Shown: in pieces, positions 1-50,272 of the stretch
How positions within the stretch are numbered: position 1 is the stretch's first letter
Layout: the number at the start of each line of letters is the position of its first letter
DNA from: Prochlorococcus sp. AG-363-O16
GTDB taxonomy: Bacteria; Cyanobacteriota; Cyanobacteriia; PCC-6307; Cyanobiaceae
DNA: 50,272 bases
NCBI GenBank assembly: GCA_003280095.1
Contig: QCGA01000008.1
Location: 1 to 50,272 of the forward strand
Direction of reading: 5' to 3'
Notes under the pieces: generated by a model
Seen by the model: the letters and a program-made list of their open reading frames with translations, nothing else
Database searches by the model: none
Told to the model about the DNA's origin: nothing
Translations under genes and position numbers: made by a program

Positions 1-362
1 AAGTGGAGATGCCTGTCAGGATGAAGTTGCAAGGCTTCAAGCTGATTTTTGACGCGAGGATCCATACCCGTTAGGCCTGCATGCTGAGGAGCCTGGAACT
101 GGGGAAGCTCAATCAATGTGAGCAGGTCGCCTTGTTGCGATCTGGAGGCATGATGGGAATCCGATAGATCTATTAGTTCAGGGAATTGATCCTTGAGAAA
201 TGTCTTATCGATTCCTGAGTCAGATACCTGCTCTAGCCCGTTAGAGGAATAGCCATCTAGTCGCAAATAGCCGCATTTGCCTTGATGGCTTCGCATTGTT
301 TTGAGTATCCAGCTGGTTTTGCCACAGCCTGGCGAACCCGAGATCAGCCATGTCTGGCTCAT
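1..362 (-). CDS. CobW/COG0523-type GTPase, N-terminal part (runs off the window)
   Basis: The frame is open from an ATG at 362 to the window edge, giving the first 120 residues. The start reads MSQTWLISGSPGCGKTSW, so a P-loop (GSPGCGKT) begins at about residue 9, as in the CobW/P47K family of metal-linked GTPases. COG0523 proteins are often metal chaperones made under zinc limitation. A Zur-box-like palindrome about 40 bp upstream and the znu cluster next door fit a zinc role, which is inference. The C-terminal half is outside the window. An unrelated P-loop NTPase cannot be excluded. Confidence 0.7.
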   Translation of the reverse strand, partial: MSQTWLISGSPGCGKTSWILKTMRSHQGKCGYLRLDGYSSNGLEQVSDSGIDKTFLKDQFPELIDLSDSHHASRSQQGDLLTLIELPQFQAPQHAGLTGMDPRVKNQLEALQLHPDRHLH

Positions 363-403
363 TCTTGAGGCACTAGAAATCAATGAAATATAACAAAAAT
401 TAA

Positions 404-416
404 AACGATAATCATT
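404..416. promoter_or_regulatory. Candidate Zur box upstream of the CobW-type gene
   Basis: AACGATAATCATT is a near-perfect inverted repeat (AACGAT / ATCATT around a central A) in an A+T-rich stretch 42 bp upstream of the GTPase ATG. It resembles the Fur/Zur operator class and the stronger palindrome between znuC and znuA. It is assigned by pattern and context only. Confidence 0.45.
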
Positions 417-419
417 TTT

Positions 420-887
420 ATTTCTAAACCCTTACCTTCCCCTCTTTTTAGTTAACGCTGAGCAATCTGAAGCTCCTCTTTATGTCAACTCAACAAAGAG
501 ACTGGATGAACTGGATCGTCTTCGTCTACCTCCTGGGGTTCGATGACGGTGCTTAGGTAGAGCTTTTAGGTCTAATGATTTGCTTGGTTGGTCCAACCGT
601 TTTGTCTTTTTGGTCTAACCACCTACAGAAATCCATTGCCACTACTGGACGTTATGGAGTTATCAGGCAACTAGCGCCTTTTCTTGTAGAAGTGAATAGG
701 AGCGCTAAAGGTAGATACAAACAAGGATTACTTGCTTGTGGCCAAGCTCACCTCAATTAGACAAGTCTTTGTCCACTGTGGCAACGGTGATTAGAGAAGG
801 AGATCGGATGGTGTCCAGAAGCTGCATGAGGAATTTCGGACCCCGGTATGGGGGCTTAAGAGATCGGCCTATAGCGTTATATGAACT
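420..887. other. Gene-poor stretch between the CobW-type gene and znuB
   Basis: About 470 bp without a convincing gene. It holds a possible 24-codon ORF (482-556), a perfect 13-bp palindrome GGTTGGTCCAACC (586-598) followed by a T-rich run, and TTTGGTCTAACC (609-620), which matches the repeats beside the integrase at 11.7 kb. A 61-codon frame at 575-760 has no recognisable features and is probably chance. A small GC-rich inverted repeat (CCCC/GGGG) lies near 841-854. Confidence 0.4.
482..556 (+). CDS. Possible 24-aa hydrophobic micropeptide
   Basis: ATG at 482 to TAG at 554-556 encodes a peptide with a polar N-terminus (MSTQQRDW), a short hydrophobic core (NWIVFVYLLGF) and an acidic end (DDGA). 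Photosynthetic bacteria have many real membrane micropeptides of this size. No clear Shine-Dalgarno sequence is visible and the core is short for a transmembrane span. It is listed as a possibility only. Confidence 0.2.
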   Translation: MSTQQRDWMNWIVFVYLLGFDDGA

Positions 888-912
888 CAGACTTTTTTTT
901 AGAAAAAGTCTG
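888..912 (-). terminator. Hairpin just past the end of znuB
   Basis: CAGACTTTTT (888-897) pairs perfectly with AAAAAGTCTG (903-912) around a 5-nt loop, starting 5 nt beyond the znuB stop codon. The stem itself is A/T-rich, and no clean U-run follows it on the minus strand. It may act as a 3'-end stabiliser rather than an efficient intrinsic terminator. Confidence 0.45.
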
Positions 913-916
913 ATAT

Positions 917-1711
917 TTACTTTGATTTTTCTCTTAAAAAAGGTAATGAAAGTAAGCAAAGAACTCCTATAAGAGGGCCAGGTGAAAGGTTAAAACCAAT
1001 CGAAAGCAAAAAACCTATAAATGTCAATAGAAATCCATACCCTGCAGAACGCACCATTGCAGAATGCAGGCTAGGGGCATGATTTAAGCCAAAAAGAGCT
1101 GGTGCTGAGAGCAAACCTATAACCAAAATGACCCCTACAGCCGCCATCGAACTAACAACAACGAGTGCAGTTACAAAACCAAGTGCTAGTCGAACTGAAG
1201 AAACATTTAACCCACTTGCAGCGGCACCTTCAGGGTCTAAACCTATATAAACTAATTTTTGATAAGAAGTTTTCAATAGCAATAACAATGCAGTTGCAGC
1301 GAGCAAGGATCTAATTAGATCAGCTTGTCCCACTGCTAAGAGGTCACCAAATAAAATAGATTCCAGATCGACTCTTAGGCTTCCTAAAAGCGGTATCAAT
1401 AAAACCCCTAAGCCAAGTGTGCCTGCGAGAACAGTATTAATGACCCCCTCATTGTTTCCTTTACTTTTTGAGGAAAGTCTTTCTGCAACAAGAGCCCCGA
1501 CTAATCCACTAAGCATCCCACCTAATGAAGGATCAACTCCTATAGCCAAAGCTAAGACTATCCCTGGAACTACTGCATGCGAAATTAAATTAGCTTGGAG
1601 AAGGCGACGATGCGTGATCAAGACAGCACCAGTTGCAGGACAAAGCATTCCAACTAAAAGTGCTATCAGGAATGGTAAAACCCACCAATTGGTAAAAAAT
1701 GCTTCTAACAA
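917..1711 (-). CDS. znuB: Zinc ABC transporter permease ZnuB
   Basis: 264 aa, the usual length for ABC-3 family permeases of zinc and manganese importers. The sequence is almost all hydrophobic segments, with the family features SHAVVPG (residues 44-50) and the cytoplasmic ATPase-contact region GLDPEGAAASGLNV (157-170). It forms the inner-membrane channel for Zn2+ delivered by ZnuA and powered by ZnuC. Its gene is on the same strand as znuC but separated from it by zur on the opposite strand. Zinc rather than manganese is inferred from the Zur gene and Zur-type boxes. Confidence 0.88.
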   Translation of the reverse strand: MLEAFFTNWWVLPFLIALLVGMLCPATGAVLITHRRLLQANLISHAVVPGIVLALAIGVDPSLGGMLSGLVGALVAERLSSKSKGNNEGVINTVLAGTLGLGVLLIPLLGSLRVDLESILFGDLLAVGQADLIRSLLAATALLLLLKTSYQKLVYIGLDPEGAAASGLNVSSVRLALGFVTALVVVSSMAAVGVILVIGLLSAPALFGLNHAPSLHSAMVRSAGYGFLLTFIGFLLSIGFNLSPGPLIGVLCLLSLPFLREKSK

Positions 1712-1740
1712 TGCACTAAAAGATTAATCTTGGTAAAGGT

Positions 1741-2172
1741 ATGAGAATCAAACCTCAGAGTATGGTCGATCAAAGCAGTGGTTTGACCACCCGTCAACAA
1801 AATATATTGGAGCAGTTGAATAATTGTGCCGATGAGATCAGCGGCCAACAACTTCATCGGTCCTTGATCGAAGCGTCTTCTAATATGGGGTTGACTACGG
1901 TTTATCGACATCTTCGAGCTCTTCAGCAAAAAGGCTTGGTGCGATGTCGAAACCTTCCTACAGGTGAAGCACTTTACAGCCCTGTGAATAGGGATCATCA
2001 TCATTTGACTTGTGTTGACTGTGGTCAAACAGTTGTTTTGAAGTCCTGTCCAATCAAAAACATTGAATTGCCTAAGACGCACACAAAAAATTTTGAGCTT
2101 TTGTTTCATACACTTGAATTCTTTGGCCTTTGTAAGAATTGTCACCAGCGTCAGAAAGTGGCTGAAAGCTGA
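1741..2172 (+). CDS. zur: Fur-family regulator, zinc type (Zur)
   Basis: 143 aa. A winged helix-turn-helix lies around MGLTTVYRHLRALQQKG (residues 49-65). The Fur-family structural zinc cysteines are present as C91-x2-C94 and C131-x2-C134, with the HHH metal-site region at 86-88. Zur represses zinc-uptake genes when zinc is sufficient. It starts 29 bp from the divergent znuB start and ends 7 bp from the convergent znuC stop, so it lies wholly between two genes of its likely regulon, on the opposite strand. Met1 and Met8 are both possible starts. Zur is preferred over Fur or PerR because of the zinc-transport context. Confidence 0.88.
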   Translation: MRIKPQSMVDQSSGLTTRQQNILEQLNNCADEISGQQLHRSLIEASSNMGLTTVYRHLRALQQKGLVRCRNLPTGEALYSPVNRDHHHLTCVDCGQTVVLKSCPIKNIELPKTHTKNFELLFHTLEFFGLCKNCHQRQKVAES

Positions 2173-2179
2173 ATATTGA

Positions 2180-2875
2180 TTAGCCACAACAGTGGTTACC
2201 CATACTACTAATTGATTGAAGCTTGCTTCTCACCTCTTCTGGAGTTCCAAAGGCCAAAACAGTTCGATCAAGTGTGATTACTTTGTCGTAAGCATTTAAA
2301 GCTTGACCCCAGTCATGGCTACTGACAAATATCGTTAACCCCGCTTCGGCAAGCTGACGAATAATGCTTAGAAACTGCTCCCTGGATGGAGGGTCAAGTG
2401 CCGCACAGGGTTCATCCAAAAGGAAAATAGATGCATTTTGTGCCAGCGTTTTTGCAAGTAAGGCTCTTTGTTGCTGTCCTCCAGACAGTGAATCAAGTCG
2501 TTTCTTAGCTAAAGCAATAAGACCAACCCGTTGAAGTGAAGCTTCTGTCTTGCAACATGATTTATTTGCAGCATTCACTTGACCCAGTGCTACCAATCCT
2601 TCAGTAGTGATAGGGAAATTCCAATTGATAGAGCTTCTTTGAGGCATTAATGAAACTTGACTTCGATTCGCTCCTAAAGGATGCTCATCTAAAAAAATTT
2701 TTCCTTCATGCGGGATGAGCTGACCTTGCAATAGGCGCAGCAAGGTTGATTTTCCTGCTCCATTCGGACCAACAAGAGCTGTAAGCGTTCCTGTTTTCAG
2801 TTCTAAAGAAATGTCCTTTAGAACAGATTCTTTGCCATAGGAAAATGACAGGCTTTTTGCAATGAGATTAGTCAA
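2180..2875 (-). CDS. znuC: Zinc ABC transporter ATP-binding protein ZnuC
   Basis: 231 aa. Walker A GPNGAGKST (residues 36-44), signature LSGGQQQR (130-137), Walker B FLLDEP (151-156) and the H-loop His (about 187) are all intact. It powers Zn2+ import through ZnuB. The protein ends in GNHCCG, a short thiol/His tail that could bind metal; that is speculation. Transcription from the znuC/znuA control region into znuB would pass through zur in antisense. Confidence 0.88.
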   Translation of the reverse strand: MTNLIAKSLSFSYGKESVLKDISLELKTGTLTALVGPNGAGKSTLLRLLQGQLIPHEGKIFLDEHPLGANRSQVSLMPQRSSINWNFPITTEGLVALGQVNAANKSCCKTEASLQRVGLIALAKKRLDSLSGGQQQRALLAKTLAQNASIFLLDEPCAALDPPSREQFLSIIRQLAEAGLTIFVSSHDWGQALNAYDKVITLDRTVLAFGTPEEVRSKLQSISSMGNHCCG

Positions 2876-2883
2876 TCAAGAAT

Positions 2884-2910
2884 GCGTGAATAGCGTGAAT
2901 AGCGTGAAAA
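2884..2910. repeat. Three tandem 9-bp repeats upstream of znuC
   Basis: GCGTGAATA occurs twice in a row (2884-2901) followed by GCGTGAAAA (2902-2910). The array lies between the znuC start (2875) and the Zur-box palindrome (2942-2958), so it falls in the znuC leader or promoter. It could be a binding site or a slippage product. Confidence 0.6.
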
Positions 2911-2941
2911 TCTCACCTTCAGAGACTAGCGCATACTTAAA

Positions 2942-2958
2942 ATGAAAATCGTTTTCAT
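2942..2958. promoter_or_regulatory. Zur box in the divergent znuC/znuA control region
   Basis: ATGAAAATCGTTTTCAT has perfect 7-bp arms (ATGAAAA / TTTTCAT) around a 3-bp centre. It lies between znuC (start 2875, minus) and znuA (start 3027, plus). Size, symmetry and A/T-rich arms match cyanobacterial Zur operators. One site could control both directions. Confidence 0.75.
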
Positions 2959-3026
2959 TTGAACACAATTCTCTCTCGAGTTGGGTCTAAATGCTTATGC
3001 TTCCGTGAAATTATTTTGTTTATTGC

Positions 3027-3950
3027 GTGAGAGTTAGATCCGTTCTTACTAGCTGCTCGGTTGTTTGCAGTCTTTTCTTTGGCTCAAGTCTTGCAAAAGC
3101 TTCTGAGGGTAAACCCGGTGTAGTTGCTTTTGATGGTGTCCTTTGTGATGTTGTGCGGACTATTGCTTCCAAATCAGCTGATGTTTACTGTGTGATTCCA
3201 CCAACTGGAGATCCACACTTTTATCGTCTGAAGCCAAAAGACTTACAAGCTATAGCAAAGGCAGATATTGTTTTTCACAACGGTTTTTATTTAACCCCTT
3301 CAGCCCTAAAACTATCTACAAAAGCTTCTGTACTAGCAGTCGCAGAGAAAGCAATGCCTAGATATAAGGGCAAAGATCCACATGTTTGGCATGATCCAAA
3401 TAATATCTCTGCAATGTCGACGATTATTGAACAAAGCCTCCAAAAGGTGTTGCCCCAATCTGAGGTCTCGGCACTAAACTCACGTACTGAAAGCGCCAAG
3501 GCTGTTCTAAAGGAACTAAGTAACTGGACTTCCGCTCAATTGAGATCGATACCTAATGAAAATCGAGTACTAGTGACTCAACATCGTGCTTTTAGTCATT
3601 TGACTAAAAGATTCAAACTACGTGAACTTCCTGTGATTGACTCTTTCGCAACGGGTGGAACCCTCCGTCCTTCCAGCCTTAGCACGATTGTGTCTGAGGT
3701 GCAAAAGTCTGGTAGCCGGGTCTTGTTCACCGAATCTATTCCAGTAAACAAGACACTTAGGCGCATCAGTAGGGCTACCGGTATTCCGGTAATGAATACG
3801 CCTCTATATCCTGATGGACTTGCACCTGGTGGCCTTTCAACAATTGAGACTGCGACCTCGAATATTTGTGTAATTACAAAAGGTCAGGGAAGCACTTGTG
3901 ATCAAAAAACAGCAGATCAGATTTCTCAAAAATGGGCGGACATTCGTTAG
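3027..3950 (+). CDS. znuA: Zinc ABC transporter substrate-binding protein ZnuA
   Basis: 307 aa from a GTG start, with an N-terminal export signal (charged RVR, then a hydrophobic stretch to SSLAKA, about residue 25). Likely zinc ligands are in the family positions: GDPHFY (H64), DPHVWHD (H119), the QHRAFSH segment (186-191) and a late Asp in LYPDG (263). The His-rich loop seen in many ZnuA proteins is absent here. The downstream outer-membrane-like protein has an acidic/His loop instead. It binds periplasmic Zn2+ and hands it to ZnuB. Confidence 0.88.
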   Translation: MRVRSVLTSCSVVCSLFFGSSLAKASEGKPGVVAFDGVLCDVVRTIASKSADVYCVIPPTGDPHFYRLKPKDLQAIAKADIVFHNGFYLTPSALKLSTKASVLAVAEKAMPRYKGKDPHVWHDPNNISAMSTIIEQSLQKVLPQSEVSALNSRTESAKAVLKELSNWTSAQLRSIPNENRVLVTQHRAFSHLTKRFKLRELPVIDSFATGGTLRPSSLSTIVSEVQKSGSRVLFTESIPVNKTLRRISRATGIPVMNTPLYPDGLAPGGLSTIETATSNICVITKGQGSTCDQKTADQISQKWADIR

Positions 3951-3995
3951 TCGCCTTATCACTTCATTTCCTAACTCAACTACCTTGTCAATTTT

Positions 3996-4961
3996 ATGTC
4001 TACCAATTTTATCAAAAGACTAAATCCTTTGAAAGCCTCATTGCTCTTAGGCGTTGCATTGACGAGTGTTGATGCTTCACTATTACCTCGTATGGGGCAT
4101 GCCCACGGGGGAGGAGGAACTGAGCCTTTAGAAGCAGGTGAATTTAGGTTGACGCCTCAAATAACCGTGGAAGCTCATGGTGGTTTTGAAAACAATATTG
4201 AAGGAAAACCAGAACATTATGGACTTGATGGACTCTTTGGAGGTTTGATGGAATGGGGGTTAGAGAACGGTGGAAAATTCTCTATTGAAGGTGCTTTTGG
4301 ACCTGTCGGGGTATGGGGTGAAGCAGAACATTTTTATGGTGCCGTACATTCTGATCATGACGATCATGACGATGACGACGATCATGAAGAAGAGCATGCT
4401 GAGCACGACACTGACTACAAACGAGAAGATTTCCGTGGTTACTTAAAAGCTACATATGCTCCCAATGATCGCCTTAGTGTGGCAGTAGATACCCAGCCTT
4501 ATATCGTTACAAAAAATCAGGGAGAAGAAAAGAAAGGAACCAAAAATTCAATTGGCGCAAAAGTACTATATGCTTTCGGTGAAGGGGATGTTAATTTCGC
4601 ACTCGGCGATAACTTTAAGGATCTCACTGATGGAGCTTATGTAAGTTTGGAACACCGTCAAGGTTGGGATTCAGTTGGAGAATGGCAAGGTAATTACACA
4701 GATCCTAGAGTAGGAGTCGAATTTAATTACGATTTAATTGCTCTCAAAATAGAAGGTGGGCCTCGTTTCTTTGTCTCATCATCTGAGGCAAGTACAAGCG
4801 AACGTACAGATTTCGCTGGTGAAATTGAGATTGGTCGCCCTGTAGGAGAAAACGCATACGTATTTATTCATTGGCAACCTACCCGTAGTGATAAGGATGG
4901 TTCTGATTGGGGAGAAGGTTGGCAACATCATGTTGGAACAGGAGTAACATTTACTTTCTGA
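3996..4961 (+). CDS. Putative outer-membrane beta-barrel protein with His/Asp-rich metal-binding loop
   Basis: 321 aa. It has an N-terminal signal followed by a mature start with GHAHGGGG (residues 34-41), alternating polar/hydrophobic strands typical of a barrel, and a C-terminal aromatic (VTFTF). Residues 118-140 are nearly all His, Asp and Glu, a strong candidate metal-binding loop. The gene starts 45 bp after znuA with no visible terminator between them, so it is probably co-transcribed under Zur control. A zinc-capturing or zinc-conducting outer-membrane protein is inferred. The sequence does not show the plug domain of TonB-dependent receptors such as ZnuD. Confidence 0.65.
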   Translation: MSTNFIKRLNPLKASLLLGVALTSVDASLLPRMGHAHGGGGTEPLEAGEFRLTPQITVEAHGGFENNIEGKPEHYGLDGLFGGLMEWGLENGGKFSIEGAFGPVGVWGEAEHFYGAVHSDHDDHDDDDDHEEEHAEHDTDYKREDFRGYLKATYAPNDRLSVAVDTQPYIVTKNQGEEKKGTKNSIGAKVLYAFGEGDVNFALGDNFKDLTDGAYVSLEHRQGWDSVGEWQGNYTDPRVGVEFNYDLIALKIEGGPRFFVSSSEASTSERTDFAGEIEIGRPVGENAYVFIHWQPTRSDKDGSDWGEGWQHHVGTGVTFTF

Positions 4962-4996
4962 GAATTAAATATTTTAAAAACTAATTTAACTAAGTA

Positions 4997-5037
4997 AAAA
5001 AACTACCGTGTAGGAATTCCTATGCGGTAGTTTTCTA
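4997..5037 (+). terminator. Rho-independent terminator of the znuA transcript
   Basis: AAAACTACCG (4999-5008) pairs with CGGTAGTTTT (5025-5034) across a 16-nt loop, ending in a T-run. It begins 38 nt after the outer-membrane gene stop. Confidence 0.75.
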
Positions 5038-5135
5038 TTAATTACTTTTTGCTCTTTAGGCTGTTGCCCGTATCGTTTTCTGCCCGCTCACAATCCTGTT
5101 TATTGACCTCACCGTCACTGAGCCATCAGGAGATA

Positions 5136-5160
5136 AGCAAGAGCAAAGCAAGAGCAAAGC
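5136..5160. repeat. Short 11-bp tandem duplication
   Basis: AGCAAGAGCAA occurs twice head to tail, followed by AGC, in the noncoding gap between the znuA-side terminator and the small secreted protein. No function is evident. It may mark replication slippage near the left side of the island. Confidence 0.5.
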
Positions 5161-5218
5161 ATCCGCATTCAATATGAAACCATTCTGCAAATAGAAAGGT
5201 TGAGCTAAAAGTCCTTGG

Positions 5219-5407
5219 TTATTGAATTTTCAAGGTGCGATTTACTTTTAATCGCGCATTATCCAAGGAGACTTTGCATTCATTACCTTTATTTGCACAC
5301 CAGACATCAAAAGATTGTGCCTGATTGGTTTTCTCTGCTTCGCCTAAGCCAGCATTAGCAGGTGAAGCAAGAGTAAGTAGTAACGGTGCAAGTAGAAGGT
5401 GTCTCAT
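5219..5407 (-). CDS. Small secreted protein, function unknown
   Basis: 62 aa. A clear signal peptide (MRHLLLAPLLLTLASPANA, cleavage after ANA at about residue 19) is followed by a roughly 43-residue mature part with two cysteines (WCANKGNECKV) that could form a disulfide. The mature part is polar, with no membrane span. It lies between the host zinc block and the phage-derived genes on the strand of the latter. Whether it belongs to the host or the island is unclear. Confidence 0.65.
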   Translation of the reverse strand: MRHLLLAPLLLTLASPANAGLGEAEKTNQAQSFDVWCANKGNECKVSLDNARLKVNRTLKIQ

Positions 5408-5477
5408 CTCATCTAAACGTGGTCCGTCTTTTCAGTATCCCTTTATTCCCAAAGATGATCCAGCCATTGGCTGTCTC

Positions 5478-5636
5478 CTAATGGTTTAAATAATCAACCC
5501 CGATGTGCCTCAGGAGTTGCTCGTACTGTCGTAAAGACATGCCTTGAGCAGCAGCTCTGACTGTTCTGACACCTTGGTCAGTTAGGTCTACGGATTTCAT
5601 CCAGTCTTTGTGATCTTGTTGTTCTTTGGTTTTCAT
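5478..5636 (-). CDS. 52-aa island protein, unknown function
   Basis: ATG at 5636 to TAG at 5478-5480. A polar, charged N-terminus (MKTKEQQDHKDW) is followed by a helical, Arg/Gln-rich segment (VRTVRAAAQGMSLRQYEQLL). There is no signal or membrane span. It lies 20 bp after the 58-aa gene on the same strand, so they are probably co-transcribed. The AAQGMSLRQYEQLL segment resembles a small helix-turn-helix, but that is too weak to assign DNA binding. Confidence 0.5.
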   Translation of the reverse strand: MKTKEQQDHKDWMKSVDLTDQGVRTVRAAAQGMSLRQYEQLLRHIGVDYLNH

Positions 5637-5656
5637 TTTTTCTATTTCTCATTTGT

Positions 5657-5833
5657 TTAAACGATCCATTCATCAAGAAGTACACGTGCTTCTTCCTCCC
5701 TTTTGTCTTTTCGTAATTCAGTTAGACGGTTAAAGGCAGATTCAGCCATTTTTCCTTCAGTCCAGAAGCGAATAACCCTTGTATGGCGAGCCGTATCTCG
5801 AGTTGGAGTTATAGGTTTCAATTGGTTCTGCAT
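5657..5833 (-). CDS. 58-aa island protein, unknown function
   Basis: ATG at 5833 to TAA at 5657-5659. The protein is basic at the N-terminus (TPTRDTARHTRVIRFW) and carries a long charged, probably helical C-terminal half (FNRLTELRKDKREEEARVLL). It lies 29 bp after the 272-aa gene and 20 bp before the 52-aa gene. Small charged proteins of this kind are common in phage early regions. No family is recognised. Confidence 0.5.
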   Translation of the reverse strand: MQNQLKPITPTRDTARHTRVIRFWTEGKMAESAFNRLTELRKDKREEEARVLLDEWIV

Positions 5834-5862
5834 TAGTTGTTCGTAGAGAATGGTGGTTTAGG

Positions 5863-6681
5863 TCAAATAGTTATTAGTGATTGAGTTGGCAATGAAGCGA
5901 CATGTGCATGACTGAAGAGTGCATCCTTAGCTGGACTAAGAATTTCAATTAGCTGGGTATCTTTCCAGGCATCTTCAGTGAAGAGTTCTATTGCCAGGTC
6001 TCTTAGTTGTGCAGCTTTATCATACTTAGTTGGTTCAACAACTTCAGTAGTGGAGCTTGAGTCATCCGCAGCAATTTCTAAGTTCGTTGGTTGTAGTGGA
6101 GGTAGAGCTTTAGAAGGATTCTTCGGATACTCCTTTCTGATGTCTTCTATTTCTCTAACTGTTGGATTCGTCTCTTTCTTTTTGGATAGTTGGTGTACCT
6201 TTCTTATTCCTTCCTCGCTCATGCGAGAGAGTTCATATTGTGCTGAGACACCAAGAGATTCAATCCAATCAAGTTGAGCAACAAGAGTCACCTTTGGTTT
6301 CCTTCCTGACCAGGCTTGAAACCTCAGCTTCTCTTTGAATTTCTTAGCCTGCACCAACATGGTTGCTTGTTTACGAGACAGACCATTCCTTTCAAGAAAC
6401 TTCTGGAGTTGAGACTTAAGTCTTTTGGATTTCCAGCGGTACTGGTGGTCTTCGTTTTTATCTATCTCATCTGCAATTTCATAGACAACATCTACAAGCT
6501 TTATCGCAGCCCATCCATGCTTCTGAGCTAAACCGAGTTGTCCATCTCTCAAAGCATCAAGAGCATTTACCGCATCAGTTCCAAGTTCTTCAATTAAACG
6601 TTGAGTGGTTTTTGAATACCTCAGATCCAGTGTTTCATCTTCGTTCCATGGGGTTAGGGCTTGTTCGATTGAGTAAGTCAT
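5863..6681 (-). CDS. 272-aa island protein, unknown; possible DNA- or protein-binding factor
   Basis: The ATG at 6681 (MTYSIEQALTPW) is preferred over an upstream start at 6750, because the longer form would translate through a perfect 12-bp palindrome at 6701-6712. The protein is soluble, highly charged and mainly helical. The middle segment GLSRKQATMLVQAKKFKEKL could be a helix-turn-helix. The C-terminal third has a low-complexity linker (DDSSSTTEVVEP) before a last helical domain. It follows the polymerase gene after a 376-bp structured gap. In T7-like phages this position holds early or DNA-metabolism genes, but no such family is recognisable. Confidence 0.6.
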   Translation of the reverse strand: MTYSIEQALTPWNEDETLDLRYSKTTQRLIEELGTDAVNALDALRDGQLGLAQKHGWAAIKLVDVVYEIADEIDKNEDHQYRWKSKRLKSQLQKFLERNGLSRKQATMLVQAKKFKEKLRFQAWSGRKPKVTLVAQLDWIESLGVSAQYELSRMSEEGIRKVHQLSKKKETNPTVREIEDIRKEYPKNPSKALPPLQPTNLEIAADDSSSTTEVVEPTKYDKAAQLRDLAIELFTEDAWKDTQLIEILSPAKDALFSHAHVASLPTQSLITI

Positions 6682-6700
6682 ATTCCATTTATTTGTTTTG

Positions 6701-6712
6701 TTCCACGTGGAA
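6701..6712. promoter_or_regulatory. Perfect 12-bp palindrome before the 272-aa gene (operator candidate)
   Basis: TTCCACGTGGAA is fully self-complementary and ends 19 bp upstream of the preferred ATG at 6681, where a repressor or activator would act. No second copy was noticed in the window. Confidence 0.4.
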
Positions 6713-6778
6713 TTAATTACCTCAAACCGCAGTCCGTAACTCGTCTGCAACGTACGGCTAGGTAACCATTATTTGTCC

Positions 6779-6847
6779 TAGATGTATTAAGGAAGTTCGC
6801 CTGAGTGCAACGAAGGCTCCGCCTTACTCAGCCTGCTTCAACATCTA
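6779..6847 (-). ncRNA. Candidate structured RNA: 69-nt nested hairpin
   Basis: Four paired segments nest in register: TAGATGT (6779-6785) with ACATCTA (6841-6847), GAAG (6792-6795) with CTTC (6836-6839), CTGAGT (6801-6806) with ACTCAG (6826-6831), and AAGGC (6813-6817) with GCCTT (6821-6825). Both strands could form it; the minus strand is the coding direction of the island. It may be a processed leader, an RNase III site or a small RNA. No known RNA family is recognised. Confidence 0.4.
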
Positions 6848-7032
6848 AAACGGTTTGTCCTTAGAGAGGTTTGTATAGCCACTGTTCATCGTGTCTATTA
6901 ACAGGGTTGAAATTAAGGATCTACCTCAGCAGCCTTTTCATTCACTGAGTTCCTTGGGCTTCAACCAACCAGATCACGAAGTAATCCCGAGGGATGTTCT
7001 AGTGACCCATTTCTTTTGAGTCGATTCCAGGC

Positions 7033-7052
7033 GACTGTTCTCTATAACAGTC
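7033..7052 (-). other. Hairpin immediately after the RNA polymerase stop codon
   Basis: GACTGTT (7033-7039) and AACAGTC (7046-7052) form a perfect 7-bp stem with a 6-nt loop, 5 nt past the stop codon. No U-run follows on the minus strand, so it looks more like an RNA-processing or stabilising hairpin, as at T7 RNase III sites, than an intrinsic terminator. Confidence 0.5.
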
Positions 7053-7057
7053 CGGAG

Positions 7058-9502
7058 TTAGTTGAACATGTAGGAAGAATCCAGTACTGACAAGAGATTT
7101 CCAGAACCTTGATCCAACCTAGGTAACTGCCTCTCAGTGACTCCAAGATCGTCTGCAAGACGTGCCAAAGGGTCACCAGAACAAACGTGAATGAATCCTC
7201 TCTTCACTCGTTCTAAGGCTCTATCCATGTCATTCGGGAGCACCTTCAGACAGTCATGAATAAGCGAAATAGGTTCTCTCCAATCCTTAAAGGATGACTT
7301 CAGAAGGCAAGCGTCGTAGCAGTGAACGACAGCTGGAGCGAAAGCATTCTTCATCTTCTTCAATGCAACCTTTTCACTGTTACCAACCCAGATAGTTGTG
7401 TCTGGAAAGTGATGGCAGGTAATGACCTTCTTCTCCGGTTGGTAGGCAATTAAATGGATGACGTCATTGTTTGGAGTAGTCCATTTAAAGTTTTGATGCG
7501 ACTGGTTTTTAGACCACACATTGAATAGCTTCTGCAGCCAATCAAGGGACTCAAAAGCAGCCGGAAATACTTCACGACAGGCATCTCGTAAGGCATCTGT
7601 AATGGTGTTGATAGCTTGCTCATCAAGCGTTCCTGGATACAAACCTTCCTTCCTGTAGAACTTCTTGATGTCCTTTCTATTGGTCAGAAGCGAGGAGTTA
7701 TAGATCCTTGTCATGAGAATCGCTTTACCTAGTTTTCTATAGGTGAGATATGGGATTAACCACTTAGTTTCATCAGCTTTCTCGAGCCGCTCACGAGCAG
7801 CTCTGAGCACCTCCAGGTAGGCATCTAGAGGGGCTGAGTCATGTCTTTCTACTGGGAATAAGTTTGCATATCTCATCCCTTTCTGGTCTCTCCTAAAGGC
7901 ACTCAGGAGCTGTAAGCCGGAGCTTGTGGAGTCCACTCCAATAGGTACATCCCAGAATGGTTTATCCCTTGTCAGAACCACCCGGTTCCACTCCAAAGCC
8001 AGCTGAAGAAACTGCCAAGGAGTGTCTGCTTGATTCTCCCAGTGAGCAGTCATACGAATCGGGTCTTCAGCAATAGCTTTAAGTAACTCCTTGTTTTCGT
8101 ACGTCCAATTGACTCGGTCTTGATGTGGAAGGGTGCTGCCTAATCGAGCTGAACCAACAGCTTGCGCAGCCCAATACTCTCCTCGGTTATCAAGCTTGCA
8201 TCCATCAGCAAAGGTAAGCAGCGCTTTCTCATAGTCACTTGCTTGAGGCTGGAGTAAGGGTTGCTGGCTATACATCCTGCCTCGATAGTCACAAGACCAA
8301 CTCAGATAGAAACGAGGCTCTGTCTGAAATTTTTTAGCAAGAGCGATTGCATTTCTAGAACGAATACTTTTCTTTAAAGCTTCAGCATGAGCTTCATGAA
8401 GAGCAGCTCTGTCCTTGTTCCACTCCTTTCTTTTGGGAGCGTCTTTAGGTAGAGCAGCAATGTCTTCTGGCATTCCCTGCTTTAAGCAAGGGTTATCCAC
8501 TACAGCTCCAAATGATGCAATAGGGATCCCTTTCTCTAAGCATTCAGTAGCAGTTTCAAGGACATCGGGATCGATGTTCCAAGCTGTCCTCTGCATCGTG
8601 TTTAGTAAAGAGATTGCGTCTTGACCAAACACTGAGTCGTAGATGTATTTACGACATAAAGGTCTTTGATTACGAAGCCATTGCTGGTAGTAACCACCTG
8701 TGCAATTCAACCGGGAAGGTGCCTGCACGAACTCCCAGTCTCTTGGTAGGTCTAATAAAGCCCAGTCTTTAAAACTTCTGCCTTCGAGATGGTTTTGGAA
8801 GATAAGGATTTGAGCTTTTATTTCATCAGCAAGGTCAAGGAAGTTAGGCGAGTTGTTCCTGCTTACAAAGCTTCTTTTGATAGTCAGGAGTCCTTGGTTC
8901 TTAGCGACTTCAAGGATGAATAACCCGATTCTGCTTATTAGTTCTATTGACCATGCAGGAAAAAGATCATCATGTGTCCAACCTTCCGCAATAAGCAGCT
9001 TTTCAACTACTTGCTTGGCACCATAACGTTTGAAATGAGGATTAGAACCAGGTGTGTTTAGTTGTTTGTGTTGAGCTGATACAACGTAATCAGGAGCCTT
9101 TCGGTTGTAGTAGGTAACACGTAATTCATCTTCAATTGTCCTGCCTATTTTCTTAGCTGCTTCAAAGGTTCTGGGCTTATCAAACTCACAGACTCCAAAG
9201 CAATCAAGGATTGATTTAAGAGAGACATCAGCAACGTTGAGAGGGGGTATGTAATTAAAAATGTCTTGAACGTCTTGCCAGCAAACAGCAATGTTCTTAG
9301 CGGTAGCTTTACCTCTAGCTGGTTTCTCAGTTGCAGTAACTAGAGCATCGGCAAAGGGTTCAACAAACTTGGCTACAAACTGCCTGCCGAAACTGGTCTT
9401 TGAAAAATATCCCCTTTGCTGGGATTTAAGTAGAGCTTCTCTGTGTTGTTCTTTAGCCGCACGACTGGCATCTAATTCATTTTGTATTTGTCTAGTGGTC
9501 AT
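7058..9502 (-). CDS. T7-type single-subunit DNA-dependent RNA polymerase
   Basis: 814 aa from ATG 9502; a TTG at 9514 would add four residues. Length is close to T7 RNAP (883). Landmarks in order are DYRGRMY (about 405-411), motif A DSTSSGLQLLSAFRRD with catalytic Asp524, motif B RKLGKAILMTRIYNSS with Arg589, Lys593 and Tyr601, and motif C LIHD with His749/Asp750. The C-terminal foot LLSVLDSSYMFN resembles the T7 end in FAFA. Catalytic residues are therefore intact. Two departures are Asn602 where T7-type enzymes have Gly640, and HDC instead of HDS in motif C. The enzyme transcribes phage genes from its own promoters. It sits downstream of an integrase, as in P-SSP7-like cyanophages. Confidence 0.95.
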   Translation of the reverse strand: MTTRQIQNELDASRAAKEQHREALLKSQQRGYFSKTSFGRQFVAKFVEPFADALVTATEKPARGKATAKNIAVCWQDVQDIFNYIPPLNVADVSLKSILDCFGVCEFDKPRTFEAAKKIGRTIEDELRVTYYNRKAPDYVVSAQHKQLNTPGSNPHFKRYGAKQVVEKLLIAEGWTHDDLFPAWSIELISRIGLFILEVAKNQGLLTIKRSFVSRNNSPNFLDLADEIKAQILIFQNHLEGRSFKDWALLDLPRDWEFVQAPSRLNCTGGYYQQWLRNQRPLCRKYIYDSVFGQDAISLLNTMQRTAWNIDPDVLETATECLEKGIPIASFGAVVDNPCLKQGMPEDIAALPKDAPKRKEWNKDRAALHEAHAEALKKSIRSRNAIALAKKFQTEPRFYLSWSCDYRGRMYSQQPLLQPQASDYEKALLTFADGCKLDNRGEYWAAQAVGSARLGSTLPHQDRVNWTYENKELLKAIAEDPIRMTAHWENQADTPWQFLQLALEWNRVVLTRDKPFWDVPIGVDSTSSGLQLLSAFRRDQKGMRYANLFPVERHDSAPLDAYLEVLRAARERLEKADETKWLIPYLTYRKLGKAILMTRIYNSSLLTNRKDIKKFYRKEGLYPGTLDEQAINTITDALRDACREVFPAAFESLDWLQKLFNVWSKNQSHQNFKWTTPNNDVIHLIAYQPEKKVITCHHFPDTTIWVGNSEKVALKKMKNAFAPAVVHCYDACLLKSSFKDWREPISLIHDCLKVLPNDMDRALERVKRGFIHVCSGDPLARLADDLGVTERQLPRLDQGSGNLLSVLDSSYMFN

Positions 9503-9520
9503 AAGAAATTTCAAAGTAGA

Positions 9521-9536
9521 ACTGCATCCATGCAGT
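9521..9536. repeat. Inverted repeat just upstream of the RNA polymerase start
   Basis: ACTGCAT and ATGCAGT form perfect 7-bp arms around CC. It lies 19 bp upstream of the polymerase ATG at 9502, close enough to mask the ribosome-binding region or serve as an operator. Confidence 0.45.
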
Positions 9537-9545
9537 GGTGAGTGA

Positions 9546-9559
9546 GCTGATTGATCAGC
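9546..9559. repeat. Second inverted repeat upstream of the RNA polymerase gene
   Basis: GCTGAT and ATCAGC are perfect 6-bp arms around TG. It sits between the terminator-like hairpin (9563-9586) and the start-proximal repeat (9521-9536), making three in a row. Confidence 0.45.
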
Positions 9560-9560
9560 A

Positions 9561-9586
9561 GGAAAAAGGCTGCCTCTTACAGCCTT
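9561..9586 (-). terminator. Terminator or attenuator between the 64-aa gene and the RNA polymerase gene
   Basis: On the minus strand AAGGCTG and CAGCCTT form a 7-bp stem with a 7-nt loop, followed by TTTCC (five Ts in a row with the stem end). It starts 13 nt after the 64-aa stop and lies 58 bp before the polymerase ATG. It has the shape of an intrinsic terminator that would limit read-through from the integrase side. Confidence 0.65.
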
Positions 9587-9599
9587 GGGTCTTGCTTAG

Positions 9600-9794
9600 T
9601 TAGAACAAGAATCCGTAAGCGGATGTGGCAGCCAATAGAGCAACCAGGGTGTTTCGCTCCTCACGTAATGCTTTGGAGAGCTTTGTCTGCGTTGAAAGCT
9701 TGCGCTCTCTATCAGCTATCAGCTCTTCGGCAGCGGTAATGATGGCCTCCTTAGTTGATTTGGTGTTGATGATGGTGCTCATAGATGAATCCAT
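9600..9794 (-). CDS. 64-aa island protein with coiled-coil-like middle and hydrophobic tail
   Basis: Starts at ATG 9794 (or the in-frame ATG at 9782). Residues about 14-48 are charged and helical (KEAIITAAEELIADRERKL), and the last 15 residues (LVALLAATSAYGFLF) are hydrophobic and could anchor it in a membrane. It lies between integrase and RNA polymerase and is followed by a terminator-like hairpin. Small proteins at this place in T7-like phages often act on the host, but no family is recognised. Confidence 0.5.
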   Translation of the reverse strand: MDSSMSTIINTKSTKEAIITAAEELIADRERKLSTQTKLSKALREERNTLVALLAATSAYGFLF

Positions 9795-10071
9795 AAGGGG
9801 ATGAAGGCTGAACCCAGAAAGGATTCAGCAATAGCCAGGTCTGCGACGAAGCGAGCATGCACAGCGGATCCTGTGTCTGGCTGGGATTGAGTTGTAAATC
9901 TGTGCGAGCTAACTAACGGAGCTTCGACTCAACGTTTACGTAGCTTGCGCATGAACACCCTAACCGAAGTAAACGCATTAGTCGTGTACTTAGTCATATA
10001 ACTTAACAACTAAGAAGAAGAATCTGTCACTCTTCGTTTAAACACTGGCTTTCTTTATCTTCTTTTTTCAG
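9795..10071 (-). other. Noncoding gap between integrase and the 64-aa gene
   Basis: 277 bp. It holds inverted CGTTTAC / GTAAACG segments near 9942-10000 and a GCTGAA / TTCAGC stem just before the 64-aa start. A 22-codon basic frame on the minus strand (MTKYTTNAFTSVRV, ending KLRKR) starts near 9996 but has no ribosome-binding site. No promoter can be assigned with confidence. Confidence 0.35.
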
Positions 10072-11658
10072 CTAATCTGCAAATAAGTCGACTGTTAGTG
10101 ACTGCTTGGCTTTTTTAGCGTAATTAATATTAGTAATCTCTTGTGCTCTTTCTTTAACATCAATACGTTCATAATGCTTGGTCAACATCTGTACGCTATG
10201 GCCACATATCCGAGAAAGTAAAAAGATATCCATACCAGCAAGCAGTTGATTCTCGATGTATGTGCTTCTCATCGAATAGATGGTGTAGTTCCTATCGGAA
10301 AACTTATGACCAGCTAATTGACCTTCAATCCCTTTAAGCATCCGCCACCAGCTTGAGGTGAAAGTCGCATACTTGTATGGCTCATATCCGTTATGAGGAT
10401 TACCAAAGATCAGAGTGTTTGGAGTTATTTGCACATCCATACCCCACTTCTCGATGTAGTCCATTTGATACTCCTTAAACCGCTTGAATACAGAGCCAAG
10501 GTTGGAAGGAATCTCACGTTGATCGCCAGTCTTAGAGGTTTTAACCATCACGTAAGCAACCAGTCGTTCCTCTCTGCCTAAATGATTAGGGTTGTCAGCC
10601 CATTCACCGGGAACCGTTTCTTTATCAAAGTCATCAGGTATTACTTCAATACCTTCCATCTCTAGTTCTTGGATCTCTTCCATCATTTTTGTTTGACTGA
10701 TTCTTCCTACGTCTTCGATAACTACATCTCGCCATCTCAGGTTGAGTAATTCATTGGGACGAGCACCCGTGTTCTTCATGATCAAAGTGAAGTGCCAGAA
10801 CAGATACCTCCAATAACCAACACTTGGCCTTGGATGTTTCTGGCCTTGCTTCACATAGACCAACCTGATCCACTTATTAATTGTTTCCCAGTCTTTTTTG
10901 TTGATAGCTGGATTGGCATCTAGATCTTGTTGTTTGATTTTTACCTTTGGAACAAGATCCTTAAGCATTGCAACCTCAGGTGAAATCAGACGTTTTTTGA
11001 TGAGGTGCTTATCTACAAAAGCTTTAATTAGTCCCGCTTCTTTATTCCTGGTCAACTTGGTACACCACTTCCTGAAGTGTGGATAGCGTTCAAAAGTGTC
11101 GTCTTTGATCTGCCCCGTATGGGTAACACCTTCTTCGTTGAAATAGTTTTTGAGATGAACCCCAAGTACCTGTAGATATTCTTTGACCGATGTCTCTAGG
11201 AGTAAGCCAGCCTCTACCCGCTCCATCTGGACGGTTAAGAAGTCATCAATAGCGTCATTTACTGGTATCCCTTTTTTCTTGCGACCGGAGTAAACAGGGA
11301 CTCCACTGTTCTTTCGTTGAGAGTAGTGGTGAGTTCTAGCAATTCTGTTCTGACCACCTGTCTCTACATCTAACTCCGCAGCATCGGCTGAACGATGAGG
11401 TGGCAAAGGATCCTGCAATACTTTTGGCCTTTCCTTCTTTATCGGAGGAGGAGGAGTGGCTTTACGAAACTCTCCATAGATATCAAGTGCTTGAGCAGCA
11501 GCTTCAGCTTCAGATTCAGCACCCTGAATCTTCTGCGTTCGGTATCGCTTTTCACCTGGAATTACCTCTCGGTAGTACCAGACATTTGGAAGGCGTTTGT
11601 AGTTAAGAATTTGCGCTCGTCCATCAAGCACGTCCTTCTTACTGAGAATGGCAGGCAT
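10072..11658 (-). CDS. int: Tyrosine recombinase / phage integrase
   Basis: 528 aa, longer than the usual 350-450, because of an N-terminal DNA-binding part with a Pro-rich linker (residues 68-90). The core-binding domain lies around 130-260 and the catalytic domain around 280-515. Catalytic residues are Arg300 (NTGARPNELL), Lys376 (KTSKTGDQRE), Arg464 in YSMR, His487 (CGHS) and nucleophile Tyr496 (HYERID). The usual first His of HxxR is Tyr461, an accepted variant. It catalyses site-specific integration and excision. An inverted-repeat site begins 10 bp upstream of its ATG, as expected for an attachment site next to int. Confidence 0.92.
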   Translation of the reverse strand: MPAILSKKDVLDGRAQILNYKRLPNVWYYREVIPGEKRYRTQKIQGAESEAEAAAQALDIYGEFRKATPPPPIKKERPKVLQDPLPPHRSADAAELDVETGGQNRIARTHHYSQRKNSGVPVYSGRKKKGIPVNDAIDDFLTVQMERVEAGLLLETSVKEYLQVLGVHLKNYFNEEGVTHTGQIKDDTFERYPHFRKWCTKLTRNKEAGLIKAFVDKHLIKKRLISPEVAMLKDLVPKVKIKQQDLDANPAINKKDWETINKWIRLVYVKQGQKHPRPSVGYWRYLFWHFTLIMKNTGARPNELLNLRWRDVVIEDVGRISQTKMMEEIQELEMEGIEVIPDDFDKETVPGEWADNPNHLGREERLVAYVMVKTSKTGDQREIPSNLGSVFKRFKEYQMDYIEKWGMDVQITPNTLIFGNPHNGYEPYKYATFTSSWWRMLKGIEGQLAGHKFSDRNYTIYSMRSTYIENQLLAGMDIFLLSRICGHSVQMLTKHYERIDVKERAQEITNINYAKKAKQSLTVDLFAD

Positions 11659-11668
11659 TTTGGACTGA

Positions 11669-11709
11669 AAGGTTAGACCAAAGGTTAGACCAACAGCCTA
11701 GTCTAACCT
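11669..11709. other. Candidate attachment site: repeated and inverted integrase-type motifs
   Basis: AAGGTTAGACCA occurs twice in tandem (11669-11680, 11681-11692). The second copy faces an inverted copy: AGGTTAGACCA (11682-11692), a 6-bp spacer ACAGCC, then the reverse complement of AGGTTAGACTA (11699-11709). Ten of the 11 positions in the two arms match. This is the geometry of a tyrosine-recombinase core site plus an extra arm site. It lies between the integrase start and host gene ychF, where one end of the element should be. No tRNA is present here. Confidence 0.5.
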
Positions 11710-11736
11710 GGTAAATCCCGCATCAATACTTGACTG

Positions 11737-12828
11737 TCATACGTTGAACAGGAACTCCATGACATCACCTTCATTAACAATATATTCCTTACCTTCACTT
11801 CTCAACCAACCCCTATTACGCGCCTCAACCAATGAACCTGCTTCAATTAACTTCTCATATGAAATTGTTTGAGCTCGAATAAAACCTCTCTCAAAATCTG
11901 TATGAATTACTCCTGCCGCTTCCGGAGCAGTCATACCTTCCTGAATAGTCCATGCTCTAGTTTCCTTCTCTCCAGTTGTAAAATATGTACGTAATCCAAG
12001 AAGATGGTAAGTAACTTTTATTAGGCTCTCAAGCCCAGCCTCATTAACTCCTAAACCCTCTAAATAATCTTTCCTTTCAACTTCTCCTAATTCCACAAGT
12101 TCAGCTTCAACTTGTGCAGAAACACGAACAATCTCAGCACCCTCTTTCCCTGCCAAATCTTGTATTTTCTCACTATAGTAATTGCCGCTAGAAAGATCAT
12201 CTTCACATAGATTAGTTGCATAAATTACGGGCTTAAAAGTAAGAAGTCCTAAAGGCTTGATTGTTTTAATCTCCTCTAAAGATAATCTCATATTTCTTAC
12301 AGAACCACCGTTCTCTAAATAGGATTGTATCTTTGAAAGAAGTAAGTCCTCATTCTCTGCGTCCTTATTAGTTCGTAATTGTTTCTTTAATTTCTCCCTA
12401 CGCTTTTCTATTTGATTTAGGTCTGAAAGGCCTAATTCAAGATTAATTATTTCAACATCTCTAATAGGATTAACAGATCCTGAAACATGTATTACATCTT
12501 CATTTTCAAAGCACCTTACAACATGAACAATCGCATCAACTTCTCTAATATTTGCTAAGAATTTATTTCCCAAACCCTCTCCTTGACTAGCTCCCTTTAC
12601 CAAACCAGCAATATCTACAAACTCTATACGTGTAGGAATAATTTGCTTACTATTACTTAGATTACTAAGTTTCTCCAACCGACAATCGGGAACAGAAACA
12701 GAACCAACATTTGGCTCAATTGTGCAAAAAGGAAAATTCGCTGCTTGAGCCTGTGCATTTGCTACTAAGGCATTGAACAATGTGGATTTTCCGACATTAG
12801 GTAGTCCAACAATTCCTGCTTTAAGCAT
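11737..12828 (-). CDS. ychF: Ribosome-binding NTPase YchF (Obg-like ATPase)
   Basis: 363 aa, the standard YchF length. G1 GLPNVGKST (residues 8-16) and G3 DIAGLVKGA are clear. The NKxD motif is replaced by ATNLCEDD, as expected for the ATP-preferring YchF group. A coiled-coil insert follows (IEKRREKLKKQL), and the C-terminal TGS-like domain contains RAWTIQEGMTAPEAAGVIH and ends EGDVMEFLFNV. It is a conserved translation-associated and stress-linked protein. It is the first clear host gene to the right of the island. Confidence 0.95.
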   Translation of the reverse strand: MLKAGIVGLPNVGKSTLFNALVANAQAQAANFPFCTIEPNVGSVSVPDCRLEKLSNLSNSKQIIPTRIEFVDIAGLVKGASQGEGLGNKFLANIREVDAIVHVVRCFENEDVIHVSGSVNPIRDVEIINLELGLSDLNQIEKRREKLKKQLRTNKDAENEDLLLSKIQSYLENGGSVRNMRLSLEEIKTIKPLGLLTFKPVIYATNLCEDDLSSGNYYSEKIQDLAGKEGAEIVRVSAQVEAELVELGEVERKDYLEGLGVNEAGLESLIKVTYHLLGLRTYFTTGEKETRAWTIQEGMTAPEAAGVIHTDFERGFIRAQTISYEKLIEAGSLVEARNRGWLRSEGKEYIVNEGDVMEFLFNV

Positions 12829-12998
12829 ATCGAAAGGCTAGTTCTGAACTGCTTATTAGGGACTTACCTTATAAGCTATGTATCACATTAATGCCTACCA
12901 AGCTCAATAAAGAGTTAGCTTGCAAACATCTACGACTTTTTGTCAGAATCAATCATATACAACTAGAACCACGCAAAAGAAACCACACACCCAATTAA

Positions 12999-14069
12999 AT
13001 GAATCAAAACAGATCTCCTCTAAAACGTTGGATAGGTATAGGTAGTGCAGCCTTAATCGCTACAGGGGGAGCCTTCTACTGGGATTCCACAAGTGAGACA
13101 AGAAATAACCGTGATTTAACTGAATACACTGTCGCAGCTGAAAGTGGCTCACTGCCAGGGTTAATTAATGCAAGTGGAGAATTGCAAGCTAAAAGGAGTG
13201 TAAATGTCAGCCCAGATCGACAAGGATTGCTAGGTGAGCTTTATGTCAAAGAAGGGGACAGAGTCAGGAAAGGACAAATACTGGCAAAAATGGATGGAGG
13301 AGACTTTCAATATCGACTCGATGAACTAAAAGTCGACTATGAAATCCAAAAAGCAGCATATGAAAGAAGAAAAGAACTTTTCCGTCAAGGTGCAATAAGT
13401 GCAGAAGAGAACGAGCAATATCAAAACCGCTACCTCATGAGCAAAGCTCGTTTTCAACAAAGAGAGGAGGAAGGGAAAGAGTTATTAATTCGCGCACCAT
13501 TTAAAGGTGTGATTACAGCAAGGTACGCAGAGCCTGGTGCATTTGTTACCCCTACAACAAGGGCATCATCCATTGCTGGATCAACTAGTACATCAATAGT
13601 TGAACTATCTCAAGGAATTGAAGTCTCCGCAAAGGTACCCGAAAGTGATATCAGTCGAATACTTCAAGGACAACAAGCAAATATCCGTGTTGATGCTTTC
13701 CCCGAAAGACGTTTTAAGGCCAAAGTTGTTGAAATAGCTCCTAGAGCAGCAAAAACTGACAATGTCACCTCCTTCGAGGTCAAACTTGATTTCGTCAATC
13801 CACAGTCCATTCTCCGTATAGGGATGACAACTGATGTGGAGTTTGAGACTGGAGAAACTGATATCAGTACGTTGGTGCCAACAGTAGCGATAGTCACGGA
13901 AAATGGAGAACCTGGTGTCCTTATCGTTGGCAAGAATAATCAGCCCATTTTTCAAAAAGTGGAATTAGGTAGTAGTAGTGGAAGCAAAACTGCGATCCTG
14001 AAAGGAATAGATCCTGGTAAAAAGGTGTTCATAGATCTACCACCTTGGGCAAAGCGAAACCCTGACTAA
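12999..14069 (+). CDS. Membrane-fusion (HlyD/RND-type) efflux adaptor
   Basis: 356 aa. There is one N-terminal membrane anchor (IGIGSAALIATGGAFYW, about residues 12-28). A biotinyl-lipoyl-like half (GLLGELYVKEGDRVRKGQILAKMDGGD) is followed by a short coiled-coil hairpin (about 105-160), then the second lipoyl half (LLIRAPFKGVITARYAEPG) and a beta-barrel. It is the periplasmic adaptor of a tripartite exporter. No pump or outer-membrane partner is encoded nearby, so the substrate is unknown. It is divergent from ychF and 32 bp upstream of polA. Confidence 0.82.
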   Translation: MNQNRSPLKRWIGIGSAALIATGGAFYWDSTSETRNNRDLTEYTVAAESGSLPGLINASGELQAKRSVNVSPDRQGLLGELYVKEGDRVRKGQILAKMDGGDFQYRLDELKVDYEIQKAAYERRKELFRQGAISAEENEQYQNRYLMSKARFQQREEEGKELLIRAPFKGVITARYAEPGAFVTPTTRASSIAGSTSTSIVELSQGIEVSAKVPESDISRILQGQQANIRVDAFPERRFKAKVVEIAPRAAKTDNVTSFEVKLDFVNPQSILRIGMTTDVEFETGETDISTLVPTVAIVTENGEPGVLIVGKNNQPIFQKVELGSSSGSKTAILKGIDPGKKVFIDLPPWAKRNPD

Positions 14070-14101
14070 ACCATTTTCATAGCAGTTCCTTTGACCATCC
14101 A

Positions 14102-17059
14102 ATGGATAATCGATCTAAAAAGCCAATATTGCTTTTAGTTGACGGCCACTCGCTGGCCTTTAGGAGTTATTACGCGTTCAGCAAAAACGGTGAGGGTGGC
14201 TTAGCAACAAAAGAGGGAACGCCTACTAGTGTGACCTATGGTTTTTTAAAAGCTCTACTTGATAACTGTAAAACCCTTGGTCCACAAGGTGTTGGGATAG
14301 CTTTTGATACAGCAGAACCAACATTCCGACATAAAGCAGATGACAATTACAAAGCCAATCGAGAAATTGCCCCAGAGATCTTCTTTCAAGATCTTGAACA
14401 ACTTCAAGGAATTCTAGAAGAACAACTCAATTTACCTCTATTTATGGCACCCGGTTTTGAAGCAGATGATGTTCTTGGCACACTTGCTAATAAAGGGGCC
14501 AAGGAAGGTTGGAGTGTGAGGATATTAACTGGAGATCGTGATCTTTTTCAGCTCGTAAATGACACCTTAGATATTGCAGTCCTATATATGGGTGGAGGTC
14601 CTTATGCCAAAAATAATGGACCAATTTGTATTAACGAAGAGGGAGTTCTAAAGAAATTAGGGGTCTCGCCTGAGAAAGTAGTTGACCTAAAAGCACTTAC
14701 TGGTGACAGTTCGGACAATATTCAAGGTGTAAAAGGGGTAGGACCCAAAACAGCAATAAATTTACTAAGTGAAAATGAAAATCTAGAAGGGATTTACACT
14801 ACTCTTGACAAGCTAGTAAACAAAGGATCAAAAGCGAGCAAAGGTTCTATAAAAGGTGCAGTAATAGATAAACTTATGAAAGATAGATCAAATGCATTTT
14901 TATCTCGTTTTCTGGCCGAAATCCGCATCGATGTTCCAATAAAAATGCCACCCTCTCTACATCTTAACAAAATAAATATAGAGGGGTTTAGATATACATT
15001 AGAATCGCTAGAACTTTATAGTTTGGTGAAACAATTAACCTCCTTTGAATCTGTATTTTCAAAAGCTGATTCCTCTTTTAAGTCAGAACAAAATGAGAGA
15101 AAAGTGACAGCCAATGAGTTGGATGAAAATATTGAACCTTCTAGTCAGAGAAAATCATCGTCGATACCTGTAATATCCCCACAGATAATAACAAGTGAAT
15201 CTGAACTAGAAGCCCTAATAAATACTCTAATGAAATACGAAAATCATCATTTACCAGTCTCACTTGATACAGAAACCACTGATTTAAATCCATTCAAGGC
15301 TGAACTAGTAGGAATTGGTTTTTGCTGGGGGGAAGGCAAATCTGAAATGGCATATATTCCAATTGGTCATAGAGTAAATTCGACAACAGAGTTAAATAAA
15401 AAGGTCTTAAATCAACTTCAATTAGATGATGTTATAAGTTCTATATCACCATGGCTTGCTAGTAATAAGCACCCAAAAACTCTTCAAAATGCAAAATACG
15501 ACCGACTCATCTTACTTCGTCATGGACTTGTACTCAATGGAGTGGTTATCGACACTCTTTTGGCAGATTACTTATGCGATTCTACCGCAAAACATAATCT
15601 GGAATCTATTGCAGAAAGAGAATTGGGTTTCAAGCATATTAATTTTAAAGACATCGTAAAGAAGGGGGAAACATTTGCTAATACTGATATCGAAATTGCA
15701 GCCAAGTACTGTGGTTTCGATGTATACCTAACAAGATTGTTAGCAATAAGGCTTAAAGCTAAATTAATGAATTTAAGTCATAAAATGCTAAAACTTCTAG
15801 AAGAAGTCGAACAACCTTTGGAATCGGTCTTGGCATTTATGGAGGCTACTGGAGTTCGTATAGACATTCCATATTTACAAAAACTCTCCGCAGAATTAAA
15901 TAAAAGTATCTTGAATATTGAACAAAAAGTACAAGAACTTGCTGGGATAAGTTTTAATCTTTCTTCTCCAAAACAGCTTGGTCAAATTTTGTTTGAAACC
16001 CTCAAACTTAATAAAAGAAAATCCAGAAAAACCAAAACCGGTTGGAGTACAGATGCCAATGTACTTGAAAAACTTGAAAATGATCATCCGATTGTCCCAA
16101 ACATTCTTGAATATCGGGTTCTAAGTAAACTTCGCAGCACTTATGTAGAAGCTCTACCAAATCTTGTAGAAAAAGAAACCGGAAGAGTTCATACTGACTT
16201 TAATCAAGCAGTAACTACAACTGGAAGACTAAGTAGCAGCAATCCAAATCTACAAAATATCCCAATAAGAACAGAATTTAGTAAAAGAATTAGAAAAGCT
16301 TTTCTTCCACAAGAAGGGTGGAGACTACTAAGTGCTGATTACTCACAAATCGAACTCAGAATACTTGCTCATCTTTCTGAAGAAGAAGTGCTTCAGGAAG
16401 CCTTTCAAAATGGCGATGATGTCCATGCTCTTACTGCAAAGCTTCTGCTAGAAAAAACTTCAATTACAAATGAGGAAAGGAGACTTGGAAAAACCCTCAA
16501 TTTTGGAGTTTTTTATGGAATGGGAGCACAGAGATTTGCTCGTTCAACGGGGTTATCACAATCAGAGGCGAAAGAGTTCCTAGATCGTTTTCGAATGAGG
16601 TACCCCAAAGTGTTTAAATTTCTAGAACTCCAAGAGAAACTAGCACTCAGTCTTGGTTATGTTGAAACATTTATGGGTCGCAGACGATATTTTCACTTCG
16701 ACCGCAATGGTCTTGGCAGACTTCTTGGGAAAAATCTAGAAGATATAGATCTTCAAAGTGCCAAGAAGGCTGGAATAGAAGCTCAGCAACTGCGTGCCGC
16801 AGCCAATGCTCCTATTCAAGGATCCTGTGCAGACATTATAAAAATTGCCATGGTCAAGTTGCACCAACAATTGGTTGAGACCTCATTACCTTCAAGGCTT
16901 TTACTTCAAGTGCATGATGAACTCGTCTTAGAAGTAGATCCATCAGCCCTAAACACCGTAAGAGAATTAGTTATAGAAACTATGGAACAAGCTGTTACTC
17001 TCAGCGTTCCCCTGGTAGTTGATACAGGTGAAGGAGAAAATTGGATGGAATTGAAATGA
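14102..17059 (+). CDS. polA: DNA polymerase I
   Basis: 985 aa with all three domains. The N-terminal 5'-3' exonuclease includes GFEADDVLGTL, TGDRDLFQLV and GDSSDNIQGVKGVGPKTA. The 3'-5' proofreading domain has an intact DxE (SLDTETTDL, about residue 388). The polymerase domain has DYSQIELRILAHLSEEE (about 745) and HDELVLEV (about 938). It functions in DNA repair and Okazaki-fragment processing. A Ser/Lys-rich linker of about 50 residues separates the two exonuclease domains. It is followed 58 bp later by cysS. Confidence 0.97.
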   Translation: MDNRSKKPILLLVDGHSLAFRSYYAFSKNGEGGLATKEGTPTSVTYGFLKALLDNCKTLGPQGVGIAFDTAEPTFRHKADDNYKANREIAPEIFFQDLEQLQGILEEQLNLPLFMAPGFEADDVLGTLANKGAKEGWSVRILTGDRDLFQLVNDTLDIAVLYMGGGPYAKNNGPICINEEGVLKKLGVSPEKVVDLKALTGDSSDNIQGVKGVGPKTAINLLSENENLEGIYTTLDKLVNKGSKASKGSIKGAVIDKLMKDRSNAFLSRFLAEIRIDVPIKMPPSLHLNKINIEGFRYTLESLELYSLVKQLTSFESVFSKADSSFKSEQNERKVTANELDENIEPSSQRKSSSIPVISPQIITSESELEALINTLMKYENHHLPVSLDTETTDLNPFKAELVGIGFCWGEGKSEMAYIPIGHRVNSTTELNKKVLNQLQLDDVISSISPWLASNKHPKTLQNAKYDRLILLRHGLVLNGVVIDTLLADYLCDSTAKHNLESIAERELGFKHINFKDIVKKGETFANTDIEIAAKYCGFDVYLTRLLAIRLKAKLMNLSHKMLKLLEEVEQPLESVLAFMEATGVRIDIPYLQKLSAELNKSILNIEQKVQELAGISFNLSSPKQLGQILFETLKLNKRKSRKTKTGWSTDANVLEKLENDHPIVPNILEYRVLSKLRSTYVEALPNLVEKETGRVHTDFNQAVTTTGRLSSSNPNLQNIPIRTEFSKRIRKAFLPQEGWRLLSADYSQIELRILAHLSEEEVLQEAFQNGDDVHALTAKLLLEKTSITNEERRLGKTLNFGVFYGMGAQRFARSTGLSQSEAKEFLDRFRMRYPKVFKFLELQEKLALSLGYVETFMGRRRYFHFDRNGLGRLLGKNLEDIDLQSAKKAGIEAQQLRAAANAPIQGSCADIIKIAMVKLHQQLVETSLPSRLLLQVHDELVLEVDPSALNTVRELVIETMEQAVTLSVPLVVDTGEGENWMELK

Positions 17060-17117
17060 ATAATAGATTTAAGCAACAACTCCCTAATCCAAGGAATAGG
17101 TTTCTCCTCTATTAACC

Positions 17118-18599
17118 GTGTCTCTGAGGCTTTACAACACACTGACCCAACGCATAGAACTCTTTGTTCCTCTAGAAGAAGGGCGGGTAAATATATATTG
17201 CTGTGGGGTTACCGTCTACGATCTATGCCATCTTGGTCATGCTAGAAGCTATATCGTTTGGGATGTCCTTCGGAGATATCTAACTTGGAAAGGTTATAAG
17301 GTTAATTTTGTCCAAAATTTCACCGATATAGACGACAAGATTATCAATAGAGCGAATAAAGAAGGCCTTTCAATGAGTCAAGTTAGCGAAAAATACATTA
17401 AAACATTTTACGAAGATATGGATGAACTAAGCATACTAAGGCCTGATCTAATGCCTCGGGCAACTGAATGTCTAGATAATATTCGAACCTTAATAAGTGA
17501 ATTAATTGCTAATGGATCCGCTTATTCAATTGATGGAGATGTTTACTTCTCAGTTGCGAATCATCCTTCTTATGGGAAATTGAGTAAAAGAGATTTAAAT
17601 TCACAAGAGAAAAACGCCGATGGACGAATGTCGGCAACTGCAGGAAGCAAAAAAAAGCATCAGTTTGATTTCGCACTATGGAAGAAAGCAAAGGTTGAAG
17701 AACCAAGTTTCTCCTCCCCATGGGGATCGGGAAGACCAGGCTGGCATATTGAATGTTCAGCAATGGTTAGAAAAGAACTGGGCGAGACAATAGATATTCA
17801 TTTAGGTGGATCAGATCTAATCTTTCCTCATCATGAAAATGAAATAGCTCAATCTGAAGCAGCAAACCAAAAAGAACTGGCTCGTTTTTGGTTACACAAT
17901 GGGATGGTAAATGTTGAAGGCCAAAAAATGAGTAAATCTCTAGGCAACTTCACTACTATCCGTTCATTACTTAAGCGGGGTATTTCAGCAATGACTCTCC
18001 GTTTATTTATACTACAAGCACACTACAAAAAACCACTAGATTTTTCTGAAAGTTCTCTAAATGCCGCTTCCCGAGGTTGGAAAAATTTAAATACTGCTCT
18101 TCTTCTAGGTTATAACCATAAAGAAAAACTTGAATGGAATCTCAAAAGCACTGACCCACAAATAAACAAACCTGAAAATTGTAAATCAAATAACTCCAAA
18201 GATCTTTTTATTGAATCCATGGACAATGACCTAAATACTTCCAGTGCCCTCTCAATATTGTTTGAACTCGCGCGTCCATTACGCTCCATTAGCAACCGTT
18301 TAGAACGAGGAGAAAGAATAGAGTTTAAAGATAATGAAAACGAGCTCTTACAAATAAAATGGCAACTTCTCATAGAACTTTCAGGAACATTAGGGTTTGA
18401 AGCCGAAGTAGGATCAAAAATTCAAGAAGATCAAGATCTTCTAAAAGACATAGATATTGAGGCAGCAATTCGTTCCCGCTCAAAAGCAAAATCAGATAGA
18501 AACTACACCAAAGCTGACAAAATACGTAATGAACTTAAAGATGTTGGAATTGAACTAATTGACAGACCAGGAGGAATAACAGAATGGATTAGAAGATGA
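17118..18599 (+). CDS. cysS: Cysteinyl-tRNA synthetase
   Basis: 493 aa, GTG start at 17118. It is a class I synthetase: the HIGH-type motif is CHLGHARSY (about residues 35-43) with the zinc cysteines just before it (YCCG), a later zinc-site Cys/His region is WHIECSAM, and the KMSKS motif [11 protein letters not shown] lies near residue 270. It charges tRNA-Cys. The C-terminal helical domain ends in [11 protein letters not shown]. It is probably co-transcribed with polA. Confidence 0.97.
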
Positions 18600-18649
18600 A
18601 AAATATTAATTACACCATGTTTTTGATTGGAATTTTTATAGGAATAATC

Positions 18650-19987
18650 TCAAAAAATAAACCAGTTTTTAGCAAGGTCAACAACACTTACAATTAGTCC
18701 GAAGGCGATAACCGGAGGGGCAATCCAACGCAACATAAATTTGAGAGAATTTCTTAAAATAGTAGGAGTTCTACAATCTGCAAGATCTTGATCAAATCTT
18801 CGAGGCACAAACCAACCTAGTAAAATGGAAATAAGAAACCCACCAAAAATCAAAAGCACTCCACCAAAAATTGAATCCATTTTTTCTAGAACATTATCAG
18901 GATCAAAAGCAGCTGGAAGACCTACTAAAAAAATCAAAGCCGAAGATAAATAAACTGCATTTCTTCTTCGCCAACCTAATCTATCAACAAGACAGGAGAC
19001 AGGAACTTCTAAGAGAGAAACAGAAGAGGTAATTGCTGCTATATATGCAAGAAAAAAGAATAAAATAGCCACAATGCGTCCCGTAGATCCCAAGGATGAA
19101 AGTCCGGTTGGGAGAGAAACAAACAAAGTACTAAAAGTTTGACTAGTAACTACATCTTTAAGTCCAAAGCTAATAACCAATGGGAAAGTAACCATTCCTG
19201 CAAGTAGTCCCACTGCTGTATCCATTCCGACTATTGCAATTGCCTGAGAGGGCAACTTGTTTGTCTTATCTAAATAAGCTGCATAAGCGAGAATACAACC
19301 TATTCCTGCTCCAATTGAAAAGAAGGCCTGAGTAAATGCATTCCGAATAGTAGTGGGATCTCTTAATTGATTAATATCCCATTTCAATAAAAATGTTCTA
19401 TACCCTTCAAAAGATCCAGGAAGTGTTGCAGCCCAAAAAGACAAACCTATAAGCAAAAAGAACAGAAGTGGCATAAACCATTTAGACAGTTTTTCTATCC
19501 CACCTTTGATCCCCCCTGAAACAACTATGGAAGTCAGGACAAGGCTGATTAATTGACCCCAAAAGACACTTTGGCCAGTGCTGACTGATTTGAAGAATGT
19601 ACGAGCTTCAACAATGTCTGTTGGCAAACCAAAGAAAATTGCATGTAGCAATGTTTGAGCTGTCCAACCCATCAAAACTGCATAAAAAGCCAGAATTCCG
19701 CTAGCAGCCAAAACGAACAACCATCCCATTCCGGCCCAACGGTCACCTGCAGCCTTGACTGGAGCCATCAAAGGGCTACTTCCCGTATCTCGCCCCAAAA
19801 CCATTTCTGCAACAAGGACAGGCAGACATACCACTAAAACAATTGCCACATATAGAACGACAAATGCTCCTCCTCCTCCCTGAGAAGCCCGATAGGCAAA
19901 ACCCCAAAGGTTACCGAGACCTACTGCGCTTCCAGCAGCAGCAAGTACAAACCCAAACCCTGAACCCCAACGTTCCCGAACAGCCAT
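18650..19987 (-). CDS. Sodium-dependent transporter, NSS/SNF family
   Basis: 445 aa from ATG 19987 (MAVRERWGSGFGF); a TTG at 20008 would add seven unlikely residues. The family signature in the first membrane segment, AAGSAVGLGNLWGFAYRASQGGGGAF, contains the Na+ and substrate unwound helix. About 11-12 hydrophobic segments follow. Members import amino acids or similar solutes with Na+. The substrate cannot be read from the sequence. It converges on cysS. Confidence 0.88.
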   Translation of the reverse strand: MAVRERWGSGFGFVLAAAGSAVGLGNLWGFAYRASQGGGGAFVVLYVAIVLVVCLPVLVAEMVLGRDTGSSPLMAPVKAAGDRWAGMGWLFVLAASGILAFYAVLMGWTAQTLLHAIFFGLPTDIVEARTFFKSVSTGQSVFWGQLISLVLTSIVVSGGIKGGIEKLSKWFMPLLFFLLIGLSFWAATLPGSFEGYRTFLLKWDINQLRDPTTIRNAFTQAFFSIGAGIGCILAYAAYLDKTNKLPSQAIAIVGMDTAVGLLAGMVTFPLVISFGLKDVVTSQTFSTLFVSLPTGLSSLGSTGRIVAILFFFLAYIAAITSSVSLLEVPVSCLVDRLGWRRRNAVYLSSALIFLVGLPAAFDPDNVLEKMDSIFGGVLLIFGGFLISILLGWFVPRRFDQDLADCRTPTILRNSLKFMLRWIAPPVIAFGLIVSVVDLAKNWFIF

Positions 19988-20072
19988 AACTGAAACACTA
20001 ACTTTCAAGTTGAACCAAGCTTGCCAGGATGTGGTCGTCTAGTGAGAAACTGTTCCCAATAGTAGGAATAAA

Positions 20073-21311
20073 GTGAAAGCAATCAGTGTATTGGGCTCGA
20101 CCGGATCGATAGGTACTCAAACCTTGGAAATTGCGGAAGAGTTTCCTGAACAATTTCGTGTAGTAGCAATAACAGCTGGAGTAAACCTGCCACTCGTAGT
20201 CAAACAAATCAAACAACACAACCCAGAAGTAGTTGCGCTAGCTGAGAAATCCCTACTACCAGAACTTCAAGAGACTTTGGAGTCTCTCTCAAGTCAAGAA
20301 AGACCGCCAAAACTCCCAACACTTGTTGGTGGTGTTGAAGGTCTCAAAATTGCCGCATCTTGGGAAAATGCAGACATGGTTGTTAGTGGAATCGTTGGCT
20401 GTGCTGGTCTTCTTCCCACTCTTGCCGCAATTAGATCAGGAAAAGACTTGGTATTGGCGAACAAGGAAACCCTTATCGCTGCAGCTCCAGTAGTCCTTCC
20501 TGAATTAAAACGAAGCGGAAGTCGACTACTACCTGCAGACTCAGAACATTCAGCTATTTTTCAGTGTCTTCAGGGGACACCTTGGGCAGAGAACGCCCAC
20601 CTTTCTACTGGCATCCCAACTCCAGGCCTAAGAAGAATTCAATTGACTGCGTCAGGGGGTGCATTCAGAGATTGGTCAGCGGATGATCTAAAAAAAGCGA
20701 CTATTGCAGATGCAACAAGTCATCCGAACTGGAGCATGGGTCGCAAGATCACTGTTGATTCAGCAACCCTTATGAACAAAGGACTAGAAGTTATTGAAGC
20801 CCACTACCTCTTTGGCATCGATTACCAACAAATAGAAATAGTGATACACCCCCAGAGCATTATTCATTCAATGATTGAGTTATCAGACTCTTCAGTACTA
20901 GCTCAACTAGGGTGGCCAGACATGAAGCTACCTATCCTCTATTGCCTAAGCTGGCCAAATCGTCAAGAAACTCCTTGGAGACGACTAAATTTAACTGAAA
21001 TAGGAGAGTTAACTTTTAAGAGTCCGGACACAGAAAAATATCCTTGCATGGACCTTGCATATGCTGCTGGAAAGGCTGGAGGAACCATGCCTGCTGTTCT
21101 TAACGCCGCAAATGAGGAAGCTGTTGCCGAATTTTTACGTGAAAAAATTCACTTCCTAGATATACCAAAAGTTATTGAAAAAACATGCGAAAAGCATAAG
21201 AACGATCTTAAATCAAATCCCAATCTTGATGAAGTGATAGCTATAGATTCTTGGTCGAGACAAAACGTTAAAGAACTAGTTAGTAAAGATAAAAATATTT
21301 TGACTCTATAA
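20073..21311 (+). CDS. dxr: 1-deoxy-D-xylulose 5-phosphate reductoisomerase
   Basis: 412 aa, GTG start at 20073. NADPH-binding [11 protein letters not shown] lies at residues 8-18. The metal and substrate region [17 protein letters not shown] and the later [27 protein letters not shown] are both conserved. It makes 2-C-methyl-D-erythritol 4-phosphate, the second step of the non-mevalonate isoprenoid route needed for carotenoids and the chlorophyll phytyl chain. The next gene starts 4 bp later. Confidence 0.97.
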
Positions 21312-21315
21312 AATT

Positions 21316-21654
21316 TTGGAAAACAAAATAAAAATAAGTCACCATATTTTATTATGTGCAACACCGACAAAGGCATTATGCTGTAAATGCACACAAGGAG
21401 AAGAAAGTTGGAATCACTTAAAGAAACTCATAAAAGAACTATTGCTTGAGGATCAAAATCGTCCACAAGGTATAGTTCTGCGAAGCAAAGTTGATTGCCT
21501 ACGTGTCTGCCGCAATGGTCCCATCCTTTTGATATGGCCAGATGGAATCTGGTATGAGAAAGCAACCCCAGAAAGAATAGGAATAATAATAAAGGAACAT
21601 ATCATTAAAGGAGAGATATTAAAAGACTGGGTAATAAAAAGTACTTCTTTTTAA
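21316..21654 (+). CDS. Thioredoxin-like (2Fe-2S) ferredoxin domain protein
   Basis: 112 aa from a TTG start 4 bp after dxr; no ATG is available nearby. Cysteines C14, C22/C23, C25 and the later pair C61/C65 (DCLRVCRNGP), together with ILLIWPDGIWY, match the thioredoxin-fold 2Fe-2S ferredoxin group that is common in cyanobacteria. It probably carries electrons to an unknown partner. The tight spacing suggests translation coupled to dxr, but Dxr itself uses NADPH. Confidence 0.7.
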   Translation: MENKIKISHHILLCATPTKALCCKCTQGEESWNHLKKLIKELLLEDQNRPQGIVLRSKVDCLRVCRNGPILLIWPDGIWYEKATPERIGIIIKEHIIKGEILKDWVIKSTSF

Positions 21655-21673
21655 GGTTTATTTTCTAAGCCTA

Positions 21674-22774
21674 CTATCTAAAAGATTCTACCAGGTAATT
21701 AATCCAATTTTTCACAAGTTTGTCGCCCCAACATCCATTCTTAGAATGAAAACCATTGTGACCACCATGTGATAAGAAAACAAAGTTTAAATTCAAATTA
21801 TTCCCTTTTTTCTTGTAAAGTTCTTGAGCTGATATTGCAGGCACCCAAGGATCATCTAAAGCCTGGAGTAAGAGTGTTGGAGGCAATGAAGTAGGATCAC
21901 TCAAAAGACCAAAAATAGGAGAACATTCTTGATAATATTCATCTACATCTCTATAACCCCAACGAGGAGCTGTTATTAACTCATCAAATTCACGAATTGA
22001 TTTGGGAACCTTAATCCTCTTACTTCCATTCAAAATTTTCATCAATTCGCAGGACTGACCAAGGAATGGGTCCTCAAGTGTCTGACGTACCAATCTTCTT
22101 AAAAGCCAATTTTGGTAAACCCTATTCCGTGGTCTCTGAATTGATTCACTACATTCAGCAAGATCTAAAGGACTACTTGTACAAACCAAACCATCAAATA
22201 AACCTTTCCCCTCTGAAAGACATGCATTAAGCAATATTGTCCCACCAAGAGATATTCCTACTCCAAAAAAGGGAACAGTTTTTTTAGGGCCAATTATATC
22301 AAGAGCCAACTCATCACGAAGTTGCCTTACCCAATGTATTGCAGGGATAATGTCAGTATTGCAATTTGCTGCATAAGTTCCAGGAATAAGTTGTCTTCCT
22401 GGATCAGCACCTCGAAGATTCAACCTAAACACAGCAAAGCCCGATTTGCTTAGATTCAAAGACATTCTCCTTAAACCAGTTCTTCGACTAGATCCTCCTA
22501 ATCCGTGAAGCATCAGTACAACACCTTTCAAAGACGATTTTTGAAAAGGACGGTCCAAAAAGCCTAATAAACGGCCTGAGCCAGACAAACCACTTGATAA
22601 TTCAGATACTGGTATTTGAAAAGTCTCTGCTATATCCAATGGCAGTCTCTCAGGAGACAAAGTATCTCTAAGAGTTTGGAGATCTCCTCCTATCCATGGA
22701 AAACGCTCCTCAAAAGGAGGCATATCCAACAATTCAATTAAGGGTGAGTAAGTATCAAACAGATCTACCGACAC
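21674..22774 (-). CDS. Alpha/beta-hydrolase, YheT/EMB8 family
   Basis: 366 aa from a GTG start that overlaps the end of pntB by 20 bp; an ATG 51 bp downstream is an alternative. The nucleophile elbow is GISLGG (Ser), the acid is in LDDPWVP, and the catalytic His is in HGGHNGF. The oxyanion region is MLHGLGGSSRR. It belongs to a family of esterase-like enzymes with undefined natural substrates. Overlap with pntB suggests it is the last gene of the transhydrogenase operon. Confidence 0.8.
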   Translation of the reverse strand: MSVDLFDTYSPLIELLDMPPFEERFPWIGGDLQTLRDTLSPERLPLDIAETFQIPVSELSSGLSGSGRLLGFLDRPFQKSSLKGVVLMLHGLGGSSRRTGLRRMSLNLSKSGFAVFRLNLRGADPGRQLIPGTYAANCNTDIIPAIHWVRQLRDELALDIIGPKKTVPFFGVGISLGGTILLNACLSEGKGLFDGLVCTSSPLDLAECSESIQRPRNRVYQNWLLRRLVRQTLEDPFLGQSCELMKILNGSKRIKVPKSIREFDELITAPRWGYRDVDEYYQECSPIFGLLSDPTSLPPTLLLQALDDPWVPAISAQELYKKKGNNLNLNFVFLSHGGHNGFHSKNGCWGDKLVKNWINYLVESFR

Positions 22775-24194
22775 CTAGCTCCTTCAATTCAACTAAAAGA
22801 TCACCAAGAACCTTCTTTGCATCTCCAAAAACCATTGAAGTATTTGCCAACTCAAAAAGATCGTTCTTGATTCCAGAATATCCAGCACTCATCCCACGTT
22901 TTATAACAAAAACCGTTTTAGCTTCTTTTACATCCAAAACTGGCATTCCATATAAGGGTGAACTTCTATCACTTTTGGCCTGGGGGTTAACGACATCATT
23001 GGCACCCAATACGAGAACTACATCGGTAGCAGGAAACTCAGGATTAATAACATCCATTTCCTTTAATTGTTCATATGGAACATCTGCTTCTGCAAGAAGA
23101 ACATTCATATGTCCAGGCATACGTCCTGCAACTGGATGTATTGCATAATCCACCACAATTCCAGCTACTTCTAGTAAACGAGTAACTTCCCTGAGAGTAT
23201 GTTGAGCCTGAGCCACAGCAAGACCATATCCTGGAACAATAACCACCCTTTCAGCAGCCTCAAGAGTTAAAGCACATTCTTCGGCACTACAACTAGTGAT
23301 ATTGGTATATTCAGCACCTTGATTAGCAGATGAACCTAAATCCTGTCCAATAGCACCTCCAAAAAGTACTGAAACTAGGGACCTGTTCATTCCTTTGCAC
23401 ATCACCTGAGTAAGAATCAAGCCAGCAGCACCAACCATTGCTCCAGCAACAATCAACAACTGACTACCTACAACAAACCCAGCTGCTGCCGCAGCAATAC
23501 CGGAATAGCTATTTAATAAAGATATGACGACAGGCATATCTGCCCCACCTATCGACAAAGTAACTCCTATACCTAAAAGAACAGAACTGACAACGAGTAG
23601 CCACAATCCATCTAATCCCCCTCTAGAAATATCAAAAACAGCTACCAAGGCCAATACCCCAAGGCCAAGGTTAATTACATGTCGAAATTTACTTTGTATC
23701 CAATTAGGTGTAGAAAGCCAACCTTGAAGCTTGGCCATCGCAACAATTGATCCGCTAAAAGTAATAGCACCAACAAAAACAGAAACGACAATCGAAATAT
23801 TTTCTACTAACGAAACATTCAAAGCTTCAGAGGTACTAGCAACTGGGAACAAAGCCACTCCGATTGCCACCAACAAAGAAGACATTCCTCCACAACCATT
23901 AAACAAAGCAACAACCTCTGGCATCGCAGTCATAGGGACTCTGTGAGCAACAAAGATCCCTAAAAGACCTCCTACAAGAGTGCCCGAAATAATCCAAAGC
24001 AAAGCACTTAAGGCAATGCCGTCCTGAAAGGAGGCATTAAACAAAACCCCTAATATCGCCAATCCCATAGCAAGGGCAGCCAGGCGATTTGCCTCTCGAG
24101 CAGAACGAACCTTTGATAAACCTTTGATCCCTAAGGCCAAAAGCAAAACCGCAACAAGATCGATCGCGTACTTAATTATTTCAGGACTAAACAT
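22755..24194 (-). CDS. pntB: NAD(P) transhydrogenase subunit beta
   Basis: 479 aa. The N-terminal half has about 8-9 membrane segments. The C-terminal NADP(H)-binding domain contains VPGYGLAVAQAQ, HPVAGRMPGHMNVLLAEADVPY and ANDVVNPQAK, followed by MPVLDVKEAKTVFVIKRGMSAGYSG. It couples hydride transfer between NAD(H) and NADP(H) to proton movement in the membrane. It directly abuts pntA2 (stop of one next to start of the other). Confidence 0.95.
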   Translation of the reverse strand: MFSPEIIKYAIDLVAVLLLALGIKGLSKVRSAREANRLAALAMGLAILGVLFNASFQDGIALSALLWIISGTLVGGLLGIFVAHRVPMTAMPEVVALFNGCGGMSSLLVAIGVALFPVASTSEALNVSLVENISIVVSVFVGAITFSGSIVAMAKLQGWLSTPNWIQSKFRHVINLGLGVLALVAVFDISRGGLDGLWLLVVSSVLLGIGVTLSIGGADMPVVISLLNSYSGIAAAAAGFVVGSQLLIVAGAMVGAAGLILTQVMCKGMNRSLVSVLFGGAIGQDLGSSANQGAEYTNITSCSAEECALTLEAAERVVIVPGYGLAVAQAQHTLREVTRLLEVAGIVVDYAIHPVAGRMPGHMNVLLAEADVPYEQLKEMDVINPEFPATDVVLVLGANDVVNPQAKSDRSSPLYGMPVLDVKEAKTVFVIKRGMSAGYSGIKNDLFELANTSMVFGDAKKVLGDLLVELKELGVGRSV

Positions 24195-24500
24195 TCAACG
24201 AAAATCCTTACGACGTGAGGTTTTTCTGCTAAACATTGCCAGCATCCTATCGGTCACTAAAAAACCACCAATAACATTAAAAAGAGCAAAGCCCAAAGAG
24301 ACAGATCCCATTAACAGCAAGGGTAAGTTGTCTCCAGCTTTAATAATCAACGTTAATGCTGCAAGGACTGTAATACCTGAGATTGCATTTGCCCCACTCA
24401 TAAGAGGAGTATGAAGAGTTGGAGGGACCTTGCCTATTAACTCAAAGCCCAAAAGACTTCCCAAAAGTAAAACCCAAAAAGCCTCACTTAAAAATGACAT
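24195..24500 (-). CDS. pntA2: NAD(P) transhydrogenase subunit alpha part 2 (membrane part)
   Basis: 101 aa with three to four hydrophobic segments and the conserved TLHTPLMSGANAISGI region. It is the membrane domain of the alpha subunit. In cyanobacteria alpha is often split into a soluble and a membrane protein, as here. Its start shares one base with the end of pntA1, so translation is coupled. Confidence 0.92.
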   Translation of the reverse strand: MSFLSEAFWVLLLGSLLGFELIGKVPPTLHTPLMSGANAISGITVLAALTLIIKAGDNLPLLLMGSVSLGFALFNVIGGFLVTDRMLAMFSRKTSRRKDFR

Positions 24501-25642
24501 CAGTTTACTCCGCCTTGATTTAGCAAATCAACACATCTAATTTCTCCTTCCAAACTTATCAATGCTCCACGCAAAAGGTCATCTTCAGGATCAAGATGAA
24601 CTTCTCCGTCTTTTATGAATAGCTCTAAAAGGGACAAAAGATTACGAGAATAAAGGGAACTTGCATGGTTTGGAACAGTGCAAGGGAGGTTAGAAACTCC
24701 TATAAGTTTCACTCCTCTCCTTACAACTGTTTCTCCAGATCTAGTTTCGGCACAATTACCACCTTGCGCAACAGCCAGGTCTACGACAACCGCGCCTTGC
24801 CTCATTCGATCGAGCATAACTTCATCAATCAAACGAGGGGCATTCTTGCCTGGAACCTGTGCTGTACAAATAGCAACATCTGCTTCTGCCAATTGATCAG
24901 ACAGTTGTTTGCGTTGAGCAGCAAGAAATGACTCTGAAGCTTGTCTAGCATATCCACCTGACTCTGAAGGTTTGTCATCCATCTCAGGTGGATCAAGGAA
25001 TCGAGCCCCCAAGGATTCAACTTGTTCCTTAACTGCTGGACGAATATCACTTACTGCCACTACTGCACCTAATCGCCTAGCAGTAGCAACTGCCTGCAAC
25101 CCCGCTACTCCTGCTCCAAGAACAACAACCTTCGCAGGTTGAACTGTGCCTGCAGCTGTCATCAACATCGGGAAATAGCGATCAAGAGCACTTGCTGCAA
25201 CTAATACAGCCTTGTAGCCAGCAATGTTCGCTTGAGAAGAAAGTGCATCTGAAGACTGAGCCCGACTAATCCTTGGAAGCATCTCAAGAGCAATCGCTGA
25301 AAGTTTTCTCGATCTCAATATGTCCCCTAATAATTGATTTTTATATGGAGCCAACAAACCAATAAGAAGAGCACCAGGTTTAAGTAGTTCTAAAAATTTT
25401 TCAGAAGGAGTCTGAACACATAAAACAACGTCAGCATTTCGCCATATTTGACCATCTCCTCTAGGGACTATTTCAGCACCTGCTGATAAAAAACTTTCAT
25501 CACCAAACCCAGCCAAAGAGCCAGATCCAGCTTCAACGGAAACATTGCACCCAAAAGACAAGAACTTCTTAACCGTCTCTGGGCTTGCAGCAACACGAGT
25601 TTCACCAGTTGCAGCTTCTGTTGGAATTAAGAGTCTGAGCAA
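24500..25642 (-). CDS. pntA1: NAD(P) transhydrogenase subunit alpha part 1 (NAD-binding)
   Basis: 380 aa, soluble, related to alanine dehydrogenase. The Rossmann motif is VLGAGVAGLQAVATARRLGA, with the family loops ATGETRVAASPE near the N-terminus and the mobile-loop region RQASESF. It binds NAD(H) and transfers hydride to PntB-bound NADP+. It is the first gene of pntA1-pntA2-pntB plus the hydrolase. Confidence 0.95.
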   Translation of the reverse strand: MLRLLIPTEAATGETRVAASPETVKKFLSFGCNVSVEAGSGSLAGFGDESFLSAGAEIVPRGDGQIWRNADVVLCVQTPSEKFLELLKPGALLIGLLAPYKNQLLGDILRSRKLSAIALEMLPRISRAQSSDALSSQANIAGYKAVLVAASALDRYFPMLMTAAGTVQPAKVVVLGAGVAGLQAVATARRLGAVVAVSDIRPAVKEQVESLGARFLDPPEMDDKPSESGGYARQASESFLAAQRKQLSDQLAEADVAICTAQVPGKNAPRLIDEVMLDRMRQGAVVVDLAVAQGGNCAETRSGETVVRRGVKLIGVSNLPCTVPNHASSLYSRNLLSLLELFIKDGEVHLDPEDDLLRGALISLEGEIRCVDLLNQGGVN

Positions 25643-25770
25643 AATTGTGAATCCTTCTTCAAAAGTGAGACTAAGAGGTCACCGTGCATTCATCAGGAAC
25701 TTTTCTAAAGAAAACATTCATAGCCCTATGAATTAGCTATTAAAAGCAAAGAGTACTATTCCAATTTCAA

Positions 25771-26349
25771 ATGGGCCTAACTGCAATCGAATGCCCAGAT
25801 GGCGTTTGTCATAGCCATCATGGCGGCCATGCCGTAGAGCGCCAGACGATGCAAAAGAACCTCCAGGGTCATGGTCGTGAATGGTGCGAACGCCTTGCGG
25901 AAAGAATCTACGAAATGTCTGTAGATACTTTCTCTCAGACTGTAATGCCCAGCCTTCATGCTTCAGGCTGGCAAAGACGTCATCTTGATTGGGAATTTAA
26001 ATTAGACAAAGAAGGGTCCGAACCTGATGAAGCTCTTGTAGAGGGAATAATCAATGCCACAGAAAGTTTCCTGCGAAGCAGCGAGGTACACAAACTCTTC
26101 ATTCAAGAATTGGTTCAAGGAACCTTTGCCGAAGCATCAAACAATGAACTTCGTTCAGTAGCTGTAAAGAAGCTAATTGAACAAGAGATTATGACCATGC
26201 TTGAAAATAGAAAAGAAGAGCTATTAGACAAACTTACAAATCAACTAAAAGAAGATGCAAATGGAGATATCAATTTGGCAAAAAATGCTGCAATCGAAGG
26301 TATAAATGAAGTTGAAAGACTGCTTTTAAATCATACGGAAGCGGTTTAG
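25771..26349 (+). CDS. Conserved-type cyanobacterial protein, unknown function
   Basis: 192 aa, soluble and mostly helical. The N-terminus has a His/Cys-containing stretch (ECPDGVCHSHHGGHAVE, residues 8-24) that could bind metal. The rest is charged helix, ending in a long acidic/Leu-rich segment (VERLLLNHTEAV). The gene is monocistronic with its own terminator and is divergent from pntA1. No family is recognised. Confidence 0.75.
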   Translation: MGLTAIECPDGVCHSHHGGHAVERQTMQKNLQGHGREWCERLAERIYEMSVDTFSQTVMPSLHASGWQRRHLDWEFKLDKEGSEPDEALVEGIINATESFLRSSEVHKLFIQELVQGTFAEASNNELRSVAVKKLIEQEIMTMLENRKEELLDKLTNQLKEDANGDINLAKNAAIEGINEVERLLLNHTEAV

Positions 26350-26362
26350 TTATTAATTTTAA

Positions 26363-26401
26363 AAAGGTAACCGAGTTAATAACTAAATCTTGGTTACCTT
26401 T
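26363..26401 (+). terminator. Rho-independent terminator after the 192-aa gene
   Basis: AAAGGTAACC (26363-26372) pairs perfectly with GGTTACCTTT (26392-26401) across a 19-nt loop, followed by CCTTTTC. It starts 13 nt after the stop codon. Confidence 0.7.
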
Positions 26402-26583
26402 CCTTTTCTATTATTTATAGTTAAATCACTTGGCAATCCTAATCACAGTACAGTCATTGATTTGGAGACTATAAGAATAGGTTTTCAAGCTTACAAACAA
26501 AGAAATGCTAGATTATTAGAATTAATTATTAAACAGGTGCATTTACTAAAAAAACTTGTTAAAAATAGCCAATAAGCATATAG

Positions 26584-28035
26584 ATTTCTCCCATTTCGAT
26601 CCACTTCTTTGATATCAAAGGGTACCAACCCCAACAATCTATTAGGCCTCGTTCTTGGCAAAAGAGGCTTATTAATATTGTTCGCCGCAGACTCTCACAA
26701 AATCATTCTAGCAACCAAGATCTATTAATTCATGCTGGCCCAGGAGCTGGAAAAACCCTTGGGGCACTACTTAGTTTCAAAGCAATGTTGAGAGAAAGAA
26801 GAATTAAAAATTGTATTATCTTTTGTCATCGAAATTCAATAATGAGCCAATGGATTCAATCCTCAAAGAAGATTGGACTAGAAATCCAAGAATGGGATCC
26901 AAATAGGAATAAAAACCAACTGAATTCCAGAGTAGATGGATGGATTTTGACCTATCAAGGCGCTAGCAAGAACTCGAAGGCTCTGGAGAGAGAACTAGAA
27001 AATTGGCCTAGAGAAGGAATCATGGCCATTGCAGATGAAGCACATCACCTTGGAGTAAATCCTGATGAACCAACTGGACAAGTTTGGGGTAAATCCTTTC
27101 TATCGCTAACAGACAAAAGCATTCTCCGCATAGGTCTTACAGGTACACCATTTAGAGCCGACAACCTCGCCTTTTGCTCTGCAAAAAGAGTCCTCGTAAA
27201 AAATGCAGGCAAAGTATTGGAACAAATCAATCCTGACTTATCTGTTGAGCCAAGAGCTCTGATTTCGGCAGGGGACGTCCGTCCCCTGGAATTTCACTTT
27301 CAAGACGGATGGGTTGAACACAGTTTTCAGGGTCAAGCAGACCGAGATGTTTCATCTTTATCAACTGAGCAAAGGGAAACCTGGAGAGCTCGCAACCTTC
27401 GCCGAGCTGTAAGCCTTTCAAATCCAAAGTGTGTCGCAATGCACTTACTGGTAAGAGCACAAAGAAAGTTAGATCTTGTCAGACAAAACCATTGCAATGC
27501 AGCAGGGCTAGTAATTGCAAGAGATATTGAACATGCTAAAGGAATTGCAAATCTCCTTATAGAAAATGGCAATCAAGTAGATCTTGTGCACTCTCAAGGG
27601 AAAAATTCTCTTGAAAGGTTGCAGAATTTTCAGGAGAGCCAATCGAATTGGCTTGTTAGCGTTGACATGTGTTCCGAAGGATTTGACGCACCAAGGATTC
27701 GAATAATTGCCTACCTAACAACAGTTGTAACAAGAAGTAGGTTTATTCAAGCTATAACGAGAGGGGTGAGAGTCTCCGACGAAAGAGCCTGCTCAGAACC
27801 TATCCCTCGCCATCCTTCATATGTATTTTGCCCTGCAGATCCACTTCTGATTGGATATGCACGTAACTGGTCAATAGCAAAACCTTACCTAATCAAAGGT
27901 AATAATAATCTTTTAGAGATAAATAATTCCGATGGAACATCCCTTAGCCCAAAGCTTCCCCTCGAAGCAGTGAATGATCAAGCAGCCGAAATAATTCAAA
28001 TTGACACGGTGGAATTACCTAGTTTCTTGAATTAA
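26584..28035 (+). CDS. Superfamily 2 DEAH-type helicase; no standard start codon ahead of Walker A
   Basis: The frame is open from 26584 (just after TAG 26581-26583) to 28035. It encodes motif I GPGAGKT, motif II DEAH (ADEAHHLG), motif III-like LTGTPFRAD, and motif VI-like QAITRGVRVS. It is a compact helicase of about 480 aa, with the C-terminal region unassigned. The first ATG, GTG or TTG in frame is the ATG at 26785, downstream of motif I. A working protein would therefore need ATT or ATC initiation (ATT at 26584 or 26593), or the gene has lost its start. It is listed from the start of the open frame for that reason. Confidence 0.7.
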   Translation: MSPISIHFFDIKGYQPQQSIRPRSWQKRLINIVRRRLSQNHSSNQDLLIHAGPGAGKTLGALLSFKAMLRERRIKNCIIFCHRNSIMSQWIQSSKKIGLEIQEWDPNRNKNQLNSRVDGWILTYQGASKNSKALERELENWPREGIMAIADEAHHLGVNPDEPTGQVWGKSFLSLTDKSILRIGLTGTPFRADNLAFCSAKRVLVKNAGKVLEQINPDLSVEPRALISAGDVRPLEFHFQDGWVEHSFQGQADRDVSSLSTEQRETWRARNLRRAVSLSNPKCVAMHLLVRAQRKLDLVRQNHCNAAGLVIARDIEHAKGIANLLIENGNQVDLVHSQGKNSLERLQNFQESQSNWLVSVDMCSEGFDAPRIRIIAYLTTVVTRSRFIQAITRGVRVSDERACSEPIPRHPSYVFCPADPLLIGYARNWSIAKPYLIKGNNNLLEINNSDGTSLSPKLPLEAVNDQAAEIIQIDTVELPSFLN

Positions 28036-28130
28036 TTAATTCTTTTTGTAGAGAAATCCTGAGTTTGTGCGAAATGAAACACGTATTAGCTACCTCCACA
28101 TGTCAAGGTAGTGGGCATCGGGGACAAACT

Positions 28131-28376
28131 ATGGACACTTCTCTCAAACGACGCGTAAGTGTTGCAAACCTCTGGGCATCTTCGCGAATTTCACTTTTAG
28201 ACAACCTTGAGCGCTATGAGGATAGTTACGCAATAACTCAAGAGTTCCGGGAATGGATTACGTGCCTAGGTGAAGACAATGAAAGACTAAATGAATCCAT
28301 ATTGAACATTCCACGTTCCTGCAGCCTGCCTCAATCAAAAGAGGTCAATGACAGTGATGAAATGATTGAAATCTGA
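28131..28376 (+). CDS. Conserved-type small protein, unknown function
   Basis: 81 aa from ATG 28131 (MDTSLKRRVSVANLW). An upstream in-frame start at 28065 would add a Cys-rich, unlikely leader. The protein is soluble and helical (LLDNLERYEDSYAITQEFREWI) with an acidic tail. It is followed by an A/T-rich gap of about 140 bp before NTRC that contains facing AAAATAAATA / TATTTATATTTT runs. No family is recognised. Confidence 0.6.
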   Translation: MDTSLKRRVSVANLWASSRISLLDNLERYEDSYAITQEFREWITCLGEDNERLNESILNIPRSCSLPQSKEVNDSDEMIEI

Positions 28377-28514
28377 AAGATTTTCCATTACTACAAAATA
28401 AATAATTTTATATTTTATTTATATTTTACCTTTCCTTAATATTCCTCGACTCTCTCGCTCCTCAGATTTGGTAAAAATAACTATCGTTTATTTCTAGATT
28501 AATTTCTCAGCGTT

Positions 28515-29909
28515 ATGTGTTCACTAAAGACTTCATCATCAGAAAATATAGAAAATCTAATCATTATCGGATCTGGACCTGCTGGATATACAGCGGCAAT
28601 ATACGCAGCCAGAGCAAACCTTCATCCCCTTCTTTTTACTGGTTTTCAAGTTGGCGGAATAGCAGGTGGTCAACTTATGACCACAACTTTTGTAGAGAAC
28701 TTTCCTGGTTTCCCGAATGGTATTAGGGGACCAGAGCTTATGGACCTTATGAAAAGTCAGGCAATCAGGTGGGGAACACAACTAATTGAAGAAGATGTAG
28801 ACATAATCAAGTTGCATAAACGTCCATTTTCCCTAAAAGCAGCAGGTAAAAACTACTATTCCCATTCTCTAATAATTGCCACAGGAGCCAAAGCCAACCG
28901 ACTAAACCTTCCTCATGAGGAAAAATTCTGGAGCAGAGGCATTAGTGCCTGCGCCATTTGTGACGGGGCAACGCCCCAATTCATAGGAAAAGAGCTTGCT
29001 GTGGTGGGTGGCGGTGACTCAGCTTGCGAGGAAGCAGTTTACTTAACAAAGTTCGGAAGTCATGTTCATCTTCTCGTTCGTTCCGAAAAACTTAAGGCTA
29101 GCGCAGCAATGGCAGACAAAACGATAAAAAACTCTCAAATTTCTGTGCATTGGAACACAGAAATAATCGACGTCGAAGGGAATGACTGGCTAACCAATGT
29201 GATTTTGAAAAAGAGAAATACAAAAGAAAAGACAAACCTTGCAGTCAAAGGACTCTTCTACGCAATAGGCCACAAACCTAATAGCGAACTATTTGAGGGA
29301 CAGTTAAAATTAGACTCTCATGGCTATTTAATAACAACTCCTGGAAGACCAGAGACCTCAACAGAAGGAGTTTTTGCCGCTGGCGATATTGCAGATTCAG
29401 AATGGAGACAAGGAGTAACCGCAGCAGCAAGTGGCTGTAAAGCTTCTCTCGCAGCTGAGAAATGGCTAAGTGAAAATAACCTTTCAGAATTAATTCTGCG
29501 TGATTCTATTGAGCCCTCTAAAACAAAAAATTCTGAACCAACCAAACCTTCATCGGAGATAAACTACAACTCTAATAATTTATGGCAAAAAGGAAGCTAT
29601 GCACTTAGAAGACTTTATCACGAAAGCAATAATCCTTTATTTGTTATATATACGTCGCCAGACTGTGGCCCGTGTCACGTACTTAAGCCACAAATAAAGC
29701 GAGTTATTGAAGAACATAAGGGTCTAGTTCAAGGCGTAGAGATAGATATACAATTAGAAAGGAATATTGCTATCCAAGCAGGTGTAGAGAGTACACCTAC
29801 AATTCAATTATTTAATTATAAAAAGCTTATAAGGCAATGGAAGGGAGTCAAGCAACGTGGTGAATTCCATGAAGCAATAAGGAAAATATTAGGCGAAGTT
29901 ACTAACTAA
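28515..29909 (+). CDS. trxB: NADPH-dependent thioredoxin reductase fused to thioredoxin (NTRC)
   Basis: 464 aa. The reductase part has the FAD motif [10 protein letters not shown] (about 18-27), the redox pair CAIC (about 146-149; CAVC is more usual), the NADPH motif [10 protein letters not shown] and the FAD site [10 protein letters not shown] linker of about 45 residues leads to a thioredoxin domain with CGPC (about 385-388). This fusion is the NTRC type of oxygenic phototrophs, which reduces 2-Cys peroxiredoxins and other targets with NADPH. Its stop codon directly abuts that of the convergent infA. Confidence 0.93.
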
Positions 29910-30182
29910 TTACCTTCGCTTGGGCCCCCCTGGCCTATTTCCACCTGGCCTACCACCTCCAGGTGCACCGGCATTGCGTTCTCTATAGGTAATTCTCCCG
30001 CGAGTCAAATCATAAGGACTAATTTCTACTAGGACTTTATCTCCAGCAAGAAGCTTGATCCTAAATTTGGTGAGCTTGCCAGCTGCCCGACACAAACATT
30101 GATGCCCCGCAGGCTGCTCGAGTGTGACTAAATAAAACCCATTTCCCTGTTCCTTCTCAATCACTCCCGAGGTTTCAATCAT
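29910..30182 (-). CDS. infA: Translation initiation factor IF-1 with Gly/Arg-rich tail
   Basis: 90 aa against about 72 for typical IF-1. The S1/OB-fold core is recognisable (GVIEKEQGNGFYLVTLE, KIRLLAGDKV-like segment and VEISPYDLTRGRITYRER). Residues about 73-90 form an extra GGGRPGGNRPGGPKRR tail that probably adds RNA binding. It is not in a ribosomal-protein operon, so it may be a second IF-1 rather than the main one. It converges with NTRC with no spacer. Confidence 0.85.
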   Translation of the reverse strand: MIETSGVIEKEQGNGFYLVTLEQPAGHQCLCRAAGKLTKFRIKLLAGDKVLVEISPYDLTRGRITYRERNAGAPGGGRPGGNRPGGPKRR

Positions 30183-30270
30183 TTGGAATTAGACACTTCT
30201 AAATTTATAAATACCATTTTTTATGTGTCGGCCTTACTTATTTGCACATTTCAATAAAAAAGTACCAGAG

Positions 30271-30522
30271 TCATCCAAGAGTATCCTGCAATTCTCGTAC
30301 CGTTTGCCATTGTCCATAGTAATAATTTGCTCTAGCTCTTCTTTCATTATCCTCAAAACCATCAAAGGCATCAAAACCTACCGTTTTCCATAGTTCATGC
30401 CCACAGGCCCTATCCAACTCTGTTGTTGCCTCATCAGCAAGGTAATTGAGGCGTCGATGCAGATTTTTAATTTGAACAATTGACATAGAAAAAAGAAGAA
30501 GACAAATCAATAGTACAAACAA
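30271..30522 (-). CDS. Small membrane-anchored protein, unknown function
   Basis: 83 aa. One N-terminal membrane segment (MFVLLICLLLFSMSIV) is followed by a charged, soluble region with aromatic residues (RARANYYYGQWQTVRELQDTLG). It lies 26 bp after ycf39 on the same strand and is probably co-transcribed with it. No family is recognised. Confidence 0.6.
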   Translation of the reverse strand: MFVLLICLLLFSMSIVQIKNLHRRLNYLADEATTELDRACGHELWKTVGFDAFDGFEDNERRARANYYYGQWQTVRELQDTLG

Positions 30523-30548
30523 ACTAGATCATTGCCAGTGTTTAGTGC

Positions 30549-31523
30549 TCAGAATGGTAATTTTTTCTTTGCATCCTTATCTAAATCAGCTTCCATCTCT
30601 CTCAAGCGCTTCAAAATCATGTCGTAATACTCACGGATGTAATTCTCTACAGAGGTTGTTTCTGACGGATCCAAACCAAATAATTTATATGTTTCATCCA
30701 TAGGAGAGTCCAACTTGACTCCACTTCCGGAAACCTCAGCAAAAGCCAATCGATCAGCTACATTTACAGTAGGCTCAAAAAATGAAACTAAAGCTTGCGT
30801 AACGGCCATCAGAAAAGGCGAAACCCTTATTACCTTTGCAGATTTACCACTATATTTCTCACACAATTTCACTAGATCATTTACAGTCCAAGCCTTAGGT
30901 CCTACAACAGGAAAACTTTTCCTAATAGTTTGTGAGCTACCTAGAGCTGCAACAGCAAAACGAGCCACATCCTGAGTATTCATATATGCAATTTGCGAAG
31001 GAGTTGCACTCACCCAAACCGTTTGACTATCAAGAATAGGAATTGCGAATTGGCCAATCAAACCTTGCATATAGGCAACTCCCTGCAGGATTGTGTAATC
31101 CAAAGAAGATTGTTCTATGAGTCGCTCGGTACAAAACTTGATATCCATTAAAGGAACATCTCTATGTTTCTCAGCCGCAAGCAGTGAAAGAAAAACAACC
31201 CTCTTCACTCCTTTCCTCTCGCAGGCCCTATAGAGATTGAGCTTTCCATCCCAATCGGTCTCATAAACACTGCGAGGATCATCTGGTCTACTTGTTGCAG
31301 CATCGATTAACGCGTCTACGCCTTCAAGGGAATAATCGAGTCCATCTGGCTCGAGCAAATCCCCTCGAGTAAGTTCACAACCCCATTCTTGAAGGAATGA
31401 TGCTTTACGCGGATTGCGAACCATGCAACGAACCTCATGCCCAGCATCGATTGCCTGCTTGGCAATCTGCCGGCCAAGCGTCCCTGTGCCACCTATAACC
31501 AGAACCTGCATAGGTTTATTCAT
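30549..31523 (-). CDS. ycf39: Ycf39-type photosystem II assembly factor
   Basis: 324 aa, an atypical short-chain dehydrogenase with the N-terminal NAD(P) motif VIGGTGTLGRQIAKQAIDAGHEV and the family continuation CMVRNPRKASFLQEWGCELTRGDL. In cyanobacteria Ycf39 (HCF244 in plants) works with Hlip proteins in delivering chlorophyll to newly made D1. Neighbours petM upstream and psbDC nearby fit. A general NmrA-like oxidoreductase is the less likely alternative. Confidence 0.88.
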   Translation of the reverse strand: MNKPMQVLVIGGTGTLGRQIAKQAIDAGHEVRCMVRNPRKASFLQEWGCELTRGDLLEPDGLDYSLEGVDALIDAATSRPDDPRSVYETDWDGKLNLYRACERKGVKRVVFLSLLAAEKHRDVPLMDIKFCTERLIEQSSLDYTILQGVAYMQGLIGQFAIPILDSQTVWVSATPSQIAYMNTQDVARFAVAALGSSQTIRKSFPVVGPKAWTVNDLVKLCEKYSGKSAKVIRVSPFLMAVTQALVSFFEPTVNVADRLAFAEVSGSGVKLDSPMDETYKLFGLDPSETTSVENYIREYYDMILKRLREMEADLDKDAKKKLPF

Positions 31524-31565
31524 TTCATGAAGGAGCCTAAATCCATCACGTAGAGAGTGTGACTA

Positions 31566-31664
31566 TCAATCTTCTTGAAGTCTCAGTAAAAGTGCTCCAC
31601 CTGCAAGTCCTACTGGGATTAAAACCCAGAAAACCGCTGCTATTCCAAAAATTTCTGTGGCCAT
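31566..31664 (-). CDS. petM: Cytochrome b6-f complex subunit PetM
   Basis: 32 aa, ATG 31664 to TGA 31566-31568. A single membrane helix ([23 protein letters not shown]) has the short N-terminus MATE and ends RLQED. Length and sequence match PetM, the 3.5-kDa peripheral helix of cytochrome b6-f. It lies 42 bp upstream of ycf39 on the same strand. Confidence 0.9.
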
Positions 31665-31721
31665 GATCTGAAGGTACCAACCACCAGGATATCTAAGTGC
31701 TTCCAAATTAAATCCTTACTA

Positions 31722-31919
31722 ATGAGTAAAAGTTCTTTCTTAGATGCATCTTTTTGCAATTCGAAGTGCGCAGGCCTCGCTTGGATTAATTTTTTTTGTA
31801 AAAGAGAATTGACTAAATGTCATAGAAATCGAAGAATTGCCTTACAGCTATTGAATCTTTCGAAAGGAATCCAAACCCAAGTTCCAGAAAGAGCAAACCT
31901 TCGCGATAGTGGAATGTAA
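31722..31919 (+). CDS. Possible 65-aa protein, unknown function
   Basis: ATG 31722 to TAA or TAG near 31919, ending 16 bp before the hydrolase gene. It is basic and Cys-containing (SFCNSKCAGL, FFCKRELTKCHRNRRIALQLL) with no clear domain. Position and direction would allow an operon with the downstream gene. The coding evidence is weak and no ribosome-binding site is obvious. Confidence 0.3.
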   Translation: MSKSSFLDASFCNSKCAGLAWINFFCKRELTKCHRNRRIALQLLNLSKGIQTQVPERANLRDSGM

Positions 31920-31935
31920 TTAGGTTCAGATCCTT

Positions 31936-32931
31936 TTGAATGCGACTTCACCCAAATCAAGCAAAGATCTATCCCCAGAGCTTGAATGCAAATGGGGCAG
32001 TGCTAATTATTGGTATTGGGATGGCTTCAAATGCCATTGGAGAGCTTTAGGTCCACTTCAAAAACAAGCAATCATTCTCATTCATGGGTTTGGAGCTAGT
32101 AGCGATCACTGGCGAAACAATGCAGCAAGCTTTGCAGCAGCTGGTTTTAGGGTATTTGCGTTGGACCTGATTGGATTCGGAGATTCTGATCAACCTTCCT
32201 TCAAAAAGTATCCTCCTCTGGACAACTACTTCTGGGCAAATCAAATAGTCGCTTTTATTGAAGAAGTCGTCCTAAGGGAAAAAAACAACAAACAAACAAT
32301 ACTCATAGGCAATTCCTTAGGAGCTCTAGCAGCGCTAACGACTATTGAACTACGACCTGAGCTTATAGCTGCCGTTATTGGAGCTCCTCTACCAGACCCT
32401 GCATTTATGCAAGCCAAACAACTTCCAGAGTTACGTTGGTGCATAGGTATCAAAAGGAAACTATTGACTTTCTTTTGGCATTTAATTCCTTTAAAGGCTC
32501 TAATCCTAATTATCACAAGAACACCTCTAATAAACAAAGCTCTACAAGCTGCTTATTGCCGTTCAATTAAATTAGACAAGGAATTAAAAAGAATGGTAAT
32601 CCAACCAACACGAAAACCAAATGCAGCAAACGCACTTAGAGCAATGTGTATAGGAATGTCAATTAGACCTTTTTCAATTACAGCCCCTCATCTATTAGAA
32701 AGAATTGCTAATAAATCAGTTCGTACTCCAATACTTCTAATTTGGGGTCGAAAAGATCAGTTCGTTCCATTGATGATTGGTCAAAGGATTAAAAAAAGGC
32801 ATGCCTGGCTTGACTTATCGATAATGGAGCAGACTGGACACTGCCCCCATGATGAAGCACCTAATGAATTCAATACAACGGTATTGAATTGGTTAGACAT
32901 TAATTTAGGAACCAACAATCAAGAAGCATGA
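31936..32931 (+). CDS. Alpha/beta-fold hydrolase
   Basis: 331 aa from a TTG or nearby start at 31936. The oxyanion motif is [13 protein letters not shown], the nucleophile elbow is GNSLGA (Ser), the acid lies in WGRKDQFVP, and the His is in [10 protein letters not shown]. This pattern is typical of the large chloroplast/cyanobacterial hydrolase group related to pheophytinase and haloperoxidase-like enzymes. The substrate is unknown. Its stop overlaps the ilvH start by 4 bp (ATGA), so the two are translationally coupled. Confidence 0.82.
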
Positions 32932-33458
32932 AACACACTCTTTCGGTATTAGTAGAAGACGAATCAGGAGCATTAAGTCGAATTTCCGGCCTTTTTGCTC
33001 GACGTGGTTTCAACATTGACAGTCTGGCAGTAGGGCCAGCGGAAAATAAGGGGCAGTCCCGTATCACAATGGTAGTTGAGGCAGACGATGAAACGCTCCA
33101 ACAAATGACTAAACAACTTGACAAGTTAGTCAACGTAATAAACGTACTCGACTTAACACGAAGACCAGCTGTAGAGAGAGAGTTAATGCTGCTAAAAGTC
33201 TCAGCACCTGCTCCTAAACGGAAAGATATTTTTGACCTCGTACAGGTTTTCAGAGCAAAAGTCGTAGATGTAGCTGACGAGGCACTTACTTTGGAAGTAG
33301 TAGGAGATCCTGGAAAACTTGTAGCACTTACAAAAGTATTAGAGCCTTATGGAATATTAGAAATAGCTAGAACAGGTAAAATATCCCTTCAAAGGGCTTC
33401 CGGTGTAAACACTGAATTTCTAAAGACTTCTTCGAGTGAAGGAAGAATTCCAGCGTAA
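32928..33458 (+). CDS. ilvH: Acetolactate synthase small (regulatory) subunit
   Basis: 176 aa. The N-terminal ACT domain has the signature [32 protein letters not shown], and a second ACT-like half follows ([10 protein letters not shown] onward). It binds valine and stimulates the catalytic subunit in branched-chain amino acid synthesis. The large-subunit gene is not in this window. It overlaps the upstream hydrolase by 4 bp. Confidence 0.96.
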
Positions 33459-33498
33459 TGGTTCTATAAAATTTAGTCAAAATAAGCAATATCTATCC

Positions 33499-34194
33499 TT
33501 AATCCAACAGAAAAGCCTTGATTATCCTATCATCTTGTCTTATAAGATCGACCACTTCTATTCCATTAATTACACTGCCGAAAACAGCATATCTTCCGTC
33601 TAATTCAGGTAATTTCCTAAGAGTTATATAGAACTGAGCACTAGCAGAATCAATTTTCTTAGATCTTGCCATTGCAACAGAACCTTTTTCATGTTTAAGT
33701 TCTAACTGTTCTAATTCATTAGGATTAGTTACTAATTTTCCATATCTAGGAAATTTTTCATTCTTCAATTTGACTTCCAAAGGTACAAAACGAACCTGTC
33801 CAGAAACCTCATCTATATAACTTCCTGTCCCATACCTTGTTTGATCAATTTTTGAATCTTTAGAGATAGGATCTCCTCCCTGAATAATAAACGGAACAGG
33901 CTCTTTAATAACCCGATGAAAAACAGTTCCGTCAAAAACTCCTTTCTTAACTAAATCCACAAAATTACCAGCAGTCAAAGGAGCATTTTCACCATTCACA
34001 TGAATATCAATAATTCCACGATTAGTTCTTAATCTAATCTTTAGCTTACGATTAATGCATGGAACTTTTGAAAGATCACAAATGTCTGAAAGAGAATTTT
34101 CAGACTGCTTATTTCGGCCGCATCCATTTAAAAAAGATATGAATAAGATCATAGGCAAAAAATAAATTATTCTTAGCCTAAATTTGGCAACCAT
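33499..34194 (-). CDS. Cyclophilin-type peptidyl-prolyl isomerase, lipoprotein
   Basis: 231 aa. A signal peptide with a lipobox (FLNGC, lipidated Cys25) precedes a cyclophilin domain: GNFVDLVKKGVFDGTVFHRVI, FIIQGGDP, GSVAMARSKKIDSASAQFYITL and LDGRYAVFGSVINGIEVVD. It catalyses proline isomerisation in periplasmic or lumenal proteins. The conserved Trp of cyclosporin-sensitive forms is not evident. It lies 11 bp after ycf4 on the same strand. Confidence 0.9.
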   Translation of the reverse strand: MVAKFRLRIIYFLPMILFISFLNGCGRNKQSENSLSDICDLSKVPCINRKLKIRLRTNRGIIDIHVNGENAPLTAGNFVDLVKKGVFDGTVFHRVIKEPVPFIIQGGDPISKDSKIDQTRYGTGSYIDEVSGQVRFVPLEVKLKNEKFPRYGKLVTNPNELEQLELKHEKGSVAMARSKKIDSASAQFYITLRKLPELDGRYAVFGSVINGIEVVDLIRQDDRIIKAFLLD

Positions 34195-34205
34195 AAATGA
34201 CTAAT

Positions 34206-34781
34206 TCAAACGCCTTCTAGACTTACACCAAGAAAACGAGCTAATTCAGCTCCTTGCTTTTCTAATTCCACAAGTGAAAGAGGAGACCCAACACCAGTAA
34301 GGGGAACATCTCTTCCTCCCTGGATTCTCAAAGAAATTCTGCGCCGAGGGTTAATCCCTTCACGAACTTCTAATTTCACAGCTTTTATATCCCTGTGGGG
34401 AATATCTAGCCTGAACTCCTTTAAAAGCCCCCTTCGGGAGATCATTGCTATACCAGCCTTTTTGTCAAAACTATTATTTCCTGAGCCAAAATCTATTAAA
34501 ACCAGACCCCAGAGATAAATCGCCATCAACAAAGCAGCGATTGCATATAGACCCATTATTAAACCTTGTGGCACGAAAATCAATTCGGAAGGATGACCAA
34601 TAGGAAGCAGGTCTTGACCTCGATAACTAGATAAAGAGGCAAGTAGAAAGCCAATACCGCCCACTGAAATAACAGACCCTGTCAAATAATTCGAGTTCTT
34701 GCGCGAACCAAGAACCTTTTGGTGTAAAAGGGTTTCGGAGGATCTATTCATCTGAGAGTTTCCATTTGAACCAGTAGCCAT
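34206..34781 (-). CDS. ycf4: Photosystem I assembly protein Ycf4
   Basis: 191 aa from ATG 34781 ([10 protein letters not shown]); an upstream start at 34805 would add eight residues. There are two membrane segments ([22 protein letters not shown] and the later [25 protein letters not shown]). The conserved C-terminal region includes [27 protein letters not shown], then [17 protein letters not shown]. Ycf4 is a thylakoid scaffold for PSI assembly. It is divergent from psbD. Confidence 0.93.
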
Positions 34782-34952
34782 AACAACTTTTATGCAAAGC
34801 CCCAATTGGCCATTGTGGCCCCATTAGTACCCATTTTGACCAAAACGAAACAAGCAAAATTCGAAATAAGCAATACAACCGGTTTCATCTAATGGTCATA
34901 TTCCCCCAAAGAGCCCAGAAAGATTGTTAAGGTCGTCCGGTATCCCACAGCT

Positions 34953-34967
34953 TGCGGGGCACCCGCA
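34953..34967 (+). promoter_or_regulatory. Hairpin in the psbD 5' untranslated region
   Basis: TGCGGG (34953-34958) and CCCGCA (34962-34967) form a perfect 6-bp G/C-rich stem with a GCA triloop, 12 nt before the psbD ATG. No Shine-Dalgarno sequence is visible between hairpin and start (CCAATTTCTCCT). The stem may influence translation initiation or RNA stability. Confidence 0.5.
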
Positions 34968-34979
34968 CCAATTTCTCCT

Positions 34980-36035
34980 ATGACAATCGCTGTAGGAAGC
35001 GCACCTCAGCGTGGATGGTTTGACATCCTCGATGATTGGCTAAAGCGCGACCGCTTCGTTTTTGTCGGATGGTCCGGCTTACTTCTTTTCCCAACCGCGT
35101 ACTTAGCTCTCGGTGGTTGGTTTGTCGGAACCACTTTCGTAACCTCCTGGTACACGCATGGTGTTGCCAGTTCCTATCTGGAAGGCTGCAACTTCCTTAC
35201 CGCCGCTGTTAGCACTCCTGGCGATGCCATGGGTCACAGCCTTTTGTTGCTCTGGGGCCCTGAAGCCCAAGGCGATTTTGTGCGCTGGTGTCAGCTAGGC
35301 GGACTCTGGAATTTCGTTGCTCTTCATGGAGTTTTCGGACTAATCGGTTTCATGCTTCGGCAGTTCGAAATTGCTCGTCTTATAGGAATCCGTCCATACA
35401 ACGCACTTGCCTTCTCCGGGCCAATTGCGGTGTTCCTGGCCTGCTTCCTGATTTATCCACTTGGTCAGCACAGCTGGTTCTTTGCTCCATCATTTGGTGT
35501 CGCAGCAATTTTCCGTTTCATTCTTTTCATTCAAGGCTTCCATAACTGGACCCTGAACCCTTTCCACATGATGGGTGTTGCAGGAATCCTCGGAGGTGCA
35601 CTTCTGTGCGCGATTCATGGTGCAACAGTTCAAAACACTCTTTATGAGGATGGAGATCAGAGCACCACTTTCAGAGCCTTTGATCCAACACAGGAAGAAG
35701 AAACCTATTCAATGGTTACAGCCAACAGATTCTGGAGTCAGATCTTTGGAATCGCCTTCTCTAACAAGCGTTGGCTTCACTTCTTTATGCTTTTCGTGCC
35801 TGTTATGGGCATGTGGGCACCATCCATCGGCATAGTCGGTCTCGCAGTGAACCTGCGGGCTTATGACTTCGTAAGTCAAGAAATCCGCGCCGCTGAAGAC
35901 CCTGAATTTGAAACCTTCTATACCAAGAACGTTCTCTTAAATGAGGGTATGCGTGCCTGGATGGCAGCTGCGGACCAGCCGCACGAAAACTTTGTATTCC
36001 CTGAAGAGGTACTGCCCCGTGGAAACGCCCTTTAA
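34980..36035 (+). CDS. psbD: Photosystem II D2 protein
   Basis: 351 aa, the standard D2 length, starting [20 protein letters not shown]. Five membrane helices carry the chlorophyll, pheophytin, quinone and iron ligands, including [15 protein letters not shown] and [28 protein letters not shown]. It ends VLPRGNAL. D2 pairs with D1 in the PSII reaction centre. The last 17 bp overlap psbC. Confidence 0.99.
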
Positions 36036-37401
36036 TAGTCTCCTTTCTGGCAAAGGCCAGAGCCTAGAAGAAACCGGGTATGCCTGGTATGTAGGTAATG
36101 CCCGTCTAATAAACCTCTCTGGTCGTTTATTAGGAGCTCACATCGCCCATGCTGGCCTAATGGTTTTCTGGGCAGGAGCAATGTTGCTCTATGAAGTGAG
36201 CCACTTCACCTTTGACAAGCCAATGTGGGAGCAAGGTTTAATCCTTATGCCTCATGTGGCCACCTTTGGTTATGGAGTAGGAACAGGTGGTGAAATCACA
36301 GATATCACTCCTTTTTTCCAAGTTGGAGTAATCCATTTGGTTGCATCTTCAGTTTTAGGACTGGGTGGAGTTTTCCACTCACTAGCTGGTCCTGAGAAAT
36401 TGGAAGATATTTCTCCTTTCTTCTCTCAAGATTGGAGAGACAAAGATCAGATGACAACAATTCTTGGGCGCCACTTGTGCATCCTTGGTTTGGGATCTCT
36501 GGCTTTTGCCGTTAACTGGATGTTCCTTGGAGGCGCTTATGACACCTGGGCTCCAGGTGGTGGTGAGGTCCGTCTCATAACTCCAGAACTAAATCCAATA
36601 GCAATTCACTCCTGGCTCGCAAGTACCCCCTGGGGTGGCGGTGGTTGGATTGTTGGTGTCAACTCTATGGAGGTGATCGTAGGTGGCCACATATACCTAG
36701 GTGTTGCAGAACTTCTAGGAGGCCACTTCCATATGCAAACCAAACCCTTTGGATGGGCCAAGCGCGCATTCATTTGGAATGGAGAGGCTTACCTTAGTTA
36801 TGCATTAGGTGGCCTATGCGTAGCAAGCTTTGTTGCCTCAACATTTGTTTGGTTCAACAACACCGCATATCCCTCTGAGTTCTACGGCCCAACAAACGCT
36901 GAAGCCTCTCAGGCACAGAGTTTTACTTTCCTAGTACGTGACCAAAGGCTAGGAGCAAATATTGGAACTTCAATGGGTCCAACTGGACTAGGAAAGTATC
37001 TAATGCGCTCCCCAACTGGCGAAATCATCTTTGGTGGTGAAACCATGCGTTTTTGGGATTTCCGTGGACCTTGGTTAGAACCTCTAAGAGGTCCAAATGG
37101 ACTGAGTCTAGATAAGCTGCAAAACGATATCCAGCCCTGGCAGGTACGTAGAGCAGCTGAATATATGACTCACGCTCCAAACGCCTCAATTAACTCAGTA
37201 GGTGGAATCATCACTGAGCCAAATGCAGTGAACTTTGTGAACCTCAGGCAGTGGCTGGCATCAGCCCACTTCTTCCTGGGTTGGTTCACATTTATTGGTC
37301 ACCTTTGGCATGCTGGACGTGCCAGAGCTGCTGCTGCTGGTTTTGAGAAAGGAATCGATCGTAAGACCGAGCCTGTGCTTAAGATGCCAGATCTAGACTA
37401 G
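36019..37401 (+). CDS. psbC: Photosystem II CP43 chlorophyll protein
   Basis: 460 aa from GTG 36019, inside the end of psbD ([14 protein letters not shown]); this is the usual start of cyanobacterial psbC. An upstream ATG at 35941 lies well inside psbD and gives a nonsense leader. CP43 hallmarks are [16 protein letters not shown], the large lumenal loop with the Mn-cluster-contacting region [14 protein letters not shown], and the last helices with [25 protein letters not shown]. It is the inner PSII antenna. Confidence 0.98.
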
Positions 37402-37441
37402 TAGAACTGTTCATCTTTAAATTTAATCCCCCTACTTAGTA

Positions 37442-37483
37442 GAAAAAAAGGGACCTTGAGATAACTCGAGGTCCTTTTTTTTA
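37442..37483 (+). terminator. Rho-independent terminator of psbDC
   Basis: A long stem (GGGACCTTGAG / CTCGAGGTCC, with a small mismatch) and ATAA loop is flanked by an A-run and a run of eight Ts, about 40 nt after the psbC stop. It is a strong canonical terminator, bidirectional in form. Confidence 0.85.
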
Positions 37484-37564
37484 TAAATGTTCTACTATTT
37501 AAGCAACAAAAAAAAGAAACTTCAGATCTATGAATATACATACCTGTTCAAAGTTTGCTACTAA

Positions 37565-38197
37565 CTAAAGATAATTACGTTTCAACCAAGGCAAACTAAG
37601 TCCAATTACATTGCTATAACAACCCTCAATCCGACTAATAAACATACCTCCCAAACCTTCTAATGCAAATCCACCAGCACAGGAAAACGGCTCACCGGTT
37701 TCAACATAAGCCTCAATATCTTGTTTAGTCAATTTCTCAAAATAGATTTTTGTAGTAACTATCTCCGAAATAATATCTTTAAACCCATTTACATCCCTTT
37801 GATCTAAAGAAGAATCATAAACGTACAAAGTGTGGCCAGTATGCAGGAAGCCACTTCGCGATGACATCTTTTCCCATCTTAAGATGGCTTCCTGTTTATC
37901 ACTTGGCTTACCAAAGATCTCACCTTGAAACTCAAATACTGAATCGCATCCAATCAAACCTGAAATATTGAAACTCAAATCATATATTCTCTGATTAGAA
38001 CTTATTTTATTTAAAACAGTTGATGCTTTAGTTTCCGCCAAAGCTTTTACCAAATGCTTAGGGTCAGAGCTATGAATAATATTCTCATCTAACCCACTAA
38101 TAATCACTTTATGAGCTATTTTTGCTTGGGAAAGCAATGAACTGCGTGCTTTTGAAGCAGAAGCAAGTATCAACACAAGAATTAGCCAGTTTCTCAA
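37565..38197 (-). CDS. maf: Maf-like nucleoside triphosphate pyrophosphatase
   Basis: 210 aa. The N-terminal ASASKARSSLL motif matches the Maf LASASPRR type. LIGCDSVFEFQGEIFGKPSDKQEA holds the catalytic Asp region (typically ADT), and IEGCYSNVIGLSLP is the conserved C-terminal motif. Maf enzymes remove non-canonical or modified nucleotides. A start a few codons in (LILASAS) would be closer to family length. Confidence 0.85.
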   Translation of the reverse strand: MRNWLILVLILASASKARSSLLSQAKIAHKVIISGLDENIIHSSDPKHLVKALAETKASTVLNKISSNQRIYDLSFNISGLIGCDSVFEFQGEIFGKPSDKQEAILRWEKMSSRSGFLHTGHTLYVYDSSLDQRDVNGFKDIISEIVTTKIYFEKLTKQDIEAYVETGEPFSCAGGFALEGLGGMFISRIEGCYSNVIGLSLPWLKRNYL

Positions 38198-38243
38198 TAA
38201 TTACTTAGGCTGGCATTAACTTATCCACTTTGCAAAATTTGCA

Positions 38244-38627
38244 TTGTCAAACGATATAGAACTACTTGATGGCAGAAGCAGGCAAAGAGCCTCTATAACA
38301 ATACGGTGCCTACCGTTTAATTCTCACTTCTATGAGGATATAAAAGTCTCTGGATTAGAAGCTGAGAAAGTCTTCCAAAACCAATCGAAATACCAATCAA
38401 GTGGAATGAGATGGTTTAAAAATGAACAAGAAGTGGAAAAGAGCTTTCGCTGGTTAATCAGGTCTGGGATACTACGAAGAGAAGTAGACGGTCAAGGACT
38501 TACTTCCAAAATACGTTTAACACCTCTTGGAAGAAAGTTGCTCGAAGATTCTCCAAATCTTCCCAAACAAGAGGTAACACTATTTGAACATCTGAACTAC
38601 TGGATCAACCTGAATTGGCCAAGGTGA
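38244..38627 (+). CDS. Npun_F0494-type conserved cyanobacterial protein
   Basis: 127 aa from TTG 38244. [13 protein letters not shown] near the N-terminus and [32 protein letters not shown] near the C-terminus match the pattern of this cyanobacterial family. The second half looks like a winged-helix fold. The function of the family is not established. Its stop overlaps the preferred cobQ start by 4 bp (GTGA). Confidence 0.75.
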
Positions 38628-40141
38628 ATCAACAAAAAGCTAGTTACACTCCACTAATGGTCCTAGGGACCTCTAGCGGCGCAGGCAAGTCATTAATGTC
38701 TACTGCCATATGCAGGGTATTAAGACGGCGAGGCGAAACTCCTCTTCCTTTTAAAGGACAGAACATGAGCAATAACGCCTGGGTTGATGACTTTGGTAAA
38801 GAGATGGCATATTCACAAGCAGTTCAAGCCTGGGCAGCCAATATTCAACCCCAAAGTGCAATGAACCCTATCCTCCTTAAACCGAAAAGTGATAGTACAA
38901 GTGAAGTAATTCATCTAGGTAAAAGCGTTGGAGTGGCAAATGCCGAAAACTATTACGAACAATGGTTTCGCTCTGGCTGGCTTGCAATTCGTGAAGGTCT
39001 AAAAGATCTTGAAGGTTCCTACCCTGATGGTCGACTGATTATTGAAGGAGCGGGAAGTCCAGTGGAGGTAAACCTCCAACATCGCGACTTAACCAATTTA
39101 AGATTGGCTCAATTTCTAAGGGCGAATTGTCTTCTTGTCGCCGACATTGAGCGTGGTGGAGTATTCGCTCAAATAATAGGTACCTTAGCCTTATTAAAGC
39201 CATTTCAAAGAAGGCTTATAAAGGGAGTCCTCATTAATAGATTTCGCGGAAGAAGAGAGTTGTTTAACGAGGGCAAAGAATGGATCATCAAGAAAACTGG
39301 GATCCCTGTAATTGGAATCATGCCTTGGCTAAAAGAGATTTACCCTCCAGAAGATTCACTAGATCTTATTAACCGTGATAGTCGAAAGAAATATTCAGAA
39401 ATAGAGATCGCTGTAATTAAGCTACCATCTTTGAGTAATTTTTCGGACTTAGATCCACTTGAAGCTGAACCTTCAATACAACTTAGATGGGTTCAACCAG
39501 GTTCATCTCTTGGTTCACCTGATGCGGTAGTAATTCCTGGAAGCAAACAAACTATAAAAGACCTTACTCATTTATTTAGAAGTGGACTAGCTAATCAATT
39601 GCAAGATTATAACAACAATGGTGGAATTATTTTTGGCATTTGTGGGGGCATGCAAATGCTCGGGGAATATCTTTTCGATCCTCTAAACTTAGAAGGATCA
39701 TGTGAAGGCACTGATGCTCACAAAATTGAAGGAATTGGCTTGTTACCAATTCAAACAGTCTTTGAAAGCAAGAAATCAACTAAACAGCGTTCAGTAAAGG
39801 CATTCTGGCCGAACTCATGCCAAATAAATGGTTTTGAATTACATCATGGAAATACATTCCCATTAGATTCCGCCTCAGATGAACTACAACAATTAACAGA
39901 AGACTGCTCTATCGGATGGATCATCAGAAACAAAAGAGAAGGAATAATTGCAGGTACATACCTTCATGGGATCTTTGACAATGGTCCATGGAGAAGGCTC
40001 TGGATCAATCAGATTAGAGAATCAAAAGGACTAAGAGCATTAAACACTGATATAAAAGATCATGCCTTACAAAGGGAATCTATTCTTGACAAACTTGCAG
40101 ACTCATTTGAAGAATATACTAATATTGATGCAATACTTTAA
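38624..40141 (+). CDS. cobQ: Cobyric acid synthase (glutamine-hydrolysing)
   Basis: 505 aa from GTG 38624, which overlaps the previous stop (GTGA); a TTG at 38615 would add three residues. The N-terminal ATPase domain begins [23 protein letters not shown] and continues [10 protein letters not shown]. The C-terminal class I glutamine amidotransferase has the nucleophile Cys in [13 protein letters not shown] and the His in [10 protein letters not shown]. It amidates adenosyl-cobyrinate side chains in B12 synthesis. The ferredoxin gene starts 2 bp later. Confidence 0.95.
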
Positions 40142-40143
40142 GG

Positions 40144-40389
40144 ATGTCCAATTCATTTATTAAAATTTCTTGGCCAAATGGGAAAACTACATTTACCACC
40201 TATGGAAATAGTTGGTTGGATGCTGCCAAAGAAGCTGGGATTATGATACCTACAGGATGCCTTAGTGGAAGCTGCGGGTCCTGTGAAATAGACGTAAATG
40301 GAGAAACTATTAGAGCATGTATAAGTAATATTGAGGGCTTTTCTGAAAGAAATTTAGAAGTCGAGTTTTCCTATGATGAGTTTTGGTAA
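40144..40389 (+). CDS. Small 2Fe-2S ferredoxin
   Basis: 81 aa, starting 2 bp after cobQ. Cluster cysteines are C39, C44 and C47 (GCLSGSCGSCEID) with the fourth at C59 (IRACI). The gap between the third and fourth Cys is 11 residues rather than the 29 of photosynthetic PetF, so it is a compact form lacking the usual loop. It probably serves a specific partner, perhaps in corrinoid metabolism given the cobQ coupling; that is inference. Confidence 0.85.
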   Translation: MSNSFIKISWPNGKTTFTTYGNSWLDAAKEAGIMIPTGCLSGSCGSCEIDVNGETIRACISNIEGFSERNLEVEFSYDEFW

Positions 40390-40416
40390 ATTAAAAATAC
40401 TTTTTATGCTGTTAAT

Positions 40417-41606
40417 ATGCAAACCGAATCATCCTTATTTTTATACTTTTCTGCTGGAGCCTTAATAGGACTATCTACAATTTTATTAAAACTAAATAGA
40501 ACTCTTGCAAATGCTCCTAAACTAATTAATGAAGAATCCATACAAAGGCAACCAGCACACTCAACATCATTAACGTTAATTATACCAGCCTATAATGAAT
40601 CCTAAAACATAGAGCGATGTCTAAAAAGTATTTTTAAAAGTAAAAGGCCTAGTGAAAAATGGCAAGTTATATTAGTAGATGATTGTTCCGAAGATAATAC
40701 TGCAATCCTTGCCAAGGAAATAGCATTAGAATACAACAAAAATAACACATCGTTTAAACTTATAAGATCAGGTAAAAGACCCGTTGGAGAAAAATGGGTA
40801 GGTAAAAATTGGGCATGTTTCATTGCAATGAAACATGTTTGCAGTGAATGGATTATGTTCATTGATGCTGGCGTAAAAGTAAGTTCTGGAACAATCAAGA
40901 GAGCCTTATATCAATCGATAGAACAAGGAGTAGACCTTCTAAGCCTAGCCCCAAGAATCAAATGTGATTGTTTGACTGAATGGATGGTTCAACCAATAAT
41001 TGCCATTTAATAGTATTGGGTTATCCAATTAAAGCGATAAACAATTCAACTAGTAAAGTGGCTTTTGCTGCAAGTCCATTTCTTTTTTTTTTAAAACTGG
41101 CCTACGATTCCATAGGAGGTCTTCAAGCAGTTGCACAAGAAGTAGTTGAAGATCTTGCCCTTGCAAAGAAAATAAAAAGTTCTGGCTTTAATTTAAGATT
41201 CCTTCTCGGACTGGATGAAATTGAGGTTAGGATGTATTCAAATTTTGAGAACCTTTGGGAAGGTTGGACCAAAAACTGGTTTATAGGATTAGATCGAAAT
41301 ATAATTAAATAATTAGGTGCATAATTATTAATTTTGTGGTTATTTTACTTTCCGCTAATACTAATTTTAGCAATAGTAATTAAGAGTTTATTTTTACCAA
41401 CTTTTTTCAAAACACATTTATCCGCATTTACATTTTCAATTCTATCAATTTTAATGCAATTCGTGATACGTATATGGATGAAAAAGCAATTCAGATTTCC
41501 TACAAAATACTGGTGGTTAATGTGTTTAGGTGGAATAATTGTGGGATTAATTGGTCCAACCTACCTGGAAAATATTGACTGGAATAAATTGGACTTGGAA
41601 AGGTAG
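40417..41606 (+). pseudogene. Decayed family-2 glycosyltransferase
   Basis: One gene can be traced across four fragments. An N-terminal membrane segment and LTLIIPAYNES stop at TAA 40603-40605. The same frame continues with NIERCLKSI, VILVDDCSEDNTA, GEKWVGKNWACF and a DAG motif (FIDAGVKVSSG). Near 41000 the frame shifts by one base, and the other frame gives AFAASPFLFF, EVVEDLALAKKIKSSG and EGWTKNW. Two further stops occur at 41310-41312 and 41322-41324 before C-terminal membrane segments ending at 41606. The first stop is one base from CAA (Gln), the residue expected after PAYNES. No part can make a complete enzyme. Confidence 0.88.
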
Positions 41607-41654
41607 ATCTCTAAGGTAAAGAATATTCCAAAATATATAGCAATGCAGAAAAGC

Positions 41655-42113
41655 TCAACTGCCCATATCGAAAGATGGATATATTTCTCTAGCCTTTTCA
41701 ACAATCTGCAAAACAGCTTCTGATGGTAAGGATGTATTTTTAATGGAAGAGATGGAACGATAAAGATCTGCGACCTTCCATGATTCCGTCCTCAAGTCGT
41801 TCTGAAAGCGAGGAATCAAATGTAAGTGTAGATGATGGGCTCCTTCACCAAAAGCTATAGAATAGACCCTATCACAACCGGTCAGATCCTTAATCAAATT
41901 ACTTGCCTTTTGGACTGCAATTCCCCAATTTGAAGCTTCATCAGGCAGGAAATCTACAGGACCTGACAAGTGTCTTATGGAGTCAAGAATTAACCATCCT
42001 TTAAGAGGGGTTGGATCTGAATGATGACGAAGAACCCAAAGAGATGTTCTAGCGATCTCATAAAGAGACCTAAAGTCTGAATTATTATGAACTTCACAAA
42101 TTGAACAAGTCAT
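41655..42113 (-). CDS. HIT-family protein
   Basis: 152 aa. The histidine triad is HHLHLHLIP (about residues 92-100). The N-terminus has a C3-x2-C6 pair (MTCSICEVHN) that, with later His residues, could bind zinc as in some HIT hydrolases. Such proteins hydrolyse nucleotide phosphoramidates or dinucleoside polyphosphates. The substrate is not predictable. It is convergent with the glycosyltransferase pseudogene. Confidence 0.8.
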   Translation of the reverse strand: MTCSICEVHNNSDFRSLYEIARTSLWVLRHHSDPTPLKGWLILDSIRHLSGPVDFLPDEASNWGIAVQKASNLIKDLTGCDRVYSIAFGEGAHHLHLHLIPRFQNDLRTESWKVADLYRSISSIKNTSLPSEAVLQIVEKAREIYPSFDMGS

Positions 42114-42264
42114 AATTTCTTAAAAACTCTCTAAGAAGAAAGCAAGAAATTTACATCTCTTGCAAGGATACTGAACATTATATAAGTTATCATCATAACT
42201 GAAATTTTATCCAATCTAAATTTACTCTGCAAGACCAAACTAATTCCAAATTTTACAAGAAATT

Positions 42265-43113
42265 ATGATGAAAACCATCAGATTAAAAGATCTTCCAAAG
42301 CTTCCAAAGATGAAGCTGGCAGTAGTAGGACATGTTGAATGGGTCGATTTTTTACGTGTAGATGAACTTCCCAAACCAGGGATGATATCTCATTCAACTA
42401 GTTATTTGAATGCACCAGCTGGAGGAGGCGCTGTAATCGCTGTCAAGCTAAGTCAATTATTAGGTCAACCTATTCATTTTATAACAGCTCTAGGCAAAGA
42501 CTACGTAGGTAGAAAATCAGAAAAAATACTGAAAGATCTTGGACTCAAACTAAATATCGCTTGGCGAAACCAAGCAACCAGAAAAGCTATAAGTTTAATC
42601 AATCCTAAAGGTGATAGAGCAATTACTGTTATTGGGGAAAGGTTGGAACCCAGCTCAAAAGACGACCTGGATTGGGACACTCTAAATAACTATGACGGTG
42701 TATTTGTTACTGCCGCAGATGCTGCTGCAATTAAATGTTGTAGAAAAGCTAAGTTTTTAGGTGCAACTCCTAGAGTCAAGCTTAAGAATCTGGAAGAAGC
42801 TAATGTTGAATTTGATGCTCTAATTGGCAGTGGATTAGATCCTGATGAAAAAATAACAGCAAAATCAAATAATCTAAAAACAAAACTAACGATTCAAACT
42901 GAAGGTGAGAATGGAGGCTGCTTATGGCCTCATGGTCGTTATGAAGCCGTCCCATTAGATAAACCAATGATTGATTCATATGGATGCGGAGATAGTTTTG
43001 CTGCTGGTGTAACAGCAGGATTATCTGCAGGATGGACCATTCAGGAGTCAATAAGCCTTGGAGCAGATTGTGGAGCCAAGTGCGCCATGCATTTAGGTCC
43101 TTATTTCTTCTAA
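42265..43113 (+). CDS. PfkB-family carbohydrate/nucleoside kinase
   Basis: 282 aa (two adjacent ATGs at 42265 and 42268). The N-terminal glycine-rich substrate motif is APAGGGAVIAVKLSQLLG, and the catalytic and ATP motif is DSYGCGDSFAAGVTAGL with Asp as base (family pattern DTxGAGD). Between them the domain is short for a ribokinase (about 310). The substrate is unknown. It is probably monocistronic. Confidence 0.85.
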   Translation: MMKTIRLKDLPKLPKMKLAVVGHVEWVDFLRVDELPKPGMISHSTSYLNAPAGGGAVIAVKLSQLLGQPIHFITALGKDYVGRKSEKILKDLGLKLNIAWRNQATRKAISLINPKGDRAITVIGERLEPSSKDDLDWDTLNNYDGVFVTAADAAAIKCCRKAKFLGATPRVKLKNLEEANVEFDALIGSGLDPDEKITAKSNNLKTKLTIQTEGENGGCLWPHGRYEAVPLDKPMIDSYGCGDSFAAGVTAGLSAGWTIQESISLGADCGAKCAMHLGPYFF

Positions 43114-43122
43114 AAAATTATG

Positions 43123-43149
43123 TTGACACAAGAAGAATTATAATAAGAT
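43123..43149 (+). promoter_or_regulatory. Candidate sigma70 promoter for the 51-aa gene
   Basis: TTGACA (43123-43128) is a perfect -35 element. TAAGAT (43144-43149) is a plausible -10 after a 15-bp spacer, 31 bp before the ATG at 43181. Confidence 0.4.
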
Positions 43150-43180
43150 AAGATTAGCTAAAGAGGCCAAAATAATCCAT

Positions 43181-43336
43181 ATGAAACTTTACCTTTGGCT
43201 TTTTCTATTAGCTTTGACTATTTCATTAATTGGATTTAGGTTAAACAAATTGGAAATCAAAGAAACAAAGAGGAAATACTATAAACAAAAAAAGAAACTA
43301 GGTAGATTTCGCAGGTTTAAAACCCCTCGAACCTAG
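43181..43336 (+). CDS. 51-aa basic membrane protein, unknown function
   Basis: ATG 43181 to TAG 43334-43336, with AAAGAGG about 15 nt upstream. One N-terminal membrane helix (LYLWLFLLALTISLIGF) is followed by a strongly basic tail (KRKYYKQKKKLGRFRRFK). This layout puts the tail on the cytoplasmic side. It could be a small regulatory peptide. No family is recognised. Confidence 0.5.
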   Translation: MKLYLWLFLLALTISLIGFRLNKLEIKETKRKYYKQKKKLGRFRRFKTPRT

Positions 43337-43453
43337 AAGTTATTTTTCCAAATTTCCTAATGATAATTTAATAAAATCAAATAAATTTATTCATTTTCCA
43401 CTTTTTATACACATAATAATATATTATAGTTAGATATCTATCTACGAGACTTC

Positions 43454-43708
43454 ATGATTGTCGGTAAGGAAACCCAAAGCGAATATCCTTTGAAAGGGAT
43501 AGATTCACCTGAAGAAAATATACCAATAAATAATCAATCAAAATGGCTGAATAATAATGATGAGGAAGTGGAAAATATTTTTGGATTCTCAGAGAGTGCA
43601 GAATTAGTCAATGGCAGAGCAGCTATGGTAGGTTTTTTGATGCTTCTCATCACCGAATTTATATATAATGGAGAGCCCGTGACAAAAAAATTATTTGGTA
43701 TTGGCTAA
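43454..43708 (+). CDS. hli: High-light-inducible (Hli/Scp) protein
   Basis: 84 aa. The single membrane helix carries the chlorophyll-binding signature ELVNGRAAMVGF (residues 50-61), followed by LMLLITEF. A polar N-terminal extension of about 45 residues makes it one of the longer Hli forms. Hli proteins protect photosystems and help assemble PSII, partly with Ycf39, which is also encoded in this window. The upstream region is very A/T rich. Confidence 0.93.
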   Translation: MIVGKETQSEYPLKGIDSPEENIPINNQSKWLNNNDEEVENIFGFSESAELVNGRAAMVGFLMLLITEFIYNGEPVTKKLFGIG

Positions 43709-43751
43709 TTTATGCCCAATATATAATTAGATTGGAAATAAAAAAGCTATA

Positions 43752-44660
43752 TCATGTTATAAGATTATCGAATATAGTTCCATGGAGCATATTTTTTGCT
43801 GAATAGAAAATTGGTCCTAATCTTAACAAGAGAAATCCACAAATTGATATAGACATAATCATATAGGCAAATATTGCATTATTCCTATTTCTAGCTACCT
43901 CTTTGAAACTATTGAAATAAGAGAATAACTCTCCTACCTTGATTAATAAGCTAATCAATAACAAGGATAACAAGGTAAGAATGCTAAGAGGTTTTTCTGC
44001 AAAAGATAGGGAATTCTCTAAACCTGTTCCAACTTTATCAATTAAAAAGCTCCCTGAGATCTTATAAAGAGCATAGATTGTCACGCACAAGATCAAATCC
44101 GAAATCCTATCAAGCAGGAAAAGAGATTTTATTCTCTTAGATAGATTCTGATCTACTCCATAAAGATTGTTCCTAACTAGATGAGAAAACAATCCAATGA
44201 GAACCCAAAACAAACAAATCTCAACTAAATTAAAACTACTTACAAGAAGAAGCATTGATGAAGTTAAGAGCCCCAGAAAGATAAAGAAACGAACATATCC
44301 ATTCTTCCTATACATTAAATTGTGAGAAAAAAACATAAGGAGAAGGGAAAATAGACTAATCAATATTAATGTAATAGACCCTAATCTATCGATGAGAAAA
44401 CCTATTTGCAAATTAAAATCCGAGAAACTAACATCCTTAACAAGAAGCAATTTATCTCCATCATCGAAATATTTCTTTTGTACCAAAAGTACAACACCGA
44501 TTGCAGCAGAGATTCCAACAGAAGTTGCCGACAAAAAATATACTGGTTTACTAAGTCGATTAACTGTACGATTAAAACTTATAAGCAGTAGTCCTATTAA
44601 ACTTGCAACGATTGAAGGAATTAGTGGTATTAACCACACTGGTTGCTCAACTGAGAACAT
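43752..44660 (-). CDS. Short NdhF/NuoL-like membrane protein (divergent or truncated)
   Basis: 302 aa with about eight hydrophobic segments. The N-terminal part follows the NdhF/ND5 order: FSVEQPVWLIPLIPSIVASLIG, then IGFLIDRLGSITLILISLFSLLLMFFSHNLM and NLVEICLFWVLIGLFSHLV. Genuine NdhF has FWELVGxCSY at that point, so the key Glu is Val here. The proton-channel Lys/His motifs of later helices (WLPDAMEGPTP type) are not recognisable. Normal NdhF is about 600-670 aa, so this has half the length. It may be a specialised paralogue or a degenerating gene; no homologue search was possible. Confidence 0.6.
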   Translation of the reverse strand: MFSVEQPVWLIPLIPSIVASLIGLLLISFNRTVNRLSKPVYFLSATSVGISAAIGVVLLVQKKYFDDGDKLLLVKDVSFSDFNLQIGFLIDRLGSITLILISLFSLLLMFFSHNLMYRKNGYVRFFIFLGLLTSSMLLLVSSFNLVEICLFWVLIGLFSHLVRNNLYGVDQNLSKRIKSLFLLDRISDLILCVTIYALYKISGSFLIDKVGTGLENSLSFAEKPLSILTLLSLLLISLLIKVGELFSYFNSFKEVARNRNNAIFAYMIMSISICGFLLLRLGPIFYSAKNMLHGTIFDNLIT

Positions 44661-44968
44661 TGGACAATTCTCCTTTTAGCAGGAATTGCTATTGGTTTTG
44701 AGATCACATTAAGCTCTAACACATAGAATAGACAAGGGTTTAATTGCATTAATTTGAAACTACCTAGAGAGGCTATATATCTGAAACTCCCTAATTTTCT
44801 TACATCACAGTAAAATGGGTGTGGAACCTCACGAATGGACCTCTTCTATAGGTGTAACAAAATTACCAAAAGCGCTGATTTCTATTACACCAACCAAACA
44901 ATCTCTACACTCTTCCCCTCTCTAAGCCCTAAGCTTTCTTTCAAGTTGACCTAAAGCCTTCTTTATCT
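44661..44968. other. Noncoding gap between the NdhF-like and 109-aa genes
   Basis: 308 bp, divergent promoters expected. It holds a spaced inverted repeat GGTGTAA (44851-44857) / TTACACC (44885-44891). A 36-codon frame starting at about 44816 (MGVEPHEWTSS) shows no coding signs. No RNA gene is recognised. Confidence 0.35.
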
Positions 44969-45298
44969 ATGTCAGAGCCCAAAGCTCTATATGTACTAAT
45001 AGCCCCAATTGGCCAGCTCACTGGGAATGGCCAACTACGTGAGACAATAAACGAGCGTCGAAACCGAAAAGGAAAAGGTGTTCCTTTCTGGTACCTTTCA
45101 CCTTCTCTCGTAAAAAAGTTCAAAATTCCTGGTGAAAATATAGAAGCAGTAGTTGCAGAAGATTTAACTGCCATTGACTGGCTAAAATTGAGATTTGGAG
45201 GTCAGCGATTGAATCTTTCGCTAAATATTGATGAGTTACACGAATTCGCAAATGAGCTTCCACCTCCACCAATTGTCAGAGATATAAGCAGTACTTAA
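44969..45298 (+). CDS. Conserved-type cyanobacterial protein, unknown function
   Basis: 109 aa, soluble alpha/beta protein with no signal peptide: ALYVLIAPIGQLTGNGQLRETINERRNRKGKGVPFWYL, then a second half with AIDWLKLRFGGQRLNLSLNIDELHEF and a Pro-rich end (ELPPPPIV). It precedes a ferredoxin gene on the same strand by 67 bp. No family is recognised. Confidence 0.65.
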   Translation: MSEPKALYVLIAPIGQLTGNGQLRETINERRNRKGKGVPFWYLSPSLVKKFKIPGENIEAVVAEDLTAIDWLKLRFGGQRLNLSLNIDELHEFANELPPPPIVRDISST

Positions 45299-45365
45299 TC
45301 AGTTAATTAAAGCTTATTAGTATCAATTCTCTCATCTGAAAGCCCTTAATCCAATCCAAAATCAT

Positions 45366-45731
45366 ATGAAACCATTTTACAAAGTTACTGTTCACTATCT
45401 ACAGGAAAATAAAACTTTTTCCTTAGATATACCTGAAGGTGAATATATTTTACGTTATTTCGAATCCAAAGGGATTCAATTACCCTTCTCTTGCAGAAAC
45501 GGATGCTGCACAACATGTGCGGTAAAGATTTTATCTGGAGAATTAGATCAAACTGATGGAATTGGTCTTTCCAAAGAAATGCGGGAGAAAGGTTATGGAC
45601 TGCTATGCATCGCAAAAGCAAAAGGTAATATAGAGGTTGAAACACAAAATGAAGATGAAGTTTATGAGATGCAATTCGGGAAACAATTTGGAAACATCAA
45701 ATCAAAAGCTGGAAACCCTTTTGATATGTGA
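45366..45731 (+). CDS. petF: Plant-type 2Fe-2S ferredoxin
   Basis: 121 aa. Cluster cysteines C43, C48, C51 and C81 give exactly the CX4CX2CX29C spacing of photosynthetic ferredoxins (SCRNGCCTTCAVK, then LLCIAKAK). A C-terminal extension of about 25 residues follows the core (EDEVYEMQFGKQFG). It carries electrons from PSI or to a dedicated reductase. An additional Cys47 sits within the motif. It is one of probably several ferredoxins, so the main PetF may be elsewhere. Confidence 0.88.
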   Translation: MKPFYKVTVHYLQENKTFSLDIPEGEYILRYFESKGIQLPFSCRNGCCTTCAVKILSGELDQTDGIGLSKEMREKGYGLLCIAKAKGNIEVETQNEDEVYEMQFGKQFGNIKSKAGNPFDM

Positions 45732-45878
45732 AATTTAGCAAAATACGTTACCTCTTAATAAAAAACAGAAACTTATGATTTGTAAAATCTACAATAAATA
45801 ATTCAAATTAAGAATAAAGATTAAGGTATTTTTAATGTCACATTTAATTTATATAAAGGAAGAAAAACCAAACCCTCT

Positions 45879-46940
45879 TTATCCATAACTAACAGAATTC
45901 GTCCTTTCCATTGGAAGGATAAATTGTTTAAACATCAAAGAAACAAACTTACCAAAAGCCAAAGGCTTAACCAGACCAGAACTCTCCCTCCAATTGCGGA
46001 AAGCAGCAAGAATTTCAACTCTCATTTCTAGAAACTTTCCATCCTCAAAGTTATAAACCCAAGGGAATGCATTTCGAGAAGTATTATTTGTTTGAATTAT
46101 TACTTCTTCGTCAAATAATTCGGGATCAATTCCCAAAAGTTGATAAAAATCGCCACGCTCACAGACTGTGAGCGTATGAGTAAGGAAAACTGTCCACAAG
46201 AAAAAACGACTAAGCATTTTACCGCGGAATCCTTTTGTCATCCCAGGCCAACAACGCATCATCATGCTAATGCAGTCACCATGACGGTTCTCGTCTTGAC
46301 ACCATGGCTCAAAGAAATCAAATAGGGGAGCGCATGCCTTGTCTGGATTAGCTTTAAGGTGCCTATTTATAAGAATATATCTCCAATATCCTATCTTCTC
46401 CGAAAGATATAGAGAGTATAGAACCCAACTAAGAGGGAAAAATGTTGCGGCCCTCTTTCTTCCCAGATTTGGCAAATCAACATTTATACCTTCTGCTTTT
46501 AAAGCTCTTCCTAAGAAACCTGCATGCCTCGCCTCATCTCTTGCCAAGAACTGGAAGAATTCCCCTAGTTCTTTTCTACCTGCCTTTTTAAATCGATTTG
46601 AGATTTCCTTAAATAATAAAAAACCAGAGAACTCAGAGACTACAGAACGTACAAGATAGCTCTCATAAACTGCCTTATCCTCAGGAGAAAGTTCCTGCAA
46701 ACGATCTAGAGAAGCTTTCCTATCAAAGTGCTTAAGGTTGTAGTCAGCCTCCATCTCCTTGAACATTGCCTCAAAATCCTCTCGGGCATTATCAAGGTCA
46801 GTTTTTGCCGCCTTTTCAAACTCGGTTGTATAAAAACGCGGTGTTAAAAGGTTTTCGTCAAGATGTGGAGGGAGTTCATTCCTTCCACTTCCTCTCATCG
46901 AAGGAGCGGTAGTAGCAGTAGCAGTAGCAGTAGCAGTCAT
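45879..46940 (-). CDS. acsF: Mg-protoporphyrin IX monomethyl ester oxidative cyclase (aerobic)
   Basis: 353 aa from ATG 46940; an in-frame upstream start at 46985 is less likely. Diiron ligands are in the family motifs FLARDEARHAGFL and CQDENRHGDCISMMM. It forms the isocyclic ring of chlorophyll using O2. The first residues are MTATATATATTAPS, encoded by a run of GTAGCA-type hexamers, an unusual low-complexity start. Confidence 0.95.
   Translation of the reverse strand: MTATATATATTAPSMRGSGRNELPPHLDENLLTPRFYTTEFEKAAKTDLDNAREDFEAMFKEMEADYNLKHFDRKASLDRLQELSPEDKAVYESYLVRSVVSEFSGFLLFKEISNRFKKAGRKELGEFFQFLARDEARHAGFLGRALKAEGINVDLPNLGRKRAATFFPLSWVLYSLYLSEKIGYWRYILINRHLKANPDKACAPLFDFFEPWCQDENRHGDCISMMMRCWPGMTKGFRGKMLSRFFLWTVFLTHTLTVCERGDFYQLLGIDPELFDEEVIIQTNNTSRNAFPWVYNFEDGKFLEMRVEILAAFRNWRESSGLVKPLAFGKFVSLMFKQFILPMERTNSVSYG
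46908..46938. repeat. Hexanucleotide microsatellite at the start of acsF
   Basis: About four copies of GTAGCA (TGCTAC on the coding strand) lie directly after the acsF ATG and encode alternating Thr-Ala. Copy-number change would add or remove two residues without shifting the frame. Confidence 0.8.
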
Positions 46941-47131
46941 TGCTTTATCCGACCGGTAAGTGATTCTAAGGCTTGACTCTGCCAATTTGATGCCTTTTCA
47001 ACTCAAAAGGCCTGGAAAAGCAACATTAATTCCACTACCCAAAAGTCCTAGGCTGTTCAAAAACATGGTCAGGACTAGATAGATTAATTCAATCTTCCTT
47101 AAACAACAATAGATTTAGCAACGCTTTTGAA

Positions 47132-47204
47132 TGGAGCCAAGCGGACTCGAACCGCTGACCCCCTGCATGCCATGCAGGTGCTCTACCAGCTGAGCTATGG
47201 CCCC
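47132..47204 (-). tRNA. trnA-GGC: tRNA-Ala (anticodon GGC)
   Basis: 73 nt. Acceptor GGGGCCA pairs with TGGCTCC (one G-U), the D arm is GCTC...GAGC, anticodon stem CCTGC/GCAGG has loop ATGGCAT (anticodon GGC), and the T arm is AGCGG-TTCGAGT-CCGCT. The discriminator is A; CCA is not encoded. It reads GCC/GCU alanine codons. No integrated element is seen beside it. Confidence 0.97.
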
Positions 47205-47260
47205 GTAAACGCCAAAATTGACTATTACAAGCGTGCCTGAAGAGCTTACACCGATAAGAA

Positions 47261-47884
47261 TCAAACCTGGCGCCAAACCGCCAAAAGCCTTCCCTGTACT
47301 TGTACTTGATCGGCCTCTAACTCAATGGGGGCATACGCACAATTTGCGGCTTCGAGACGAACTGAAGAACCATTTCGATGGAAATGTTTGAGCGTTGTTC
47401 CACTCCCTGGGACCAGAGCACTGACAACCGTTCCATTCTTAAGTCTGGATGGTTCTAAAACTGGTTCCATCAAAACAATATCTCCGTCGGCAATATGAGC
47501 ATCCACCATCGAATCCCCATTTACGGTTAGAGCAAATAGTCCTCTTGTCTCAAGCACAGGTGCAAAATCGAGACGTTCCTGAACATCATCAAAAGTTTCG
47601 ACTAATCCACCTGCTGCGACTGCTCCCAAGACAGGAATACCTGAGGCCAAATCACCAAGAAGTTGCAGTGTTCTCGCCTGACCTTCTTGCCACGTGATCC
47701 ATCCCTTCTGCTGAAGATGACGCAATCTGCTTTGAATTGGAGCTGGAGAACGCAGTCCCATTGCTTGCATCATTTGACGAATAGAAGGACTGTGATGATG
47801 AGTACCTATGTAATCAGCCAACCAGTCGTAAAGCTGCTGCTGTGCAGGCGTTAGAGGGTCGCCAGAAGAATCAATCACTGACAA
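47261..47884 (-). CDS. lexA: LexA-family SOS repressor/regulator
   Basis: 207 aa from TTG 47884 (a GTG two codons in is also possible). The N-terminal winged helix has SPSIRQMMQAMGLRSPAPIQSRLRHLQQKGWI. The Ala91-Gly92 cleavage site (VAAGG), catalytic Ser125 (GDSMVDA) and Lys166 (TLKHF) are all present, so self-cleavage should be possible. This differs from some cyanobacterial LexA proteins that lost these residues. It lies next to argF on the same strand. Confidence 0.93.
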   Translation of the reverse strand: MSVIDSSGDPLTPAQQQLYDWLADYIGTHHHSPSIRQMMQAMGLRSPAPIQSRLRHLQQKGWITWQEGQARTLQLLGDLASGIPVLGAVAAGGLVETFDDVQERLDFAPVLETRGLFALTVNGDSMVDAHIADGDIVLMEPVLEPSRLKNGTVVSALVPGSGTTLKHFHRNGSSVRLEAANCAYAPIELEADQVQVQGRLLAVWRQV

Positions 47885-47898
47885 TTCATTTGTTCGTC

Positions 47899-47912
47899 AA
47901 TACATTTGTACC
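47899..47912 (-). promoter_or_regulatory. Candidate LexA box upstream of lexA
   Basis: On the minus strand GGTACAAATGTATT fits the cyanobacterial LexA pattern RGTACNNNDGTWCB except for T in place of the last C. It ends 14 bp upstream of the lexA start, as expected for autoregulation. Confidence 0.5.
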
Positions 47913-47936
47913 TATATATTTTCGTAATTGCAAGGC

Positions 47937-48893
47937 TCAAAGGCCACCTAACAACGCTGCCAAGAGAGCCTGCTGAGCATGAAGTCGATTTTCCGCCTGA
48001 TCAAAAACCCGACTCGAATCGCCTTCTAATAATTCAGATGTAATCTCCTCTCCTCTATGAGCAGGAAGACAATGCAAAACAATTGCTTTGGAATCTGCCA
48101 TTTCAAATAAATCTTTGGTTAGACAAAAATCCCGAAAAATCATTTCTCTACTTTCCTGTTCCTGCTCCTGTCCCATTGAAGCCCATACATCTGTATAAAC
48201 CGCCTGCGCACCATTAACTGCTTCCAAAGGATCGTTCAAAACTTCAATTTTCGAACTATTACCAGCAATAGAACGTGATTTATTCAGTACATCAACCGAT
48301 GGCTCAAACCCTTTTGGAGTAGCAACTCGCACATTTACCTTAAGCAACGCTCCGCAAATCATTAATGAATGTGCGACATTATTTCCATCTCCTATGTATG
48401 ACAATGTCTGACCTTCTAACGAACCAAACTCTTCCTGCATGGTCAGAAAATCTGCCAAAGCCTGACAAGGGTGCTCTAAGTCAGTAAGTGCGTTTATAAC
48501 AGGAATAGTTGCCCAATAAGCATAGTCTTCTAGTTCTTTCTGAGCGAAAGTACGAACTGCCATAACATCACAAAAACGACTGAGTACTCGAGCAGTGTCT
48601 TGCAATGGCTCTCCTCTCCCTAACTGGGTGACCTGAGGGTTCAAATCAACGGTTTGCCCTCCAAGACGAGTCATCGCAACCTGAAAACTAACCCTGGTTC
48701 GAGTAGAAGCTTTGGTGAAAATTAGTCCGAGAACTCTATTTCCCAAATCAATTCTCCGTTGACCACTTTTTAACTGAGAGGCAAGCTCAAGCAACGCGAA
48801 AGTCTGATGAGAAGAGAGATCAGAAGAAGAGAGAAAATCTCTACCTTTCAGACAAGAAATTGCTGAGGCAACACCCATTTGAGTATTAGCCAT
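47937..48893 (-). CDS. argF: Ornithine carbamoyltransferase
   Basis: 318 aa. Carbamoyl-phosphate motif STRTR (FTKASTRTRVSF), HPCQALADFLTM, and the ornithine-binding motif HCLPAHRGEEI are intact. It makes citrulline in arginine synthesis. The start ATG at 48893 (MANTQMG) is 59 bp after ftsH on the same strand. Confidence 0.97.
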   Translation of the reverse strand: MANTQMGVASAISCLKGRDFLSSSDLSSHQTFALLELASQLKSGQRRIDLGNRVLGLIFTKASTRTRVSFQVAMTRLGGQTVDLNPQVTQLGRGEPLQDTARVLSRFCDVMAVRTFAQKELEDYAYWATIPVINALTDLEHPCQALADFLTMQEEFGSLEGQTLSYIGDGNNVAHSLMICGALLKVNVRVATPKGFEPSVDVLNKSRSIAGNSSKIEVLNDPLEAVNGAQAVYTDVWASMGQEQEQESREMIFRDFCLTKDLFEMADSKAIVLHCLPAHRGEEITSELLEGDSSRVFDQAENRLHAQQALLAALLGGL

Positions 48894-48952
48894 AAGAATG
48901 ATCCCAATGAAAATTTATTAGAGGACAATTAATCCTCAAAATTGCCTAAAAC

Positions 48953-50272
48953 CTAAGGTTTAGCAAGGCCGGAAGGCAAAACACTAGCTTCCAACATCTC
49001 TTTTAACTCATTACCTTCGATCACCTCTTTCTCAAGAATTTTTTGGGCAATAGTTTCAAGCAAAGAAAGGTTTTGACGAAGAATTAACAAAGCATTGTCA
49101 TGAGCAGTATCAACAAGAGTTCTAACTTCCTTATCAATAGCCTGAGCAGTTGCATCACTGACAACTCGACGAGGGTTGTTATTTCCTCCAAGGAAACGAC
49201 CTCCACCCTGCTTGTCATAAGCCAAGGGACCAAGAATTTCACTCATTCCATAAGTCCCTACCATTTGTTCAGCCAAGTCTGTTGCTCTCTGAAGATCGTT
49301 TGCTGCACCAGTTGTGATTTTGCCAAAAACAATCTCCTCCGCAGATCTTCCCCCAAGCAAAGTGGCAATTTGACCTTCCAAATCTTGTTTCGAATTAAGG
49401 AATCGCTCCTCAGTAGGGAGCTGCAATGTATAACCAAGTGCACTCATACCCCTAGGGACTATTGAGATTTTGGCAACCTTGCTACCACCTGGCATTAAAT
49501 GACCCACAATTGCATGTCCTACTTCGTGGTAGGCAACAACTTTTTTCTCATCAGCTTGCAAAACTCTACTTTTCTTTTCAAGACCAGCCACTACTCTCTC
49601 AATAGCCTCATTTAGATCCTTTTGCTCGACTTTATTGCGCTTACCGCGAGCAGCTAGCAAAGCTGCTTCGTTAACCATATTGGCCAAATCTGCGCCAGCG
49701 AAACCACTAGTTGCCTGAGCTATAAGCTCAAGATCAACACCGTCAGCAAGTTTTACTTTTTTTACGTAAATTTCAAGAATTGTCTTCCTTCCAGAAAGGT
49801 CTGGACGATCAACCAAAACCTGTCTATCAAAACGACCAGGTCTCAATAACGCTGCATCAAGCACTTCAGGCTGATTAGTAGCCGCCAAAACAATTACAGG
49901 TTTATCTGTTGAAGCGAAGCCATCCATCTCAGTTAGCAATTGATTAAGTGTCTGTTCGCGTTCATCATTTCCCCCCACAACACCCATTGATCCAGAGCGA
50001 CTCTTACCAATTGCATCCAGCTCGTCAATGAAAATTATGCAAGGAGCTTTGCTCTTTGCTTGTTCAAACAAATCTCTTACTCGTGCCGCACCAGCACCAA
50101 CAAAAAGTTCAACAAATTCAGATCCAGAAATAATAAAGAAGGGAACGCTTGCTTCTCCAGCAACAGCTTTAGAAAGCAAAGTCTTACCTGTTCCTGGAGG
50201 GCCAACTAGTAATACACCCTTAGGTATTCGGGCTCCAATTTCGGTATATCTTTCCGGAGTTTTAAGGAAGTC
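48953..50272 (-). CDS. ftsH: ATP-dependent zinc metalloprotease FtsH, C-terminal part (runs off the window)
   Basis: The frame is open to the window edge, so the N-terminal membrane anchor is outside. Visible are Walker A GPPGTGKT (about 50205-50185), Walker [12 protein letters not shown], the second region of homology RPGRFDRQ, and the zinc protease motif HEVGH in [13 protein letters not shown]. The protein ends [14 protein letters not shown]. FtsH degrades damaged thylakoid proteins such as D1. The internal ATG at 50179 is not the true start. Confidence 0.96.

Follow-up and report, generated by a model that had tools for sequence, protein, structure and literature searches.

Why should a Prochlorococcus contig carry a tyrosine integrase and a complete T7-type RNA polymerase between host genes, and what kind of element do they belong to? 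Single-subunit RNA polymerases, which resist rifampicin, occur in T7-like phages, organelles and some linear plasmids. The window (the whole stretch of DNA analysed, 50,272 bp) is an entire contig from a picocyanobacterial genome that is 64% complete. As a preliminary description had reported, an integrase, the polymerase and four small or unknown open reading frames lie on one strand (minus) between 5478 and 11709, flanked by Prochlorococcus genes; the frames were confirmed, and reading them together with family scans recovered no gene for virion proteins, packaging or phage replication in the island. The island is one member of an integrative-element family, not an isolated stripped prophage. 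Its anatomy and target site, and the family itself, are established by comparison of related genomes; the family is previously undescribed and is found in Prochlorococcus and Synechococcus. On the explanation we consider probable, the island corresponds to the integrase-proximal section of a site-specific integrative element of this new picocyanobacterial family, with an optional private RNA polymerase for self-transcription.

All features of the island are on the minus strand. The host gene ychF (11737-12828), whose 3' end is the insertion site, is intact, and just behind it lies the integrase INT (528 aa; 10072-11658). There follow P64, a 64-aa protein between INT and the polymerase (9600-9794) with homologues near INT in G030, G204 and G290, the RNA polymerase RNAP (818 aa; 7058-9514), a structured RNA (6766-7048), P295 (295 aa; 5863-6750, its start likely at 6681 rather than 6750), P58 (58 aa; 5657-5833), which follows P295 in nearly all elements, and the distal small protein P52 (52 aa; 5478-5636), which is present in scars too. 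Pfam and phrog scans gave no clear family for the four frames other than INT and RNAP.

The 818-aa protein is, by homology, a T7-like single-subunit RNA polymerase over its full length: it matches Pfam RNA_pol (E 1.6e-36) and, over residues 7-817, phrog_414 'RNA polymerase' (E 1e-139). The preliminary claim of a full-length enzyme with intact catalytic residues stands, since the reading frame is whole and the six catalytic positions D528, R593, K597, Y605, H753 and D754 are invariant in 11 of 11 aligned clade members, the window's included. Phylogeny, proposed as a check against cyanopodoviruses, places the enzyme outside their clade. It falls in a separate clade with 100/100 support, whose members are the window's enzyme, nine others encoded in Prochlorococcus and Synechococcus genomes, and one on an IMG/VR contig; phage RNAPs and the phage-type RNAPs of the same hosts fall outside it. 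Within the close set identity is 36-58%, as against 25-28% to the RNAPs of P-SSP7, Syn5 and P60-type cyanophages and at most 28% to the best-covered phage RNAPs among 50,697 phage records. Single-sequence queries against viral and genome collections returned no match, and it was alignment queries that found the relatives. An RNAP match is present in 36 of 400 genomes of the family, a count to which the window's genome itself contributes, as do genomes with broken copies or phage-type RNAPs.

INT matches Pfam Phage_integrase (E 2.5e-7) and phrog_1 (E 2e-18). Residues R300, K376, R464, H487 and Y496 are present, and the box-II histidine position is occupied by Tyr461; the catalytic set, described earlier as complete, is therefore so only if tyrosine is accepted at box II in place of histidine. 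Matches to INT occur in 32 of 197 related genomes (its own included). A comparison with cyanopodoviruses had been suggested for this protein as well, and none of the 50,697 phage records, P-SSP7 included, holds a relative. Two 12-nt direct repeats (GGTCTAACCTTT twice, minus strand, 11668-11691) lie upstream of INT, with one inverted copy at 11701-11709. Most of the other INT genes that were read have paired short repeats upstream as well, and in the G088 element such repeats reappear close to the distal end; such pairs upstream of INT are likely integrase arm-binding sites.

The family inserts at the 3' ends of protein genes, ychF here and rpsD elsewhere, and leaves the target gene intact. The evidence can be set out as (i) in the closed chromosomes of G088 and G291, a complete rpsD precedes the integrase start by about 100 bp, and the elements measure 22.5 kb and 13.7 kb, respectively; (ii) in G088 a perfect 23-bp att repeat, equal to the rpsD 3' end, stands at both element ends, 22.5 kb apart, and 13.7 kb away in G291 lies a stretch of 21 nt that is 90% identical to the rpsD end of the empty site; (iii) in the empty sites of G309, G331 and G005, rpsD is directly adjoined by the next gene, and that gene is found past the element, 22.7 kb off in G088 and 14.7 kb off in G291. 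Direct att repeats and empty sites are thus both found for these relatives. For the window itself the corresponding record is one of scars, which is what the presence/absence comparison yielded: behind ychF in G001 and G012, the first ~20 integrase codons are fused to the end of P52, with an identical junction in both. These junctions identify ychF as the target of the window element and G001 and G012 as keeping the scars of the same ychF insertion. No tRNA gene was found in the 26 INT/RNAP loci examined, and the sole tRNA of the window is at 47132.

The preliminary description ended the island at 5478. This boundary is improbable, because no distal end was found on the contig, which starts at window base 1; the ychF 3'-end repeat, sought as a distal att site, has no copy left of P52. 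Next to P52 is a 62-aa signal-peptide protein (sp62; 5219-5407, minus strand), a truncated relative of secreted proteins that stand beside other INT elements and a probable cargo remnant. Beyond it, a block with znuB, a Fur-type (zur-like) regulator, znuC, znuA and a porin-like gene (917-4961) has counterparts away from ychF in two relatives, one in G012 with the same borders at 94% identity and one in G001 at ~80%. The sequence at 770-830 of the window directly adjoins the P52-sp62 scar in G012. We infer that the znu, zur and porin genes are probably cargo and that the element probably continues past the contig's left end. Two arm-like GGTYYAACC sites (590-620, plus strand), opposite in orientation to those on the INT side, are a tentative candidate for distal-end sequence.

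The conserved structured RNA at 6766-7048, in the gap between RNAP and P295, is a part of the island that the preliminary description had missed. Its helices were found by a column-pair scan and then tested on other loci, a MAFFT and RNAalifold consensus having been poor; the modelled core covers 6875-7038. In seven sequences, pairing extends to 93.9% of cells in three helices, whereas sliding gives 47% at most; both sides have changed in 12 of 19 pairs. With 19 sequences the figures are 93.5% against at most 42%, and 18 of 19 pairs show such covariation, although fitting to the model biases this alignment towards the structure. The covariance model, for which the seven sequences were used and the following loci left out, found the RNA upstream of P295 at E 1e-6 or better in G231 contig 23, G091, G293, G075, G348, G372, G088, G291, G248 and G290; some of the loci found in this way have no RNAP beside P295, and in G394 the match lies behind RNAP. 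At the gathering threshold, Rfam has no match to this RNA and nothing of note in the window island, the only hit being Yfr11, elsewhere in L147. Judged by its covariation, the RNA upstream of P295 in most such loci is a new structured RNA, absent from Rfam.

P295 has no match in the 50,697 phage records and no significant fold or family match. Its model (pLDDT 68, built with 3 sequences) is all-helical with HTH-like segments; a fold search gave no match below E 0.1 and only weak ParB-like and DUF3102 resemblances. In G291 the RNA-P295 pair is immediately preceded by a ParA gene. P295 is a probable DNA-binding protein, ParB-like or Rep-like.

Named relatives of the island come from Prochlorococcus single-cell genomes and Synechococcus strains. 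They share a skeleton of protein-gene 3' end, INT, RNAP, optional cargo, structured RNA, P295, P58 and, in some, P52. In the compact members (the window, G021/G022 and G056) the five protein genes INT, RNAP, P295, P58 and P52 are contiguous; G021 and G022 differ too little for a usable dN/dS. In the larger ones (G088, G291, G348 and G075) other genes stand between RNAP and P295, and among the cargo recognised on visual inspection or through family scans are a restriction-helicase protein (G088), a PD-(D/E)XK-like nuclease and secreted proteins. The genomes of G056, G088, G291 and G348 are closed. Elements with INT, P295, P58 and P52 exist without RNAP, G290 being one example, which marks RNAP as an optional module. 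As many INT- or P295-bearing elements lack it, the polymerase is not essential to mobility.

Several known systems resemble the element in part. Autographiviridae cyanophages (P-SSP7, Syn5, P60) have the same single-subunit RNAP domains and catalytic residues, and some also encode an integrase; they differ in that the element's RNAP lies outside their clade and its integrase has no detectable phage relative. The island cannot be placed among Autographiviridae prophages, as it has no replication, packaging or virion genes and its RNAP is not nested among phage RNAPs. Tycheposons of Prochlorococcus share the tyrosine recombinase, the nutrient-uptake cargo and the hosts, but border tRNA genes, whereas this element sits at protein-gene 3' ends; with no tRNA in the 26 loci, the elements are distinct from tycheposons as a secondary account (PMC10872708) describes them. 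Another distinct tyrosine integrase is known from Prochlorococcus and Synechococcus islands (PMC10187409), where it is tied to tRNA-Phe or tRNA-Cys, and often to a small serine recombinase; that tRNA link, absent here, sets it apart by description. Vibrio PICMI satellites are likewise small and integrative, lie beside a protein gene (fis), and have few core genes and no capsid-remodelling genes; they encode excision and replication functions, and their dependence on a helper phage has been shown. Our element has no known helper, and the abstract on PICMIs mentions no single-subunit RNAP (PMC10803314).

We propose that the integrase would excise the element; that after activation P295, as a ParB- or Rep-type protein with the structured RNA as its leader, would keep or copy the excised form; and that the private RNAP would then read the element's genes from promoters of its own, independently of the host enzyme. 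Such a polymerase would be useful once a phage shuts down host RNAP, or on entry of the element into a new cell. Carrying a virus-type RNAP and a folded RNA, the element might activate its genes without help from host machinery. When the elements were searched one by one for repeated T7-type promoters, the window element yielded no convincing multi-copy family, so self-transcription is something we infer. The earlier idea of a mobile element that keeps its own transcription machinery thus survives as regards an integrated mobile element with an RNAP; its link to P-SSP7-like phages is not supported. For the satellite or phage-interfering role also raised there, the support is indirect.

A phage satellite is the possible but rather unlikely alternative that fares best. 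It would be activated by a T7-like cyanophage, its own RNAP would take the place of the phage enzyme or compete with it, and the element would be packaged in helper capsids. The integrase and compact gene set are PICMI-like, as is integration beside a protein gene, for which fis is the PICMI case (PMC10803314). Among the RNAP relatives, G231, G394 and IMG/VR contig L143 each encode a small protein that contains the C-terminal domain found in scaffolds of T7-like phages and whose phage matches are nearly all Synechococcus podoviruses and pelagiphages. Homologues of virion proteins are present on one IMG/VR contig that carries this INT family. However, the scaffold domain is absent from the window genome, and it also occurs in other cyanobacterial proteins (a secreted protein of G088 and a TPR protein of G041), so it is not capsid-specific. 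Once considered strong evidence for a satellite, the domain was downgraded when it turned up in these host-type proteins. The element also has no packaging gene, and 2.9 million IMG/VR viral contigs yielded one contig in the RNAP clade, a scan that relied on two peptide patterns and may therefore have missed a few. In a more specific and more doubtful form, the elements would be satellites of T7-like cyanophages in which RNAP sustains transcription while the host enzyme is shut down, and the RNA and P295 control when the silent island becomes a replicating circle. We know of no earlier kind of phage satellite with its own single-subunit RNA polymerase.

It is improbable that the element is a domesticated or selfish remnant, immobile, with a polymerase that serves a host function or none. 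Scars are all that G001, G012 and others keep, broken RNAP copies are frequent among relatives, and the window has no distal att repeat, as would suit such decay. Against this, RNAP and INT of the window are full-length with intact catalytic residues, full-length RNAPs are found in at least 10 other genomes, and distinct insertion sites together with empty sites show that the relatives are mobile.

A temperate podovirus that was once a complete prophage and lost its replication and virion genes, suggested by the joint presence of RNAP and integrase in P-SSP7 and Syn5 and by RNAPs nested among those of cyanophages in same-family genomes (e.g. G026 and G438), is very unlikely, given the separate RNAP clade, an integrase and a P295 without phage homologues, the conservation of the same reduced gene set across deep divergence, and the lack of any recognised virion gene in the att-bounded G088 and G291 elements (frames read, partly scanned). 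The integrase-then-polymerase order that had suggested such an origin is indeed that of P-SSP7, but in Syn5 the order is reversed and the proteins are not close. A stripped prophage, as first proposed, is unlikely because the INT-RNAP-P295-P58-P52 set recurs in other genera with RNAPs diverged to 36-58% identity.

A monophyletic set of RNAPs housed in integrative elements of the most abundant phototrophs, and almost unrepresented among viruses in the collections searched, would place this enzyme in a new setting and could supply new promoter specificities. With att sites, empty sites and complete elements available in closed genomes, excision, transfer and response to phage can be tested directly. 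Common to elements with and without the polymerase, the structured RNA can serve as a marker by which to trace and study the family as a whole. One family member is in Synechococcus sp. UW140.

The first 20 codons of the integrase are fused to the end of P52, the distal 52-aa protein of the element, in three scars from two genomes, one in locus L121 (7560-8200) and two in locus L124 (8150-8680 and 5600-6400). All three share this fusion, which perhaps represents a non-autonomous miniature derivative. Immediately past P52, two related picocyanobacterial genomes, G204 (L112, 2100-3088) and G056, carry clusters of GC-rich short repeats, which are possibly end or origin sequences.

Duplicated 3' ends of the host gene ychF in G009 (35 codons; L122, 9410-10501 and 12213-12317) and G014 (~20 nt; L123, ~180 nt behind ychF) suggest that other elements, too, target this gene. 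The znu/Fur-type regulator/porin block (window 917-4961) has identical borders in relatives, with a differing chromosomal location, and shares 94% identity with its counterpart in G012:C1; znuB is present in more than one copy in both G001 and G020. This may be a mobile zinc-uptake block.

A conserved structured RNA (window 6766-7048, minus strand) lies 5' of the gene for the 295-aa protein P295; it occurs 19 times among the element loci searched and lacks a counterpart in Rfam 15.

On an IMG/VR contig (L184, 1050-10386), an integrase of the same family is followed by virion-protein homologues, one of which (996 aa) matches phrog_19560 (E 1e-53). Inside a Prochlorococcus integrase element, a 1167-aa TPR protein (L047, 2316-5819) has two phage-scaffold-like domains and adjoins an exonuclease-like protein.
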